Assembly: GCA_031268145.1 (NCBI GenBank)
Contig: JAIRXS010000020.1
Span: 1 to 64,000, forward strand
Length of the DNA: 64,000 nt
Direction of reading: 5' to 3'
From: Candidatus Endomicrobiellum siamense
GTDB taxonomy: Bacteria; Elusimicrobiota; Endomicrobiia; Endomicrobiales; Endomicrobiaceae
The notes under the pieces are model-generated. The model was not told the origin of the DNA. It did no database searches and was given only the letters and a program-made list of their open reading frames with translations. Each line of letters opens with the position of its first letter. Within the stretch, counting starts at the first letter, position 1. Positions 1 through 64,000 of the stretch are shown here, piece by piece. The translations under genes were made by a program, and so were the position numbers.

Positions 1-216
1 ATGACTTACAACTGGCTCAACAACCTCATCAGTGCCACATCCCACATCAACACGCTCAACACTATCAGCTGAACTACCAACAGTAATATTAATAACAGCA
101 CCACAACCACAACTAATTGACACTTTCATCTTACCATCGTCCTCACCGGGACCTGCATAACTATTTACGCTACACATCATTATAAACATACTCACCAACA
201 TCATTATCTTTTTCAT
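1..216 (-). CDS. small secreted protein, partial (runs off window start)
   Basis: Open frame from ATG at 216 to the window edge: MKKIMMLVSMFIMMCSVNSYAGPGEDDGKMKVSISCGCGAVINITVG...; signal peptide, SD-like GGAGAAAGAAGG upstream. Not in ORF track because truncated. Confidence 0.65.
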   Translation of the reverse strand, partial: MKKIMMLVSMFIMMCSVNSYAGPGEDDGKMKVSISCGCGAVINITVGSSADSVERVDVGCGTDEVVEPVVSH

Positions 217-521
217 TTCCTTCTTTCTCCTTAATCTTTTATTCTCAATAACTTACTTCTTTACATACTCTGCCACTATTGTCATTAATCTTTAGGCTAG
301 TTTGAAGTAGAAAGTTTTGGCCTTTGAGTCTTTTGTTTTTCTGCAGTATTATATTATACATAATTTAACAAACTAGATATCATCTGTACGCATTCATATG
401 GACTACTTTCCATTCCTGTCTTCTATCTTAATATTCCCATTATAAATTCTAATAATTCTTTCATGAACTCCCCCTAGTTTCAGGTTAGTTTATCATTTTT
501 TTCTCTTTTTCTCCTCTTTTT

Positions 522-542
522 TCTTTCATGCGTTTGTCGTGT
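522..542. repeat. MITE-like repeat, copy D (one terminus only)
   Basis: CTTTCATGCGTTTGTCGTG, matching the right terminus of the repeats at 1832-1943 and 16092-16216. Confidence 0.6.
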
Positions 543-600
543 ACTCAAAGAAAACCAAAATTTCCAAACCATGAATCCCCTATATTTAGTCTAATTAGAA

Positions 601-1512
601 TTATAATTTATTTAACAACTCAAAGGGATTTATGTTGAGTTTTGAAAATGCGAAACATTTTAACGCTAAATCTTTTAGCGATGCTCCAAAATGATAAACT
701 TCATTGTCATCTAAAATAATAAATCTATCGTGAAAAGTTTTTATTGTTTTTAAATCTATAGGTACATATTGCGCATTATGTTTTTGCAAATCAAGAGACA
801 AAGCGTTTTTGATACTTTTCGTGTATATTGTCGCTTTTACTCCCTTTCTTCTTTTGGTTAAAAGTTTGAAAACTCTGTCATCAACATAATTATCCACAAT
901 AATGATAGATTTTTTCGCTTTTCTTATTAAATCCGAGACAAAAGTATAAGCGTCAAATATTTGCCCTTCAAAAAACACGCCTTGTTTTGGAATAATTTGA
1001 TTTTGTTCCATAATATCAAAAACTTTTTCTAATTTTTCATCAGTCTTTAATTGTTTTAGTTCAAGCATATCTAATCTTTGAAACATTTGAGCATTTGAGA
1101 GCATAAATTTACGCATTTCAACAAAAGCTCTTATTATGTGCATATTCACTTCTACTGCACGTTTGCTTGATAATACGCTTGAAAGCATAGCTACTCCTTG
1201 CTCTGTAAAAACATAAGGATTAGAGTAAGAAAATTTAAGCATTTTGAGGTGGTCACAAATTGTGACCAGTTCATTTTTCTCTGCTTTATTTAATTGAAAC
1301 ATAAAATCTTGTGGAAATCTCATTAGATTTCTTTTCACAGATTGATTTAAAACTTTTGTTTCAACGCCGTATAACTCCGACAAATCTCTGTCTATCATTA
1401 CCTGCATTCCACGCATAGTAAATATTTTAGATTTTATATTATTGAATTGAGAACTTTCTAAAACATTTTCACTTTTTGACATTTGAAACCTCGTATTTAT
1501 TTTGTAGCTCAA
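601..1512 (-). CDS. ORF6N-domain protein with C-terminal PLD-like region
   Basis: N-terminus MRGMQVMIDRDLSELYGVETKVLNQSVKRNLMRFPQDFMFQL...VFTEQGVAMLSSVL is typical ORF6N; C-terminus HDRFIILDDNEVYHFGASLKDL resembles a PLD/HKD-like motif. Confidence 0.8.
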   Translation of the reverse strand: MSYKINTRFQMSKSENVLESSQFNNIKSKIFTMRGMQVMIDRDLSELYGVETKVLNQSVKRNLMRFPQDFMFQLNKAEKNELVTICDHLKMLKFSYSNPYVFTEQGVAMLSSVLSSKRAVEVNMHIIRAFVEMRKFMLSNAQMFQRLDMLELKQLKTDEKLEKVFDIMEQNQIIPKQGVFFEGQIFDAYTFVSDLIRKAKKSIIIVDNYVDDRVFKLLTKRRKGVKATIYTKSIKNALSLDLQKHNAQYVPIDLKTIKTFHDRFIILDDNEVYHFGASLKDLALKCFAFSKLNINPFELLNKL

Positions 1513-1831
1513 AATTATAATGCACCTACGCCAACAAAATTATACTAAATCGTAATGCTAGAACAAACAAATAAAACAGCTCAACTGATTTCAAGCAGGA
1601 CTGAACAATATCTTATGAAAGCAAACCTAAAGATATAAGAGAATTATACATGCTAAAAAAGCGTACTTATTAAAAACATCGGCATAGATAAGTCATAGAT
1701 GGGTATAAGCGATAGGTTAATCTTATCTGTTATCTTAAATGCGCTTTGGTTGTTATGTGATGTGAATACAGACAAAGACAAGTAACCTTGTTTTAGGAAA
1801 GTCAGCATCATTGCAAAACAACAGTAGGTTT

Positions 1832-1943
1832 AGGCAAAACGTATGAAAAATACTAACTCAACCCATCACCCTATCCAGCAAAAAGAGAGGAAACGGTCAC
1901 AACGACAATAAGATTTTATCATAGTTTTCATGCGTTTGTCGTG
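1832..1943. repeat. MITE-like repeat, copy A (full length)
   Basis: AGGCAAAACGTATGAAAA...TTTTCATGCGTTTGTCGTG imperfect terminal inverted repeats; interior shared with copy B (GACAATAAGATTTTATCATAG). Confidence 0.7.
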
Positions 1944-1969
1944 TCACACAATCTATTAACGTACTTTTT

Positions 1970-3062
1970 TTATTTATCATCTTTTTTCTCCAATTTCCAA
2001 GATAAGTATTCATCTATAAAACCGTCTATGTCGCCATCCATTACTGAATTAACTTGAGATGTTTCATAGCCTGTTCTGTGATCTTTAACAAGCTGATACG
2101 GCATAAAAACATAAGAACGTATCTGACTACCCCATTCTATCGCGCCTTTTTCATTATAATGTTTTTCATAAGACGCTCTTTGTTTCTCTTGTTCAAGCTC
2201 ATATAATTTAGCTTTTAAAAGCTTCATCGCTGTTGCTCTGTTTTTTATTTGTGATCTGTCATTTTGGGATTGCACAATAATACCTGTTGGAATATGCGTA
2301 ATTCTAACAGCTGAATCTGTTTTATTTATGTGTTGTCCTCCCGCTCCTGAAGCTCTATATGTATCAATTCTGATATCCTTATCCTCAATAATAATATTTA
2401 TATTATCATCTACTTCTGGAATAACATCCACGGAACTAAAAGATGTATGTCTTCTTTTATTAGAATCAAAAGGAGAAACTCTAACCAACCTGTGAACGCC
2501 AACTTCAGATTGTAGAAATCCATAGGCATAACCACCTTTTATAATCATTGTAATACTTTTAATACCAGCTTCATCACCATCTAAACTGTCAACAGCTTCT
2601 ATATCAAACCCTTTATCTTCAGCCCAACGAGAATACATTCTAACTAACATTTGCGCCCAATCGCAAGATTCAGTCCCACCTGCCCCAGCATGTATAGACA
2701 TAATTGCATTATTTTTATCATGTTGGTTGCCCAACTTTGTTTTCGTTTCAAAAGCAGACAACTCTTTTTCAACTTTTTTAGCGCTTATCTCTATTTCAGA
2801 TAAAGTACTTCCATCATTTTCAATAACAGCAAGTTCTTTTAGATCTATTAAGTCCTGCACTTGGTTTTTTATAGATTCCCAAGAGTTATTTAAACTTTTT
2901 AAACTGTCAAGCTCGGACATAACTGTCTTTGCTTTGTTTTGATCATTCCAAAAATTTGAATCTGAAATTTCTGCTTCAAGTTCTTTGATTTTTTGTATTT
3001 TTGTATCTAAATCAAAGAGACCTCCTTAAAGCAAGTATCCTTTCCTTTTGTTTTTCTAACAT
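1970..3062 (-). CDS. prfB: peptide chain release factor 2, expressed through programmed +1 frameshift
   Basis: GGQHINKTDSAVRITHIPTGI motif; upstream zero-frame ORF MLEKQKERILALRRSL-UGA joins at +1 to DLDTKIQKIKELEAEISDSNFWNDQNKAKTVMSELDSLK. Confidence 0.96.
3012..3026 (-). promoter_or_regulatory. RF2 autoregulatory +1 frameshift site
   Basis: Minus strand AGGAGG TCT CTT TGA T: internal SD-like element, CUU slippery codon and in-frame UGA. Confidence 0.95.
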
Positions 3063-3075
3063 ACAAAACCTCTTT

Positions 3076-4656
3076 TTATTTTCTTACAAAAAAAATATTT
3101 GAGAAAGATAACATTAATACTATAAAAAGCATAACTAAACTTATACCTATACACACATAAGCAAATATGTCGCCATGTTTTGTATAAAAAGTTTGAAAAT
3201 CGTTTTGCAAGAATACTCCTCTTAGCAATACACCTTTTGAAGACATAGTTTGCTTTACAATAAAACCAGACGGCGCAATTATTCCAGAAATGCCTGAATT
3301 ACTAGATACCAACATTGATTTTCTGTTTTCTATAGCTCTAAATACATTCATTATAAAATGTTGCGGCAGCACTGCCGTATCAAAAAACCAAGCATCATCA
3401 GCTTGGTTCGAAAGTACTTTTGCCCCAGAGAGTACAAAATGCCTAGAAATTTCTGGAAAGAAATTTTCAGAACATATTGTAGCTCCTAAATATATTTTCC
3501 CATTATTAAAAACCTTGGTATCATTACCTCTAGCAAAATCTCCCATTTGGTTTAAAATACTGAAAAACTTGGCAAGGAAAAATTTAAAAGGAATAAATTC
3601 TCCAAAAGGAACAAGATGTTTTTTCCTATGGACAGAAATATAATCTTTATCGTTTTCAAAAGCAAATGTAGCATTATAGGCTAAATCTTGTTCGTAAAAA
3701 TTAGAACCTACTACATTAAACCCACCTGATATATTTACAATATTTTTAACATTATTATAAACATGTTCCTCTACAGGTATATATCCTGGCAAAACGGTCT
3801 CCGGCCATACAACTAAATCTGTTTTATTTTCAGAAATTTTAATAGCATTATCTTTCAATATTTCTAAAATATATTCCTTATAAGCGCTATCCCATTTGCG
3901 GTTTTGGTCAATGTTCGGCTGAACTATAGAAACAGAAAACTCTTCACTCCCAAAAAAACTAAACTTTTCTGCCCTTACTGCCCCAAATACTAATGCAACT
4001 AAAACAACAGACAATGCTATATATAAATACTTTTTTTGATTCTCTTTTATCCAAAAATAAAAACAAAGATTACAAAACAATATTAAGAATGATACCCCAT
4101 AAACACCACAAATTTCAGATAATTGTATAATTTCAATAAATTTAAATTGCGAGTACCCCAACAACATCCAAGGGAATCCTGTAAGAAAATATGTTCTTAC
4201 ATATTCTAATAACACCCACAAAGCTGCACCAAAAACAACAATAGCACTATTTGCAAACACTTTATTTTTAACTTTTCTTGTATTGGCATAAACAAAAGAG
4301 ACAAGTAACGACCAAATACCCCAATATAAAGAAAGGTACGCCCATAAACAACAAGAGCTTACTATTGTTTGTAATAGAGAACCTGTATTAAATTTTAACA
4401 TCGGGACTAGCCAATAAAGGCCTATGGAGTTAAAAACAAATCCTGAAATAAACCCATAAAAAAACGATTTTTTGGAATTATCCCTTAGAATTACAAAAAG
4501 CAACGGTACAAATGCTATCCATATAAAAAAAAACAAATTAAACTTTGGAAACGAACAAACAGTTAACAAACCTGTAATACAACAAAATATAAGATTAATA
4601 CCACTTTTTATAAAATTACCTTTTGACATCTTCCCTTTTATCAAACACACGTTCAT
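3076..4656 (-). CDS. lnt: apolipoprotein N-acyltransferase
   Basis: Multi-TM N-terminus plus nitrilase-like domain (VVWPETVLPGY, KKHLVPFGEFIPF, GATICSENFFPE). Confidence 0.9.
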   Translation of the reverse strand: MNVCLIKGKMSKGNFIKSGINLIFCCITGLLTVCSFPKFNLFFFIWIAFVPLLFVILRDNSKKSFFYGFISGFVFNSIGLYWLVPMLKFNTGSLLQTIVSSCCLWAYLSLYWGIWSLLVSFVYANTRKVKNKVFANSAIVVFGAALWVLLEYVRTYFLTGFPWMLLGYSQFKFIEIIQLSEICGVYGVSFLILFCNLCFYFWIKENQKKYLYIALSVVLVALVFGAVRAEKFSFFGSEEFSVSIVQPNIDQNRKWDSAYKEYILEILKDNAIKISENKTDLVVWPETVLPGYIPVEEHVYNNVKNIVNISGGFNVVGSNFYEQDLAYNATFAFENDKDYISVHRKKHLVPFGEFIPFKFFLAKFFSILNQMGDFARGNDTKVFNNGKIYLGATICSENFFPEISRHFVLSGAKVLSNQADDAWFFDTAVLPQHFIMNVFRAIENRKSMLVSSNSGISGIIAPSGFIVKQTMSSKGVLLRGVFLQNDFQTFYTKHGDIFAYVCIGISLVMLFIVLMLSFSNIFFVRK

Positions 4657-4704
4657 TTATATAACACCATTGAAATAAGATATTTAAAACAAATAGTTCT
4701 AAAT

Positions 4705-7320
4705 TTAATTTGAACCACAACATTTTTTATATTTTTTACCACTACCACAAGGACAAAGATCGTTTCTTCCTATTTTGTTTAAATTATTAAGTTTATTAGG
4801 TGTTGCTTTCTCTTTTTTATTTCCTAAAAAACGACTTGAGCTTGTAACTTCTACATTGTCATTGCGTACTTGTGAGTGAGGAGGTTTTATGCTAACTTGA
4901 ACTTTAAAAATATATTCTATTGTGTTTTCTCTAATTCTTTTCATCATGGCTTCAAATAAAGCAAAAGATTCTTTTTGATATTCTATCTTAGGATCCTTTT
5001 GAGCATAAGCTCTAAAACCTATACCTCTCTTTAGTTGATCAAGCTCATATAAGTGGTCTTTCCAAGAAGAATCTATCATCTGCAAAAGAACCATTCTCTG
5101 TATTTGCGACATGAGTTCTGGGGTAATTTCACTTTTTCTTTTTTCATACGCCTCTAAAACTTTATCATAAATATCTTTCAAAAGAGCTTCTTTTGTTAAA
5201 AAACTTGTACCTTCTTCATTTTTTGACTCATAATGCATGCCAAAAGTCCTAGAAAGCCACGTATCTATACTTACAAAATCCCACTCCTCCGAATATTTTG
5301 CTGATGCCCACATATAAAGTTTTTCTTCTATAGATTCATAAATCATGTCTTTTACGGTGTCTGTAATATCTTCACCTTCTAAAATTTCATTTCTTAAATT
5401 ATAGACCGCTTCTCTCTGCTTATTCATAACATTATCAAAGTCTATTAATTGTTTTCTTATATCAAAATTCATACCTTCAACTTTTCTTTGAGCACTTTCT
5501 ACGGCTTTTGTTATCCATGGATGTTGAATACTTTCATCTTCTTTTAAACCAAATTTTTGCATTATAAGGGTCATTCTATCTGAACCAAAAAGACGCATAA
5601 GTTCATCTTCCATAGAAAGGAAAAATTTCGTAGAGCCAGGGTCGCCTTGCCTTCCTGCACGTCCTCTTAACTGATTATCTATTCTTCTAGATTCATGGCG
5701 TTCAGTACCTATTATACGTAAGCCCCCCAAATCTATAACTTCTTGATTTTGTAGCTTATCATGAGCACCAAGAACAATATCTGTACCTCTTCCAGCCATA
5801 TTTGTAGCTATAGTAACAGATCCCTTAGCCCCTGCAGCAGAAATTATTTGAGCTTCAAGCTCATGATACTTTGCATTTAAAACTTGATGAGGTATACCTC
5901 TATGCCTTAACATTGAAGCTATTTTTTCAGACTTTTCTATTGACCTTGTACCAACAAGCACAGGTTGTCCCTTTCTCCAAGATTCTTCTATTTCGTTGAC
6001 TATAGCTTTATCTTTTTCTTTCTCGGTCCTATAAATAACATCTGGATAATCTTTTCTCTTCATAGGATTATTTGTAGGCACTTCTACTACGCCAAGTTTA
6101 TAAATTTCCCAAAACTCTGCAGACTCTGTTGAAGCTGTACCTGTCATACCTGATATCTTTTTATACATTCTAAAAAAATTTTGAAAAGTTATAGTTGCAA
6201 GAGTTTGGTTTTCAGCTGCAATTTTTAGATTTTCTTTTGCTTCTACAGCTTGATGTAACCCATCTGACCATCTTCTTCCAGGCATAAGTCTACCTGTAAA
6301 CTCATCAACTATTATTACTTCCCCATTTTTCAAAACATACTCAACATCTTTATGATATAAATTGTGCGCTCTTATCGCTTGTGTTATATGGTGTACCCAT
6401 TCTGACTCTAAATCGTCATAAATATTTTTAACACCCAATATTTTTTCCGCTTTTAAAATACCTTCCTCGGTTAAAACTACAGATTGGTTCTTCTCATCAA
6501 GAAGATAATCATATCCTTTTGACAAATCCACATTATCATATTTAGCTTTTATTTCTTCACTTTCTGTAATTTTTCTCCCTTTTAACATAGGGACAATTTT
6601 ATCTGAAATATAATATTTATCTGTAGCCTGTTCTGCTGCTCCAGATATAATAAGAGGGGTCCTTGCCTCGTCAATTAAAATAGAATCTACTTCGTCTATA
6701 ATTGCATAATTTAAAGAGCGCAATACTCTCTCTTCTTTTGAAGTAACCATATTATCTCTTAAATAGTCAAAACCAAGATCATTGTTAGTAACATAAGTTA
6801 TATCGCAATTATATGCTTGCCTTCTCTCTTCATTTTTTGTTTCATGTCCAACATTGCCAACTGTAAGACCGAGCTTTTCATAAACTACACCCATCCATTC
6901 TGTATCTCTTTTAGCTAGATAATCATTAACTGTTACAATATGAACACCTTTCTGAGGTAACGCATTTAAATATGCGGCAAGTGTTGCAACTAAAGTTTTC
7001 CCCTCTCCTGTCTTCATTTCAGCAATCTTGCCTTTATGTAAAATGTAACCGCCCATTATTTGCACGTCAAAATGTCTTAATCCTATTGTTCTAACAGAAG
7101 CCTCTCTAACACAAGCAAATGCTTCTGGTAAAATATCATCTAAAGTTTCACCCTTAGAAAGACGTTCTCTAAATTCAACTGTTTTATTTTTTAAATCTTC
7201 ATCAGAAAACTGTTTTATAGAAGATTCTAAAGCATTGACTTTATCTACTATAGGCTCCATTGCTTTTATATCTCTTTCATTTTGAGAGCCAAAAATTAAA
7301 CCAAGAATTGTTTTTAACAT
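4705..7320 (-). CDS. secA: preprotein translocase ATPase SecA
   Basis: MKTGEGKTLVATLAAYLNAL, GRGTDIVLG, LRGRAGRQGDPG; C-terminal SEC-C zinc motif CPCGSGKKYKKCCG. Confidence 0.98.
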   Translation of the reverse strand: MLKTILGLIFGSQNERDIKAMEPIVDKVNALESSIKQFSDEDLKNKTVEFRERLSKGETLDDILPEAFACVREASVRTIGLRHFDVQIMGGYILHKGKIAEMKTGEGKTLVATLAAYLNALPQKGVHIVTVNDYLAKRDTEWMGVVYEKLGLTVGNVGHETKNEERRQAYNCDITYVTNNDLGFDYLRDNMVTSKEERVLRSLNYAIIDEVDSILIDEARTPLIISGAAEQATDKYYISDKIVPMLKGRKITESEEIKAKYDNVDLSKGYDYLLDEKNQSVVLTEEGILKAEKILGVKNIYDDLESEWVHHITQAIRAHNLYHKDVEYVLKNGEVIIVDEFTGRLMPGRRWSDGLHQAVEAKENLKIAAENQTLATITFQNFFRMYKKISGMTGTASTESAEFWEIYKLGVVEVPTNNPMKRKDYPDVIYRTEKEKDKAIVNEIEESWRKGQPVLVGTRSIEKSEKIASMLRHRGIPHQVLNAKYHELEAQIISAAGAKGSVTIATNMAGRGTDIVLGAHDKLQNQEVIDLGGLRIIGTERHESRRIDNQLRGRAGRQGDPGSTKFFLSMEDELMRLFGSDRMTLIMQKFGLKEDESIQHPWITKAVESAQRKVEGMNFDIRKQLIDFDNVMNKQREAVYNLRNEILEGEDITDTVKDMIYESIEEKLYMWASAKYSEEWDFVSIDTWLSRTFGMHYESKNEEGTSFLTKEALLKDIYDKVLEAYEKRKSEITPELMSQIQRMVLLQMIDSSWKDHLYELDQLKRGIGFRAYAQKDPKIEYQKESFALFEAMMKRIRENTIEYIFKVQVSIKPPHSQVRNDNVEVTSSSRFLGNKKEKATPNKLNNLNKIGRNDLCPCGSGKKYKKCCGSN

Positions 7321-7448
7321 TATTTTCCACCTTATTATTTAAATATTTATTAATTATAGCTTTATTTTTAAATATTTAAAATATCACATCATCGCACATA
7401 ATCTGCATATATTTTGTATAAGGATAAATAAAGACGACTAAACTACAA

Positions 7449-7496
7449 AAATAAAAAGAAGATATATGTGGTTTTTCATATATCTTCTTTTTATTT
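7449..7496 (-). terminator. A/T-rich hairpin terminator downstream of the MNT gene
   Basis: 20-nt perfect arms (AAATAAAAAGAAGATATATG / CATATATCTTCTTTTTATTT) with 8-nt loop. Confidence 0.75.
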
Positions 7497-7561
7497 CTCC
7501 TGTTACTTTTTCTCTTGTACTGCCCTACCTTATATCATAATCAGCTATTAATATCCATTCT

Positions 7562-7894
7562 TTAATTATATTTTTCATATATTGTTTTTCCCGCCTTTTC
7601 TACTTCGTATATAAAAAAACTACCTCTTTCTTTGTTTAGCATATATTCTGCCCTAGACTGGACCACTAAGTCCATAGGATAGACATACTTAACATTTATT
7701 TTAACTGCACAATTTCTCCTAATTCTCTCATCGGAATTTTTGACAACTAAGTCACTGTCTAAAATTATCAGTAAATCGATATCGCTATCTGACTTAGCCG
7801 TGCCTCTAGCATGTGACCCAAACAAAATTATCTTATAAGGATCGACAGGTTTCAAACTTTCTACTATTTTGTTTAAAATACTATTAATTTCCAT
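7562..7894 (-). CDS. MNT-type nucleotidyltransferase domain protein (orphan)
   Basis: GSHARGTAKSDSDIDLLIIL (GSx10DxD motif); paralogous to 16452-16805. Confidence 0.85.
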   Translation of the reverse strand: MEINSILNKIVESLKPVDPYKIILFGSHARGTAKSDSDIDLLIILDSDLVVKNSDERIRRNCAVKINVKYVYPMDLVVQSRAEYMLNKERGSFFIYEVEKAGKTIYEKYN

Positions 7895-7970
7895 TTACCC
7901 CCCCCTTCATCTGTCTTTATATATTTTTACCTTATTGCATTACTAATGTCAATGTACTGTAGAATATCAT

Positions 7971-8040
7971 ACACGACAAATACATGAAATATTTATCGAC
8001 GAAAGTCAACCTATCACTCTACCCTCTCCAGCAAGAAGAG
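7971..8040. repeat. MITE-like repeat, copy C (left half)
   Basis: CACGACAAATACATGAAATATTTATCGACGAAAGTCAACCTATCACTCTACCCTCTCCAGCAAGAAGAG, matches left half of copy B. Confidence 0.65.
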
Positions 8041-8372
8041 CTGTACTTATTTTTATAGATAACAACATTTATTTGATATTACATAAAAAAGTTTATACAA
8101 TAATTTATGAATAAATTTTATAGATTTAATCAATTGGAAACAAAGTTTATATCTTGGCTTACATATGATAAAGTTAAAATTATATTCTATAAAGATTTAG
8201 ATAAGTATTTGTCTAAAAATAGATATAAAAACAGATCTATAAGCAATATTACTTACATTACAGCGCCTAGACTAATTGACTGGATCCTACTCAAAGGTTG
8301 CTCCCTCTGCCTTAATCGTTTCTTGCAAAAATTGAAGACTTTACTCATAAAATATTTAAAGAGGTACATAAT

Positions 8373-10640
8373 ATGGAAAGTTTAAATACTAAAAATGAAA
8401 TTAAATCTTTTGTAGCCACGTGGCGTAATTTTGCCCCAGAAAAGCCTATTGAAAATGCTGTTATATATTTTTGGAATAGTCATAATAATCACCTTGATGA
8501 AAAAGAAATAATACAGGCCACAATTGATCTAGTACATAAAGATTTTAATTTAGAAACTTGTGAGAAATATGAAGTACAAACTGGGCACTTAAATCGTTGG
8601 AATTATATGACTAAAAATTTTGATGAAATATCTAAACAAGAGCTTGAACAAGCAATAAACAAAGGATACGAAGAACAAAACATTTGGATGCAAAGATGCC
8701 AGCGAGATCTACAAAACTTTATGTCTAAAGATTGGAAAGATTGTATTTCTGAAAAAGAAAACCCTTATTATGAGCAATGTAAACAATTAATAGTTGAAAA
8801 ATTAAAAAGCGATAAAAATTTTTTTGATGCTTTCTCAAAAACTGTTAGTTCTTATGCTGATAGACATGGAAAAAGTTTAAAAAATGGGGAGCAATACATT
8901 TTAGAAGAAATTTCTTGGATATTTAGCTTACCCTTGGTACATTTGAACAAAAATATATATTTAGTACATGTAGGCAACGATAATCCAATAATAAAAGAAA
9001 TGTTTCATAGCTTCTCAAATCTCAATAAGGCTGTAAAATGGCTATCTCCTCGCAGTAAAGAATTTACTTTTAAAAACGAAGCGGATTTTTTGATGTACTA
9101 TAATGTAAATCATCGTTACGCTGGTTACTCTTATGCTCTTAAAAATAAATATATTGTGGAAAAACCAACTTGGAAAAGATTTCATATTCAGCCCCCCCCC
9201 CATTTAGGTTTTGAGCCTATGGAAAAAACAATATTGCAACACATTATTGAAAAATTACCGTGTCATATTTATTGGTTAAATCGTGATAATGTGTATCTTG
9301 GTTGCAACCTAGAGCAAGCAAAAGATTTTGGCTTGAAATCCACACATGAAGTTATAGGAAAAAATAATTTTGATTTTCATGATTACGATACTGCTCTTCA
9401 ACTGAATAAAATTAATGAGCTTGTTATGTCAACAGGCAGGGCTTATGAAGGAGAAGAACCAGCCTGGATTGAAAAAGACACCGCTAATTGTTTATCTACA
9501 AAAGTTCCTCTTTTTGACATTCAGGGAAAAATTATTGGTTTACTCGGAGTCTCTCTAGACATAACAGATCGAAAAAGAGTAGAAGAGCTAGAGAAGCAAA
9601 AAGAGTTGTATGAACTAGCAAGAAAGGTAGCGCATGATATAGGTTCACCTTTACAAGCATTAGAGGTAGTACAGTTTATATCTTTAAAAAAATTAGACGA
9701 AAAAGAAAAACATATGTTTCAACTAGCAATAAAAAGTATACACGATATTTCAGATAGTTTGATAAAGAAGTATAGAAAAGAAGAAAAAATAAGCTATAAT
9801 AACAATTATATAGCGGTAGATTTAAGGATGAACGAGTCTATAGAAAGTAAGCGTTATGAGTACCAAGATAAAAGCCTAAGGATTAATTTTTATCCTGATG
9901 AAAGTAATAAATTTGTGTTTATAAAAGGAAATTCTTCAAATTTTTCTAGAATGATGTCAAACTTATTAAATAATGCGCTAGAAGCTATAGAAGATAAGGA
10001 AGGTATTATAGATGTGTCATATGAAGTCAAGGGAGAAGAAGTAGAAATAAGAGTAAAAGACAATGGCAATGGAATGCCCAAAGAGATGGTAGAAAAGTTA
10101 AACAATGGAGAAGCAGTGGGAAGCACAAGGGAGAAAGGGCATGGAATAGGAATGGAACAAATAATAACTACAATAAAAGAGATGAATGGAAAAATGGAAG
10201 TAATTTCTACTAAAGGAAGAGGTACAGAGTTTATGTTAAGATTTAATAAATCAGACGCACCAAAATGGTTTGCAAAAAAGATAGAGTTAAAGAAAGGGGA
10301 TACAGTAGTAATATTAGATGATGAGGTATTGATACATGAGGTATGGAAGGTCCGCTTAAAAGAGTATGAAAACAACATAAATGTTAAATATTTTACAGAA
10401 GGGTTAGAAGCTATAAATTTTTTAAATTCAATAGAAGATAAGAGTAAAGTATTTTTATTTACAGATTATGAATTGAAAGGACAAGATATAAATGGGATAG
10501 AAGTGATAGAAAAAAGCCAAATGCACGAAAGGCATGTTTTGGTGACAAGTAAAGATTTATCTGACATTAAAAACTTCAATGAAAAAATAAGATTATTTAA
10601 TAAACTACATCTATACGAAATACCTTTAAGTTTAGAATAG
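8373..10640 (+). CDS. hybrid sensor histidine kinase: divergent cyclodipeptide-synthase-like N-terminus, PAS, HisKA-like/HATPase, receiver
   Basis: Residues ~140-250 contain YILEEISWIFSLPLVHLNKNIYLVHVGNDNPI (CDPS YxxxE region); PAS/PAC LPCHIYWLNRDNVYLGCN...GLLGVSLDITDRKR; H-box VAHDIGSPLQAL; N/G boxes NNALEAI, DNGNGMP, GHGIGM; receiver VVILDDE...LFTDYEL. Confidence 0.8.
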   Translation: MESLNTKNEIKSFVATWRNFAPEKPIENAVIYFWNSHNNHLDEKEIIQATIDLVHKDFNLETCEKYEVQTGHLNRWNYMTKNFDEISKQELEQAINKGYEEQNIWMQRCQRDLQNFMSKDWKDCISEKENPYYEQCKQLIVEKLKSDKNFFDAFSKTVSSYADRHGKSLKNGEQYILEEISWIFSLPLVHLNKNIYLVHVGNDNPIIKEMFHSFSNLNKAVKWLSPRSKEFTFKNEADFLMYYNVNHRYAGYSYALKNKYIVEKPTWKRFHIQPPPHLGFEPMEKTILQHIIEKLPCHIYWLNRDNVYLGCNLEQAKDFGLKSTHEVIGKNNFDFHDYDTALQLNKINELVMSTGRAYEGEEPAWIEKDTANCLSTKVPLFDIQGKIIGLLGVSLDITDRKRVEELEKQKELYELARKVAHDIGSPLQALEVVQFISLKKLDEKEKHMFQLAIKSIHDISDSLIKKYRKEEKISYNNNYIAVDLRMNESIESKRYEYQDKSLRINFYPDESNKFVFIKGNSSNFSRMMSNLLNNALEAIEDKEGIIDVSYEVKGEEVEIRVKDNGNGMPKEMVEKLNNGEAVGSTREKGHGIGMEQIITTIKEMNGKMEVISTKGRGTEFMLRFNKSDAPKWFAKKIELKKGDTVVILDDEVLIHEVWKVRLKEYENNINVKYFTEGLEAINFLNSIEDKSKVFLFTDYELKGQDINGIEVIEKSQMHERHVLVTSKDLSDIKNFNEKIRLFNKLHLYEIPLSLE
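9192..9201 (+). repeat. C10 homopolymer inside CDS, candidate phase-variation tract
   Basis: CAG CCCCCCCCCC ATTTAGG: C9 gives immediate ATT TAG stop, C11 gives CCA TTT AGG TTT TGA stop. Confidence 0.6.
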
Positions 10641-10760
10641 TGTTACTTAAATGACACCCTATTTAAATATTTAAAACAGGTAAAACGGCGGTTTATAATT
10701 TTGAACTTTTTTGGCAATAGGTCTAAGCTATTGAATTAACGGTTGGGCACCAAATCGGTC

Positions 10761-10785
10761 AAGTCAGGAGACCCTGACCTTTTCT
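10761..10785 (+). terminator. possible rho-independent terminator
   Basis: AGTCAGG AGAC CCTGACCTTTT stem-loop plus short T run downstream of the kinase gene. Confidence 0.4.
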
Positions 10786-10859
10786 CCAAAGTAGTAGATA
10801 AAATAAAACAAATGGATGGATAGTATAAGGTAAAACTACTTTTATTTTGTTTTATAAAA

Positions 10860-11105
10860 CTATATGGTTACAAGTTTTACTTTTACGCCGTCTATTTTTT
10901 GTAGTTGTAGAACTAGATTGTCAATGTCTGACTTTTCTGAGATAAGTTCTAAAATGATAAGTCCTTTTTGAGAACAGACTTGAGAGGAACTGTCATGTAT
11001 GCCAAGCCTTGTTTTTATTGCACATCCTGAATTTGTTAAAATTTCTTGAATTTTTATAGCGTAAGCTTCTCTTTGCTCTACTGATAAAATTAAAATGTTT
11101 GCCAT
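10860..11105 (-). CDS. TM1266-family iron-only hydrogenase system regulator (ACT-like)
   Basis: EQREAYAIKIQEILTNSGCAIKTRLGIHD...GLIILELISEKSDIDNLVLQLQKIDGVKVKLV resembles TM1266 family; start set to MANILIL. Confidence 0.7.
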   Translation of the reverse strand: MANILILSVEQREAYAIKIQEILTNSGCAIKTRLGIHDSSSQVCSQKGLIILELISEKSDIDNLVLQLQKIDGVKVKLVTI

Positions 11106-11131
11106 TTTAAACCTCCATTTTTGTTCTACAT

Positions 11132-11803
11132 TCAAATTTTTATATCAAGCAATTGAGTTACTGTAACTATCTCATATCCTTTATTTTTAATATCATCTAT
11201 AAAGTCTCCTAAAAAAGATATTACTTTTTCATTTTTAGATAAATCGTGCATTAAAAATATTGCTCCATTTGAGATAGCATTTTTATATTTTAAATACATT
11301 TCGTTTGCAGGCATACTTTGCCAATCTGTACCAAAACTCCAGTTAATTACATAGTACCCCCATTTACTTGCCACTTGGATAGAATCTTGCTTGGCATATC
11401 CGTGAGCGAATCTCACAAGAAAAGTTTTTATGCCTAAAATGTTTTTTATTACAGATTCTGCTTTTAAAATTTCTCGTTCCATTTTTAAATTTTTATCTTC
11501 ATTTTTATAGGAATAAAAATTTATATGTCCATAAGTGTGGTTAGCAATCTCATGTCCTGCATCTAAAACCATTTTTGCTAAAGCAGGATTATCTACTACA
11601 CTCACACCTAACATAAAAAACGTAGCTTTAACTTCTTTTTCTTTTAAAATTTCTAATATCTTTTTTGTGGCTTTGCCAGGGCCATCATCAAAAGTTAATG
11701 CAACCTTTTTTTCTAACTTATTACCGTTAGCATAAAAAGTTCTGCCTTGTATAATAGATAAGTTAAATAAACAAAAAAACAATGCCAATAATATTTTTTT
11801 CAT
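11132..11803 (-). CDS. polysaccharide deacetylase family protein, signal peptide
   Basis: VALTFDDGPGKATKKIL, EIANHTYGHINF, NGAIFLMHD (NodB homology); start at MKKILLALFFC. Confidence 0.9.
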   Translation of the reverse strand: MKKILLALFFCLFNLSIIQGRTFYANGNKLEKKVALTFDDGPGKATKKILEILKEKEVKATFFMLGVSVVDNPALAKMVLDAGHEIANHTYGHINFYSYKNEDKNLKMEREILKAESVIKNILGIKTFLVRFAHGYAKQDSIQVASKWGYYVINWSFGTDWQSMPANEMYLKYKNAISNGAIFLMHDLSKNEKVISFLGDFIDDIKNKGYEIVTVTQLLDIKI

Positions 11804-12393
11804 TTTGACCACACCATAAGAGTAGACAATAAAGTTAATGCGCCTGCATTGATTATTTGCATCCAAAAATTATCATTTAATTTCCAAGGTACAGCTTCTA
11901 CAAATGTGGCTACAACAGCACCTAAAAGTGCAAATTTAAAATTAAACATAAATAAGCCTATTATAAGGCACACTATAAAACAAGCAGTACTACCTTCTAA
12001 ACTTTTCCCAAATAATATTTTATGTTTACCAAAAGCTCTACCTATTAACGCTGCTGCTGTATCTGCAAAAACCATATATAAAAAACTTGTTAAAACTATA
12101 TATTTATTGGAAAACATCAATATAGTAAGAAGCCCTCCTAAAAGTGTCCAAACCAATCCGCTCATCTTATCTGCTTCCTGCTGTCTATAAAAACCTTTAA
12201 AATTATCTTTAAAAAAATTATTAAACTTTTGTATTTTAAACCTTAAAAATTCCAAACATATTACTATAAGTATAGCTACACTCAAACCCAAAATAACAAT
12301 ACTTTTAGGCAAATACCAGTACCCTAATATATATATAAGACACATCAAATGTACAAATTTTCTTTTTATTTCGTCTTTTGGAATGAGACCCAT
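11800..12393 (-). CDS. dolichol kinase/CTP-dependent diacylglycerol kinase-like membrane protein
   Basis: RKFVHL..., MVFADTAAALIGRAFGKHKI, GKSLEGSTACF; multi-TM. Confidence 0.75.
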   Translation of the reverse strand: MGLIPKDEIKRKFVHLMCLIYILGYWYLPKSIVILGLSVAILIVICLEFLRFKIQKFNNFFKDNFKGFYRQQEADKMSGLVWTLLGGLLTILMFSNKYIVLTSFLYMVFADTAAALIGRAFGKHKILFGKSLEGSTACFIVCLIIGLFMFNFKFALLGAVVATFVEAVPWKLNDNFWMQIINAGALTLLSTLMVWSK

Positions 12394-13055
12394 ATATTTA
12401 ACGCTCCATAATAAATAAATTTATATATAGAAATTATATTTTCAAAATATTCTATAAAAATATCCTTTATACTTATTTCATTTAAAAATACTATCGCTAA
12501 AATAATAGTAAAAACTATAAAATTAACAAAAAGAATTATAACATAAGAAAAAAAAGCTCCATAAACTTTTAAATCTGATTGTTCTATTGTAAGTACATAT
12601 ACTGTAAGTGCTATATGAAAAGCTATAGATATACCTATAAAAAAAAGAAAATAGTTATAAAACGGTTTAATATCAAAAAAACAGCCACATAAAAAATAAA
12701 CAAATATTATGATAATTGTATATATAGGAAAAATGTAAGGAGCTAAAGTTATACATAAGTTATCTTTATTTAAGACTACATTCCCGCTGTCTTTGCCAAC
12801 ATTAAACTTTTTTATCTTAGCTCCGCTTAAAATACCAGCAATCGCATGGGAAAGTTCGTGTCCAAAAACATATAAACGCATTGGTTTGTAAAATACAATT
12901 TGAAATATAATATAAATTAAAATTCCTATCCAAAACACAACAAATTTATTCCCTGAATTTGCTGCAAATGTAAGAAAATTTTTAAAAAAAGTATAACCTA
13001 TTGCTCCTATCATGGGAGCTAATAAAATCGCAAAAATATTTCTTATAAATTTCAT
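12366..13055 (-). CDS. M50-like membrane metalloprotease
   Basis: HExxH in a TM context: YVFGHELSHAIAGILSGAKIKKFNVG. Confidence 0.65.
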   Translation of the reverse strand: MKFIRNIFAILLAPMIGAIGYTFFKNFLTFAANSGNKFVVFWIGILIYIIFQIVFYKPMRLYVFGHELSHAIAGILSGAKIKKFNVGKDSGNVVLNKDNLCITLAPYIFPIYTIIIIFVYFLCGCFFDIKPFYNYFLFFIGISIAFHIALTVYVLTIEQSDLKVYGAFFSYVIILFVNFIVFTIILAIVFLNEISIKDIFIEYFENIISIYKFIYYGALNIWVSFQKTK

Positions 13056-13070
13056 TTTTTTACATTAAAA

Positions 13071-13106
13071 TGAGGTGACGAAACAAAATAGATATTCGCC
13101 ACCTCA
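13071..13106 (-). terminator. terminator hairpin downstream of hppA
   Basis: TGAGGTGACGAA / TTCGCCACCTCA arms separated by 12 nt. Confidence 0.6.
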
Positions 13107-13136
13107 AATATAATTTTAACTTTATTCCTTATTATA

Positions 13137-15554
13137 TTACTTTATGTGATCGTCTTTTGTTTTCATATCAGTAAAAGATTTCACTACAAAAACAATAGAA
13201 ATTATAAAAAACAATCCCGCAAGAATAACACTTAAAGAACCTTCTTTATTTAGAACCATTGCAAGTTCTAAAGCTAAAAGTCCAAAAAGCGTTGTAAACT
13301 TAATAATAGGGTTCATGGCTACAGATGAAGTATCTTTGAATGGATCACCGACTGTGTCGCCCACAACAGTGGCTTTATGAAGATCTGTCCCTTTTTCACG
13401 CAAATCAACTTCAACATACTTTTTCGCATTGTCCCAAGCTCCGCCTGCATTAGCCATAAATATTGCTTGGAAAAGCCCAAACAAAGCTATAGAAATGAGA
13501 TAACCTATAAAAAAGTAAGGTTCAATAAAAGCAAATGCTAAAGTTGTAAAGAAAACAACCATAAATAAATTTATCATACCTTTTTGAGCATACTTTGTAC
13601 AAATCTCTACAACTTTTTTAGAATCTTCTGTAGAAGCTTTCTCAGAGCTGCCATCAAGTTTAATATTGTTTTTAATAAATTCCACAGCTTTATACGCTCC
13701 ACTTGTTACAGCATGATTTGACGCACCTGTAAACCAGTAAATTATTGCCCCACCTGCAATTAAACCTAGTAAAAATGGCGCATGTATTAAAGATAAATAT
13801 TCTAAACCTGTAGTAAGTTTATCTGTAAGCATAACAATTGTAGAAAAGATCATCGTTGTAGCACCAACCACAGCTGTACCTATAAGAACAGGCTTGGCTG
13901 TAGCTTTAAATGTGTTTCCTGCACCGTCATTTTCTTCAAGCAATAACTTAGATTTTTCAAAAGTTGGTTTAAAACCAAAACCTTTCTCTATTTCTTGACT
14001 TATATTAGGTATATTTTCTACTAATGAAAGCTCATATACCGATTGAGCGTTATCTGTAACTGGTCCATAAGAATCAACAGCAATCGTAACAGGCCCCATA
14101 CCCAAAAAACCAAAAGCAACAAGCCCAAAAGCAAATACTGCAGGGGCAATCATTATATCGCCAATTCCTAAAGAACTTATCAAATAGGCTATAACCATAA
14201 GAATAATAATCGCTATTCCCATCCAATAAGCACTAAAATTCCCTGCTGTAAGACCTGCCAAAATATTAAGAGAAGAGCCACCATGTTTTGAAGAATTTAC
14301 TACATTTTGTACAAAAGAACTTTTAACAGACGTAAAAATTTTTACAACCTCTGGTATTATTGCGCCCGCTATTGTTCCACAACTAATTATAAGAGAAAGT
14401 TTCCACCAAAGTGAACCGTCGCCCAAATCACCAATAACAAGATTAGAAACAACAAATGTTAAAGTTATAGAAACTAATGAAGTTATCCATACCAAAGAAG
14501 TTAGAGGAGATTCAAAATTCATTTTATCCGCAACTAAATATTTAATTTTTGAAAAGGAAGCGTTAATACCATAGGAAAGGGCACTGGAAATAAGCATTAT
14601 TAAACGCATAACAAAAACCCATACTAAAAGCTTTACTTGTAAAACAGGGTCATTTACTGCAAGCACTATAAAAGTTACAAGAGCTACTCCTGTAACACCG
14701 TAAGTTTCAAACCCATCTGCAGTAGGACCTACAGAGTCTCCGGCATTATCTCCTGTACAATCTGCAATAACTCCTGGGTTTCTTGCGTCATCTTCTTTGA
14801 TATTGAAAACAATTTTCATTAAATCTGAGCCGATGTCTGCAATTTTTGTAAAAATTCCACCTGCAATTCTTAAAACTGACGCCCCTAAAGATTCTCCAAC
14901 TGCAAAACCTATAAAGCAAGGACCTGCAAAATCTGAAGGGATAAAAAGCAAAATGATAAGCATTATTAAAAGTTCAATACTGATCAAAAGCATACCAATA
15001 CTCATACCTGCACGAAGAGGTATTGCATAAAGAGGAAAAGGTTTGCCGTTTAAACTTGCAAAAGCGGTTCTAGAATTTGCAAAAGTATTAATCCTCATAC
15101 CAAACCAAGCTACAGTATAACTTCCAAGAATGCCAACAATGCTGCACAAAACAATTGTTACGACTTTAACTGCTGAGAAATGTTCCAAAATGCCAAAATA
15201 TACAACTATAATAACTGCAAGCAAAACTTCTAAAATAACAATAAACTTACCTTGTGTTATAAGATAAGTTTTACAAGTTTCGTATATAAGTTCTGAAATG
15301 GCCTGCATAGATTTGTGAACTGGAAGATTTTTTATATTCAAGAAATGATAAATTCCGAAAAACACTCCAAAAATACAAATAATAAAGCCAAACATCAAAA
15401 GAGATTTCCCATCTATCAAATTCCCAAAAAAACTTACAGAAGATAAATCTGGAATGATTAAGTTTGCTTCACTGGCTAAAGCTTTACTTACGATTGTAAA
15501 CAACACGCTAAGCACTGTCACAATTTTTCTCCACGCAAAAACTTTACTTAACAT
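13137..15554 (-). CDS. hppA: membrane-bound (ion-translocating) pyrophosphatase
   Basis: DDARNPGVIADCTGDNAGDSVGPTADGFETYGVTGVAL, AVDSYGPVTDNAQ, TVVGDTVGDPFKDTSSVAMNPIIK. Confidence 0.97.
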   Translation of the reverse strand: MLSKVFAWRKIVTVLSVLFTIVSKALASEANLIIPDLSSVSFFGNLIDGKSLLMFGFIICIFGVFFGIYHFLNIKNLPVHKSMQAISELIYETCKTYLITQGKFIVILEVLLAVIIVVYFGILEHFSAVKVVTIVLCSIVGILGSYTVAWFGMRINTFANSRTAFASLNGKPFPLYAIPLRAGMSIGMLLISIELLIMLIILLFIPSDFAGPCFIGFAVGESLGASVLRIAGGIFTKIADIGSDLMKIVFNIKEDDARNPGVIADCTGDNAGDSVGPTADGFETYGVTGVALVTFIVLAVNDPVLQVKLLVWVFVMRLIMLISSALSYGINASFSKIKYLVADKMNFESPLTSLVWITSLVSITLTFVVSNLVIGDLGDGSLWWKLSLIISCGTIAGAIIPEVVKIFTSVKSSFVQNVVNSSKHGGSSLNILAGLTAGNFSAYWMGIAIIILMVIAYLISSLGIGDIMIAPAVFAFGLVAFGFLGMGPVTIAVDSYGPVTDNAQSVYELSLVENIPNISQEIEKGFGFKPTFEKSKLLLEENDGAGNTFKATAKPVLIGTAVVGATTMIFSTIVMLTDKLTTGLEYLSLIHAPFLLGLIAGGAIIYWFTGASNHAVTSGAYKAVEFIKNNIKLDGSSEKASTEDSKKVVEICTKYAQKGMINLFMVVFFTTLAFAFIEPYFFIGYLISIALFGLFQAIFMANAGGAWDNAKKYVEVDLREKGTDLHKATVVGDTVGDPFKDTSSVAMNPIIKFTTLFGLLALELAMVLNKEGSLSVILAGLFFIISIVFVVKSFTDMKTKDDHIK

Positions 15555-15609
15555 AATAAATAACTCCTAATTTGTTTTTTTATTGCTATGTTTTTATAAT
15601 AAATACAAT

Positions 15610-16002
15610 TTATTTTTTTAAAACCTTTTCTTTAACTTTAATATTTTTCCATATTGCTTCTACATCTTTTACTGTTTTGGCTTTACAATTACCAAAAACA
15701 TGAGGATGCCTTCTTATAAGTTTTTTATTTAACTTTTTTATTACACTGACAATATCAAAATCTTTGTTTTCTTTTGCTATCTTGGCATGAAATACAACTT
15801 GTAGTAAAATATCACCAAGCTCTTCTTCTAAGTTTTGCATATCTTTATTTTCTATAGCTTTTTTCACTTCTCTAGTTTCAGAAAATAAATGTTTTATTAA
15901 AGATTCGTGTGTTTGTTCTTTATCCCACACACACCCGTTCTTTGAGCGCAATTTAGTAAAAATATTAACTAATTCATCAAATTCTTTCAAATATTGTTTC
16001 AT
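15610..16002 (-). CDS. mazG: single-domain MazG-type NTP pyrophosphohydrolase
   Basis: GCVWDKEQTHESL, EELGDILLQVVFHAKIA, RRHPHVFG. Confidence 0.9.
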   Translation of the reverse strand: MKQYLKEFDELVNIFTKLRSKNGCVWDKEQTHESLIKHLFSETREVKKAIENKDMQNLEEELGDILLQVVFHAKIAKENKDFDIVSVIKKLNKKLIRRHPHVFGNCKAKTVKDVEAIWKNIKVKEKVLKK

Positions 16003-16091
16003 AATCTATTAAAATAACAAAATAAATAAAGAGACCTGTAAAGTATACAATTTCTTAAGCATTTCTTGCAAGATTTGCACCTTATAGTGTC

Positions 16092-16216
16092 AGGCAAAAC
16101 GCATGAAAATATTTACCGACGAAAGTTAACCCACCACCCTACTTTCTCCACTAAGAAGAGAGGAAATGGCCACGACGACAATAAGATTTTATCATAGCTT
16201 TCATGCGTTTGTCGTG
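16092..16216. repeat. MITE-like repeat, copy B (full length)
   Basis: AGGCAAAACGCATGAAAATATTTACCGACGAAAGTTAACCC...GACAATAAGATTTTATCATAGCTTTCATGCGTTTGTCGTG. Confidence 0.7.
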
Positions 16217-16451
16217 CTTATAGTGTTCATTCCAAAATCAAAATGATAAAGAACAACTCGACCTTATACGAAATCCTCAAATTCCAATACGACGTTATAA
16301 TTATAGCTATGCAAAACAAATACTACACAAAAAATACAATGTTAAAATTGTTCTTTGATTTTCAAATGACAAATATATTACAATTATTTGACATTTGTTA
16401 TTAAAAAAGTAGCTATATTATTGTTATTCAGTTTTAATAAGGATAAAAAAA

Positions 16452-16805
16452 ATGAATAAAAGAAACAAGAAAATTAATGATTACTTAAATAAAGTAGTAG
16501 AAAGATTAAAAGCAGCAGACCCTTACAAGATTATCTTGTTTGGGTCCCATGCTAAAGGTACTGCTAAACCTGACAGTGATATTGACTTGATGGTGATACT
16601 GGATAATGAAATTTTGACTCGTGGAGAAGAAAACTCTACCCGCGATTGCAAAATAATAAAACTAATTTATGATATATATTACAAAAAAGGGATGGATATC
16701 CAAATTTATTCAAGAGCAGAATACAATTATCTTAAAAATAGAGATAGCTTTTTTATATACGAAATAGAAAAAACAGGTGAGACAATATATGAAAAATATC
16801 ATTAA
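16452..16805 (+). CDS. MNT-domain nucleotidyltransferase (antitoxin of MNT-HEPN pair)
   Basis: GSHAKGTAKPDSDIDLMVIL; overlaps the following HEPN gene. Confidence 0.88.
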   Translation: MNKRNKKINDYLNKVVERLKAADPYKIILFGSHAKGTAKPDSDIDLMVILDNEILTRGEENSTRDCKIIKLIYDIYYKKGMDIQIYSRAEYNYLKNRDSFFIYEIEKTGETIYEKYH

Positions 16806-17166
16806 AGATTGGTTAACTGTTGCCAAAGATGATATGGCTACTGTCAGAGAATTACTAAAAGCTGATGTGATAATAACAGGGTCTGCTACTTTTTATTGTC
16901 AGCAAGCAATTGAAAAATATTTCAAAGCTTTTTTAATCGAGCACTCCTGGGAGCTCGAAAAAACTCATGACTTAATTCATCTTTTTAAAGAAATTAAAAA
17001 AATTAAAGATTTTGCTTTTTCCGAAGAAATGATAATAAAAATTTATAGCAAATTTAGAAAAATTCGCTATCCAGATAATTACAACCCTCCTACCGAAGAA
17101 GAAGTTAGAGAATATTTTCAATTTGCATTAGAAGTTGAAAAGAAAATTAAAGAAGAATTAATGTAA
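16789..17166 (+). CDS. HEPN-domain protein (toxin of MNT-HEPN pair)
   Basis: WLTVAKDDMATVRELL...FYCQQAIEKYFKAFLIEHSWELEKTHDLIHL...RKIRYPDNYNPPT; start likely MKNIIKDW. Confidence 0.88.
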   Translation: MKNIIKDWLTVAKDDMATVRELLKADVIITGSATFYCQQAIEKYFKAFLIEHSWELEKTHDLIHLFKEIKKIKDFAFSEEMIIKIYSKFRKIRYPDNYNPPTEEEVREYFQFALEVEKKIKEELM

Positions 17167-17230
17167 TCTTAATTTATTAGTTTATCTTTATTTATCAAAT
17201 ACAAATTGCCATTTTATTTTGCAATGTCTA

Positions 17231-17297
17231 AAACCTGACTTTTTCACTTTAGGCAAAAAAAGAAAAAAGTGGTCACCAAAATGAAAAAGTCAGGTTT
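17231..17297. repeat. long inverted repeat between convergent genes
   Basis: AAACCTGACTTTTTCA ... TGAAAAAGTCAGGTTT, 16-nt perfect arms, 35-nt loop containing GTGGTCACC. Confidence 0.75.
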
Positions 17298-17315
17298 ATA
17301 GGATATAGAAAAAAT

Positions 17316-18842
17316 TTAAAAGTTTCTATCAGAAAACCTATACTTTACAGCTTCTGCTATATGAGACGACCCAATATTTTGCATACCATCTAAATCTGCA
17401 ATGGTGCGCGCAACTTTTACAATTTTGTCATACGATCTAGCTGAGAGCATTAATTTTTCTATAGCCATCTTTAATATCGCGTAAGCGTCTTTATCTAAAA
17501 CACAGTACCTTTTTATTTCTTTTGACTGCATTTGAGCATTTGCATGTATTTTGCTCTTATAAAATCTATCAGTTTGCAATTGCCTTGCCCTTACCACTCT
17601 TTCCCTAATGCTTGCAGAACCTTCTGAAATAGTTTCTAAGTCTGTAAGCTCTGATAGTTTTAACGCCAAAACTTCAACGTGAATATCTATCCTATCCATT
17701 AAAGGCCCAGAAATTTTATTTTTATACTTGTTTATCTGAGTGGGTGTACAAATACAATCTTTTTCTCTGTGCCCTAAATTACCACAAGGGCAAGGGTTCA
17801 TAGCAGCAACAAGCATAAATGAAGCTGGAAATGTAAAGCTCTCTTTTGCTCTAGAAATTGTTATTTTTTTATCTTCTAGAGGCTGTCTTAAAATTTCTAA
17901 AGAGTCTCTTCTAAATTCTGCAAATTCATCTAAAAACAAAACACCGTTATGAGCAAGACTTACTTCGCCTGGCTTAGGGTAAGCTCCTCCTCCTGCTAAA
18001 GCAATTGAAGAAGCAGTATGGTGCGGACTTCTAAACATGCGGTTTTTGATAAGCCCTTCACAAAAGTTATTGCCTACGACAGACCATATCTTTGTAGTTT
18101 CTATAGACTCATCAAAAGTCATAGGAGGAAGTATACTTGCAATACGTTTTGCTATCATGGTTTTTCCTGACCCTGGCGGGCCAGACATTAACAAATTGTG
18201 TCCGCCTGAAGCTGCAATCTCTGCAGCTCGTATGGCGCTTTTCTGCCCTTTAACATCTGAAAAATCATATTCATTATTTGACGAATTATTAAAAATTTCA
18301 TTTTCATTGTATTTATACGGCCCAACAACCATTTCACCGTTAATAAATTTGACAATTTCTGATAATATTTCAAAAGGAAAAACATTTACCGTACCTGCTA
18401 CGGAAGCTTCTTGCCTGTTTTCAAAAGGGACTATAAAATCTTTTATATTGTTTTTTGGTAAAGCTAAAGAAATAGGTAATACACCTTTAACTTTTCTTAT
18501 TTTGCCCTCAAGAGATAATTCCCCAATTGCACAAAATTTCTTAAGATTTTCTTTTTTTATTTTCCCAACAGCTGATAGTATGCACAAAGCTATTGGCAAA
18601 TCAAAAATGCCACCTTCTTTTTTTATATCAGCTGGCGCCAAATTGACAGTAATTTTTTTTGAAGGGAATTCAAATTTTGAATTTTTTATAGCTGCAATAA
18701 CTCTATCGCGAGACTCTTTAACAGCAACATCAGGCAAACCAACGATAGAAAAGACTGGCATTCCTGAGGAAATATAAGTTTCTACTTCAACTATGTTTGC
18801 ATCTATCCCATTAAGTGCCGCAGAGTAAATTAGAGAAAGCAT
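17316..18842 (-). CDS. comM: YifB/ComM family Mg-chelatase-like AAA ATPase
   Basis: GLPDVAVKESRDRV, MSGPPGSGKTMIAKR, MNPCPCGNLGH. Confidence 0.95.
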   Translation of the reverse strand: MLSLIYSAALNGIDANIVEVETYISSGMPVFSIVGLPDVAVKESRDRVIAAIKNSKFEFPSKKITVNLAPADIKKEGGIFDLPIALCILSAVGKIKKENLKKFCAIGELSLEGKIRKVKGVLPISLALPKNNIKDFIVPFENRQEASVAGTVNVFPFEILSEIVKFINGEMVVGPYKYNENEIFNNSSNNEYDFSDVKGQKSAIRAAEIAASGGHNLLMSGPPGSGKTMIAKRIASILPPMTFDESIETTKIWSVVGNNFCEGLIKNRMFRSPHHTASSIALAGGGAYPKPGEVSLAHNGVLFLDEFAEFRRDSLEILRQPLEDKKITISRAKESFTFPASFMLVAAMNPCPCGNLGHREKDCICTPTQINKYKNKISGPLMDRIDIHVEVLALKLSELTDLETISEGSASIRERVVRARQLQTDRFYKSKIHANAQMQSKEIKRYCVLDKDAYAILKMAIEKLMLSARSYDKIVKVARTIADLDGMQNIGSSHIAEAVKYRFSDRNF

Positions 18843-18911
18843 TCTTTAGGACTCTCTTTAACTGTGTTGTAACTAGATTTGCTTATGATTGTATTGATCT
18901 AGTACTTTGAT

Positions 18912-21077
18912 TTATCTTGAAATAGCAATTTTTTTAACTTGGTTGTGGCCTAGAAATGTTTTTATACTTACAAAATACACACCTGGGGCAATTAAATCTC
19001 CACTTTGGTTTTTTAAGTTCCATTTAATCATTCTTTTATTTAAATTTGTATCGTGTATTAAATCTTCTGAACTAAAAGATTTTACAAATTCCCCTGTGAC
19101 AGTATAAACTGTAACATCTATTAAAGATGTGTTAAAAGGGAAGTTTGTTATTTTAATATAACCTTTTTCACTTAAGCTAACAGGGTTTGGGTAACATATG
19201 AATTCTCCAATCTCATTAAAAGGAATAATTTTATTGTTTAACATAAGCCTACCATATCCATAAGTATTGTTTGGAGAACCTGGCGAAGATATAGCCTGCA
19301 CATTTTCTAAAACTTTCTTTTTAAACATTCCGCTTGCAGTACTTGTTGAAAGTGTAGGATCTAAATTCAAGAGAAGAGCTGCAACAGCAGCTACGTGAGG
19401 CGCAGAAGCAGATGTACCGTGGAACCCTTTAGCTCCGTAAGATATTGTTGTAACACCTGTAGGGGCAACTAAATCTGGCTTTGTATTATCAACTGTTGAA
19501 TTTCTACGAGGACCTCTAGCACTATAATTTTCTATGCTTCCAGAAGCAGAAGCATACTTAAAAACATCTACAGCGCCAACAGTGAGCGCCATTTCAGAAT
19601 CTGCAGGAGAAGTAATACTAGATTCTGGATTTATGTCTACTGGATTTACGCAAGTATTTACAGTCGTCTCATCATTTGAAACATATATTCTCAATTCTCT
19701 GCTAGGATCAGAATCTACTCCTGTTTTTTGAATTTTCAATTTATATAAAGTACGCCCTGTTGTATTTTTAATATCTACTTTAGGTTGGCCAATACGGGCA
19801 TAACTAGTTGAGGATATAAAGGTCGTCCCGTCATTTTCATAAAGCCACAAATCATATTTTGTAGTTTTACGGACAAAATCATTCCATATAAGGTTAATAG
19901 TGGCAGTTGCACTAATTTGAATATCTAAAAATTCAGTACCGTTTGCAAATCTCATAAATCCTGGCGAGGTAGGGGAATCATTATACTTGCCAAACCAAGA
20001 CTTGTGAGCCCCATTGCCTGCTGCCACAATAAATAAAATATTATTGGCAAACGTAAATCCATCAATTGCTTGACTTGTAGACCCTTTACCATCCATAAAA
20101 CATTCACCATCAAAACCAATAGAACAACTTGCAATATTTATGTTATTGTTTACACAATATTCACAAGCATATCTTAACTCGTCACTATTTCTAACTTTCA
20201 ATAAATATATATCCACACCAGGAGCAATATCTGAAATTATTTCCGCGCATCCTGAACCGTGCGGTTCTGTTTCTAGTTTAGGGTCTAAATCTGTAACTGT
20301 AGTAATATTTTTCCCAACAAAGTCTTTGGCTATAAGTTTTTGCGGAAGTTCGCCTTGCTTTTGCAAAACATCAAAATTTTTAAAACCAGTGTCAATAACA
20401 GCAAGCTTTACATTTCTGCCATCAATACCGTTTATAAGAAATGTAGTGGCATCTATTGCGTCTCTACCTTCCGAAATAACTTCTAATGGTACTGCTAAAT
20501 TAGGAAGATCTATATAATCTACACCAGTCACAACAGATCTCATTTCTGCAATCAAATTAAGAGGAACATGCGCTACCATCGAAAGATCAGATCGCATATA
20601 TTTTATATTATGTTCAATAAAAAAATTTAAATCTATTTTACTATAATCTCGATCTACTGGATAAAAACTAATTTCTATTGTCTCTGAAGGATCTACTTTT
20701 TTAGATTTCAATTCTTCAACTTTCATTTCCAAACCATAACACATGGGCATAGCAAGACCTACCAAATCCATACCGGCCACAACCTTCCTCATTTCTTCAA
20801 TCAAATTAAGAGGAACATTCGCTGTTATAAAATGTGGAGATTGATTGTATTTTATGTTATGTTTAATAAAAAAATTTAAATCTATTTTACTGGTGTCTCC
20901 TTCTATCGAACGGAGATAAATGGCTAATTGGATACTACCCGGCCATGATTCAGATTGCAGCTTTTTAACTTCCATTTCCAATGCAGGAGTGATAGGGATC
21001 GTCGCAAAAGAAAAACTAACAAAAAACATCAGAAATAATATCACAGCAACGCTTTTATTAAATAATTTACATTTCAT
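18912..21077 (-). CDS. secreted S8 subtilisin-like protease with tandem N-terminal repeats and type IX/FlgD-like C-terminal domain
   Basis: Triad motifs VIDTGF, EPHGSGCAEI, GFHGTSASAPHVAAVAALL; C-terminus YPNPV...DVTVYTVTGEFVKSF...WNLKNQSGDLIAPGVYFVSIKTFLGHNQVKKIAISR. Confidence 0.93.
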   Translation of the reverse strand: MKCKLFNKSVAVILFLMFFVSFSFATIPITPALEMEVKKLQSESWPGSIQLAIYLRSIEGDTSKIDLNFFIKHNIKYNQSPHFITANVPLNLIEEMRKVVAGMDLVGLAMPMCYGLEMKVEELKSKKVDPSETIEISFYPVDRDYSKIDLNFFIEHNIKYMRSDLSMVAHVPLNLIAEMRSVVTGVDYIDLPNLAVPLEVISEGRDAIDATTFLINGIDGRNVKLAVIDTGFKNFDVLQKQGELPQKLIAKDFVGKNITTVTDLDPKLETEPHGSGCAEIISDIAPGVDIYLLKVRNSDELRYACEYCVNNNINIASCSIGFDGECFMDGKGSTSQAIDGFTFANNILFIVAAGNGAHKSWFGKYNDSPTSPGFMRFANGTEFLDIQISATATINLIWNDFVRKTTKYDLWLYENDGTTFISSTSYARIGQPKVDIKNTTGRTLYKLKIQKTGVDSDPSRELRIYVSNDETTVNTCVNPVDINPESSITSPADSEMALTVGAVDVFKYASASGSIENYSARGPRRNSTVDNTKPDLVAPTGVTTISYGAKGFHGTSASAPHVAAVAALLLNLDPTLSTSTASGMFKKKVLENVQAISSPGSPNNTYGYGRLMLNNKIIPFNEIGEFICYPNPVSLSEKGYIKITNFPFNTSLIDVTVYTVTGEFVKSFSSEDLIHDTNLNKRMIKWNLKNQSGDLIAPGVYFVSIKTFLGHNQVKKIAISR

Positions 21078-21174
21078 TTAAACTTGCCTCTAATAAAATT
21101 ATAGAATTAAAAGTAAATTTTTACCTATAAAAAAACTTCGTGAAAAACTATAATGAATTAAAACTATTCTCTTG

Positions 21175-21532
21175 TCAACGATGGTATAGCAAAATTAGGT
21201 AGATCTACATAATCCACACCGGTCCAACTTCTCTCATTTCTTCAATCAAATTAAGAGGGACATGCGCTGTCATTGCTTTCGAATACACCCATTTATTATA
21301 CTCTATAATTATGTTTAACAAAAAAACTTAAATCTATTTTACTGGCATCTTCATCTGTTGCATAAAGAGTAATGTGTATTGTTTCTGGCGGATCTGTTTT
21401 TTTAGATTGCAATTCTTTAACTTTCATTTCCAATACATAAGTTAGAGGTATGTACCCAGCAAGAGAAAAACTAACAAAGAAAATTAAAATTAACATTACA
21501 TTAATAGTTTTTCCAAACAATTTGTTTTTCAT
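21175..21532 (-). pseudogene. decayed paralogue of the S8 protease N-terminus
   Basis: MKNKLFGKTINVMLILIFFVSFSLA...VLEMKVKELQSKKTDPPETIHITLYATDEDASKIDLSFFVKHN then stop; further frames give MTAHVPLNLIEEMREV and VDYVDLPNFAIP, collinear with 18912-21077. Confidence 0.88.
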
Positions 21533-22438
21533 TTAAAATACCACCTTTAATGAAATTATGTTAGAATTTCCTAAATCTCCATATGGCAGCCACGCATAAT
21601 CTATATAAACAATATTTATCTTTAAACCAAATCCCAAAGACAAGTTTCTTTGATACCAACTACCTAACGAAGAGTTGCTGTTGGTCAATGCCCAGTTATA
21701 ACCGCCCCTTAAAGTAAAATTTTCACCAACTCCAACTTCTAAACCACTTTTGAGCCACATTGTATTATCAAAAAAAGACTTTAGTTCAAGTCCTACCTTA
21801 CAAGGCTCAATAATTTTATTTGCATACGACAAATATGCATTTGAAGGAAGCATGTATCTATCTACTTTCGGACCTAAATTCTCAAGACCCAACGCCACAG
21901 ACGACTTATCGCTTAATGCTAAAAATGCTGCTATGTCAAAAGCAAGTCCATTTGTTTTAACACTGTCAATATTTGTAAATATATATTTAATATCTGCTCC
22001 TAAAGATATATTTTCTCTTATACGATATCCCACTCCTGTCTGCACACAAGAGTCTGCTGCTCCAAATGTTCCATTTTCAAAATAATTGCCGCTACTATCT
22101 TCTATATAAGACTCTATCTTTCCATAATCAAGTCCAAAATATGACACATTAAACCCTAGTTTTTTATAAGGCATTGCAAAATTAAAAGAATTATATCCTG
22201 TGTTTTGAAAGTGAATTACCTTTGAGGCTTGGATATTATAATGTCCTATGAATCCTAAAACTGCAGGGTTTGTAAATGAATGATTTCTGTCAAATGTTGT
22301 TATATTTCCTAAAGCTGCTTGCGTTGCGTTTTTGGCCAATTTTAAAAAAGGGAACACTGTTGTCCCTGCTGCTGCAATAACATTATTTGAAAACAAAAAA
22401 ACAAAAATAAAACTACTTATTGCCTTTTTTATGTTCAT
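21533..22438 (-). CDS. PorV/PorQ-family outer membrane beta-barrel protein
   Basis: Signal peptide; AAAGTTVFPFLKLAKNATQAALGNITTFDRNHSFTNPAVLGF...LALSDKSSVALGLENLGP, C-terminal aromatic residue. Confidence 0.75.
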   Translation of the reverse strand: MNIKKAISSFIFVFLFSNNVIAAAGTTVFPFLKLAKNATQAALGNITTFDRNHSFTNPAVLGFIGHYNIQASKVIHFQNTGYNSFNFAMPYKKLGFNVSYFGLDYGKIESYIEDSSGNYFENGTFGAADSCVQTGVGYRIRENISLGADIKYIFTNIDSVKTNGLAFDIAAFLALSDKSSVALGLENLGPKVDRYMLPSNAYLSYANKIIEPCKVGLELKSFFDNTMWLKSGLEVGVGENFTLRGGYNWALTNSNSSLGSWYQRNLSLGFGLKINIVYIDYAWLPYGDLGNSNIISLKVVF

Positions 22439-22495
22439 ACTTTTTCCTTCTTTGATATTAGATTTTTTCTTCTTCTTGTCTAATTTTTACAGTAT

Positions 22496-23095
22496 CTACT
22501 CATCTTGTATATTTTTTTTATTTGCTAGTATTGATATTGCTCTATCTATTCCTGCCTTAAGAGTTTCTTCAACAAATAACATTGCATCTTTCTTTATTAA
22601 ATTTATTTTCTCTTTATCTTCTTTTAAAAATTTAGATAAAACAAAGTTAGAAACGTCATTATTTTCTGGCAATGGCCCTATACCCAACTTCATTCTAGGA
22701 AACTTTTCTGAACTTAAATACTCTATAATGGACTTTATACCATTATGCCCACCAGAAGAGCCTGACATTCTTACTCTATATTCTCCTAAAACAATTGAAA
22801 AATCGTCATAAAAAACAAAAATTTCTTCAGGTTTAATTTTATAGTATTTTGCAAAAGACATTATAGCAGAGCCAGAAAGATTCATAAAGGTAGTTGGCTT
22901 TAAAAACCATTTTTTTCTATCAGAAGTATCATAAAAACAAATATCTGCTATATTATCCCAAGATTTAAATTGTAAATGCAAGTTTTTAGCTATTTCATCT
23001 AAAACTATAAATCCTAAATTATGGCGAGTATTTATATAGTGATGTCCCGGATTGCCAAGCCCTATAAAAAGTTTAATATCCATACTCATAGGCAT
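22496..23095 (-). CDS. pth: peptidyl-tRNA hydrolase
   Basis: FIGLGNPGHHYINTRHNLGFIVLDE, KPTTFMNLSG, GSSGGHNGIKSI. Confidence 0.96.
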   Translation of the reverse strand: MPMSMDIKLFIGLGNPGHHYINTRHNLGFIVLDEIAKNLHLQFKSWDNIADICFYDTSDRKKWFLKPTTFMNLSGSAIMSFAKYYKIKPEEIFVFYDDFSIVLGEYRVRMSGSSGGHNGIKSIIEYLSSEKFPRMKLGIGPLPENNDVSNFVLSKFLKEDKEKINLIKKDAMLFVEETLKAGIDRAISILANKKNIQDE

Positions 23096-23133
23096 GTCCC
23101 CGCCCCGGACATATTATTAAAGCTTTTAACTGT

Positions 23134-23811
23134 TTATCTCTTTGCCCCACTTGCAGCAGGAACAGCTTCAGCACCTTCTTCTTTGTCTTTCTTGCCTTTA
23201 CTTATTACTTCTGGCTGAGCGCTTTCTGCAGTTTCTTCTTTAGGTTTTTCTTCTTCAGCAGCAACAGTTATAACATTGACTATTAAAGTACTTGGGTCTT
23301 GAATATACTCTACTCCATCAAGCTTTGGCAAATCTGCAATTGTTATACCTTGCCCTAATCCAAGAGAACTTACATCAACTGCAATTGTCTGAGGGATATT
23401 TTTTGGAAGAGCTTTAACCTTAACTTCTCTAACAATAAACTCCATCAAGCCACCAAAATTTTTAACACCATCTGCAACTCCATCAATATGTATAGGAACT
23501 AAAACTTCAACTTTATCCTCTAAGGAAATTGCTTGAAAATCTATATGTATCGGATTTTGCGTTAAAATATCTCTTTGTAAAGATTTTATAATAACAGATT
23601 TTTTCCCGTATTTAAAGTTTAAGTCAATAATTACGTTTGCACCATTTTCTGCTATTATAGACATAAATTTTTTTGAGTCAACTGCTATAGGTTCTGACTT
23701 TACGTTTTTCCCATAAAATACAGCTGGTATTTTTTCTTCTTTTCTTAAAGCAGACAATTTACTTTTTGCTCCCAGCTCTCTTGTCTGCACATCTAAAATA
23801 ACTTCCTTCAT
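23134..23811 (-). CDS. rplY: 50S ribosomal protein bL25 (CTC family)
   Basis: LRKEEKIPAVFYGKNVKSEPIAVD, DILTQNPIHIDFQAIS. Confidence 0.93.
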   Translation of the reverse strand: MKEVILDVQTRELGAKSKLSALRKEEKIPAVFYGKNVKSEPIAVDSKKFMSIIAENGANVIIDLNFKYGKKSVIIKSLQRDILTQNPIHIDFQAISLEDKVEVLVPIHIDGVADGVKNFGGLMEFIVREVKVKALPKNIPQTIAVDVSSLGLGQGITIADLPKLDGVEYIQDPSTLIVNVITVAAEEEKPKEETAESAQPEVISKGKKDKEEGAEAVPAASGAKR

Positions 23812-23860
23812 TTAAATCCTCCGTTGTATATGTATATATACAAATATATTATTTTTACGC

Positions 23861-24793
23861 TTATATGAATAATGCGCTTATAGATTCATTATTTGATATT
23901 CTCTTTATGGCTTCTGCTAAAATGGATGCTATGCCTAAAACAACAATTTTTTCTGTAGGTCCATCATTTGAAAGAGGTATAGAGTCTGTTATAACAACTT
24001 CTTCTATTAGAGATTTCTGAATTCTTTGCTTAGCTTGTCCTGAAAGAACTCCGTGAGAAGCTGCAGCAAAAATTCTAGCTGCACCTTTTTCTTTTATTGC
24101 ATCTGCAACTTTTGTTAGAGTACCTGCCGTATCTATCATATCATCTAAAATTATACATGTTTTGTCTTTCACTCCACCAATAATATTCATAACAGCGGCC
24201 TCATTTGGACAAGGTCTTCTTTTATCTACAATCGCAAGCTCAGCATTAAAATGTTTTGCAAAAGCTCTTGCTCTTTCTACACCACCAGTATCAGGAGAAA
24301 CTATAACAATATCATTTAATTTTTTCTCTTTAAAATATTTTAAAATTACTGGTATACCATAAAGATGATCTACAGGTATATCAAAAAACCCTTGTATTTG
24401 CCCGGCATGTAAGTCCATAGTTAGAACTCTTGTAATACCTGCAGTTGCAAGTAAATTTGCAACTAATCTTGCACTAATTGGTACTCTTGGCTCTGACTTC
24501 CTATCTTGTCTTGCATATCCATAATATGGTATCACAGCAATAATTTTTCTAGCTGAAGCTCTTTTTAAAGCATCTGCAATAATTAAAAGTTCCATTAAAT
24601 TTTCATTTACTGGAGTGCTGGTAGGTTGAATTACATAGCAGTCTGCTCCTCTAATATTATCAACTATTTTTACTTGCACTTCTCCATCACTAAACCTGCC
24701 GACTTTTGCTTCGCTTAAAGATATGCCTAAATGCTGCGTAATTTGTTTTGCAAGCTCTATATTAGCATTACCTGAAATAATTTTTAGTTTCAT
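23861..24793 (-). CDS. prs: ribose-phosphate pyrophosphokinase
   Basis: GRFSDGEVQVKI, YYGYARQDRK, VSPDTGGVERARAFAK, ILDDMIDTAGTL. Confidence 0.98.
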   Translation of the reverse strand: MKLKIISGNANIELAKQITQHLGISLSEAKVGRFSDGEVQVKIVDNIRGADCYVIQPTSTPVNENLMELLIIADALKRASARKIIAVIPYYGYARQDRKSEPRVPISARLVANLLATAGITRVLTMDLHAGQIQGFFDIPVDHLYGIPVILKYFKEKKLNDIVIVSPDTGGVERARAFAKHFNAELAIVDKRRPCPNEAAVMNIIGGVKDKTCIILDDMIDTAGTLTKVADAIKEKGAARIFAAASHGVLSGQAKQRIQKSLIEEVVITDSIPLSNDGPTEKIVVLGIASILAEAIKRISNNESISALFI

Positions 24794-24847
24794 ATTGCCT
24801 CTTGTACCCTTATATATTAGCTAATATATATAACTCCAACTATAAAT

Positions 24848-26200
24848 TTACTTTTTTATTCTATGTTTTAATTCTTGTCTAGCTCTGGCTATTGCAAGTT
24901 TTTCTTTTGGAACATCGTGGGTTATAGTAGAACCAGCAGCAATTAATGAACCTTTTCCTATTTTTACAGGCGCTACAATATTTGTATTAGAACCAACAAA
25001 AACATTTTTCTCTATTATTGTTTGATGTTTATGTTTTCCGTCATAATTACAAGTTATCGTGCCAGCTCCTATGTTAACATTAGTCCCAATTTGAGCATCT
25101 CCTATATAAGAAAGATGACTAACTTTTGAGTTCTTTTCTATTAAAGATTTTTTAGTCTCTGAAAAATTTCCAATTTTAACATTTTCTTTTAAAATAGAAC
25201 CTGGCCTTATATGAGCAAATGGCCCTATCTTTACTTTTTTGCCTATATTCGCACCATTTACATAAGAGTAAGATATTATACTTTCATCGCCAATTTTTGA
25301 GTCTATTATATAATTTGAACCTTTTAAAACACAGCTCTTGCCAATAGTAACGCCAGTATCAATAAAAGTTCCAGGATATATAATAGTGTCAGTCCCTATT
25401 GAAGCATCGTAAGATACATAAACATTTTTTGTATTAATTATACTTACACCACTATTTAGCAAACTTTTTATTTTTTGTTCTTGTAAAATAGTTTCCATCT
25501 GAGAAAGGTCTACCCTGCTATTTATCCCTTTGACCTCAAATTCATTTTTTACACAAACTATAGATGCTTTGCTATTTGAGTTTTTTAATATTGCAATTGT
25601 GTCTGTTATGTAGTACTCTTTCTTTACATTATTTAGCTTAACCTTTAAAAGAGCTTTCCATAGATTTTTATCAAAACAATATATACCAGAATTCACTTCT
25701 TTTATCTGTTTTTCAACTAAACTTGCGTCTTTTTCTTCAATTATTTTCTCTAAAAAGCCATTTTTTCTTATAATTCTTCCATAACCAAATGGGTCTTTAA
25801 CTTCTGTTGATAAAACTGTGACAGAAGAACCATTATCTTTATTGCTTTTTATTAGATTTGATATTGTATCTGTTTTTATTAAAGGAACATCTCCATTTAT
25901 AACTACAATATCACCATTATAATCTTTTAAAACTTCTTTTGCCTGAGCTACAGCATGAGCAGTGCCAAGCTGTTTGCCTTGATAAACAAATTTTACATTA
26001 CTTCCAGATAAATTTTCTTCAACCACTTTTCTGCCATATCCAACAACTACAACTATCTTATCTGGTTTTAAAGGAGATACTGCATCTATAACCCACCTAA
26101 CTAAAGGTTTTCCAGACAACTCGTGCATAACTTTAGGCAAAGAAGATTTCATTCTTGTACCTAAACCTGCAGCAAGTATTATAACTGAAAAATTTTGCAT
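24848..26200 (-). CDS. glmU: bifunctional GlcNAc-1-P uridyltransferase/GlcN-1-P acetyltransferase
   Basis: ILAAGLGTRMKSSLPKVMHEL; hexapeptide repeats; YDGKHKHQT; start at MQNFSVI. Confidence 0.96.
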   Translation of the reverse strand: MQNFSVIILAAGLGTRMKSSLPKVMHELSGKPLVRWVIDAVSPLKPDKIVVVVGYGRKVVEENLSGSNVKFVYQGKQLGTAHAVAQAKEVLKDYNGDIVVINGDVPLIKTDTISNLIKSNKDNGSSVTVLSTEVKDPFGYGRIIRKNGFLEKIIEEKDASLVEKQIKEVNSGIYCFDKNLWKALLKVKLNNVKKEYYITDTIAILKNSNSKASIVCVKNEFEVKGINSRVDLSQMETILQEQKIKSLLNSGVSIINTKNVYVSYDASIGTDTIIYPGTFIDTGVTIGKSCVLKGSNYIIDSKIGDESIISYSYVNGANIGKKVKIGPFAHIRPGSILKENVKIGNFSETKKSLIEKNSKVSHLSYIGDAQIGTNVNIGAGTITCNYDGKHKHQTIIEKNVFVGSNTNIVAPVKIGKGSLIAAGSTITHDVPKEKLAIARARQELKHRIKK

Positions 26201-26291
26201 ATATAAACCCAAAAAACCTTGCAAGGACAAATTGTCTCACAGGGAATATTAATTCTGTATTGTAACAAAAATATTATTAAATAACAAAAGG

Positions 26292-26335
26292 AAAAAGGCC
26301 CTAGCAGCAGAACTTAAAACTACTAAAGCCTTTTT
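26292..26335 (-). terminator. terminator hairpin after histone-like gene
   Basis: AAAAAGGC ... GCCTTTTT inverted repeat. Confidence 0.5.
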
Positions 26336-26347
26336 AACTTACTAAAC

Positions 26348-26713
26348 CTATTTCTTTTTACTTTTCTTAGCTACTTTTTTAACCATTTTTTTTACTACTT
26401 TTTTTATCATCTTTTTTGCAGGCTTTTTAGCTACTTTCTTGACTGCTTTTTTTACTACTTTCTTTGTAGCTTTTTTCTTGGACTTCTTTTTTCCACCTCT
26501 ACTCATTACTGATCTAGAAATGTCGCCATTTTTATCAATAAAGTAAAGATAGCCTGACTCTTTCTTTAAACCAATTTTTTCTACTTTTGAAGGTTTTCCG
26601 CCTTTTTTACCACCTCTCGCCATTAAAGCTCTGGAAACATCACCATTTTTGTCAATAAAATAAAGATAACCAGCCTCTCTTTTTATACCAACTTTTTCCA
26701 CTTTTTCAGCCAC
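26348..26713 (-). CDS. two-repeat small basic protein with histone H1-like lysine-rich tail
   Basis: KVEKVGIKREAGYLYFIDKNGDVSRALMARGGKK / KVEKIGLKKESGYLYFIDKNGDISRSVMSRGGKK then KKATKKVVKKAVKKVAKKPAKK tail. Confidence 0.8.
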   Translation of the reverse strand: MAEKVEKVGIKREAGYLYFIDKNGDVSRALMARGGKKGGKPSKVEKIGLKKESGYLYFIDKNGDISRSVMSRGGKKKSKKKATKKVVKKAVKKVAKKPAKKMIKKVVKKMVKKVAKKSKKK

Positions 26714-26742
26714 TGTACACCTCCTGTAGTTACAAATTTTTT

Positions 26743-26994
26743 TTATTTTTCTTCACCAGACTTAACAGAACCTATATTTTGCGTAGCAGCATTATCTTTT
26801 TTTGTAATAACTTTATCTTTTAACCAGCCGTCAACAATTTCCTTTGAAAATCTGTACTGCCTGCCAATTTTAGAAGCTGGGATTTTTTTCATTTTAATAA
26901 GACTATATATTTTAGACTTCCCTATACCTAAATATTCCGACACTTCCTTAATATCCATAATTTGTTTATTTGTTGAATTTTGCATTTTTTCCAT
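26743..26994 (-). CDS. excisionase-family helix-turn-helix DNA-binding protein
   Basis: MDIKEVSEYLGIGKSKIYSLIKMKKIPASKIGRQYRFSKEIVDGWL. Confidence 0.88.
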   Translation of the reverse strand: MEKMQNSTNKQIMDIKEVSEYLGIGKSKIYSLIKMKKIPASKIGRQYRFSKEIVDGWLKDKVITKKDNAATQNIGSVKSGEEK

Positions 26995-27176
26995 TTTTTA
27001 CTCTTGTTTATCACTATTTTCCAATTTATACCAAATATAATATATTTTTTATTATATTTTGTCAATAGTTATTTTCAAATTGTTTTTAGTATTAACTAAT
27101 TATAATAAATATTGTTTAGTATTATTTTTTACTGATTTGCGCATTATTTGTTAGGATGACAAGAAAAGTAGAAAGT

Positions 27177-27503
27177 TTAATATTGAGTGACTTTAATGAA
27201 AACAATAAAAACTATAATGTAGGTAACATACGTGAAACAGTACCACAATATTTTTAAATTTAAGGTTTTATTTCTTTTTTTTAGCATAAATAAAATTAAT
27301 TTATAAATATATTTATATGCTATAAATAGTATTAAAGAAACTAAAAAAGAGCTGAGAAGAATACCAATATAAAGAGAAAAAAAACCTAAAATAAAATTAA
27401 AATTTATGTTGACAAGATAAAAAAAACTATCAATAAAACTATAAATAATAATGCTCATTAGAACAACTGTTATAAAAAACAAATATTTTTTACTATAAAA
27501 CAC
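27177..27503 (-). CDS. hypothetical membrane protein
   Basis: 108-aa ORF with multiple hydrophobic segments. Confidence 0.45.
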   Translation of the reverse strand: MFYSKKYLFFITVVLMSIIIYSFIDSFFYLVNINFNFILGFFSLYIGILLSSFLVSLILFIAYKYIYKLILFMLKKRNKTLNLKILWYCFTYVTYIIVFIVFIKVTQY

Positions 27504-27516
27504 TTTTACTCCAAAC

Positions 27517-28494
27517 TTAAATAAATGTTTTTAAAGTTGATAAAGATTCATAATCTCCGTAATCTGCTGCATACTTTAAATATTTCATACCTTCTTCTTT
27601 TTTATTAAGCTTTATCAACGACATTCCCAAAATATAATTTACCTTAGCGTTATTAGGATTAACCTTTAATGCTTCTAATGCCCAATCTTTAGATTGTTCA
27701 AACTCGCTATTGTTATAGTATAAGTTTGCAATTTTTATGTAGCTTGTAACAAACTCTTTATTAACTTCTACAGACTTTTCATACCAAAATAAAGCCTGTT
27801 TAAAATCTTTGAAATTATAATATATTTCACCTATATTATAATAAGCAATGAAAAAAGAAGGGTCACTATCTTTTGTTTTTTGATAATACTCTAAAGCATC
27901 TAAATTTAAACCTTCCTGTCTAAACGTGTTGCCAATAAGATTGTAAAAACCTGCTTTACTAAACTTCTGTGATGCTAAAGCCTTGTTATAAAATAATCTT
28001 GCTTCTTTATAAAGGGAACATTTTCTATAGCATAAGCCTATAAGCAAATATAATTTTTCAGAATTTGGATTTAAATTAATTGCTTTTTTAAGATAATTGC
28101 AAGCTTGTAAAAAAATCTTTTTATCATTTGTATTACAAGCCTTAATATACAATACGTTGCCTAGAGCATAATAATTTTCAAAATCAAATGGATCCAGCTC
28201 AACAGTAAGTTTAAAATATTTTATTGCTAAATCATAATTTTCTAAACCAAGTAAAGACTGTGCGTAATCTTTATATACCTCTACATCTAAAGTTTTTAAT
28301 TTTATTGCTTTGTTAAAATATCTAGCTGCAAAAAAATAATTTTCATCAAAAAAATAATAGTTAGCTTTTTCTAATATATAACCTTTAGAATAACAAACAT
28401 CTCTAAGAAAATATATTCCACTAGACAAAATTAAAAAGAGCAGAGTAAATACCGTGCTATTTTTTAAGTTGGCATCCAATCTTTTTTTTAGCAT
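27517..28494 (-). CDS. TPR-repeat protein
   Basis: Repeated TPR pattern (ALGNVLYIKAC, LIGLCYRKCSLYKEA, YYNIGEIYYNFKDFKQALFWYEKSVE). Confidence 0.85.
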   Translation of the reverse strand: MLKKRLDANLKNSTVFTLLFLILSSGIYFLRDVCYSKGYILEKANYYFFDENYFFAARYFNKAIKLKTLDVEVYKDYAQSLLGLENYDLAIKYFKLTVELDPFDFENYYALGNVLYIKACNTNDKKIFLQACNYLKKAINLNPNSEKLYLLIGLCYRKCSLYKEARLFYNKALASQKFSKAGFYNLIGNTFRQEGLNLDALEYYQKTKDSDPSFFIAYYNIGEIYYNFKDFKQALFWYEKSVEVNKEFVTSYIKIANLYYNNSEFEQSKDWALEALKVNPNNAKVNYILGMSLIKLNKKEEGMKYLKYAADYGDYESLSTLKTFI

Positions 28495-28495
28495 T

Positions 28496-30034
28496 TTAAT
28501 TTACGCTTACTCCTATTTTTACACCATCTACATTTTGCCAACCAACTTTTCGCAAAGCATCTATAACATCCCGTAAGTGCTGCTTACTTGAATGTACAAT
28601 ATAAATTTTTGTGTTTTTATTTTGTTTTTGCAACCACTTTTGCAGCATATCAAAATCTGCATGATCAGAAAAAACATCATATTGTTTTACGCTTGCAATA
28701 CTTCTTGTCCCATCGTGTAGAACTTTGCCTTTAAGGGCAAGCCCTGCGTTACTTAAAGGACTAACATAATTTACTAACATTACAAAAACATTCCTATTTA
28801 GCAACATTTTCGGCGTAAGTTGATACGATTTACCTCTATCCATATCCCCACTAGATGACAATAATATCATCTGTTTGTCATAATTTCTTAGCATTTGAAG
28901 TTTTGCTTCTTTTGGTAAAATTGAACCTTCTTGATAAACATTTTCTAAGAACCAATCTTTTTGGCTTTGGCTACTGGACAATTCTTTTTGATACAAAGCA
29001 GTGATAGCATTTGCGCTTGGAGATATGGAATAAATTGGCAATTCTTTTGAAAGTAGTCCTTCTTCTTGCATTAACTTTAATTCGTACAAAATTTTTTGCG
29101 TTCTGTTAAGCGCTAAAGCAGGAATCCACACAATTTTATTGTTAGAAACAGCTTTTATTAAATCTTTTCTAAAAACCTCATATTGCTGACTAGATTTTTT
29201 AATGCTAGAACCATAAGTTGCCTCCATAAAAATTAAATCTGCTCTCTCAGGAACCTCAAACATTCCGTTGAATCTAGAGTAGCCACCACTGCCTAGATCT
29301 CCTGAAAATAAAACTTTTTTATTGTCTAAAGTGAACATTAAACTTGCAGATCCTGGAATATGCCCAGCATTTATAAATTTCACAGTTAAATTTTCAGATA
29401 AGCTGTTTTCTAAACCGTACTCTACTGTAACAAAATATTCCTCTATTTCTTGAGTTTCTAACTGACAGCAATTTTTACATAATAAAAACTTTGCTGATTC
29501 TTGTTTTTCTAAATCATCTAAATAACTTGTATCTTTAGAATACTTTAAGGATTTAATCTTGTTTTTACATTCTGGTCTCCAATGAGCAACAATAAAACTT
29601 TTTTTATGTTTAGCTTTTTTCTGTTGACTTAGAGACCAAAACCAGTTTCTCTTTATTAAATCAAAACCATTTCTACATTTAAAAAGCTCTAAAGCTATTT
29701 CCTTTGTAGCATTTGTTGAATAAATTTTACCTTTAAAACCACTGTTTATTAGAAGCGGAATTTTACCACTATGGTCTAAATGAGCATGAGTTAAACAAAG
29801 AGCTTTTGCTTTAATAAGTTTAGAGTCTATATGCCTGTTTTTATATTCAGTATTTCCTATACCTTCAGGCATAAAAAGACCACAATCAACAATAATGCTA
29901 CTATTGATACCTTCTAAAAGGAAACAACTTCCAGAAACTGTTTCTGCTGCGCCATACGGAGTAATAGAAATATCTGCATAGATAATATTTACAAAAAATA
30001 TCAAATTAAAAAATACTGAAATTATTTTTTTCAT
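28496..30034 (-). CDS. beta-CASP metallo-beta-lactamase-fold RNase-like protein with predicted signal peptide
   Basis: LTHAHLDHSGKIP (HxHxDH), FSGDLGSGG, EATYGSS, FSDHADFDML; N-terminus MKKIISVFFNLIFFVNIIYA. Confidence 0.85.
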   Translation of the reverse strand: MKKIISVFFNLIFFVNIIYADISITPYGAAETVSGSCFLLEGINSSIIVDCGLFMPEGIGNTEYKNRHIDSKLIKAKALCLTHAHLDHSGKIPLLINSGFKGKIYSTNATKEIALELFKCRNGFDLIKRNWFWSLSQQKKAKHKKSFIVAHWRPECKNKIKSLKYSKDTSYLDDLEKQESAKFLLCKNCCQLETQEIEEYFVTVEYGLENSLSENLTVKFINAGHIPGSASLMFTLDNKKVLFSGDLGSGGYSRFNGMFEVPERADLIFMEATYGSSIKKSSQQYEVFRKDLIKAVSNNKIVWIPALALNRTQKILYELKLMQEEGLLSKELPIYSISPSANAITALYQKELSSSQSQKDWFLENVYQEGSILPKEAKLQMLRNYDKQMILLSSSGDMDRGKSYQLTPKMLLNRNVFVMLVNYVSPLSNAGLALKGKVLHDGTRSIASVKQYDVFSDHADFDMLQKWLQKQNKNTKIYIVHSSKQHLRDVIDALRKVGWQNVDGVKIGVSVN

Positions 30035-30115
30035 TTTAAATATATCTAGCTTTTACAAACAGGTCCTTCTGTTGACATGAAGTTTTCCTAAATATCAAAA
30101 TTTTACATTCTTTTC

Positions 30116-31774
30116 TTACATTTTTTCTGGACAAGAAACACCTAAAAGATTTAATCCGTTTCTTATTACTATCATAACGCTTTCAACAAGTTTTAAACGG
30201 GAAGATGTAAGGTTTGTATCCTCGCTTAAAACGCGACATTTCTCATAAAATGCATGATACTTATCGGCAAGGTCTATCAAATATGAAGTAAAACAATGTG
30301 GACTCATCAATTTTTCTGACAAGAAAAGCGTATCGCAAAATGCAGAAAGTTGTTTTATTAAGTCTTTTTCTTCTTTTGTGTTAAGCAACGTTAAATCTAT
30401 ATTGTTTATATCATTAACAATATCTTTTCTATTCTTACTTTCTTTAATTATAGAATTACATCTAGCACTTACATACTGTACATAAAAAACAGGATTTTCG
30501 TTAGATTGTTTTTTAGCAAGGTCTAAATCAAATTCCAGTGGAGAGTCTGGAGATCTCAATAAAAAGAAAAATCTACAAACATCTTTACCCACCTCATCTA
30601 TAACTTCTTTTAAAGTTATAAATTCTCCAGATCGTGTTGACATCACAATAGGAGAGCCATTTCTTACCAAGGAAACAAGTTGATATAAAATTATATTTAA
30701 ATTGTGTTGATCAAAACCTAACATTTGAATGCAAGCTTTAATCCTGGCTACATATCCATGATGATCTGCGCCCCAAATATTTACAAGTTTAGAAAAACCT
30801 CTTTCAAACTTATTTTTGTGATAAGCAACATCTGAGGCAAGATATGTATACCTTCCATCACTTCTTTTTAAAACCCTGTCTTTATCATCGCCAAATTTAG
30901 TTGAAGCAAGCCATAATGCATTGTCTTTTATATAAGCATCGCCTTTTTCAAGAAAGTATTGGCAAGCTTTGTCTACCTGCGTTTGACCTGAACTGTTCTT
31001 AACAGATGCTAAGGTTGCTTCTGAAAACCAATTATCAAAGTCTACTGAAAAATTTCTTAAGTCGTTTTCTATAGTTTTTAAAATATCTTTTACAGATTCT
31101 GCTCTAAAGTCTATATCTTTAATATCTTTTCCTTCTAATATTAAACGTTTTGCTATATCAGTAATATAACTTCCTTGATAATGATCTTGAGGAAATTCAA
31201 TTTGTTCGCCTTTAAGTTGTCTGTATCTAAGTTCTGTAGATTTTGCCAAAACAAGCATTTGATTGCCGACATCATTTAAATAATACTCTTTTACTACATT
31301 ATATCCTAAATGTTTTAAAATTCTAGAAAGCGAATCTCCGATCGCAGCTCCTCTCCCATGTCCAATATGCAAAGGACCTGTAGGATTTGCTGAAACAAAT
31401 TCAACTATAACTTTTTTATTACTGCTGTTTAAAACCTTACCATAGTCTTCTTTTTGTGTAAGTATAGTAATAAGTTCATTATATAAAACCTCATGTTTTA
31501 TATGTAAATTTATAAAACCAGCTCCAGCAATATCTGCTTTTTCTATTAATTCAGGCATTTCTTTAAGTATTTTATCTACAAGCTCCTCACCTACTAACTT
31601 CGGATTTATTTTGATTTTCTTTGCTATAAGCATTGCAGCATTAGTTGCAAAATCAGCATTAATATTTTCAGGAGGGACTTCTATACTAAACTTTAGATTT
31701 TCATCTATATTTTTATTTTTTAAATAGCTAGCAACCAAATCGTTTAACTTCTCTCTTATTTTTTGTTTTATCAT
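30116..31774 (-). CDS. argS: arginyl-tRNA synthetase
   Basis: EFVSANPTGPLHIGHGRGAAIGDSL, DVGNQM. Confidence 0.98.
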   Translation of the reverse strand: MIKQKIREKLNDLVASYLKNKNIDENLKFSIEVPPENINADFATNAAMLIAKKIKINPKLVGEELVDKILKEMPELIEKADIAGAGFINLHIKHEVLYNELITILTQKEDYGKVLNSSNKKVIVEFVSANPTGPLHIGHGRGAAIGDSLSRILKHLGYNVVKEYYLNDVGNQMLVLAKSTELRYRQLKGEQIEFPQDHYQGSYITDIAKRLILEGKDIKDIDFRAESVKDILKTIENDLRNFSVDFDNWFSEATLASVKNSSGQTQVDKACQYFLEKGDAYIKDNALWLASTKFGDDKDRVLKRSDGRYTYLASDVAYHKNKFERGFSKLVNIWGADHHGYVARIKACIQMLGFDQHNLNIILYQLVSLVRNGSPIVMSTRSGEFITLKEVIDEVGKDVCRFFFLLRSPDSPLEFDLDLAKKQSNENPVFYVQYVSARCNSIIKESKNRKDIVNDINNIDLTLLNTKEEKDLIKQLSAFCDTLFLSEKLMSPHCFTSYLIDLADKYHAFYEKCRVLSEDTNLTSSRLKLVESVMIVIRNGLNLLGVSCPEKM

Positions 31775-32271
31775 TACCAGACCTCATATTTGACTTTTTC
31801 TGACTGCCATCTATCTTTGGCAGGACTATTGTCTTGCGCTCTTCCAATTACAACAAGTGAGAACGGTTTTATATTTTCTGGTAAATTAAACAATTTTGAT
31901 ATAGCATTGGACCTTTCTTCATTAGAATATATCCCGCACCAAACCGAACCATATCTTCTTGCGGTAGCAGCAAGAAGAATATTTTGAGTTGCTGCAGCGC
32001 AATCCTGCGGTAAATATCCGCCATAAGATAAAGATTGGTCCCCAACAACTAAAACTGCAACAGGAGCATTTAATATCATTTGAGCAGCTTGATGTACAGA
32101 CGCAATTTTTTTATGCATTTGTTTATCTTTTATAACTATAAAAGAATAACATCTTGTGTTTCTTGCAGTAGGTGCAGACATTGCAACACGTAAAATATAT
32201 TCTAAATCTTCTTGTTTCACATCTTCATTTGTGTATTTACGAACGCTTTTTCTTTCAAGCAAGATATCCAT
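31774..32271 (-). CDS. nitroreductase family protein
   Basis: LLERKSVRKYTNEDVKQEDLEYILRVAMSAPTARNTRCYSFIVI. Confidence 0.92.
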   Translation of the reverse strand: MDILLERKSVRKYTNEDVKQEDLEYILRVAMSAPTARNTRCYSFIVIKDKQMHKKIASVHQAAQMILNAPVAVLVVGDQSLSYGGYLPQDCAAATQNILLAATARRYGSVWCGIYSNEERSNAISKLFNLPENIKPFSLVVIGRAQDNSPAKDRWQSEKVKYEVW

Positions 32272-32357
32272 TATAACATCTCCTTATGTATTATATTATT
32301 AATCGAAATTATATCAATTTTTATACATAGTTAAAAGATTATGTTATAATTACAGGG

Positions 32358-34610
32358 ATGAAAGAATTATTGACAAAAGATTTAAACCATTCTCAAAAAG
32401 AAGCTGTACTTTATACTCAAGGACCTCTAATAATCTTTGCAGGAGCAGGTACTGGAAAAACTAGGGTTATAACCCATAGAATCGCTTATTTGCTTTCTTT
32501 AGGCGTAAAACCGTGGTCAATACTTGCTGTTACTTTTACAAATAAAGCCGCTGCAGAGATGAAAGAACGCATATCTGCTTTATCACCAAAAACAGGCGAG
32601 GATGTGTGGGTATCAACATTTCATTCTTTTTGTGCTTATTTTTTAAGAGTTGAATCAGAAAATATAGGACTTAACCCTGATTTTTCAATATATGATTTTT
32701 CAGATCAAAAAAATGCCATTAAAGATTGTTTAAAAGAATTAAATATTGACGAAAAAAAGTTTAAAATATCCAATATTGCAAATAAAATAAGCCGCGCTAA
32801 AGATGATTTAAAAACTCCCTCCGATTTAGCTTATGAAGAAGAAAAAAATGACGACTTAAACAAAATAACAATAGCAAAAGTATATCAACTTTATCAAAAA
32901 AAGCTTGATATGGCACAAGCTTTAGATTTTGGCGATTTAGTAATGCGTACGGTTTTAACGTTGCAGCATTATCCTGAAATCCTTGAAAAATACCAATTAA
33001 AATATCAATATATTTTAGTTGATGAATATCAAGACACTAACCATGCTCAATACGTTTTTATAAAACTTCTCTCCAAAAAACATGAAAATTTGTGTGTTTG
33101 TGGTGATGATGATCAATCAGTTTATTCTTGGAGAGGAGCAGATATAAAAAATATTTTAGATTTTCAAAAAGATTATCCTAATGCAAAAGCAGTTAAACTA
33201 GAACAAAATTATAGGTCTACTCCTAAAATTTTAACCGCTGCTTGGCAAGTTGTACAAAATAACAATAACAGGGTACCTAAACAATTATGGACACAAAATC
33301 CTGACGAAGGCAACGTATCTACTATAAGAGCTATTAATGAAAATGAAGAGGCTGAAAGAGTTTCAAACTTAATTATTACAAAATCAAAACAAAACCAATT
33401 TAACTTTTCAGATTTTGCTGTATTTTATAGGACAAATGCACAATCCCGTACATTTGAAGACACTTTTAGAAGACATGGTTTACCTTACGTAGTTATAGGG
33501 ACGCTGCGTTTTTACGATAGGGCAGAAATTAAAGATATTATGGCGTATTTAAAACTTATACATAATACAAATGATAATGTAAGCTTTAAAAGAATAATAA
33601 ATGTCCCTAAAAGAGGACTAGGAAAAACTTCCTTAGAAAAGCTTGAAAAGTTTGCCATGCTGAAAGACCTTTCTCTTTGGGATTCTATTGCGCGAGCAAA
33701 AGATATAGGTCTTGGAAAAAGCGCAATTACTGCACTAAATTCCTTTAAACAGCTAATTGAGACTTTCATAAACTTAAAAGAGAAAACATCTGTAAAAGAA
33801 ATAGCTCAAAAAATAATTGTACATTCAGGTTATATAGAAGAACTGGAAGATGAAAATACGCCAGAATCTAAAACAAAAATAGAAAACATACAAGAACTCA
33901 TATCAGCAATAGCAGATTTCGAAAAGCGTTCTCCTGATAAAACTCTGGCAGGATATTTAATGCAAATCGCATTAGTAAGTGACACAGATAACTTAGATAA
34001 GTCTAATGGTAGAGTTACTTTGATGACTTTACATTTGGCAAAAGGTCTGGAATTTAACAATGTATTTTTATGTGGACTTGAAGAAGGACTTTTCCCTATA
34101 GGCGAATCTGCTTTTAACTTGGATGACTTAGCAGAAGAAAGAAGACTTATGTATGTAGGCATGACAAGAGCAAAAAAACATTTATATTTATGTTGGGCCA
34201 CAGAAAGAACTATCTTCGGAAAAATCAAATGGAATATGCCTTCTAGATTTATAAGAGAAGCTGGCTTTAAAGAAGAGTTTGTGCAAAGAAACTTTATACC
34301 AAAACATAACTTTAGAATTTTTGGCAGAGATAACAATTATGAAAAACCTAATTACAAAAACTATGCCCAGATAAGCTATAAGAACAGTTATGATTATATA
34401 CCTCCTGATGAGGGTGTATTAACAAAAAAACAAGAAGATAACAGTGTTTACAAAATAGGTGCAAAAATTTTACACCCTACTTTTGGGAATGGAAAAATCA
34501 TAGATAAAATCGGTACAGATAACGACTTAAAGCTTGTAATATTATTTGATTCTGGCACATGGAAAAAACTGCTAGCAAAAGCGATAGATATTACTATGAT
34601 GATTGAATAA
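32358..34610 (+). CDS. pcrA: UvrD/PcrA-type superfamily I DNA helicase
   Basis: FAGAGTGKTRVITHRIAYLL, VDEYQDTNHAQY, DDDQSVYSWRGAD, MTLHLAKGLEFNNVF, YVGMTRAKK. Confidence 0.97.
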   Translation: MKELLTKDLNHSQKEAVLYTQGPLIIFAGAGTGKTRVITHRIAYLLSLGVKPWSILAVTFTNKAAAEMKERISALSPKTGEDVWVSTFHSFCAYFLRVESENIGLNPDFSIYDFSDQKNAIKDCLKELNIDEKKFKISNIANKISRAKDDLKTPSDLAYEEEKNDDLNKITIAKVYQLYQKKLDMAQALDFGDLVMRTVLTLQHYPEILEKYQLKYQYILVDEYQDTNHAQYVFIKLLSKKHENLCVCGDDDQSVYSWRGADIKNILDFQKDYPNAKAVKLEQNYRSTPKILTAAWQVVQNNNNRVPKQLWTQNPDEGNVSTIRAINENEEAERVSNLIITKSKQNQFNFSDFAVFYRTNAQSRTFEDTFRRHGLPYVVIGTLRFYDRAEIKDIMAYLKLIHNTNDNVSFKRIINVPKRGLGKTSLEKLEKFAMLKDLSLWDSIARAKDIGLGKSAITALNSFKQLIETFINLKEKTSVKEIAQKIIVHSGYIEELEDENTPESKTKIENIQELISAIADFEKRSPDKTLAGYLMQIALVSDTDNLDKSNGRVTLMTLHLAKGLEFNNVFLCGLEEGLFPIGESAFNLDDLAEERRLMYVGMTRAKKHLYLCWATERTIFGKIKWNMPSRFIREAGFKEEFVQRNFIPKHNFRIFGRDNNYEKPNYKNYAQISYKNSYDYIPPDEGVLTKKQEDNSVYKIGAKILHPTFGNGKIIDKIGTDNDLKLVILFDSGTWKKLLAKAIDITMMIE

Positions 34611-34636
34611 ATACAAATAAAGCTATGTAAACTCCT

Positions 34637-34894
34637 TTAAGCGTTTGACGCTGTTACTCCTTCTTCCTGTAAGTTTTGGTCGTTTGCAACATCATTTCTT
34701 TCTTCATCTACAAGTTTATTCTCATCTGTAACCATTTGTTCTGGATTGGTATCACTATATCCCACTTGTACATTTTTCTTATTCTCTAACATACTAGAAA
34801 CTTTTTTAGGGGCTTTAAATATTGAACTAACTACAAGAACTACTACTACAATTAAAAGAAGTGTTATAAGGTACAATTTATGTTTATCTTGCAT
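34637..34894 (-). CDS. hypothetical small membrane-anchored protein
   Basis: 85 aa, one N-terminal TM segment (LYLITLLLIVVVVLVVSSIF). Confidence 0.5.
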   Translation of the reverse strand: MQDKHKLYLITLLLIVVVVLVVSSIFKAPKKVSSMLENKKNVQVGYSDTNPEQMVTDENKLVDEERNDVANDQNLQEEGVTASNA

Positions 34895-35155
34895 TTTTCC
34901 TCCAAGTTATACTGTTATTGTATAAAATTATTTAAATTTTATACAATGGATATACCAATTTAAAAAATAGCATAAGATCAATTTAAGTGACGACATTAAA
35001 TCTAAAAAATCAAAAACTATTATTTACCTATATATGGAAAGTAATCTTTAACAGTTAAGTCATTATTATGTTGATTTTGTATGTAGGTAAAATTATAAAA
35101 TACAACAAAATACAGTTTTTTGATAAATATTTACACGAAATTTCTAGAAAGAACT

Positions 35156-36430
35156 ATGTTAAAATATAAAAAAATAATTTGGATTTTTTTGTTAACGATT
35201 GTCTTGACCGGCAGTGGTCTCTGGTATTATAAACCAAAGCTGTTTCAGGAACTAGTTTCAGCTAAAAAAAATTTTCTTCAATTAAGTAATAATGAAATTC
35301 TTGAGGATTTTGATTATCTCTACACAGTTTTAAAGTCGAACAGTCCATTAGTTTGTGTTGCTAAACGAAATGGTTTAAATTTTGATACAAAATATAAACA
35401 GTACCGTGAAAAGATTTCAAGATCTAACAATAATTTTGAAAAAATAACATTGATTGACGAATTTTCAAATCTTCTTCCAGGTCATAATGGAATCCTTTTG
35501 GGTGACATAGACTATTGGTTTAAAGTCTACAGATGTATACCCGATCGCCAAACTTGGGCTAAAATATTATCTAATACGCTGAGTGTAAAAAATCATAGAC
35601 TTTATTTTAATTTCAAACATCAAAAAAATAAACTGGCAAAAAAAAATTTAAGTCAAGGATTTGTACAAAACAACAATGTTATAGTTCAAATTATTGAACC
35701 TAACAAGATTGCTTACATAAAAATCAAATCTTTTGAAAATAAATATATTAATGATGTTGAAGAAAAAATAATTTTTGATTTTTATAAAAAAATTAAAAAT
35801 TATAAGCATTTAATAATTGATATCACCGGAAATAGTGGTGGTTCAAGTGATTATGTTGTAAAATATCTCCTTCCTATTTTTAAAGAAGAATATCATATAA
35901 GTCTTATAGACCTCTTTAAAATTGGAAACCACGCAGCACCTTTTATCAAAGAAGCATTTAAAGAAATTCATCCAATAAATGAATTTTTGAAATTTAATAA
36001 TCTTAGCTTAGACAAACAACAAAAATTAAAAATTTTTTATGGTATTAATAAAACTGATATTAAAGATTTAACACACTACTACTGTGCAATCCTTACCATA
36101 AAACCTGAATCACAATTTCTTCTTAAATGCAAGAAATGGCTTTTGATTGACGAAAAAGTTTTTTCAGCAAGTGAGGGATTTACTACGCTTTGCAAAGAAA
36201 TGAAACTTGCCACTATTGTAGGTAAAACATCTCGTGGAGATGGATGTAGTACAGATCCTGCATTGATTATGTTACCAAATTCAAAAATGATTTTTCGATA
36301 TTCTTTAGGTTACGGTCTAAATCCTGATGGTACATGTAGTGCTGAGTTTGGTACTGTACCAGACATAAAATTATCTGATGATAGAGAAATTCCTCTTGAA
36401 ACTTGTTTAAGAGTAATTAAAAATCTATAA
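35156..36430 (+). CDS. S41-family (C-terminal processing) peptidase-like protein
   Basis: LIIDITGNSGGSSDYV, DEKVFSASEGFTTLCKEMKLATIVGKTSRGDG, GTVPDIKLSDD; N-terminal TM; start at MLKYKKI. Confidence 0.75.
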   Translation: MLKYKKIIWIFLLTIVLTGSGLWYYKPKLFQELVSAKKNFLQLSNNEILEDFDYLYTVLKSNSPLVCVAKRNGLNFDTKYKQYREKISRSNNNFEKITLIDEFSNLLPGHNGILLGDIDYWFKVYRCIPDRQTWAKILSNTLSVKNHRLYFNFKHQKNKLAKKNLSQGFVQNNNVIVQIIEPNKIAYIKIKSFENKYINDVEEKIIFDFYKKIKNYKHLIIDITGNSGGSSDYVVKYLLPIFKEEYHISLIDLFKIGNHAAPFIKEAFKEIHPINEFLKFNNLSLDKQQKLKIFYGINKTDIKDLTHYYCAILTIKPESQFLLKCKKWLLIDEKVFSASEGFTTLCKEMKLATIVGKTSRGDGCSTDPALIMLPNSKMIFRYSLGYGLNPDGTCSAEFGTVPDIKLSDDREIPLETCLRVIKNL

Positions 36431-36502
36431 TCAATTAGTCCTTTATAAAAATAAGGTTTTGATCAAATAATGATATGTACAAAAGTACGACATAATATTT
36501 TT

Positions 36503-37909
36503 ATGAGCAATTATAAAATCCTATTTATTACCTTAATTTTTTTTGTGTATTCTATTTCAAATGCTCAAAAAGAAGACACACTTCTAAATAAACAAAATAT
36601 TATAACTCAAGATATTCCAATCCCTTCTACAAGTTTTGAAGACAATTCAAATATATCTAAAGCATCAAAAGCTTTACAAGAAGCTGCTAATGATTCTGAA
36701 ACAAAATCTAAAATTATTTTAGCACAAGTTTATTATCAAAAATCTTATAACGCATTTAAAGCCAATCACTTAAAAAACGCAAAGAAAAATTTTCATTTAT
36801 TTTTAGACACTTTAAAGTCTGCTAATATTGACCCTGCCTTATATTTTTTTATTTTTGATAATGTAGATGAAATATTAAAGCATCTAAATTCTATATATTC
36901 GTCCACATCAACCACTTCAACATCAATTACTAAAGAATATTCTATTGCCATGTCTGCTGAAGATAATTCTCTTGTAGAAAAATATATTTCTATATATTCT
37001 TCTAAACCTGCAAAAGAAAAAATAAAACTTGCTTTTGAAAGAAGCGGAGCATATAAAGACATAATTTTAAAAACTTCAAGAGAAATGAATCTTCCTGAAG
37101 AACTATTATATCTACCTATCGTTGAAAGTCTGTACAATATCAATACAGTATCACGAGCAGGTGCAGTAGGTCTATGGCAAATTATGGCACATAGAGGGAG
37201 AGCCTTGGGTCTTCAAATTAATTATTGGATAGATGAAAGAAAAGACCCAGAAAAATCTACAAAAGCTGCATGCTTATATTTAAAACAGCTATATCTTATG
37301 TTAAATGATTGGCATTTGACCCTTGCTGCATATAATAGAGGAGAATATGGACTTATCAGAGACATGCGCTTTTCTAATGCTTCAAACATTTCAGAAATGA
37401 CAACCAGAAATGCTATCCCTAAAGAAACTCAAAATTATGTGCCTCAATTTATAGCAGCTGCAACAATTGCAAAAGATTTAGAATCTTATGGTTTTGCTGA
37501 TCTTAATTATCATCAGTCTTTAAAATATGACGTATATTACACAGATAAAGTTATAGATTTAACAATTGTCGCAAAATGCGCAAATACAACATTAGAAGAA
37601 ATAAAAAAATTAAATCCTGCTTTACAAGCTTGGTGTACCCCTTTGGGATACCCTAACTTTGCATTAAAAATACCTTATGGAAGTAGAGATATTTTTTTAG
37701 AAAATATCTCTAAGATTAGTGATTTAAACCCTTCACCTGGATTTGTAAAGCATAAAATTATAAAAGGCGAATATTTAGAAAAAATTGCATATAAATATAA
37801 AACTACCCCAAAAGAAATTTACAAAGATAATCCTAACTTATCAAAACAAAAATATTTAAGGCCTGGTCAAACACTTATAATTAGACCAGGAAGAAAATAC
37901 TTTAAGTGA
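36503..37909 (+). CDS. membrane-bound lytic murein transglycosylase D-like protein with LysM
   Basis: LPEELLYLPIVESLYNINTVSRAGAVGLWQIMAHRGRALGL; LysM HKIIKGEYLEKIAYKYKTTPKEIYKDNP. Confidence 0.92.
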   Translation: MSNYKILFITLIFFVYSISNAQKEDTLLNKQNIITQDIPIPSTSFEDNSNISKASKALQEAANDSETKSKIILAQVYYQKSYNAFKANHLKNAKKNFHLFLDTLKSANIDPALYFFIFDNVDEILKHLNSIYSSTSTTSTSITKEYSIAMSAEDNSLVEKYISIYSSKPAKEKIKLAFERSGAYKDIILKTSREMNLPEELLYLPIVESLYNINTVSRAGAVGLWQIMAHRGRALGLQINYWIDERKDPEKSTKAACLYLKQLYLMLNDWHLTLAAYNRGEYGLIRDMRFSNASNISEMTTRNAIPKETQNYVPQFIAAATIAKDLESYGFADLNYHQSLKYDVYYTDKVIDLTIVAKCANTTLEEIKKLNPALQAWCTPLGYPNFALKIPYGSRDIFLENISKISDLNPSPGFVKHKIIKGEYLEKIAYKYKTTPKEIYKDNPNLSKQKYLRPGQTLIIRPGRKYFK

Positions 37910-38000
37910 TGTTTCCTGTGATGGCAAACTCAAGAGTTTAAAAATAACTTTTTTCTGATATAAGCTTAGGATAAAATTTTGACTAATGGGTTAAGATAAA

Positions 38001-39095
38001 TTATTTTTCTAAAGTAATTACTGCTATTTCACTTGTATTAAAAAGTCTCATTGGCGGGCCCCAAAGCCTAGTGCCTGAAGTTATATACATAGTTGAACCA
38101 TTATTAAAATATAACCCATAATAATACTTCATAAAATATTTTCTAATTATTGTTGTAGGCGGAACTTGCCCGGCATGAGTGTGCCCTGAAAGTTGTACTA
38201 TGTTAATGCCGTTGCTGGAAGAATAATCAAAAGACTCTGGTCTATGGCTTAAAAATATCACAGGATAATCCTTATTTATATTAGACAAACTTTCAACAAT
38301 ATTTTTAGGATTCTTATAATCTATATCTTTAATACCCGAAATATTTATGATATTATTTACCAAAACACTTTCGTTTTCCAAAACTTTAATACCAAGCTTT
38401 GAAAACATATCTAAATAAGATTGTATACCTGTATAATATTCATGATTACCTGATACAGCAAATATTCCGTACTTGCTTTTCAATTTCTGAAAACCAAAGT
38501 CAATGTATTTGTTATTTTTATTAATATCTATATCTAGCACATCACCTACAATAACTACTATATCAGGGTTTAAATTATTAACTTTATCAAAAATTTTATT
38601 TGTAATTTTTGGTGTTGTATATTTATTAATATGAATATCTGAAAGTAAAACTACTTTTAAAGAATCTACGGATAAATTTGGAACTTTTATCTTTACGTCT
38701 CTTACGTTTAACACAAAAGTAAAATTTAACAAAGATATGGTACAAGCTATAATGCTTAAAAATGATGTTACCATTGTTGAGTAATATCTGAAATTCCTAA
38801 TTTTAAATATACAGTTAAATAAATTGAGAATATCGTTGATAATAAAAAAAGTGACCATTATCTGCCCTACACCCATACACATAAAACCAAATGGTGCAAT
38901 ATAACAAACAAAAGGAATGATATATCTATTATTAACAAAAGATAAAATACTTAAAAAAGCAATGAATCCAAACAAACTATATAAATATGCTTTATATGGA
39001 TATTTTATATTTAGTCCAAAATTTATACGCCAAGCAATATAAATAAAACTTAAACAATATATAACTGCTATTATTATAAAAAAAACCATTAACAC
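38001..39095 (-). CDS. membrane metallophosphoesterase
   Basis: [37 protein letters not shown]. Confidence 0.92.
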
Positions 39096-39616
39096 CCCTT
39101 AAGTTCTGATATAAGAACTTGTCTTGCCTCAAGAAAAAATTTTGTAGCTATATCAGAAAGATAGTCCGGATAAGACCATGGAAGTTTTATATATCCATTT
39201 TTTTTATATATAGTTGTAACTTCTGCATATATACCTTTATCTAAATAAATTCTATGGCTATAATCTTTTGTTGTTGCAAGAACAACGTTTGCTGGACTAA
39301 TATAGCCTGGGTCTATATTTATTTGTCTTTTAGAATTTAACACAAATGAATTTTCTATAGAGTTTGTAGAAACTTTTATATTTGCAAGCTCTGAAGAAAA
39401 AATTAATTTTTTAAAGGAAATCCACAAACGTTTTAAGTTTTGTCCCATTTCTGGATTGTAATAACTTGAAAACTCAAAAGGCAGTATGTCACTAATAAAA
39501 TCTATTTTACCAAATTCATTTTCTATATTAGAAAATGTAGTTTGCTTTATTTTTTCGTCTGAAAAAATAATTCCGCAAAACAATTTAACTTTTTTTGAAG
39601 TTCCAATAATTCCCAC
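39089..39616 (-). CDS. DUF4416-family protein
   Basis: [15 protein letters not shown]...[19 protein letters not shown]...[26 protein letters not shown]. Confidence 0.8.
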
Positions 39617-39706
39617 TTTGCCTCTTGGTTAACATATTTTTAAGTTTACTATAAAATATTAATCTTGTAAAATATATTTGTATAAAATACAGTTAAAGGT
39701 GTTATT

Positions 39707-40144
39707 GTGAAAAAATTTTCTGTTGTATCTTTATTTCTTGTTCTTGTTATTTCTTTAGTTAATATATCTTACGCAAATTTAGTTGAAAATACAGATTATT
39801 CTGTAGATTTTCAAGAAAAAACATCAGATATGGCAGCAATTTTACATATCAATTTTATCAGTATTTTCCCTGATGTTATTCATGCAGAAGAAATAGTAAA
39901 ACAGCAATTAAAAAAATATGGAAGTTTAATTATAAAAAACAATAAACTAGTATCTACTGTAAAAACAAAAAAACGTTATAAAAATATTATTGGCTCTGCT
40001 TGGTATAGAAATGAATTAGATCCTGCAAACCCAATAAAAATAAAATTTAAAGAAGATTTAGGAGCATATGTTTGGATTGGAAAGACACAAACAATTGTCT
40101 CTTTCCCAACATATATGGCTTTTTTAAAGAAAAACATTAAATAA
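39707..40144 (+). CDS. hypothetical exported protein
   Basis: Signal peptide MKKFSVVSLFLVLVISLVNISYA; no recognised domain. Confidence 0.55.
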   Translation: MKKFSVVSLFLVLVISLVNISYANLVENTDYSVDFQEKTSDMAAILHINFISIFPDVIHAEEIVKQQLKKYGSLIIKNNKLVSTVKTKKRYKNIIGSAWYRNELDPANPIKIKFKEDLGAYVWIGKTQTIVSFPTYMAFLKKNIK

Positions 40145-40362
40145 AAATTTTTAGGCATTTCATAGATCAAACTCTAAAACAACTTATCTTATGTATTATA
40201 ATTTTCAAAGATGTTAACTGACTTTTATATTTCCTATCTCTAAAATATTTTTATAGTAAATATATGTACATACTTTTATTATATTTACCATATAGTTTAC
40301 AAATTCTTTTAGAATTACAAAAAAATAAATGGTTTTAAAAGTAAAACTGGTAGTTATACAAA

Positions 40363-41076
40363 CTAATGTATCAGATGCTCTATTGATAATATAAAAAATA
40401 TTCCTGCAAAAAACATAAGAGCTGCTGCCCTATTTTTGCATTTGTGCGTTTCCGGTATTAAATCAGATGCAGATAAAAATATAAAAGCACCAGCTGTTAT
40501 GCCAAGCAAGGCTCCAAGAGCCTGTATAGAAATATTTTTTAATAAAAACATGCCAACAATTGTCCCTATAGGAGTAAAGCAAGCATTAAGTAGAGATATA
40601 TTAAAAATTTTCTTTTTAGGCATACCATTGTGCAGTAATATACCAGATATTGTTATACCATCTGGAAGCTTATGCAAAAGAATCGCTAAAGTTGTTAAAA
40701 TTCCAAGATTAGAGTTTGCTTCAAAGCCTATTGCAATCATAAGACCATCTAAAACAGAATGTAAGGACAATCCCGTTATTGATGTAATATGTGTATGCTC
40801 GCTATTTGGACATTCTTGATCGTGACAAGGGTGAAACAAAATCACAAACTGTATAAAAAACATTATAGAAAAACCTAATAAGGTGTATAGTATAGTTTTT
40901 GGATTTAATTCTATCCCTTCAGGTATTAAGTGAGAAAATGCAAGTGTAAGCATAACTCCTGCTGCAAAATTTATTATAAGTAAAGAGTTTTTCTCAGCCC
41001 ATTTATGAAATGTAATAAGTATAATTGACCCAAGCATTGCAGCACTAGCTGCTATAAGCGAGTAAACAATTTCCAT
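40363..41076 (-). CDS. ZIP-family metal transporter
   Basis: INFAAGVMLTLAFSHLIPEG, HSVLDGLMIAIGF, LLHKLPDGITISGIL. Confidence 0.9.
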   Translation of the reverse strand: MEIVYSLIAASAAMLGSIILITFHKWAEKNSLLIINFAAGVMLTLAFSHLIPEGIELNPKTILYTLLGFSIMFFIQFVILFHPCHDQECPNSEHTHITSITGLSLHSVLDGLMIAIGFEANSNLGILTTLAILLHKLPDGITISGILLHNGMPKKKIFNISLLNACFTPIGTIVGMFLLKNISIQALGALLGITAGAFIFLSASDLIPETHKCKNRAAALMFFAGIFFILSIEHLIH

Positions 41077-41287
41077 CTTTTCTCCCAATTTATTTTTAAT
41101 AAATATAACAGCAGATATTTTTCAAGATTTACTTGATTTTTAAAAAACTTTTAGCTTTCTTGAACATTAAATTAAAATCCAATTGCTTGAGTATTAAGTA
41201 ATCAAATTGGCTCTTTTAAGGTTTTACTAATAGCTTCATTTATATGTATAAACTTTAAGTTTTTAGCAAGTTTCTTTATTACCTCTA

Positions 41288-42310
41288 TTACAATGTAGAT
41301 AAATTTTCTTCAGTAAATTTTATAACATTGTACATCATTTCAACAGCTTTTTGTGGGAATTTTCCTACAGAAGTTTCTGCCGAAAGCATTGTGTAATCTG
41401 TTCCATCTATAACAGCATTTGCAATATCACATACCTCAGCTCGCGTTGGAACAGGGTTTCTTATCATGCTATCAAGCATTTGTGTAGCAGTGATTACAAA
41501 ATTATTATGTTGTTTACACTTCTTAATTATACGTTTTTGCATTATAGGCACTTGATATATAGGGATAGATACACCCATATCACCCCTTGCCACCATTATG
41601 CCGCTAGTAGTAGCCATTATTCTTTCAATATTCTCTATTCCTGACATATCTTCAATTTTAGCTATTAGTTTACATTTTGTATTATTTTTTTCTTTTAATA
41701 TATCTACTAAAGGTTGCATATCTTGTGCGTCTCTAACAAAAGAATTTGCCACAAAATCTAAATCTTTCTCTAAAGCAAACAAAAAACCATCTTTATCTTT
41801 TTTTTCCAACAATTCAAATTCAAGTTTGGCAAAAGGGATATTGACTCCCTTATGTGTTTTTAACAGATAGTCCATTTGTACTTGTGCAACTACTTCACCT
41901 TCTGACGCAGATAAAACTTTTAAAGTTAAATTACCGTCTTCAATAAAAATAGTAAGACCCTCTTTAATAGCTGTAAAAGAATTAGGATAATCTATATGGA
42001 TTATTTTATTGTTGCCTACTATATTTTTTCTTGTCAACAATATTTTTTGATCTTTTTTTAGCTCTACTTGACCATTTTCAATTTTTCCTACTCTGATTCT
42101 ATGTCCTTCAAGATCTGCAAGAATTTTAATGTCTTTTTTGTAATTTCTATTTGTTTCTCTAATCATTTCAATGTCTTTTTCGTACTCTTGGAAAGTCCCG
42201 TGAGAAAAATTGAGTCTTACTATAGTCATCCCGTTTTCTGCTAATGTTTTTAATGTTTCAATAGAGCGTATAGCAGGCCCTATTGTACATACTATCCCTG
42301 TTTTAGCCAC
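41288..42310 (-). CDS. pyk: pyruvate kinase, short form without C-terminal domain
   Basis: TGIVCTIGPA, VRLNFSHG, IAKIEDMSGIENIERIM, VARGDMGVSIP, ITATQMLDSMIRNPVPTRAEVCDIANAVIDGTDYTMLSAETSVGKFP; stops ~20 aa later. Confidence 0.93.
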   Translation of the reverse strand: MAKTGIVCTIGPAIRSIETLKTLAENGMTIVRLNFSHGTFQEYEKDIEMIRETNRNYKKDIKILADLEGHRIRVGKIENGQVELKKDQKILLTRKNIVGNNKIIHIDYPNSFTAIKEGLTIFIEDGNLTLKVLSASEGEVVAQVQMDYLLKTHKGVNIPFAKLEFELLEKKDKDGFLFALEKDLDFVANSFVRDAQDMQPLVDILKEKNNTKCKLIAKIEDMSGIENIERIMATTSGIMVARGDMGVSIPIYQVPIMQKRIIKKCKQHNNFVITATQMLDSMIRNPVPTRAEVCDIANAVIDGTDYTMLSAETSVGKFPQKAVEMMYNVIKFTEENLSTL

Positions 42311-42396
42311 TAGAGCTACTCCTTTTACACATGCTATTTGTTACTAAATACATATTTTATTCTGTTTATTAGTAATAGTATAAATAATAAAAAAAA

Positions 42397-42420
42397 CGTG
42401 AATTCTCTAGAATTCACTTT
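42397..42420 (-). terminator. hairpin terminator downstream of RelE remnant
   Basis: GTGAATTC TCTA GAATTCAC followed on the minus strand by GTTTTTTT. Confidence 0.7.
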
Positions 42421-42461
42421 AATGAGGATTATATATAAACGAGGACTCAAAGTCAATGGAA

Positions 42462-42690
42462 TTAGTTATTATAAACTTTATCGCGTTTGCCAAGCTCAAT
42501 AACTAAAGTATCATTTTTAATTTTTACTATTACGCTAAAATTTCCAATGCGATAACGCCAAAGGCCAACACGACTATGACGTAATGGCTTTCCAACTTTT
42601 TCAGGAGCAGATAGAGGGCTTTCTTTTTTAAAGAACGTCAAAATTTGTTCTTTGATAGAAGTGTCCAATTTATCTAATTTTTATTGACAT
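42462..42690 (-). pseudogene. RelE/ParE-family toxin remnant, N-terminally truncated
   Basis: KLDKLDTSIKEQILTFFKKESPLSAPEKVGKPLRHSRVGLWRYRIGNFSVIVKIKNDTLVIELGKRDKVYNN; in-frame stop just upstream of KLDKLD. Confidence 0.7.
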
Positions 42691-43040
42691 TTTATTATAA
42701 ACAATATAATATATATTGTATTGTTAATACTTGGACCCACTACATATAGTAATTTTGATTGCTGATACTAAACTTAACAAGTGATTCCGTTAAAATTGTA
42801 AGCATCCCAGATGCTATCATAAAAAAAACGAAAATTACAAATACAAAATAAAGTCACTATTTTTAAGCAATGGAAAGGCATGGTTATTGGGTTAGACATT
42901 TGCCTAGTGTTCTTAATCCATAAGACCTGTCTGATATGTATTAATAAATTTAAATTATTATAGATATTGTTTAATTTTATATTAATTTTTGTAACCTTGT
43001 TCGAAAAGGATGAGAGTTTTTTATATTTAAGAGGGACAAA

Positions 43041-45170
43041 ATGGAAAATGAAAATTTGTTTAGATCTATTGTAAAAAGAAATGGCATTGTAGAAACATTT
43101 AATCACAAAAAAATTACACAAGCCATAGAAAAAGCAGGTAATGCAACTGGAGAATTTGGAAAAAACATTGCAGATAAACTTACTCTTAAAGTTCTATCTA
43201 TACTACACGAAACTGCCAAAAACAAAAAACCTTCTGTTGAAGAAATTCAAGACATAGTTGAAGAAGTTTTACTATCTTCTATTTATAAAAAAACAGCAAA
43301 AGCTTATATTTTATATCGTGATCAACATACACAAATAAGAGAAATTACATCTTCATTTAATGTAAATTTAGTTGATCAATACTTACAAAAAATAGATTGG
43401 CAAGTCAATGAAAACAGCAATATGTCTTATTCTTTACAGGGTCTTAACAATTATATTTCTTCTGAAATTAGTAAAGTATATTGGTTAAATAAAATTTACC
43501 CAGACAATATACGCAAAGCTCATTGTGAAGGCGACCTACATATACACGATTTAGGTCTCTTAGGAGCTTATTGCGTAGGCTGGGACCTACAAGATTTACT
43601 TATAAGTGGATTTAAAGGAGCGTCCGGAAAAGCTGAAAGTAAGCCAGCAAAACATTTCAGAACAGCACTCGGACAAATTATAAACTTTTTTTATACTTTA
43701 CAAGGCGAAAGCGCTGGAGCACAGGCATTTTCAAACTTCGACACCTTACTTGCACCATTTATTTACTATGATAAACTCTCGTATAAAGATGTTAAACAAT
43801 CCTTACAAGAGTTTTTGTTTAATATAAATGTCCCTACAAGAGTGGGGTTTCAAACCCCATTTACAAATTTAACAATGGATCTAACAGTTGCCCCTCACTA
43901 CAAAGACGAACCTGTAATAATAGGAGTAAAGCGTCAAAACAAAAAATATGGTGATTTTCAAAAAGAAATGGATATATTAAACCAGGCATTTTTAGAATTA
44001 ATGCTTGAAGGAGATGCTAAGGGCAGAGTATTTACATTTCCTATCCCGACTTACAATATTACAACCGATTTTGATTGGGACAATGAAAACATCAAAGCGC
44101 TTTGGGATATAACAGCAAAATATGGAATACCTTATTTCGCAAATTTTGTTAACTCTGACATGAAACCAGAAGATGCAAGAAGTATGTGTTGCAGACTTAG
44201 GATAGATAACAGAGAACTTCAAAAACGAGGAGGTGGACTTTTCGGAGCTTCTCCTTTAACAGGCTCCATTGGAGTTGTCACTATTAATCTGCCTAGAATA
44301 GGTTATACCGCAAAAAATGAAATAGATTTTTTAGAAAAACTTAAAAACAACATGGGCATAGCAAAACAAAGTTTAGAAATAAAAAGACGAGTTTTAGAGA
44401 AGTTTACCTCTGGCAACTTATATCCATATATGAGCTTTTACCTTAGAAGTGTAAAACAACGTTTTGATCAATACTGGCAAAATCACTTTTCTACAATTGG
44501 ACTTGTAGGCTTAAACGAAGCTTGCCTAAATTTATTTGGACAAGATATAGGGAGCCAAAAAGGTAAAGAATTTGGCAATAAAGTTTTAGATTTTATGAGA
44601 AACATTCTTATTGATTACCAACAAGAAACTGGGAACAACTACAATTTAGAAGCCACCCCTGCTGAAGGCACGTCATATAGGCTTGCTAAACTTGACGCAA
44701 AACTATATCCAGATATAATTTCTGCCAGTCCTGTAAAAGAAACCCCTTTTTACACAAACTCTAGTCAGTTGCCTGTAAACTATACAGATGATATTTTTGA
44801 AAATTTAGACCTTCAAGATTCTATGCAGTCTAAATACACGGGCGGTACAGTTTTGCATATATTCGTTGGAGAAAAAGTTAAAGATACGCAAGCCTTAAAA
44901 ATGTTTATAAAAACAGTGTGCAAAAATTATAAATTACCTTATTTCTCTATAACCCCAACATTCAGCATCTGCCCAAATTGTGGCTACATTGAAGGCGAGC
45001 GCAATGAATGTCCAAAATGTAAAAATGAAACTTGTGAAGTATATTCAAGAGTTGTAGGATATTTAAGACCTGTTTCTTTATGGAATAAAGGGAAAAAAGA
45101 AGAATTTAAAATACGTAAAACATATTGCCCTTGCAGCAATAATAATTATAAAAAAGGCGGCAGGGGATGA
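43041..45170 (+). CDS. nrdD: anaerobic ribonucleoside-triphosphate reductase
   Basis: ATP-cone N-terminus; CPNCGYIEGERNECPKCKNETCEVYSRVVGYLRPVSLWNKGKKEEF. Confidence 0.96.
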   Translation: MENENLFRSIVKRNGIVETFNHKKITQAIEKAGNATGEFGKNIADKLTLKVLSILHETAKNKKPSVEEIQDIVEEVLLSSIYKKTAKAYILYRDQHTQIREITSSFNVNLVDQYLQKIDWQVNENSNMSYSLQGLNNYISSEISKVYWLNKIYPDNIRKAHCEGDLHIHDLGLLGAYCVGWDLQDLLISGFKGASGKAESKPAKHFRTALGQIINFFYTLQGESAGAQAFSNFDTLLAPFIYYDKLSYKDVKQSLQEFLFNINVPTRVGFQTPFTNLTMDLTVAPHYKDEPVIIGVKRQNKKYGDFQKEMDILNQAFLELMLEGDAKGRVFTFPIPTYNITTDFDWDNENIKALWDITAKYGIPYFANFVNSDMKPEDARSMCCRLRIDNRELQKRGGGLFGASPLTGSIGVVTINLPRIGYTAKNEIDFLEKLKNNMGIAKQSLEIKRRVLEKFTSGNLYPYMSFYLRSVKQRFDQYWQNHFSTIGLVGLNEACLNLFGQDIGSQKGKEFGNKVLDFMRNILIDYQQETGNNYNLEATPAEGTSYRLAKLDAKLYPDIISASPVKETPFYTNSSQLPVNYTDDIFENLDLQDSMQSKYTGGTVLHIFVGEKVKDTQALKMFIKTVCKNYKLPYFSITPTFSICPNCGYIEGERNECPKCKNETCEVYSRVVGYLRPVSLWNKGKKEEFKIRKTYCPCSNNNYKKGGRG

Positions 45171-45742
45171 AAATCGCTGGATTACAAAAATTATCATTAA
45201 TAGACTACCCTAAAATCCCTGCCGCTATTATTTTTACACAAGGGTGTAATATGAAGTGTCCTTATTGCCACAATCCACAGTTAGTTTATCCTAACCTATT
45301 TGAAAATTTATTAAATGAAAACGAAATTTTTACATTCTTGAGCAAAAGAGTAAGATTGTTAAAAGGAGTTGTTATAACAGGAGGAGAACCAACTATACAA
45401 AAGGATTTAGTTGAATTTATACTAAAAATTAAAAAGTTTGGTTTTCTTGTTAAACTTGACACAAATGGTACAAATCCCAACGTTTTAGAAGAGCTCATAT
45501 CAAAGAAATTTATTGATTTTATAGCAATGGATATAAAATCTGGCTTTACAAAATATCACACCTTCTTTAAAGGCGCCTTAAATTCAATTAAAACATCTAT
45601 TGATATAATCAAAAGTTCTAATATAGCGCATTTATTTAGGACAACTTATGATAAAAACTTACTACAAGATTCAGACATAGAAAGTATTAAAAGTTTTATA
45701 GGCAAGTCTACTTATTATATAGTTCAAAAATGCAATAAATAA
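45167..45742 (+). CDS. nrdG: anaerobic RNR activating radical SAM protein
   Basis: IIFTQGCNMKCPYCHNPQLV (CxxxCxxC); overlaps nrdD stop. Confidence 0.92.
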   Translation: MKIAGLQKLSLIDYPKIPAAIIFTQGCNMKCPYCHNPQLVYPNLFENLLNENEIFTFLSKRVRLLKGVVITGGEPTIQKDLVEFILKIKKFGFLVKLDTNGTNPNVLEELISKKFIDFIAMDIKSGFTKYHTFFKGALNSIKTSIDIIKSSNIAHLFRTTYDKNLLQDSDIESIKSFIGKSTYYIVQKCNK

Positions 45743-45793
45743 AATTCGCAAACGTTAAGATTATTTAAACTAAGACAAAAAAAACTATATTAA

Positions 45794-47053
45794 TTATTTC
45801 TCAAAAGTAAACTCAAAATCGCCAATTCGTATTGTGTCGCTTGTTTTTGCGCCCATCTTTTCTAATTCTATTTCTAAACCCATTTTTTTTAGAATATTTT
45901 GATAACGACGTAAAGAATCGTCTTCATTAAATTTAGTCATCTCTGTAAGAGTTTGGACTTTTGAACCTGTAACCACAAAAACGCCATCTTTATCAAGTTT
46001 TATTTTAAACTCTGGCTCATAAATATATTTTTTTATTGGTATTGTTTCAATTTCTTCTGGACTAAAAACAGCTGGTTTGGAAAGTATTTTTACTATCTCT
46101 TTTAGTAAAGAGTCTATACCAATTCCAGTTACAGCTGAAATCTCAAAAAACTTTTTATTTTTAAAATTTTTCTTAAATTTTTTAATATGCGTATTAGCAC
46201 TAGGCAAATCAATTTTATTTAAAACTACTATTACTTGTTTTTTTAAAATATACTTAGAATATTTTTTTAACTCGTTATTTATAATTTTATAATTATTGTA
46301 GGGATCTTTATCATCAAAGCCACTAACATCTATTATATGTAAAAGCAGTTTTGTACGTTTTATATGTCTTAAGAACTCAAGCCCTAGCCCCTTTCCTTCA
46401 TGCGCACCTTCAATTATGCCAGGAATATCAGCCGCAACAAAACTTTTTCCTTTATAATCTACAACCCCTAAATTTGGTGACAATGTCGTAAAAGGATAGT
46501 CTGCAATTTTTGGACTAGCAGCTGAAATCTTAGATAAAAGGGTAGATTTTCCCGCATTGGGAAACCCAACAAAACCAACATCTGCAATTAAACGCAATTC
46601 TAAATTGATTTCTGCAGTTTCCCCTAATTCTCCCTTTTCTGCAATTCTTGGCGCTGTGTGTCTGCCTGTTTTAAAAGAAGCATTTCCTCTACCGCCCCTT
46701 CCACCCTTAACAACTAAAACTTTTTCCCCCGCAGTTTTAATATCTGCAAAAAGTTCTCCATTTTTAAACACCAAAGTACCCAACGGTATTTTTATTATTA
46801 AGTCCTGCCCATACCTGCCAAACTTATCACTAGGCAAACCTTTATGGCCATCTTCAGCATTAAACTTTGGTTTATAAGATAAGTCTAGAAGTGTTGTTTT
46901 GTGCGGGTCGCCTTCAAAATAAATATCTCCACCTTTACCACCATTTCCGCCATTAGGTCCGCCGTAAGGAACGTATTTTTCACGCCTAAAAGAAATACAG
47001 CCGTCGCCACCGCGTCCGGCTGTAAGAAAAATGTTAACTTTATCTATAAACAT
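45794..47053 (-). CDS. obgE: GTPase Obg/CgtA
   Basis: GGRGGDGCISFRREKYVPYGGPNGGNGGKGG, GFPNAGKSTLL. Confidence 0.97.
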   Translation of the reverse strand: MFIDKVNIFLTAGRGGDGCISFRREKYVPYGGPNGGNGGKGGDIYFEGDPHKTTLLDLSYKPKFNAEDGHKGLPSDKFGRYGQDLIIKIPLGTLVFKNGELFADIKTAGEKVLVVKGGRGGRGNASFKTGRHTAPRIAEKGELGETAEINLELRLIADVGFVGFPNAGKSTLLSKISAASPKIADYPFTTLSPNLGVVDYKGKSFVAADIPGIIEGAHEGKGLGLEFLRHIKRTKLLLHIIDVSGFDDKDPYNNYKIINNELKKYSKYILKKQVIVVLNKIDLPSANTHIKKFKKNFKNKKFFEISAVTGIGIDSLLKEIVKILSKPAVFSPEEIETIPIKKYIYEPEFKIKLDKDGVFVVTGSKVQTLTEMTKFNEDDSLRRYQNILKKMGLEIELEKMGAKTSDTIRIGDFEFTFEK

Positions 47054-47076
47054 TAGACAAATTTATCCTTAAATTA

Positions 47077-47325
47077 CTATTCAACACTCACATAGCATCT
47101 GTTACCTGTTTTCTTCACAAACTTTACAGTGCCTGCACTTTTTGCAAAAAGAGTATTGTCTTTACCCATACCAACATTAACCCCAGCATGGTATTTCGTC
47201 CCTCTCTGGCGAACAATTATCGCACCAGCTGTAGCTTTTTGATCTCCATATATTTTCACGCCTAACCTTTGACCATGTGAATCACGACCATTAGTAGACG
47301 AACCTTGCGCTTTGACGTGTGCCAT
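47077..47325 (-). CDS. rpmA: 50S ribosomal protein bL27
   Basis: [41 protein letters not shown]. Confidence 0.98.
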
Positions 47326-47350
47326 TTTACTATCTCCTAAAATTTAATGC

Positions 47351-47665
47351 TTATGCATTAATCTTTGTAATTTTTAGTTCCGTTACGTATTGACGATGCC
47401 CTTGCAGCTTTTTATAACCTTTTTTTGGTTTTCTTTTAAATACTAATATCTTTGGGGCCCTTTTTTGTGATATAACTTTAGCAACTACACTAGCACCTTC
47501 TACCAAAGGTTTCCCAACTGTAGCTTTATCTGCATCTGCAAGCAAAAGCACATCACTAAGAACTACTTCCTGACCAATTTCTGCTTCGTTAAGTTTTTCA
47601 ACAACTAAATTTAAACCTTCTTCTACTCTGTACTGCTTACCGCCTGATCTTATAATTGCATACAT
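47351..47665 (-). CDS. rplU: 50S ribosomal protein bL21
   Basis: MYAIIRSGGKQYRVEEG...RKPKKGYKKLQGHRQYVTELKI. Confidence 0.97.
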   Translation of the reverse strand: MYAIIRSGGKQYRVEEGLNLVVEKLNEAEIGQEVVLSDVLLLADADKATVGKPLVEGASVVAKVISQKRAPKILVFKRKPKKGYKKLQGHRQYVTELKITKINA

Positions 47666-47775
47666 TTGACATGCTCCTTTTTGGTTCGTATAATTTACAA
47701 AAATCATAAATATTTGTCAAATACTCTTGAGTATGAAAAATGCTTAAGAACTCAGTTATAATCAGGAGGATTTCA

Positions 47776-48966
47776 ATGATTTCACAAAGAGCACAATCTA
47801 TCATACCATCTCCAACTCTTTCAATTGATGCAAAAGCAAAAGCATTAAAACAAAAAGGCATAGATATTATAAATTTTGGAATTGGAGAGCCAGACTTTGA
47901 TACTCCTAAAAATATAAAAGAGGTAGCAATAACTGCTATAAATAGCGGTTTTACAAAGTATTGTCCTGTACCCGGCACGCTTGAAATAAAAAATGCAATT
48001 ATAAACAAACTTAAAAGAGACAATAACACTACATATCTTCCTGACGAAATAATTGTTTCAAGTGGAGCAAAACATTCTTTATACAACTTGTTTCAAGCAA
48101 TAATTGACCCTGAAGATGAAGTTATAATACCTGCTCCTTATTGGGTATCTTATACAGATATGGTCATTCTTGCAGGTGGAAAACCTATAATAATTAATAC
48201 TACAGACAAAAATAATTTTAAAATAACTAGTGATTTAATAAAAAAAGTTATAACAAGCAAAACAAAAGCAATAATTATTAATTCCCCTTCAAACCCTACA
48301 GGTGTAACATATTGCCAAAATGAGCTTAAAGAAATTGCTCAAGTATGTTTAGAAAATAAAATTCTTATAATTTCAGATGAGATATATGAAAAATTAGTAT
48401 ATGATAACTTTAAATTTACATCTATTGTTCAAGCTTATCCTCAAGTAAAAGATACTGCTATCTTAATAAATGGCGTATCTAAAGCTTATGCTATGACAGG
48501 CTGGAGAATTGGATACGCAGCAGGCAATAAAGAAATAATATCTGCAATGACTAAAATACAAAGCCAGTCAACATCTAATGCATCTTCTATATCAATTAAA
48601 GCTGCAGTAGAAGCACTAAATGGAACTCAAGAATACGTAGAGATTATGAGGAAAGAATTTGAAAAAAGAAGAAATTATATTGTTGAAAGATTAAATTCTA
48701 TAGAAGGTATAAACTGCATAAAACCTGAAGGTGCATTTTATGTTTTCCCAAATATTAGCTCTATTTTATGTAAAAGTTTTAATGGAAAAAATATCAATTC
48801 TGACATAGAATTTGCAGATTATTTACTTAATCAAGCTAGAATTGCAGTTGTCCCTGGCACTGCATTTGGAGCAAAAGGATATATAAGAATATCTTATGCA
48901 ACTTCTATTGAAAACATACAAAAGGGTATTGGCAGATTAGAAAATGCCTTAAAAAACAAAATTTGA
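47776..48966 (+). CDS. aspC: class I aminotransferase (aspartate aminotransferase-like)
   Basis: INFGIGEPDFDTPKNI, INSPSNPTGVTY, NGVSKAYAMTGWRIGYAAG; start at MISQRAQS. Confidence 0.92.
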   Translation: MISQRAQSIIPSPTLSIDAKAKALKQKGIDIINFGIGEPDFDTPKNIKEVAITAINSGFTKYCPVPGTLEIKNAIINKLKRDNNTTYLPDEIIVSSGAKHSLYNLFQAIIDPEDEVIIPAPYWVSYTDMVILAGGKPIIINTTDKNNFKITSDLIKKVITSKTKAIIINSPSNPTGVTYCQNELKEIAQVCLENKILIISDEIYEKLVYDNFKFTSIVQAYPQVKDTAILINGVSKAYAMTGWRIGYAAGNKEIISAMTKIQSQSTSNASSISIKAAVEALNGTQEYVEIMRKEFEKRRNYIVERLNSIEGINCIKPEGAFYVFPNISSILCKSFNGKNINSDIEFADYLLNQARIAVVPGTAFGAKGYIRISYATSIENIQKGIGRLENALKNKI

Positions 48967-49008
48967 CGCAACTATGTTTTTATGGTACAATACTCCTCGT
49001 TATACGGT

Positions 49009-49082
49009 GTCTCCGTAGCTCAATTGGATAGAGCAACTGCCTTCTAAGCAGTAGGTTGCGTGTTCAACTCACGCCGGAGACG
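49009..49082 (+). tRNA. tRNA-Arg(TCT)
   Basis: GTCTCCG/CGGAGAC acceptor; anticodon loop CTTCTAA; TpsiC GTTCAACTC. Confidence 0.95.
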
Positions 49083-49095
49083 TTTTAATTTTTTT

Positions 49096-49170
49096 GGTGG
49101 TTGTAGCTCAATTGGTTAGAGCGTCGGTTTGTGAAGCCGAAGGTTGCGGGTTCAAGTCCCGTCAGCCACC
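49096..49170 (+). tRNA. tRNA-His(GTG)
   Basis: G-1, GTGGTTG/CAGCCAC acceptor, anticodon loop TTGTGAA, GGTTCAAGTCC. Confidence 0.95.
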
Positions 49171-49492
49171 CTTAATGTTTTTACTAGAACTTTTAAAATC
49201 TATTGTATTTTCAATTAGATTTTTGAGGTTCAATCCCGCAAGATTAAGTTTTCATCTATAAAAAGTAATGGCAATTTTTATAGCAAACTCATGCCATTAA
49301 AGTGCCGTTAAATGGTAAATTTGATTTAGAATTCAATTTTCCTCACGAGATATATTTCACGAGATATATTGCATGTAGTATAGGAACCAAATGCACAGGA
49401 GGAGGGCTTATCCAAGAAGAATTGAAATATATGGAATTTAATATGCCCTCTGGCAAGTTTGTTGTAGAGTTTCCAGATTAAGCCACCTTTAA

Positions 49493-49924
49493 ACTATCAT
49501 TCTTCTTTGTAAGTAATCCTCTTATTGATGGGAACGGAAGAACAGGAAGACTTTTAATAAACCTTATTTTGCTTAAAAATGGTCTTTTGCCTTTAATTAT
49601 CAGACCCAGAAACAGAAAGCAATACATAGATTTTATTGAAGAAGCGCAATTAACACAAAATACTCAGAATTCAATAAATTTATGCTTGTTGCTTATATAC
49701 GCTCTATGAATACTTATATAGAAATGTTTGACGAAAAGACTTTAGATATTCAAACAAATAAACTCTTTAAAATAAGCGAATTTGCAAAAGAGGCAGGTGT
49801 TCCTGTATCAACAATAAGATATTATTTGAGAATAGGGAAAATAAAATCTGTTTTTAGAACTGACGGTGACTATATGCTCTTTTCAAAAGACCAAATAAAA
49901 AATATTAAACATGGTTTGAAATAA
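49493..49924 (+). pseudogene. decayed Fic-family protein with C-terminal MerR-like HTH
   Basis: FFVSNPLIDGNGRTGRLLINLILLKNGLLPLIIRPRNRKQYIDFIEEAQL then frameshift to MLVAYIRSMNTYIEMFDEK...ISEFAKEAGVPVSTIRYYLRIGKI; catalytic HPF altered to NPL. Confidence 0.8.
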
Positions 49925-50037
49925 GTTATAATTGGAAATAAACTTTTTTAACTTCAGTCATAAACACCATTTAAAACTTATCGTGAAAAGTTGTAGTAAT
50001 GATTGCTTTTTCACGTATAGTTATATATAATTAATTT

Positions 50038-50930
50038 ATGATTAATAAAACCACTAAAGATAAAATTAAAGAGTTATTTAGTATTTATAAAAGTTTATCA
50101 AAAGAGAATAAAAATGTTTTACGGGAAATAGCTACAGCAGAAATTCCTGAAATGGTTTATAACTCAAACGCCATAGAAAACTCTACCTTAACTCTTGAAG
50201 ATACCGAAGATATCCTTTTGCAAAACAAAATAAAAAAAAACACTTCTCTTCGTGAGGTTTTTGAGACTAAGAATCTCGCCGTAATTACTGAAAATTTGTT
50301 ATATGAACCCAAGGAAGAATTGACTATAAAATTTATTTTATCTTTGCACAAAATTCTTTTAACAAACATTGACGATAGTGTTGCAGGACGTTTTAGAAGT
50401 GGCAAAGAATGGGTACGAATCGGTACTCATATAGAGGTGCAAATCCAGCCTTTACAAATAAATTAATGTATGAATTGGTAAAGAAATATAATGTCAAAGA
50501 TAAAACTTATTTTTTAGATAAAATAGCATATTTTCACGCTGAGTTTGAAATAATACATCCTTTTTGCGATGGAAACGGTAGAATAGGACGTGTTTTGATT
50601 AATCAACAGCTAATGAAACTTGGTTATCCACCGATAATTGTTCAAAACAAAAGTAAGTATAATGATTATTATCCTCTTTTTAATGATTACAGGATAAAAA
50701 ATAAATATGATGGATTCACTGAGAATTTTGCATTGCTTTTAATGGATTCTCTTAATAAACGAATTGCCATATTAAGTAGCAGTAAGATTATAAGCTTGGA
50801 TTTATGGGCAAAACAAAACAAGATTAAAGGTAACATAGCAGTAAATAAAGCCGCACGCCAAACAATACCTGCGTTCAGAATGCGTCAAAAATGGGTTATT
50901 TCGCAAGATGCCAAAGATAAAATCTTATAA
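50038..50930 (+). pseudogene. Fic-family protein interrupted by a frameshift near 50430-50445
   Basis: ORF1 has SNAIEN (S/TxxxE(G/N)) and ends [16 protein letters not shown]; the other frame continues [13 protein letters not shown]...[19 protein letters not shown]. Confidence 0.85.
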
Positions 50931-51107
50931 TTGGGAATAAACTTTTTCAAAATACTCTATTTCTTTATTGATCTTAATTAATTCAAGTATTTTTTTATCA
51001 GCATCATTCACGACATTCGTATGTAATAATCTTATCTTCGCTACTTCTTCATCAAAGGGAATAATCCATTTATATAATGTTTAGCAAACTCAAAAGCTTC
51101 CTTTCCA

Positions 51108-51293
51108 CTATTTATTAAGCATTGTGTCATCGATATCTTTTACACCAATAGCATGTCCATTTTTTCTATTCCAATATATATTTGTGCCTCCACAAGAATT
51201 AAGAAAAGAAACCACTTCTCTTTCTAGAGGGGTATTATCATCTATTATGCTCTTATATTCAATTTCGTGGTTTTCATTACTTTTTGACATCAA
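51108..51293 (-). pseudogene. AlbA_2/Schlafen-like ATP-binding domain fragment
   Basis: EIEYKSIIDDNTPLEREVVSFLNSCGGTNIYWNRKNGHAIGVKDIDD resembles the domain start; truncated with stops downstream. Confidence 0.6.
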
Positions 51294-51632
51294 TATTCTC
51301 CTAAGCTCTATGTAATAATTTTATTATATAAGATCCAATCAAACCCCTCATAGTTTTTCACTATAACTAAAACTAAAAAATTTAACGCGACCTTTATGCA
51401 TGTTGTACATGCCACCGATTAGCATAATTTCTCCTTATTATATAGATATTTACTTATGATTTGGAAGCATATTCAAGAAAAGACATGCATAAGCATAAAA
51501 ATTGTTCATAGACTTGACGTGTGAGTATAAATGCAGATTTAGTGTTGTTTTATAAACTCAGACTATATATTGTGCTTTACATAATAAAATTTTTGGACTA
51601 AACAGTTAAATATTTATCCTGCGCTAAATAAA

Positions 51633-51704
51633 AGCGGGCGATGGGACTTGAACCCACGACCTTCTCGTTGGCAACGAGACGTTCTACCACTGAACTACAC
51701 CCGC
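51633..51704 (-). tRNA. tRNA-Gly(GCC)
   Basis: Reverse complement GCGGGTG...CTCGTTGCCAACGAG...GGTTCAAGTCC...CGCCCGC. Confidence 0.95.
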
Positions 51705-51720
51705 AAGTATAAATTTCAAA

Positions 51721-51802
51721 TGCTGAGGGCGGGATTTGAACCCGCATCCGGTTAAGGACACGCCCCTCAAACGTGCGCGTATGCCAGTTCCGCCACCCCA
51801 GC
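51721..51802 (-). tRNA. tRNA-Leu(GAG)
   Basis: Reverse complement GCTGGGG...CACGTTTGAGGGGCGTG...variable arm...GGTTCAAATCC...CCTCAGCA. Confidence 0.93.
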
Positions 51803-51815
51803 AACCAACTGGTAA

Positions 51816-52133
51816 TTATTTTATAGGCTCTACTGGAGCACTTACAGGGATATTAGAAAGATGTTTAACTATAGACATCATACCTATATTAGTAGAAAAC
51901 TTTGTAAGCATTAAAGATGTAAATAAAAATATACAAGCCATAACTATTGTCAACTTTTTTGTAAATGCCACGCCTGACGGCGCATTAAAAATTTGGTCTG
52001 AACCGCCGCCACCAAAGACACCTGCCATACCACCACTTTTTCCAGCTTGCAAAAGAACTATAGAAATTAATCCAATGCATACACTATAATGTACAAATTT
52101 AAATGCAAAAAATATTATATTTACTGTATTCAT
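51816..52133 (-). CDS. secG: preprotein translocase subunit SecG
   Basis: SIVLLQAGKSGGMAGVFGGGGSDQIFNAPSGVAFTKKLT. Confidence 0.92.
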   Translation of the reverse strand: MNTVNIIFFAFKFVHYSVCIGLISIVLLQAGKSGGMAGVFGGGGSDQIFNAPSGVAFTKKLTIVMACIFLFTSLMLTKFSTNIGMMSIVKHLSNIPVSAPVEPIK

Positions 52134-52221
52134 TATTTCCTATTCTACCATAAAATTCCCGACGTGTCAAGTTTTATAGTATCGTACTTATGCTTTCAAA
52201 AGCATAAGAGACCGAAACATT

Positions 52222-53472
52222 TTACTTTTTATCTGGAAGAGCAGCAATTCCTGGGAGCTCTTTGCCTTCTAAAAATTCTAAAGATGCCCCTCCTCCTGTA
52301 GAAATATGACTTATCATTTTATCTACTCCAGCTTTTTTTACAGCAGCAACAGAATCCCCTCCACCTACAACAGATATAGCTCCATCAGCAGTTGCTTGAG
52401 CAACTAACTTAGCAATAGAAACCGTACCTTTAGAAAATTCATCTATTTCAAAAATTCCAAGAGGACCATTCCAAAGAATAGTTTTTGCAGATTTAATATC
52501 TTCAGCAAATTCTTCTATAGATTTAGAACCTATATCTGCCGCCATAAAACCATCTGCAATAGCTTCATCCACTGTCTCTTCAATTTTAGCATCTTGTGGA
52601 ACTTGTTTACTTGTAAAGTCAATCTTATTTGTAACTATGTGGTCTACAGGAAATAAAATATTTATTTTTCTTTCTTTTGCCTTTTTAACAAGCTCTGAAG
52701 CTAAATCTAATTTATCGTCTTCAACAAGAGACTCTCCAATGCTTACACCTTGAGATTTTAAAAAAGTATAAGCCATTGCTCCACCAATTATGATAGAATC
52801 CGCCTTATTTAAAAGATTTTCTATGACATTTATTTTGTCAGAAACTTTTGCCCCCCCCAAAATTGCTAAAAATGGCTTTTGTGGGTTTTCTAAAGCTTCT
52901 CCTAAAAATTTAAGTTCTTTTTCCAAAAGAAAACCTGCAGCCGCATCTTTAACATATTTAACTACTGCAGCTGTTGAAGCATGTTCTCTATGCACTGTCC
53001 CAAAAGCGTCTTGGACAAAAACCTCCCCCATTGAAGCAATTTCTTTTGCAAATACGTCCATTGCAGCTTTATCTTTTTCTCCAGCAGCATTCTTGCCTTC
53101 TTCTTCAGGATGAAATCTTAAATTTTCAAGCAATAAAATTTCTCCCTGTTTTAAACTAGCAGCTGCTTTTTTTGATTCCTCGCCTATACAGTTTCCGCCA
53201 ACAAATTTGATAGGTTTATCCAAAAGTTCGCCTAAACGTACAGAAACTGGTTTCAAACTCATTTCTGGAACAAATCTACCTTTCGGTCTCCCAAAGTGAG
53301 ATATAAGTATTATTGCTGCATTTTCTTTCAATAAGTACTCAATAGTCGGAATAGTTGCAACTATCCTTTTATCATTTGTTATGTTGAGATTAGCATCTAA
53401 AGGAACATTATAATCAACCCGAACTAAAACTTTTTTATCTTTTACCTTAATATCTTTGAGTGTTTTTTTCAT
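52222..53472 (-). CDS. pgk: phosphoglycerate kinase
   Basis: VRVDYNVPLD, LISHFGRPKG, LENLRFHPEEE, LGGAKVSDKI, SVVGGGDSVAAV. Confidence 0.98.
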   Translation of the reverse strand: MKKTLKDIKVKDKKVLVRVDYNVPLDANLNITNDKRIVATIPTIEYLLKENAAIILISHFGRPKGRFVPEMSLKPVSVRLGELLDKPIKFVGGNCIGEESKKAAASLKQGEILLLENLRFHPEEEGKNAAGEKDKAAMDVFAKEIASMGEVFVQDAFGTVHREHASTAAVVKYVKDAAAGFLLEKELKFLGEALENPQKPFLAILGGAKVSDKINVIENLLNKADSIIIGGAMAYTFLKSQGVSIGESLVEDDKLDLASELVKKAKERKINILFPVDHIVTNKIDFTSKQVPQDAKIEETVDEAIADGFMAADIGSKSIEEFAEDIKSAKTILWNGPLGIFEIDEFSKGTVSIAKLVAQATADGAISVVGGGDSVAAVKKAGVDKMISHISTGGGASLEFLEGKELPGIAALPDKK

Positions 53473-53496
53473 TATTTACGCTCCATAAAAACCAAA

Positions 53497-53528
53497 CCGC
53501 ACCACACATAAATTATGTGTTAGTGCGG
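53497..53528 (-). terminator. hairpin between gapA and pgk (terminator or attenuator)
   Basis: CCGCAC c ACACATAA/TTATGTGT ta GTGCGG. Confidence 0.6.
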
Positions 53529-53594
53529 ATTTGTTTATTATTTTATTTACTATTTTTATAATATTAATAGACGACATAAAACTCCAGTTATTTT

Positions 53595-54677
<1,083 letters not shown>

Positions 54678-54944
54678 TTAGTCAAACTTATATAATTAAT
54701 TGTCTGAATCTTTCTCTTCTGCGCATCTAATGAATTTTATTACTAAAAAATATTAAAGACAGAATATTATTATATTATGATTATGAGAAATTAAACAACA
54801 TATCTTTTTTTGTAAATATTGTGAAAACATGGGTGATATAAAGTTTCAATATTTTTTGACAACCATAAAATCTATCTTAGCTTTCATAAGTTTTGCTATA
54901 ATATTAGCCTGAAGTAAAATATATACATTTTATTGGAGTTAACT

Positions 54945-56210
54945 ATGGAAAACAATCAGCAGAAACAGATAGTGTTTTTAAAAGCTCAAGCTGCCAAAGA
55001 GGCTTCAAAGAAACTTGCAATAATGAACAGTGCGCAGAAAAATAATATACTTTCTGCTATGGCTTGCGCTATAGAAGAGAACATTAAAGAAATCATATTC
55101 CACAATGAAATAGATGCACAAGCTGCTAAAGAAGCCGGTATAAGTAGTACTTTAATAGACAGACTTTCTTTAAATGAAAAACGAATAAACGATATAGCAA
55201 AAAGCATTAAAGATATTGTACTTCTACAAGACCCTGTTGGGACTATAGTTGAAGAAGTCTCTGCTTCAATAGATATAGATGTAAAAAAGATAAGAGTACC
55301 TATAGGCGTAATAGGTATAATTTATGAATCTCGCCCAAATGTAACAGTTGATGCCAGTGCTTTATGCTTAAAAGCTGGAAATTCTGTAATTTTAAAAGGA
55401 GGTTCGGAAGCTATAAACTCAAATAGATTTCTTGCTAAAATAATATCCGAAGCTGCTATAAAATCAGGTATGCCAGAAGGAGCAATACAATTTATTGATA
55501 CAATAGACAGGACTGCCGTACAAGAATTAATACACTTAGAAAATTTAATAGATCTATTAATACCTAGAGGCAGCAATGATTTATTAAAGTTCATAAAAAC
55601 TCATTCTTTAATACCTGTTTTATCTCATGGAAAAGGGTTATGCCACACATACATAGATGAAAATGTTGACATAGATATGGCAATTAAAATAGCATTAAAT
55701 GCGAAATGCCAAAGGCCTTCAGTATGTAACGCAACAGAAACTCTCCTTGTACATAAAAATATTGCTGAAAAAGTATTGCCTCAGTTATGTAAATTGTATA
55801 CAGAATCTGGAGTTGAGATAAGAGGTTGTACTGTTACAAAAACTATAGTTAATAATATTAAAGACGCTAATGAGGATGACTGGAACCAAGAATATCTTGA
55901 TCTAAAAATATCTATTAAAGTTGTAAACTCTTTAGAAGAAGCAATAGAGCATATAAATAAATATGGTTCTATGCATTCTGAAGCTATAGTAACAAACAAC
56001 AAAGAGGCTGCAGACAAATTTATCTCTGAAGTCGATGCTGCGGCAGTTTTTGTTAACGCTTCTACTAGATTGCATGATGGAGGAGTCTTAGGTTTAGGAT
56101 GTGAAATTGGCATTTCAACCCAAAAACTTCATGCCAGAGGAACGATGGGACTAAAAGAATTAACAACTACAAAATATGTAGTAAGAGGGAAAGGAACAAT
56201 TAGAAACTAA
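54945..56210 (+). CDS. proA: glutamate-5-semialdehyde dehydrogenase
   Basis: PIGVIGIIYESRPNVTVDASALCLKAGNSVILKGG, LIPRGSNDLL. Confidence 0.97.
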   Translation: MENNQQKQIVFLKAQAAKEASKKLAIMNSAQKNNILSAMACAIEENIKEIIFHNEIDAQAAKEAGISSTLIDRLSLNEKRINDIAKSIKDIVLLQDPVGTIVEEVSASIDIDVKKIRVPIGVIGIIYESRPNVTVDASALCLKAGNSVILKGGSEAINSNRFLAKIISEAAIKSGMPEGAIQFIDTIDRTAVQELIHLENLIDLLIPRGSNDLLKFIKTHSLIPVLSHGKGLCHTYIDENVDIDMAIKIALNAKCQRPSVCNATETLLVHKNIAEKVLPQLCKLYTESGVEIRGCTVTKTIVNNIKDANEDDWNQEYLDLKISIKVVNSLEEAIEHINKYGSMHSEAIVTNNKEAADKFISEVDAAAVFVNASTRLHDGGVLGLGCEIGISTQKLHARGTMGLKELTTTKYVVRGKGTIRN

Positions 56211-56218
56211 GAGGTTAT

Positions 56219-57310
56219 ATGAAACTGGGCATTGTAGGACTTCCAAACGTAGGGAAATCAACATTGTTTAATGCTATAACAAAAGCAGGCGCAGAAGTGG
56301 CAAATTATCCCTTTTGTACTATAGATCCAAATGTGGGAGTTGTAGCTGTCCCAGATAAACGCTTAACCTTTTTATCAAATCTCTATAATGCAAAAAAAAT
56401 AGTATCTGCTACTGTAGAATTTGTTGATATTGCAGGCCTTGTAAAAGGAGCTTCAACAGGTGAAGGGTTAGGAAATCAGTTTTTAGCTCATATAAGAGAA
56501 ACTGCAGCAATTGTACACGTTGTAAGATGTTTTGAAAATAAAGACATAACGCACATTATGGGCGACGTTGCCCCTTTAAGAGATATAGAAATTATAGAAA
56601 CAGAACTTATACTTGCAGACATGGATTCGGTCTCCAAAAGAATTGAAAGACTTCAAAAAGCAGTAAGGCTTAGCGATAAAAAAATGCTGTTTGAGAGAGA
56701 TCTTGCTATAAAAGTAAAAGAACATCTAGATAAGGGACGTTCTGTGAGAACTCTTAACTTAAGCGATGAAGAAAAAGAAACCATAAAAGACTTTTTTTTA
56801 ATAACAGCAAAACCTGTGATATATGCTTGTAATATTGAAGAAAATAATTTGCCTTCTATGACAAACAAATATACAGAACTTGTAAACGAAACCGCAAAAA
56901 AAGAAGGAACTCAAGCAATTTCTATATGTGCAAAAATAGAAGCTGAGCTCTCAGAATTATCTGAAAAAGACCAAGAAATATTTTTAAAAGATTTAGGATT
57001 ACAAGAGCCAGGATTAAACAGACTAATTAAAGCAGGATATGATCTATTAGGACTTGCAACATTTTTAACAGCTGGACAAATAGAAGTAAAAGCATGGACA
57101 ATTAAAAAAGGAGTTTTAGCGCCACAAGCTGCAGGCCTGATACATTCTGATTTTGAAAGAGGTTTTATACGTGCAGAAGTAATGGGTTTTGATGACTTAT
57201 TTAAGCTTGGTAGTCAAAAAGCTGTAAAAGATGCTGGTCTCCTTAGAAGCGAAGGCAAAGAATATGTTGTTAAAGATGGAGATATTATAGAATTCCGTTT
57301 TAATGTCTAA
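56219..57310 (+). CDS. ychF: OBG-family GTPase YchF
   Basis: GIVGLPNVGKSTLFNAITKAGAEVANYPFCTIDPNVGVV, FVDIAGLVKGASTGEGLGNQFL. Confidence 0.98.
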   Translation: MKLGIVGLPNVGKSTLFNAITKAGAEVANYPFCTIDPNVGVVAVPDKRLTFLSNLYNAKKIVSATVEFVDIAGLVKGASTGEGLGNQFLAHIRETAAIVHVVRCFENKDITHIMGDVAPLRDIEIIETELILADMDSVSKRIERLQKAVRLSDKKMLFERDLAIKVKEHLDKGRSVRTLNLSDEEKETIKDFFLITAKPVIYACNIEENNLPSMTNKYTELVNETAKKEGTQAISICAKIEAELSELSEKDQEIFLKDLGLQEPGLNRLIKAGYDLLGLATFLTAGQIEVKAWTIKKGVLAPQAAGLIHSDFERGFIRAEVMGFDDLFKLGSQKAVKDAGLLRSEGKEYVVKDGDIIEFRFNV

Positions 57311-57339
57311 AGGTTAAACTATTAAAACTTGGAGAATAG

Positions 57340-58245
57340 ATGAATATTCCTCTAGTAATGTGGTTGCTATTTTGGTTTATTGTTATAGTTTCATTATTTG
57401 TAGATTTAGTTATACTTAATAAACACAAAGGCAATATTAGTCAAAAAAATGCAAGCATTATGGTGAGTCTATGGATAAGTATTGCTCTTATATTTGGATT
57501 TATTGTTTATTTATATTTAGGGCAATCGAAAGCATTGGAGTTTTTTACAGGATATTTAGTTGAGTATTCGTTATCTATTGATAACATGTTTGTTTTCTTA
57601 ATGATTTTTTCTTTTTTTAACACACCTAAACAAAACCAATCAAAAGTTCTAATTTATGGCATTATTGGAGCAGTTATCCTTAGATTTCTATTTGTTTTTA
57701 TTGGCATAAGTTTAATAAATACTTTTTCTTGGACTGTATACTTATTTGGTGCCATTTTAATTTACACGTCAATTAAAATGTTACAAAAAAACAAAGAAGT
57801 AGCTCCAGAAAACAATATCGCATATAAAGTTTTAAAGAAAATATTCCCTTTGGATAACAACAATAAAACTAAAAGCTTTTTTATAAAAAAGGGTAAAGTT
57901 TTATATGCAACACCTATGCTTGCAGCAGTAGTAGTTATAGAAATGAGTGATATAATATTTGCCATAGATTCCATACCTGCAGTACTTTCTATTTCTGTTG
58001 ATCCTTATATAGTTTACACTTCCAATATATTTGCAATAATAGGACTTAGAGCCTTATATTTTCTTTTATATAACCTTGTAGAAAAATTTAAATTTTTAAA
58101 ATTTGCTATAGCTATAATTCTTTTATTTGTCGGATTTAAAATGATGGTCTCGCATTTTATAAGTATTCCAACAATACTATCCCTTTCTATTATAGTTATA
58201 ATACTCTCATCTTCAATTATACTATCAAAGTACAATAAGGGATAA
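57340..58245 (+). CDS. TerC/Alx-family membrane protein
   Basis: FTGYLVEYSLSIDNMFVFLMIF, VVIEMSDIIFAIDSIPAVLSI, FAIIGLRALYFLL. Confidence 0.93.
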   Translation: MNIPLVMWLLFWFIVIVSLFVDLVILNKHKGNISQKNASIMVSLWISIALIFGFIVYLYLGQSKALEFFTGYLVEYSLSIDNMFVFLMIFSFFNTPKQNQSKVLIYGIIGAVILRFLFVFIGISLINTFSWTVYLFGAILIYTSIKMLQKNKEVAPENNIAYKVLKKIFPLDNNNKTKSFFIKKGKVLYATPMLAAVVVIEMSDIIFAIDSIPAVLSISVDPYIVYTSNIFAIIGLRALYFLLYNLVEKFKFLKFAIAIILLFVGFKMMVSHFISIPTILSLSIIVIILSSSIILSKYNKG

Positions 58246-58326
58246 GTTTGACTTAACGTAATGTAAATTGTAAAATTCTATCGTAATCTAGCTGTCTATT
58301 TAAGACTAAATAAAGGAGATGTCGTA

Positions 58327-59199
58327 ATGAGGAACCTATTATTTCTAAGTAGTGTTGTATGTTTAGGGATGTCTTTGTGTTCTTGCAAAAAAGATAGCCC
58401 TATAGTAGTCCAAGTTGGTAACAAAAAAATTACAGAAGCAAAATTGAGCGAAAGATTAGCTACAACACCTGCAGAATATCAAAAATACGCAGCTACAGCT
58501 ATAGGCAAAAAACAATTTATTGATGCAATTGTAAAAGAGAATGTTGTTATAGAAGCCGCAAAAAAAGCTGGTGTTGAAAAGCGAGAAGAATATAAAAATG
58601 CTTTATCTTCTTTTGAAGCAGAACAAAAAAAGCAACTGTCAGATTATAAGAATGGGTTACTTATAGAGTCTTATATAAAAGAAATCCATGAAGCTATAGA
58701 ACCTACAGACGAAGAAATGCAAAAATATTATGATGATAATAAAACATTGTTTGATGAACCTGTTGCATATACTGTAAGACATATACTTGTTGCAGACTTA
58801 CAATCAGCACAAAATGTGCTTGAAAGATTAAACAGCGGCGAATCTTTTGAAAAAGTTGCAAAAGAAGTTTCTCAAGACAGTGGATCAGCTTCTAATGGCG
58901 GACTTATAGGTCCTTTTAAAAGAGGCGAATTAGTCCAAGAGTTTGATGAAGCTGTTATTAACCTGCAAATAAACCAAATATCTGGCATAGTAGAAACCCC
59001 TTATGGGTACCATATAGTACTTAAAGTATCAGAAAAAAAGTTACCTGCAATTCTTTTTGAACAAACAAAGGACTATATTAGAAAAATGTTAGAAAAAGAA
59101 AAATTTGACAAATGGTTTAACGATCAAAAAGTAAAACTTAATGTTAAAGTAAATTATGATTTATCTTTATCTCCGACAGAAGACGAAAAATCTAAATAA
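58327..59199 (+). CDS. parvulin-type peptidyl-prolyl isomerase, lipoprotein
   Basis: Lipobox-like GMSLCSC; VRHILVADLQSAQNVLERLNSGESFEKVAKEVSQDSGSASNGGLIG. Confidence 0.9.
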   Translation: MRNLLFLSSVVCLGMSLCSCKKDSPIVVQVGNKKITEAKLSERLATTPAEYQKYAATAIGKKQFIDAIVKENVVIEAAKKAGVEKREEYKNALSSFEAEQKKQLSDYKNGLLIESYIKEIHEAIEPTDEEMQKYYDDNKTLFDEPVAYTVRHILVADLQSAQNVLERLNSGESFEKVAKEVSQDSGSASNGGLIGPFKRGELVQEFDEAVINLQINQISGIVETPYGYHIVLKVSEKKLPAILFEQTKDYIRKMLEKEKFDKWFNDQKVKLNVKVNYDLSLSPTEDEKSK

Positions 59200-59220
59200 G
59201 TTATGAAATAGGAGCAACCT

Positions 59221-60270
59221 ATGAAGAAAGTTGTAATAAGTTGTTTTGCAAGCTTTTTTATAACTACAACCCTCTTAGCAGCACCACAAGTTGTAGACAA
59301 AACGTTGGCTGTAGTAAATGGAGAGCCGATACTTTCATCTGAATTTAGCAGTCTGTTTGCCCCGATTTACGAACAATACGAAAAAGCAACGCCAAAATCG
59401 TCGCAAACTATTCAAAAAGAAAATGAGCTTAAAGATCTTGTTTTAAACCAAAAAATAGACGATCTTCTCTTAAAACAACAGGCAAAAAAACAAAAAATTA
59501 AAGTTTCAAAAAAAGAAACTCAAGATAGTCTTGTAGAAATTAAAAAAAGATTCTCCAGTGATGCAGAGTTTAACTCTGAACTAAAAAAAGAAAATATAAC
59601 AATTGCTGATTTTGAAAAAAAACTTAATGATCAAATAGCAATAATGAAGCTTGTCAAACAAAATGTTGAATCTAAAATAAAAATCCCTACAGACGTTGAA
59701 GCAAAAACTCTCTATGATAAAATAACTGTAAAAATGAAGGGAGGTAAAACTAATCTCTCCCCAGAAGATGATTTTTTAGTTGAAAGTCTAGCAACAGCGT
59801 TAAAAAGAATGGCTAGCGAACAGCTAAGACTTAAACAAATTGTTATTGCTTGCCCTAAAGGTTCAAATGAAACTAAAATTAAAGCAGCGCAAGAAAAAGT
59901 TGCAGCTGTAAAAAAAGAGCTTCAAAAAAGAAGCTTTTCAGATGTTGCAACACAATATTCTGAAGACCCTACTTCTAAAGGAAGAAATGGCGATTTGGGA
60001 TTAGTTGCAAAAAATGATTTACTCCCTAATATTAGTAGGGTTGTTTTTTCAATGAAAGTTGGCGAATATACAAAAGAACCTATAAAAACAGATGCTGGCT
60101 ATCATTTTGTAAAAGTCGAAGAAAAACGCGCAAAAAGAGATATAAGCTTTGACGATGTAAAAGGTGATATATTAGAATTATTGTATCAATCAAATGCCAG
60201 AGTTGCATACAATGAGTATATTAATGGTTTAAAGTCTAAAGCTAACATAAAAATTAACAAAACTTGGTAA
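59221..60270 (+). CDS. surA: SurA-like periplasmic PPIase/chaperone
   Basis: DKTLAVVNGEPILSSEF; YSEDPTSKGRNGDLGLVAKNDLLPNISRVVFSMKVGE. Confidence 0.85.
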   Translation: MKKVVISCFASFFITTTLLAAPQVVDKTLAVVNGEPILSSEFSSLFAPIYEQYEKATPKSSQTIQKENELKDLVLNQKIDDLLLKQQAKKQKIKVSKKETQDSLVEIKKRFSSDAEFNSELKKENITIADFEKKLNDQIAIMKLVKQNVESKIKIPTDVEAKTLYDKITVKMKGGKTNLSPEDDFLVESLATALKRMASEQLRLKQIVIACPKGSNETKIKAAQEKVAAVKKELQKRSFSDVATQYSEDPTSKGRNGDLGLVAKNDLLPNISRVVFSMKVGEYTKEPIKTDAGYHFVKVEEKRAKRDISFDDVKGDILELLYQSNARVAYNEYINGLKSKANIKINKTW

Positions 60271-60272
60271 AA

Positions 60273-61205
60273 ATGTCAAAGGTTCCCATAGCAATTACTT
60301 TAGGAGACCCAGCGGGAATAGGCTATGAAATAGTTTGTAAGGCTGCAAATTCTTTAGAAATACAAAGAATGTGCAGCCTTATTATTTTTGGTGATAAACA
60401 AATTTTTGAGGGTTTATCAAAAAAATATATTAAAAACAATCATAATATTAAATTTATTGCAACATCAAATTTAGGAACTGTACAAAAATCTGCTCCAACT
60501 AAAAAGTCTGGCATAATAGCAAGTGCTGCTATTAATGAAGCTGTAAACTATTGCATGAATAATAAAATAAAAGCTCTTGTCACAGCGCCTGTATCAAAAG
60601 AGTCTTTTAAACTGGCTGGAATAGCTTATCCAGGCCACACAGAGTTGCTTGCAAACCTTACAAATTCTAAAAGAATAGCTATGTTAATGGCTTGTAATAA
60701 TCTCTTAGGTGTTATGATTACAAGACATATCCCAATATCGCAAGTTTCCAAAAATCTAAAAACAAAAAATATTGTAGAAACTGTACTTCTAACCACCAAG
60801 TTTATTAAAAAGGATAAAAATAATATAAAAATTGCATTATGTGGACTTAATCCACACGCAGGAGACAACTCTATTTTAGGCAGTGAAGAAAAAAAAATTA
60901 TATTGCCTGCATACAAAAAATTAACTCAGTTAGGACTAAACATAACACCTCCTCTGCCAGCAGATTCTGCGTGGTTAAAAACAAAGATGGGACAGTTTGA
61001 TTTAATATGTACCATGTACCACGATCAACTGATGATACCCTTAAAATGCATAGATGCTTCAAAAATAGTAAATGTTACTATTGGACTGCCTTTCATACGC
61101 ACATCACCAGGCCATGGAACAGCATTTGACATTGCTGGTAAAAACATAGCAACTTCCAGTGCCATGATAGAAGCAATAATTTATGCTACAAAACATCTAT
61201 CATAA
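60273..61205 (+). CDS. pdxA: 4-hydroxythreonine-4-phosphate dehydrogenase
   Basis: ITLGDPAGIGYEI, TAPVSKESFKLAG, GHTELLA, MYHDQLMIPLK, RTSPGHGTAFDIAGK. Confidence 0.95.
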   Translation: MSKVPIAITLGDPAGIGYEIVCKAANSLEIQRMCSLIIFGDKQIFEGLSKKYIKNNHNIKFIATSNLGTVQKSAPTKKSGIIASAAINEAVNYCMNNKIKALVTAPVSKESFKLAGIAYPGHTELLANLTNSKRIAMLMACNNLLGVMITRHIPISQVSKNLKTKNIVETVLLTTKFIKKDKNNIKIALCGLNPHAGDNSILGSEEKKIILPAYKKLTQLGLNITPPLPADSAWLKTKMGQFDLICTMYHDQLMIPLKCIDASKIVNVTIGLPFIRTSPGHGTAFDIAGKNIATSSAMIEAIIYATKHLS

Positions 61206-61211
61206 TTAAAA

Positions 61212-61640
61212 ATGAAATTTTTACCTTTTTCTTATATTTTTTTAGATGACATAATTAAAATTGAAAACAACTCTTTTCCTAACCCTTGGACTAAAGAAAT
61301 GTTTTTAAGCTCAGCAAAAAACAGCTCTGTTTTATTTAACGTACTAATTTTAAATAAAACAATCATTGGATATTATATAATAGTTCTTGTTAAAGACGAA
61401 ATGGAAATATTAAATATTGCAGTTAATCAACAATTTAGAAATAAATCTTTTGGAAAATCTATACTTTTTGACATACTAAATATAGCTAATACAAAAAAAA
61501 TAAAATATGTATTTCTTGAAGCAAGAGAATCAAACAAAATTGCATTAAAGTTATACAAAAATTTTGGATTTAATGAGATTGGAATTCGTAAAAAATATTA
61601 TAAAACAGAAAATGCATTAATGCTAAAGCTTTGTTTATAA
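61212..61640 (+). CDS. rimI: RimI-like GNAT acetyltransferase
   Basis: IENNSFPNPWTKEMF, NIAVNQQFRNKSFGKSIL, LEARESNKIALKLYKNFGFNEIGIRKKYY. Confidence 0.85.
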   Translation: MKFLPFSYIFLDDIIKIENNSFPNPWTKEMFLSSAKNSSVLFNVLILNKTIIGYYIIVLVKDEMEILNIAVNQQFRNKSFGKSILFDILNIANTKKIKYVFLEARESNKIALKLYKNFGFNEIGIRKKYYKTENALMLKLCL

Positions 61641-61652
61641 GGATTATTGATA

Positions 61653-63767
61653 ATGAAACAAAAAATATTAATTTTTATTTTATATTTTATTTTATCGATA
61701 CTTAGTACGCCTTCTTTTGCGACAAGATATGATGCATACAAATCTTTCTTACAAGGAATTTATAGCTTAAAAACAAACAATATATCCAAAGCTACAAAGA
61801 ATCTAGAGCATACTACACAACTAGACAAAGAGTCAATAGCAGCGCACTGCAACCTTGCATATCTTTATCTGCAAGAAGCACAGCAAGATAAAGCATTACA
61901 AATGGCTGAAGAATTAAAAAAACTTGACAGTAATAACCCAAAAACCACTTCGTCATTGGCTATTTTTTACATGATAACCAACAAACTTGAGTTAGCTAAA
62001 AAGCTCTGGGAAAAAACTCTTCAACTAGACCCTGAAAATGAAGTTGCAACAGCTTATATAGCTTCCTTATACCAAATTGACAATAAACTAGACGAATCTT
62101 TAGATTATTGGACAAAATTTTCTAAACAACAACCTGAAAATCCTTTAGGGCACCTCCAGCTTGGCAATATACAAGAAAAATTGGGATTACACCAAGAAGC
62201 ATTAAAATCTTACGAAAAAACAATAAAAATTAATCCAAATATCAAAAACGCTTTTTTAGCTAAGGCTTATATTTATGAGAATTTAGGGCAATTAAAATTT
62301 GCAATAAAAGAGTATAAAAGATATATAGCTAACTTTCCTCAGGATGTACCTGTGCTTTCCCAGTTAGGGAAATGTTGCTATGATGTAAAAAATTATTCTG
62401 ATGCAAAACATGCTTTATTAAAAGCAAAAAAAATATCTTTTTATGACATAAAAACAAATTACTGGCTTGCTATGGTTTATGAAAAGACCAATCAAATTGA
62501 TAAAGCTATTGCTCTTCTTAAAGCTATTGTAAAAAAAGAACAAAAAAATATTGCCTTTTTAGCAAAGTTAGGCCATTATTATGCTTTAAAACAAAATTAT
62601 AAAAAAGCAGAAAAATACTTTTTAGAAGCTTTATCAATACAACCAAACAATAAAGAAATACTTTATTTAACATCTTTAAACTATATAGATTGGGGCAAAT
62701 ACAATGAAGCTATAGACTGTCTTAATAAAATAATTAAAGAGTTTCCAGATTTTGCAGACGCTTATTTCTATTTAGAATTTTCTTACGATAAAGACAAAGA
62801 TTTTCTTCAAGCGGAAAAAGCTCTTTTACAAGCAATAAAATTAAATCCAAAACATTCTCAAGCTCTTAACTATCTAGGTTATAGTTATGCGCAACAAGGA
62901 ATTAAATTAGACCTGTCAAAAGAATTTATAGCAAAATCTTTAAGTTTAGAACCAAAATACACCAATTTTATAGACTCTTTGGGGTTGCTTTATTTTAAAA
63001 TGGGGAAATTTTATCTTGCGGAAAAAACATTTATTTACGCACTAGGTATCGCACAAAATACTCTTACATATACTCTTTTAGGCGACACTTATCTTGCTTT
63101 AAAAAATTATACTAATGCATGGATTGCGTATTCTTTATCTTATGACTTCAAACAAAATAAATATATTGAAAAAAAATTGCGCTTTGCCGAGTCACAAATG
63201 CCAAAAGAAGAGTTATATAACTTACTATTATTAAGAAGTAAAAACAATTATGACAGATTATTCTCATTTAAAACAGGATTTAAAACAAAGATTAGCTCAA
63301 AAATATTAAGTAGACCATGTTATATATCAATGATATATAACAAGAAAAAAAACATACAACTTAGCTTAGCTTATTCAGCTGTTTTAAGTGGTATGCACAT
63401 AATAATTGAAGATAAAACTGTAAAGATTGAACCCAAAGCCATAAAAAATGAAATACCTCAAGATTTACTTGATATAATATATCAATCGATTGATATATTC
63501 AATGATAATTTTTATAAACAGTTTTTAGATATAAAACCTATAGAAAAAGGCAGCAACTTAACATACTCAAAAGATGATTCTACCTTAACACTAGATTCTA
63601 ACACCGCATTAATAAAAAATTTTTCAAAAAACAATATAATAGTAGAAGTTCTAAAATATGAAAACTTTGTAGCTTCAAAAATACCAACAAAAATAAAGAT
63701 ATACATTCCTTCCATAAATATAAAAATAGTACTAACCGCTACAAAAATCTCTCAATTGATGGAATAA
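61653..63767 (+). CDS. secreted TPR-repeat protein
   Basis: Signal peptide then many TPR units (HLQLGNIQEKLGLHQEALKSYEKTIKINP; LNYLGYSYAQQGIKLD). Confidence 0.9.
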   Translation: MKQKILIFILYFILSILSTPSFATRYDAYKSFLQGIYSLKTNNISKATKNLEHTTQLDKESIAAHCNLAYLYLQEAQQDKALQMAEELKKLDSNNPKTTSSLAIFYMITNKLELAKKLWEKTLQLDPENEVATAYIASLYQIDNKLDESLDYWTKFSKQQPENPLGHLQLGNIQEKLGLHQEALKSYEKTIKINPNIKNAFLAKAYIYENLGQLKFAIKEYKRYIANFPQDVPVLSQLGKCCYDVKNYSDAKHALLKAKKISFYDIKTNYWLAMVYEKTNQIDKAIALLKAIVKKEQKNIAFLAKLGHYYALKQNYKKAEKYFLEALSIQPNNKEILYLTSLNYIDWGKYNEAIDCLNKIIKEFPDFADAYFYLEFSYDKDKDFLQAEKALLQAIKLNPKHSQALNYLGYSYAQQGIKLDLSKEFIAKSLSLEPKYTNFIDSLGLLYFKMGKFYLAEKTFIYALGIAQNTLTYTLLGDTYLALKNYTNAWIAYSLSYDFKQNKYIEKKLRFAESQMPKEELYNLLLLRSKNNYDRLFSFKTGFKTKISSKILSRPCYISMIYNKKKNIQLSLAYSAVLSGMHIIIEDKTVKIEPKAIKNEIPQDLLDIIYQSIDIFNDNFYKQFLDIKPIEKGSNLTYSKDDSTLTLDSNTALIKNFSKNNIIVEVLKYENFVASKIPTKIKIYIPSINIKIVLTATKISQLME

Positions 63768-63772
63768 AAAAA

Positions 63773-64000
63773 ATGAAAATTATTTTAAAATCTCCAGCAA
63801 AAGTTAATTTATTTCTTGAAATTAAAAATAAACGTGATGATGGATATCATAATCTAGAAAGTATTATGCAAACAATAAGCTTGTATGACGAACTTTCTTT
63901 CGAAAATGCTAATAAAGATATAATTTTAGAATGTGATGACAAATCTTTGCCTTGCGATAAAAAAAACTTGATTTATAAAGCAGCTCTTGCTGTAAAAACA
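63773..64000 (+). CDS. ispE: 4-diphosphocytidyl-2-C-methyl-D-erythritol kinase, partial (runs off window end)
   Basis: MKIILKSPAKVNLFLEIKNKRDDGYHNLESIMQTISLYDELSFE. Confidence 0.93.
   Translation, partial: MKIILKSPAKVNLFLEIKNKRDDGYHNLESIMQTISLYDELSFENANKDIILECDDKSLPCDKKNLIYKAALAVKT

Follow-up and report, generated by a model that had tools for sequence, protein, structure and literature searches.

What signal would a histidine kinase receive through an N-terminal region that resembles an enzyme making peptides from charged tRNA? The window (the whole stretch of 64,000 nucleotides of Candidatus Endomicrobiellum siamense DNA analysed here, located on C44, one contig of an assembly totalling 1.26 Mb) raises this question at positions 8373..10640 of the forward strand, on which all features of the gene described below lie. 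An intact open reading frame starting with ATG at 8373, of which relatives are known, encodes a hybrid histidine kinase of 755 amino acids; direct reading of the sequence finds AGAGG, resembling a ribosome-binding site, at 8360..8364, 8 bases 5' of the ATG. The order of domains is an N-terminal domain like a cyclodipeptide synthase (CDPS), PAS, a DHp with H421, HATPase and receiver, and the same architecture occurs in 29 other aligned relatives. The kinase has no clear membrane helix (maximum 19-residue Kyte-Doolittle mean 1.2). A 92-residue open reading frame of unknown nature (8107-8385, +) overlaps the start of the kinase gene, and a small gene resembling, as judged by eye, an MNT-type nucleotidyltransferase lies at 7562-7894 (-).

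A preliminary description, made without database searches, had read the approximately 270 residues before the PAS domain as CDPS-like and the remainder as PAS, an H-box (HDIGSPLQAL), HATPase and receiver, and the latter part held. Pfam identifies PAS_4 at residues 293-402 (9249..9578; E 1.5e-9) and HATPase_c at residues 521-625 (9933..10247; E 5.8e-17), and the phospho-acceptor histidine H421 lies in HDIGSPL (9633..9635). The receiver-like domain (residues ~645-750; 10305..10622) is matched only weakly by Response_reg (residues 645-721, E 0.005, under the Pfam cut-off). H421, N534, D563, G565 and K744 are invariant across the 15 full-length proteins, T/S725 is likewise present in 15/15, the phospho-acceptor candidate D698 in 14/15, and D649/D650 in most. 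The hallmarks of a hybrid histidine kinase are thus present (phospho-acceptor His, N and G boxes and HATPase; DD, Asp, Thr/Ser and Lys of the receiver), and the kinase and receiver residues are intact despite the sub-cut-off receiver score.

We modelled residues 1-278 with AlphaFold2, run template-free on a 30-sequence alignment of relatives (A3), and compared the model (mean pLDDT 89.7, pTM 0.85) with known structures using Foldseek. Every PDB match at E<=1e-3 (40/40) is a CDPS; the best-ranked structures are XYP enzymes from Fluoribacter dumoffii, Nocardia brasiliensis and Rickettsiella grylli (top match F. dumoffii 5ocd, E 4e-9, TM 0.76 by target length), and two CDPSs are the top-ranked matches in a viral structure library. 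Tyrosyl-tRNA synthetases rank just below the CDPSs in the PDB search, as expected because CDPSs are derived class-I aaRS domains (PMC2922099). On the strength of this predicted model we consider it very likely that the N-terminal domain (residues ~6-265; 8388..9167) has a CDPS-derived fold.

A referee might object that the domain is unrelated to CDPSs and shares with them only a general resemblance to Rossmann-like or aaRS folds. Several results speak for this rival: residues 1-276 are covered by no Pfam family, PF16715 included, and curated CDPS cut-offs are unmet, the NCBIfam model TIGR04539 (tRNA-dependent cyclodipeptide synthase) matching residues 92-189, unprompted, at a sub-threshold 15.1 bits (E 0.012) against a cut-off of 45; a PDB sequence search with profile A1 returned nothing relevant; and hhalign comparison of A3 with NYH CDPSs gave only 0.4%. 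Against it stand the Foldseek list, composed of CDPSs with aaRSs below them, and the comparison of A3 with XYP CDPSs (hhalign, 94.2%, E 1.1e-7, 182 columns aligned, S36 and YILEE both falling in register), and we regard the rival as all but excluded. Comparison with NYH profiles alone would have misled us, XYP sequences being required. The six XYP-like reference CDPSs, not picked for resemblance to the window, emerged when PF16715 was run against 385 genomes belonging to the same class as one alphaproteobacterial relative. An XYP HMM built from these six and three PDB sequences scores 29 of the 30 domain members at E below 0.01; the search covered just those 30 sequences, so its E-values refer to a tiny database. 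We rejected descent from the neighbouring NYH CDPSs because the domain matches XYP and not NYH sequences; descent from XYP-type CDPSs, supported by computation and the predicted fold, is very likely. The CDPS-like reading of the preliminary description was therefore upheld by fold model, PDB structure search and XYP profile, and neither of the outcomes that would have refuted it (a non-CDPS fold, or no significant CDPS match) was met. It had also proposed an almost gapless match to an AlbC-type segment including the YxxxE pair; the YILEE match held, and the nearest subfamily is XYP rather than that of AlbC (NYH).

The active-site residues of CDPSs are S37, Y178, E182 and Y202 (PMC13062777), and the catalytic serine of Nbra-CDPS is S34 (PMC13062777). 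S36 of the window protein (8478..8480) aligns with this serine (AlbC S37, Nbra-CDPS S34): hhalign against XYP CDPSs places it in register, and the family pattern S36-HTKNPDDKxKIQATIDLI aligns gaplessly to Nbra-CDPS SVGADYHEGEKLAATIDLI. The preliminary description had taken the catalytic GxSxxN region to be altered (VIYFWNSHNNH), which failed in part: the serine within it is S36, so the nucleophile is not lost, and it is the Gly of GxS that is replaced, by Trp or Cys. Y175-I-L-E178-E179 (8895..8909) is the counterpart of AlbC Y178...E182, with YILEE aligned by hhalign to XYP YLLEE and Y175 and E179 matching CDPS Tyr178 and Glu182. S36, Y175, E178, E179 and H199 are invariant in 30/30 relatives, whose identity to the window protein is 36-63%, and dN/dS is approximately 0.2-0.4 in close pairs. 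The three residues that load the first aminoacyl group and then hold it, Ser, Tyr and Glu, are retained; that they still act in this way is inferred, with no biochemistry. A second rival makes the domain a non-catalytic sensor whose CDPS fold merely serves protein interaction or offers a pocket to some ligand, be it an amino acid, a nucleotide, uncharged tRNA or a host metabolite. Strong divergence, scores under the curated cut-offs, the replaced Gly and the absence of the XYP Pro203 favour it; against it, the invariance of S36, Y175 and E179 exceeds the needs of a bare pocket, and we think it unlikely.

The cyclisation tyrosine, Y202, is less readily placed. There are two candidates in Y196-L-V-H199 (8958..8969): H199 (30/30) has the AlbC spacing, at a strand end followed by V/I and Gly as in 'YPG', and Y196 (28/30; Phe in L051 and L052) has the XYP spacing. 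Pro203 is missing in both registers (V/I200 follows H199, and L/V/I197 follows Y196), hhalign puts a gap here and favours neither, and a single-sequence AlphaFold2 model of a true CDPS was too poor to settle the register (pLDDT 42.5). We lean towards H199, a modest preference inferred from sequence alone; the register remains unsettled, and should Y196 be the equivalent, the protein retains its Tyr and could possibly cyclise. The domain should not be classed as a CDPS enzyme, since it falls short of the curated cut-offs, lacks the XYP Pro and leaves Y202 unresolved; an enzyme of this kind is its ancestor, and it may work like one. These residues bear on another rival, a self-stimulating synthase and receptor, in which an active divergent CDPS makes a cyclodipeptide or dipeptide and the PAS domain next to it binds this product, so that the gene pairs described below would have a counterpart in cis. 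It is supported by the retained catalytic Ser, Tyr and Glu, by the possibility that Y196 is the cyclisation Tyr, and by true CDPSs encoded beside, or fused to, the same kinase type; PAS domains often bind small ligands. Against it, H199 is the better-placed equivalent of a residue strictly conserved in active CDPSs (PMC5935735), Pro203 is missing in either register, and a cursory look recognised no export or tailoring gene beside the window gene. We hold this rival to be possible, and the choice posed by the preliminary description, between a degenerate sensor and an unusual active enzyme under kinase control, remains undecided.

CDPSs of the other subfamily, NYH, are also coupled to such kinases. 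In 295 genomes of the phylum, bona fide CDPSs (TIGR04539) occur only in this genus, in 12 genomes, some with remnants only. In Endomicrobiellum the CDPS gene is followed immediately by a PAS-kinase related to that of the window wherever the downstream side is readable; the synthase gene thus adjoins the sensor kinase at these NYH loci, not at the window itself, and the NYH-type CDPSs at kinase loci exceed the Pfam cut-off. In alphaproteobacteria, an NYH CDPS is fused to a PAS-kinase in one open reading frame of 711 amino acids at L104 (= L088; L104:109-2241) and of 741 at L105 (= L090; L105:155-2377), the fusion at L087 (L087:1465-2334) is open to the contig end, and the two genes adjoin at L103 and L106. 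L104 has Cys at the cyclisation Tyr position of the other NYH-type members found here. A contig that is phage-like (exonuclease VIII, RecT and SSB genes) carries a CDPS gene and a PAS-histidine kinase gene that overlap, followed by a receiver gene (L089:3956-6208, IMGVR_UViG_3300049926_000093). On the Legionella lytica plasmid pLlyPCM2298_1, a CDPS gene overlaps a PAS-kinase-receiver gene by 14 bases (L111:3980-6734), and a transposase-like gene comes next; because the fused protein served as the query that led to this locus, it is not an unbiased count. In a tree of kinase cores, from which the phage-like-contig and Legionella kinases were left out, one 100/100 clade encloses both the domain-fused kinases and the CDPS-adjacent ones of Endomicrobiellum, and the alphaproteobacterial CDPS-linked kinases lie among domain-fused ones with weaker support (L105 and L106 on long branches). 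Because the two sets intermix, one PAS-kinase type has been joined to two CDPS subfamilies, the XYP-like domain and NYH. No other evidence argues as strongly as this recurrence that the kinase takes input from the CDPS fold. Apart from these loci, alphaproteobacterial XYP-type CDPS genes (L092-L094, L096) lie directly after, or overlap, an XRE-type HTH_3 gene, seemingly another recurring pair; the HTH was confirmed at four of the loci.

Our preferred reading is that the domain still uses aminoacyl-tRNA, by either route, a mechanism that is inferred and to which we assign a probability of approximately 0.5. The hybrid histidine kinase would use its XYP-CDPS-derived domain as an input module, and a regulatory input is the likely role of the domain. 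The domain would still dock the acceptor end of aminoacyl-tRNA, and S36 would be acylated by the aminoacyl group; both steps are inferred, without binding data or biochemistry, and whether aminoacyl-tRNA is the ligand could go either way. Since cyclisation is probably altered (His for a strictly conserved Tyr), the domain may linger in an aminoacyl- or dipeptidyl-enzyme state. In AlbC Y202F the aminoacyl-enzyme is still formed and dipeptidyl-enzyme accumulates (PMC5935735); that an arrested acyl-enzyme is the signalling state is our own inference from this behaviour, and we think it less likely than not. The acyl state, or a slow product, would be relayed via PAS to kinase and receiver, and the protein would report the supply of charged tRNA (amino acids), or a cyclodipeptide made from it, within the host cell. 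Fold and architecture have computational support; the mechanism is inferred. Against aminoacyl-tRNA use are the sub-cut-off CDPS scores, the want of biochemistry, the unsettled Y202 register and net charge, an uninformative proxy for tRNA binding that gave no support; the conserved residues could also conceivably serve a different ligand.

When one genome per species was scanned, by a pattern-based method that can miss divergent relatives, the domain was found only in Endomicrobiellum/Endomicrobium, in Holosporaceae/Holosporales MAGs and in two alphaproteobacterial PG1894 genomes; relatives were absent from the viral contigs and plasmids scanned. The carriers are termite-gut symbionts of two phyla (Elusimicrobiota versus Holosporales), the closest named relatives of the window being Candidatus Endomicrobiellum MAGs (Elusimicrobiota). 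Candidatus Endomicrobiellum inhabits termite-gut flagellates. Within the genus the domain is present in 16 of 42 genomes and decayed in several, and its tree requires at least four changes between phyla on well-supported branches. Misbinning of MAG contigs calls for caution over this cross-phylum distribution; G+C is 35-46% at Holosporales loci versus 30-36% at the window and sampled Endomicrobiellum loci, and several Holosporales loci lie amid chromosomal genes. The window's genome holds further partial kinase copies (G000:C18:6022-7326 and G000:C14:24119-24919), and other genomes of the genus hold decayed ones (G016, G018, G114, G185); many partial or decayed copies stop at contig edges, as expected for a repeated family. 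A kinase (L074) and CDPS/kinase remnants (L107, in G020) lie directly after secA, and in the window (4705-10640) the kinase is on the opposite side of secA; the secA neighbourhood may be a recurrent insertion region.

The window domain shares with the XYP CDPSs (F. dumoffii 5ocd, N. brasiliensis 5mlq/9i5m, R. grylli 5mlp) the fold, motif order and catalytic Ser, Tyr and Glu; unlike them it is fused to PAS, kinase and receiver, lacks Pro203, has Y202 replaced or displaced and the GxS Gly changed, and scores below cut-off. The NYH loci (L098-L106, L087, L089 and L111, in Endomicrobiellum, alphaproteobacterial symbionts and Legionella lytica) likewise combine a CDPS fold with a PAS-containing histidine kinase, closely related to the window's in Endomicrobiellum and some alphaproteobacteria, but their bona fide CDPSs belong to another subfamily and are mostly separate genes. 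A CDPS survey gives only tailoring and transport fusion partners (methyltransferase, P450 and ABC-transporter domains; PMC5816076); these too place a CDPS inside a larger protein, whereas the partner in the window protein is a signalling kinase. CqsA/CqsS and LqsA/LqsS are pairs in which a synthase gene lies beside its cognate sensor kinase, as at the NYH loci; their chemistry differs, and no diffusible signal has been shown at the NYH loci. Eukaryotic Gcn2 joins a HisRS-like domain to a protein kinase, so that there too an aaRS-related domain feeds a kinase; it differs in aaRS class, in having a Ser/Thr kinase and in sensing uncharged tRNA, and is an analogy, not a homologue. By this analogy, a bolder and merely possible reading is that a CDPS without cyclisation stalls as an acyl- or dipeptidyl-enzyme and forms a covalent sensor of aminoacyl-tRNA supply, driving a phosphorelay and exchanged between unrelated termite-gut symbionts.

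Many kinds of input domain are known for histidine kinases. We found no CDPS-histidine kinase fusion in the open literature searched, and no prior report there of a histidine kinase input domain built from a tRNA-dependent peptide-forming enzyme; subscription papers lay mostly outside the search, which is no proof of absence. The finding suggests an undescribed route by which charged tRNA, or a molecule derived from it, may be coupled to two-component signalling. Because such couplings involve two CDPS subfamilies with PAS-kinases, span phyla and also occur on a phage-like contig and on a plasmid of Legionella, the idea is testable in laboratory hosts. Should either charged tRNA or a cyclodipeptide prove to be what the domain senses, two-component signalling in protist-associated bacteria would be tied to amino-acid supply or to a cyclodipeptide signal.
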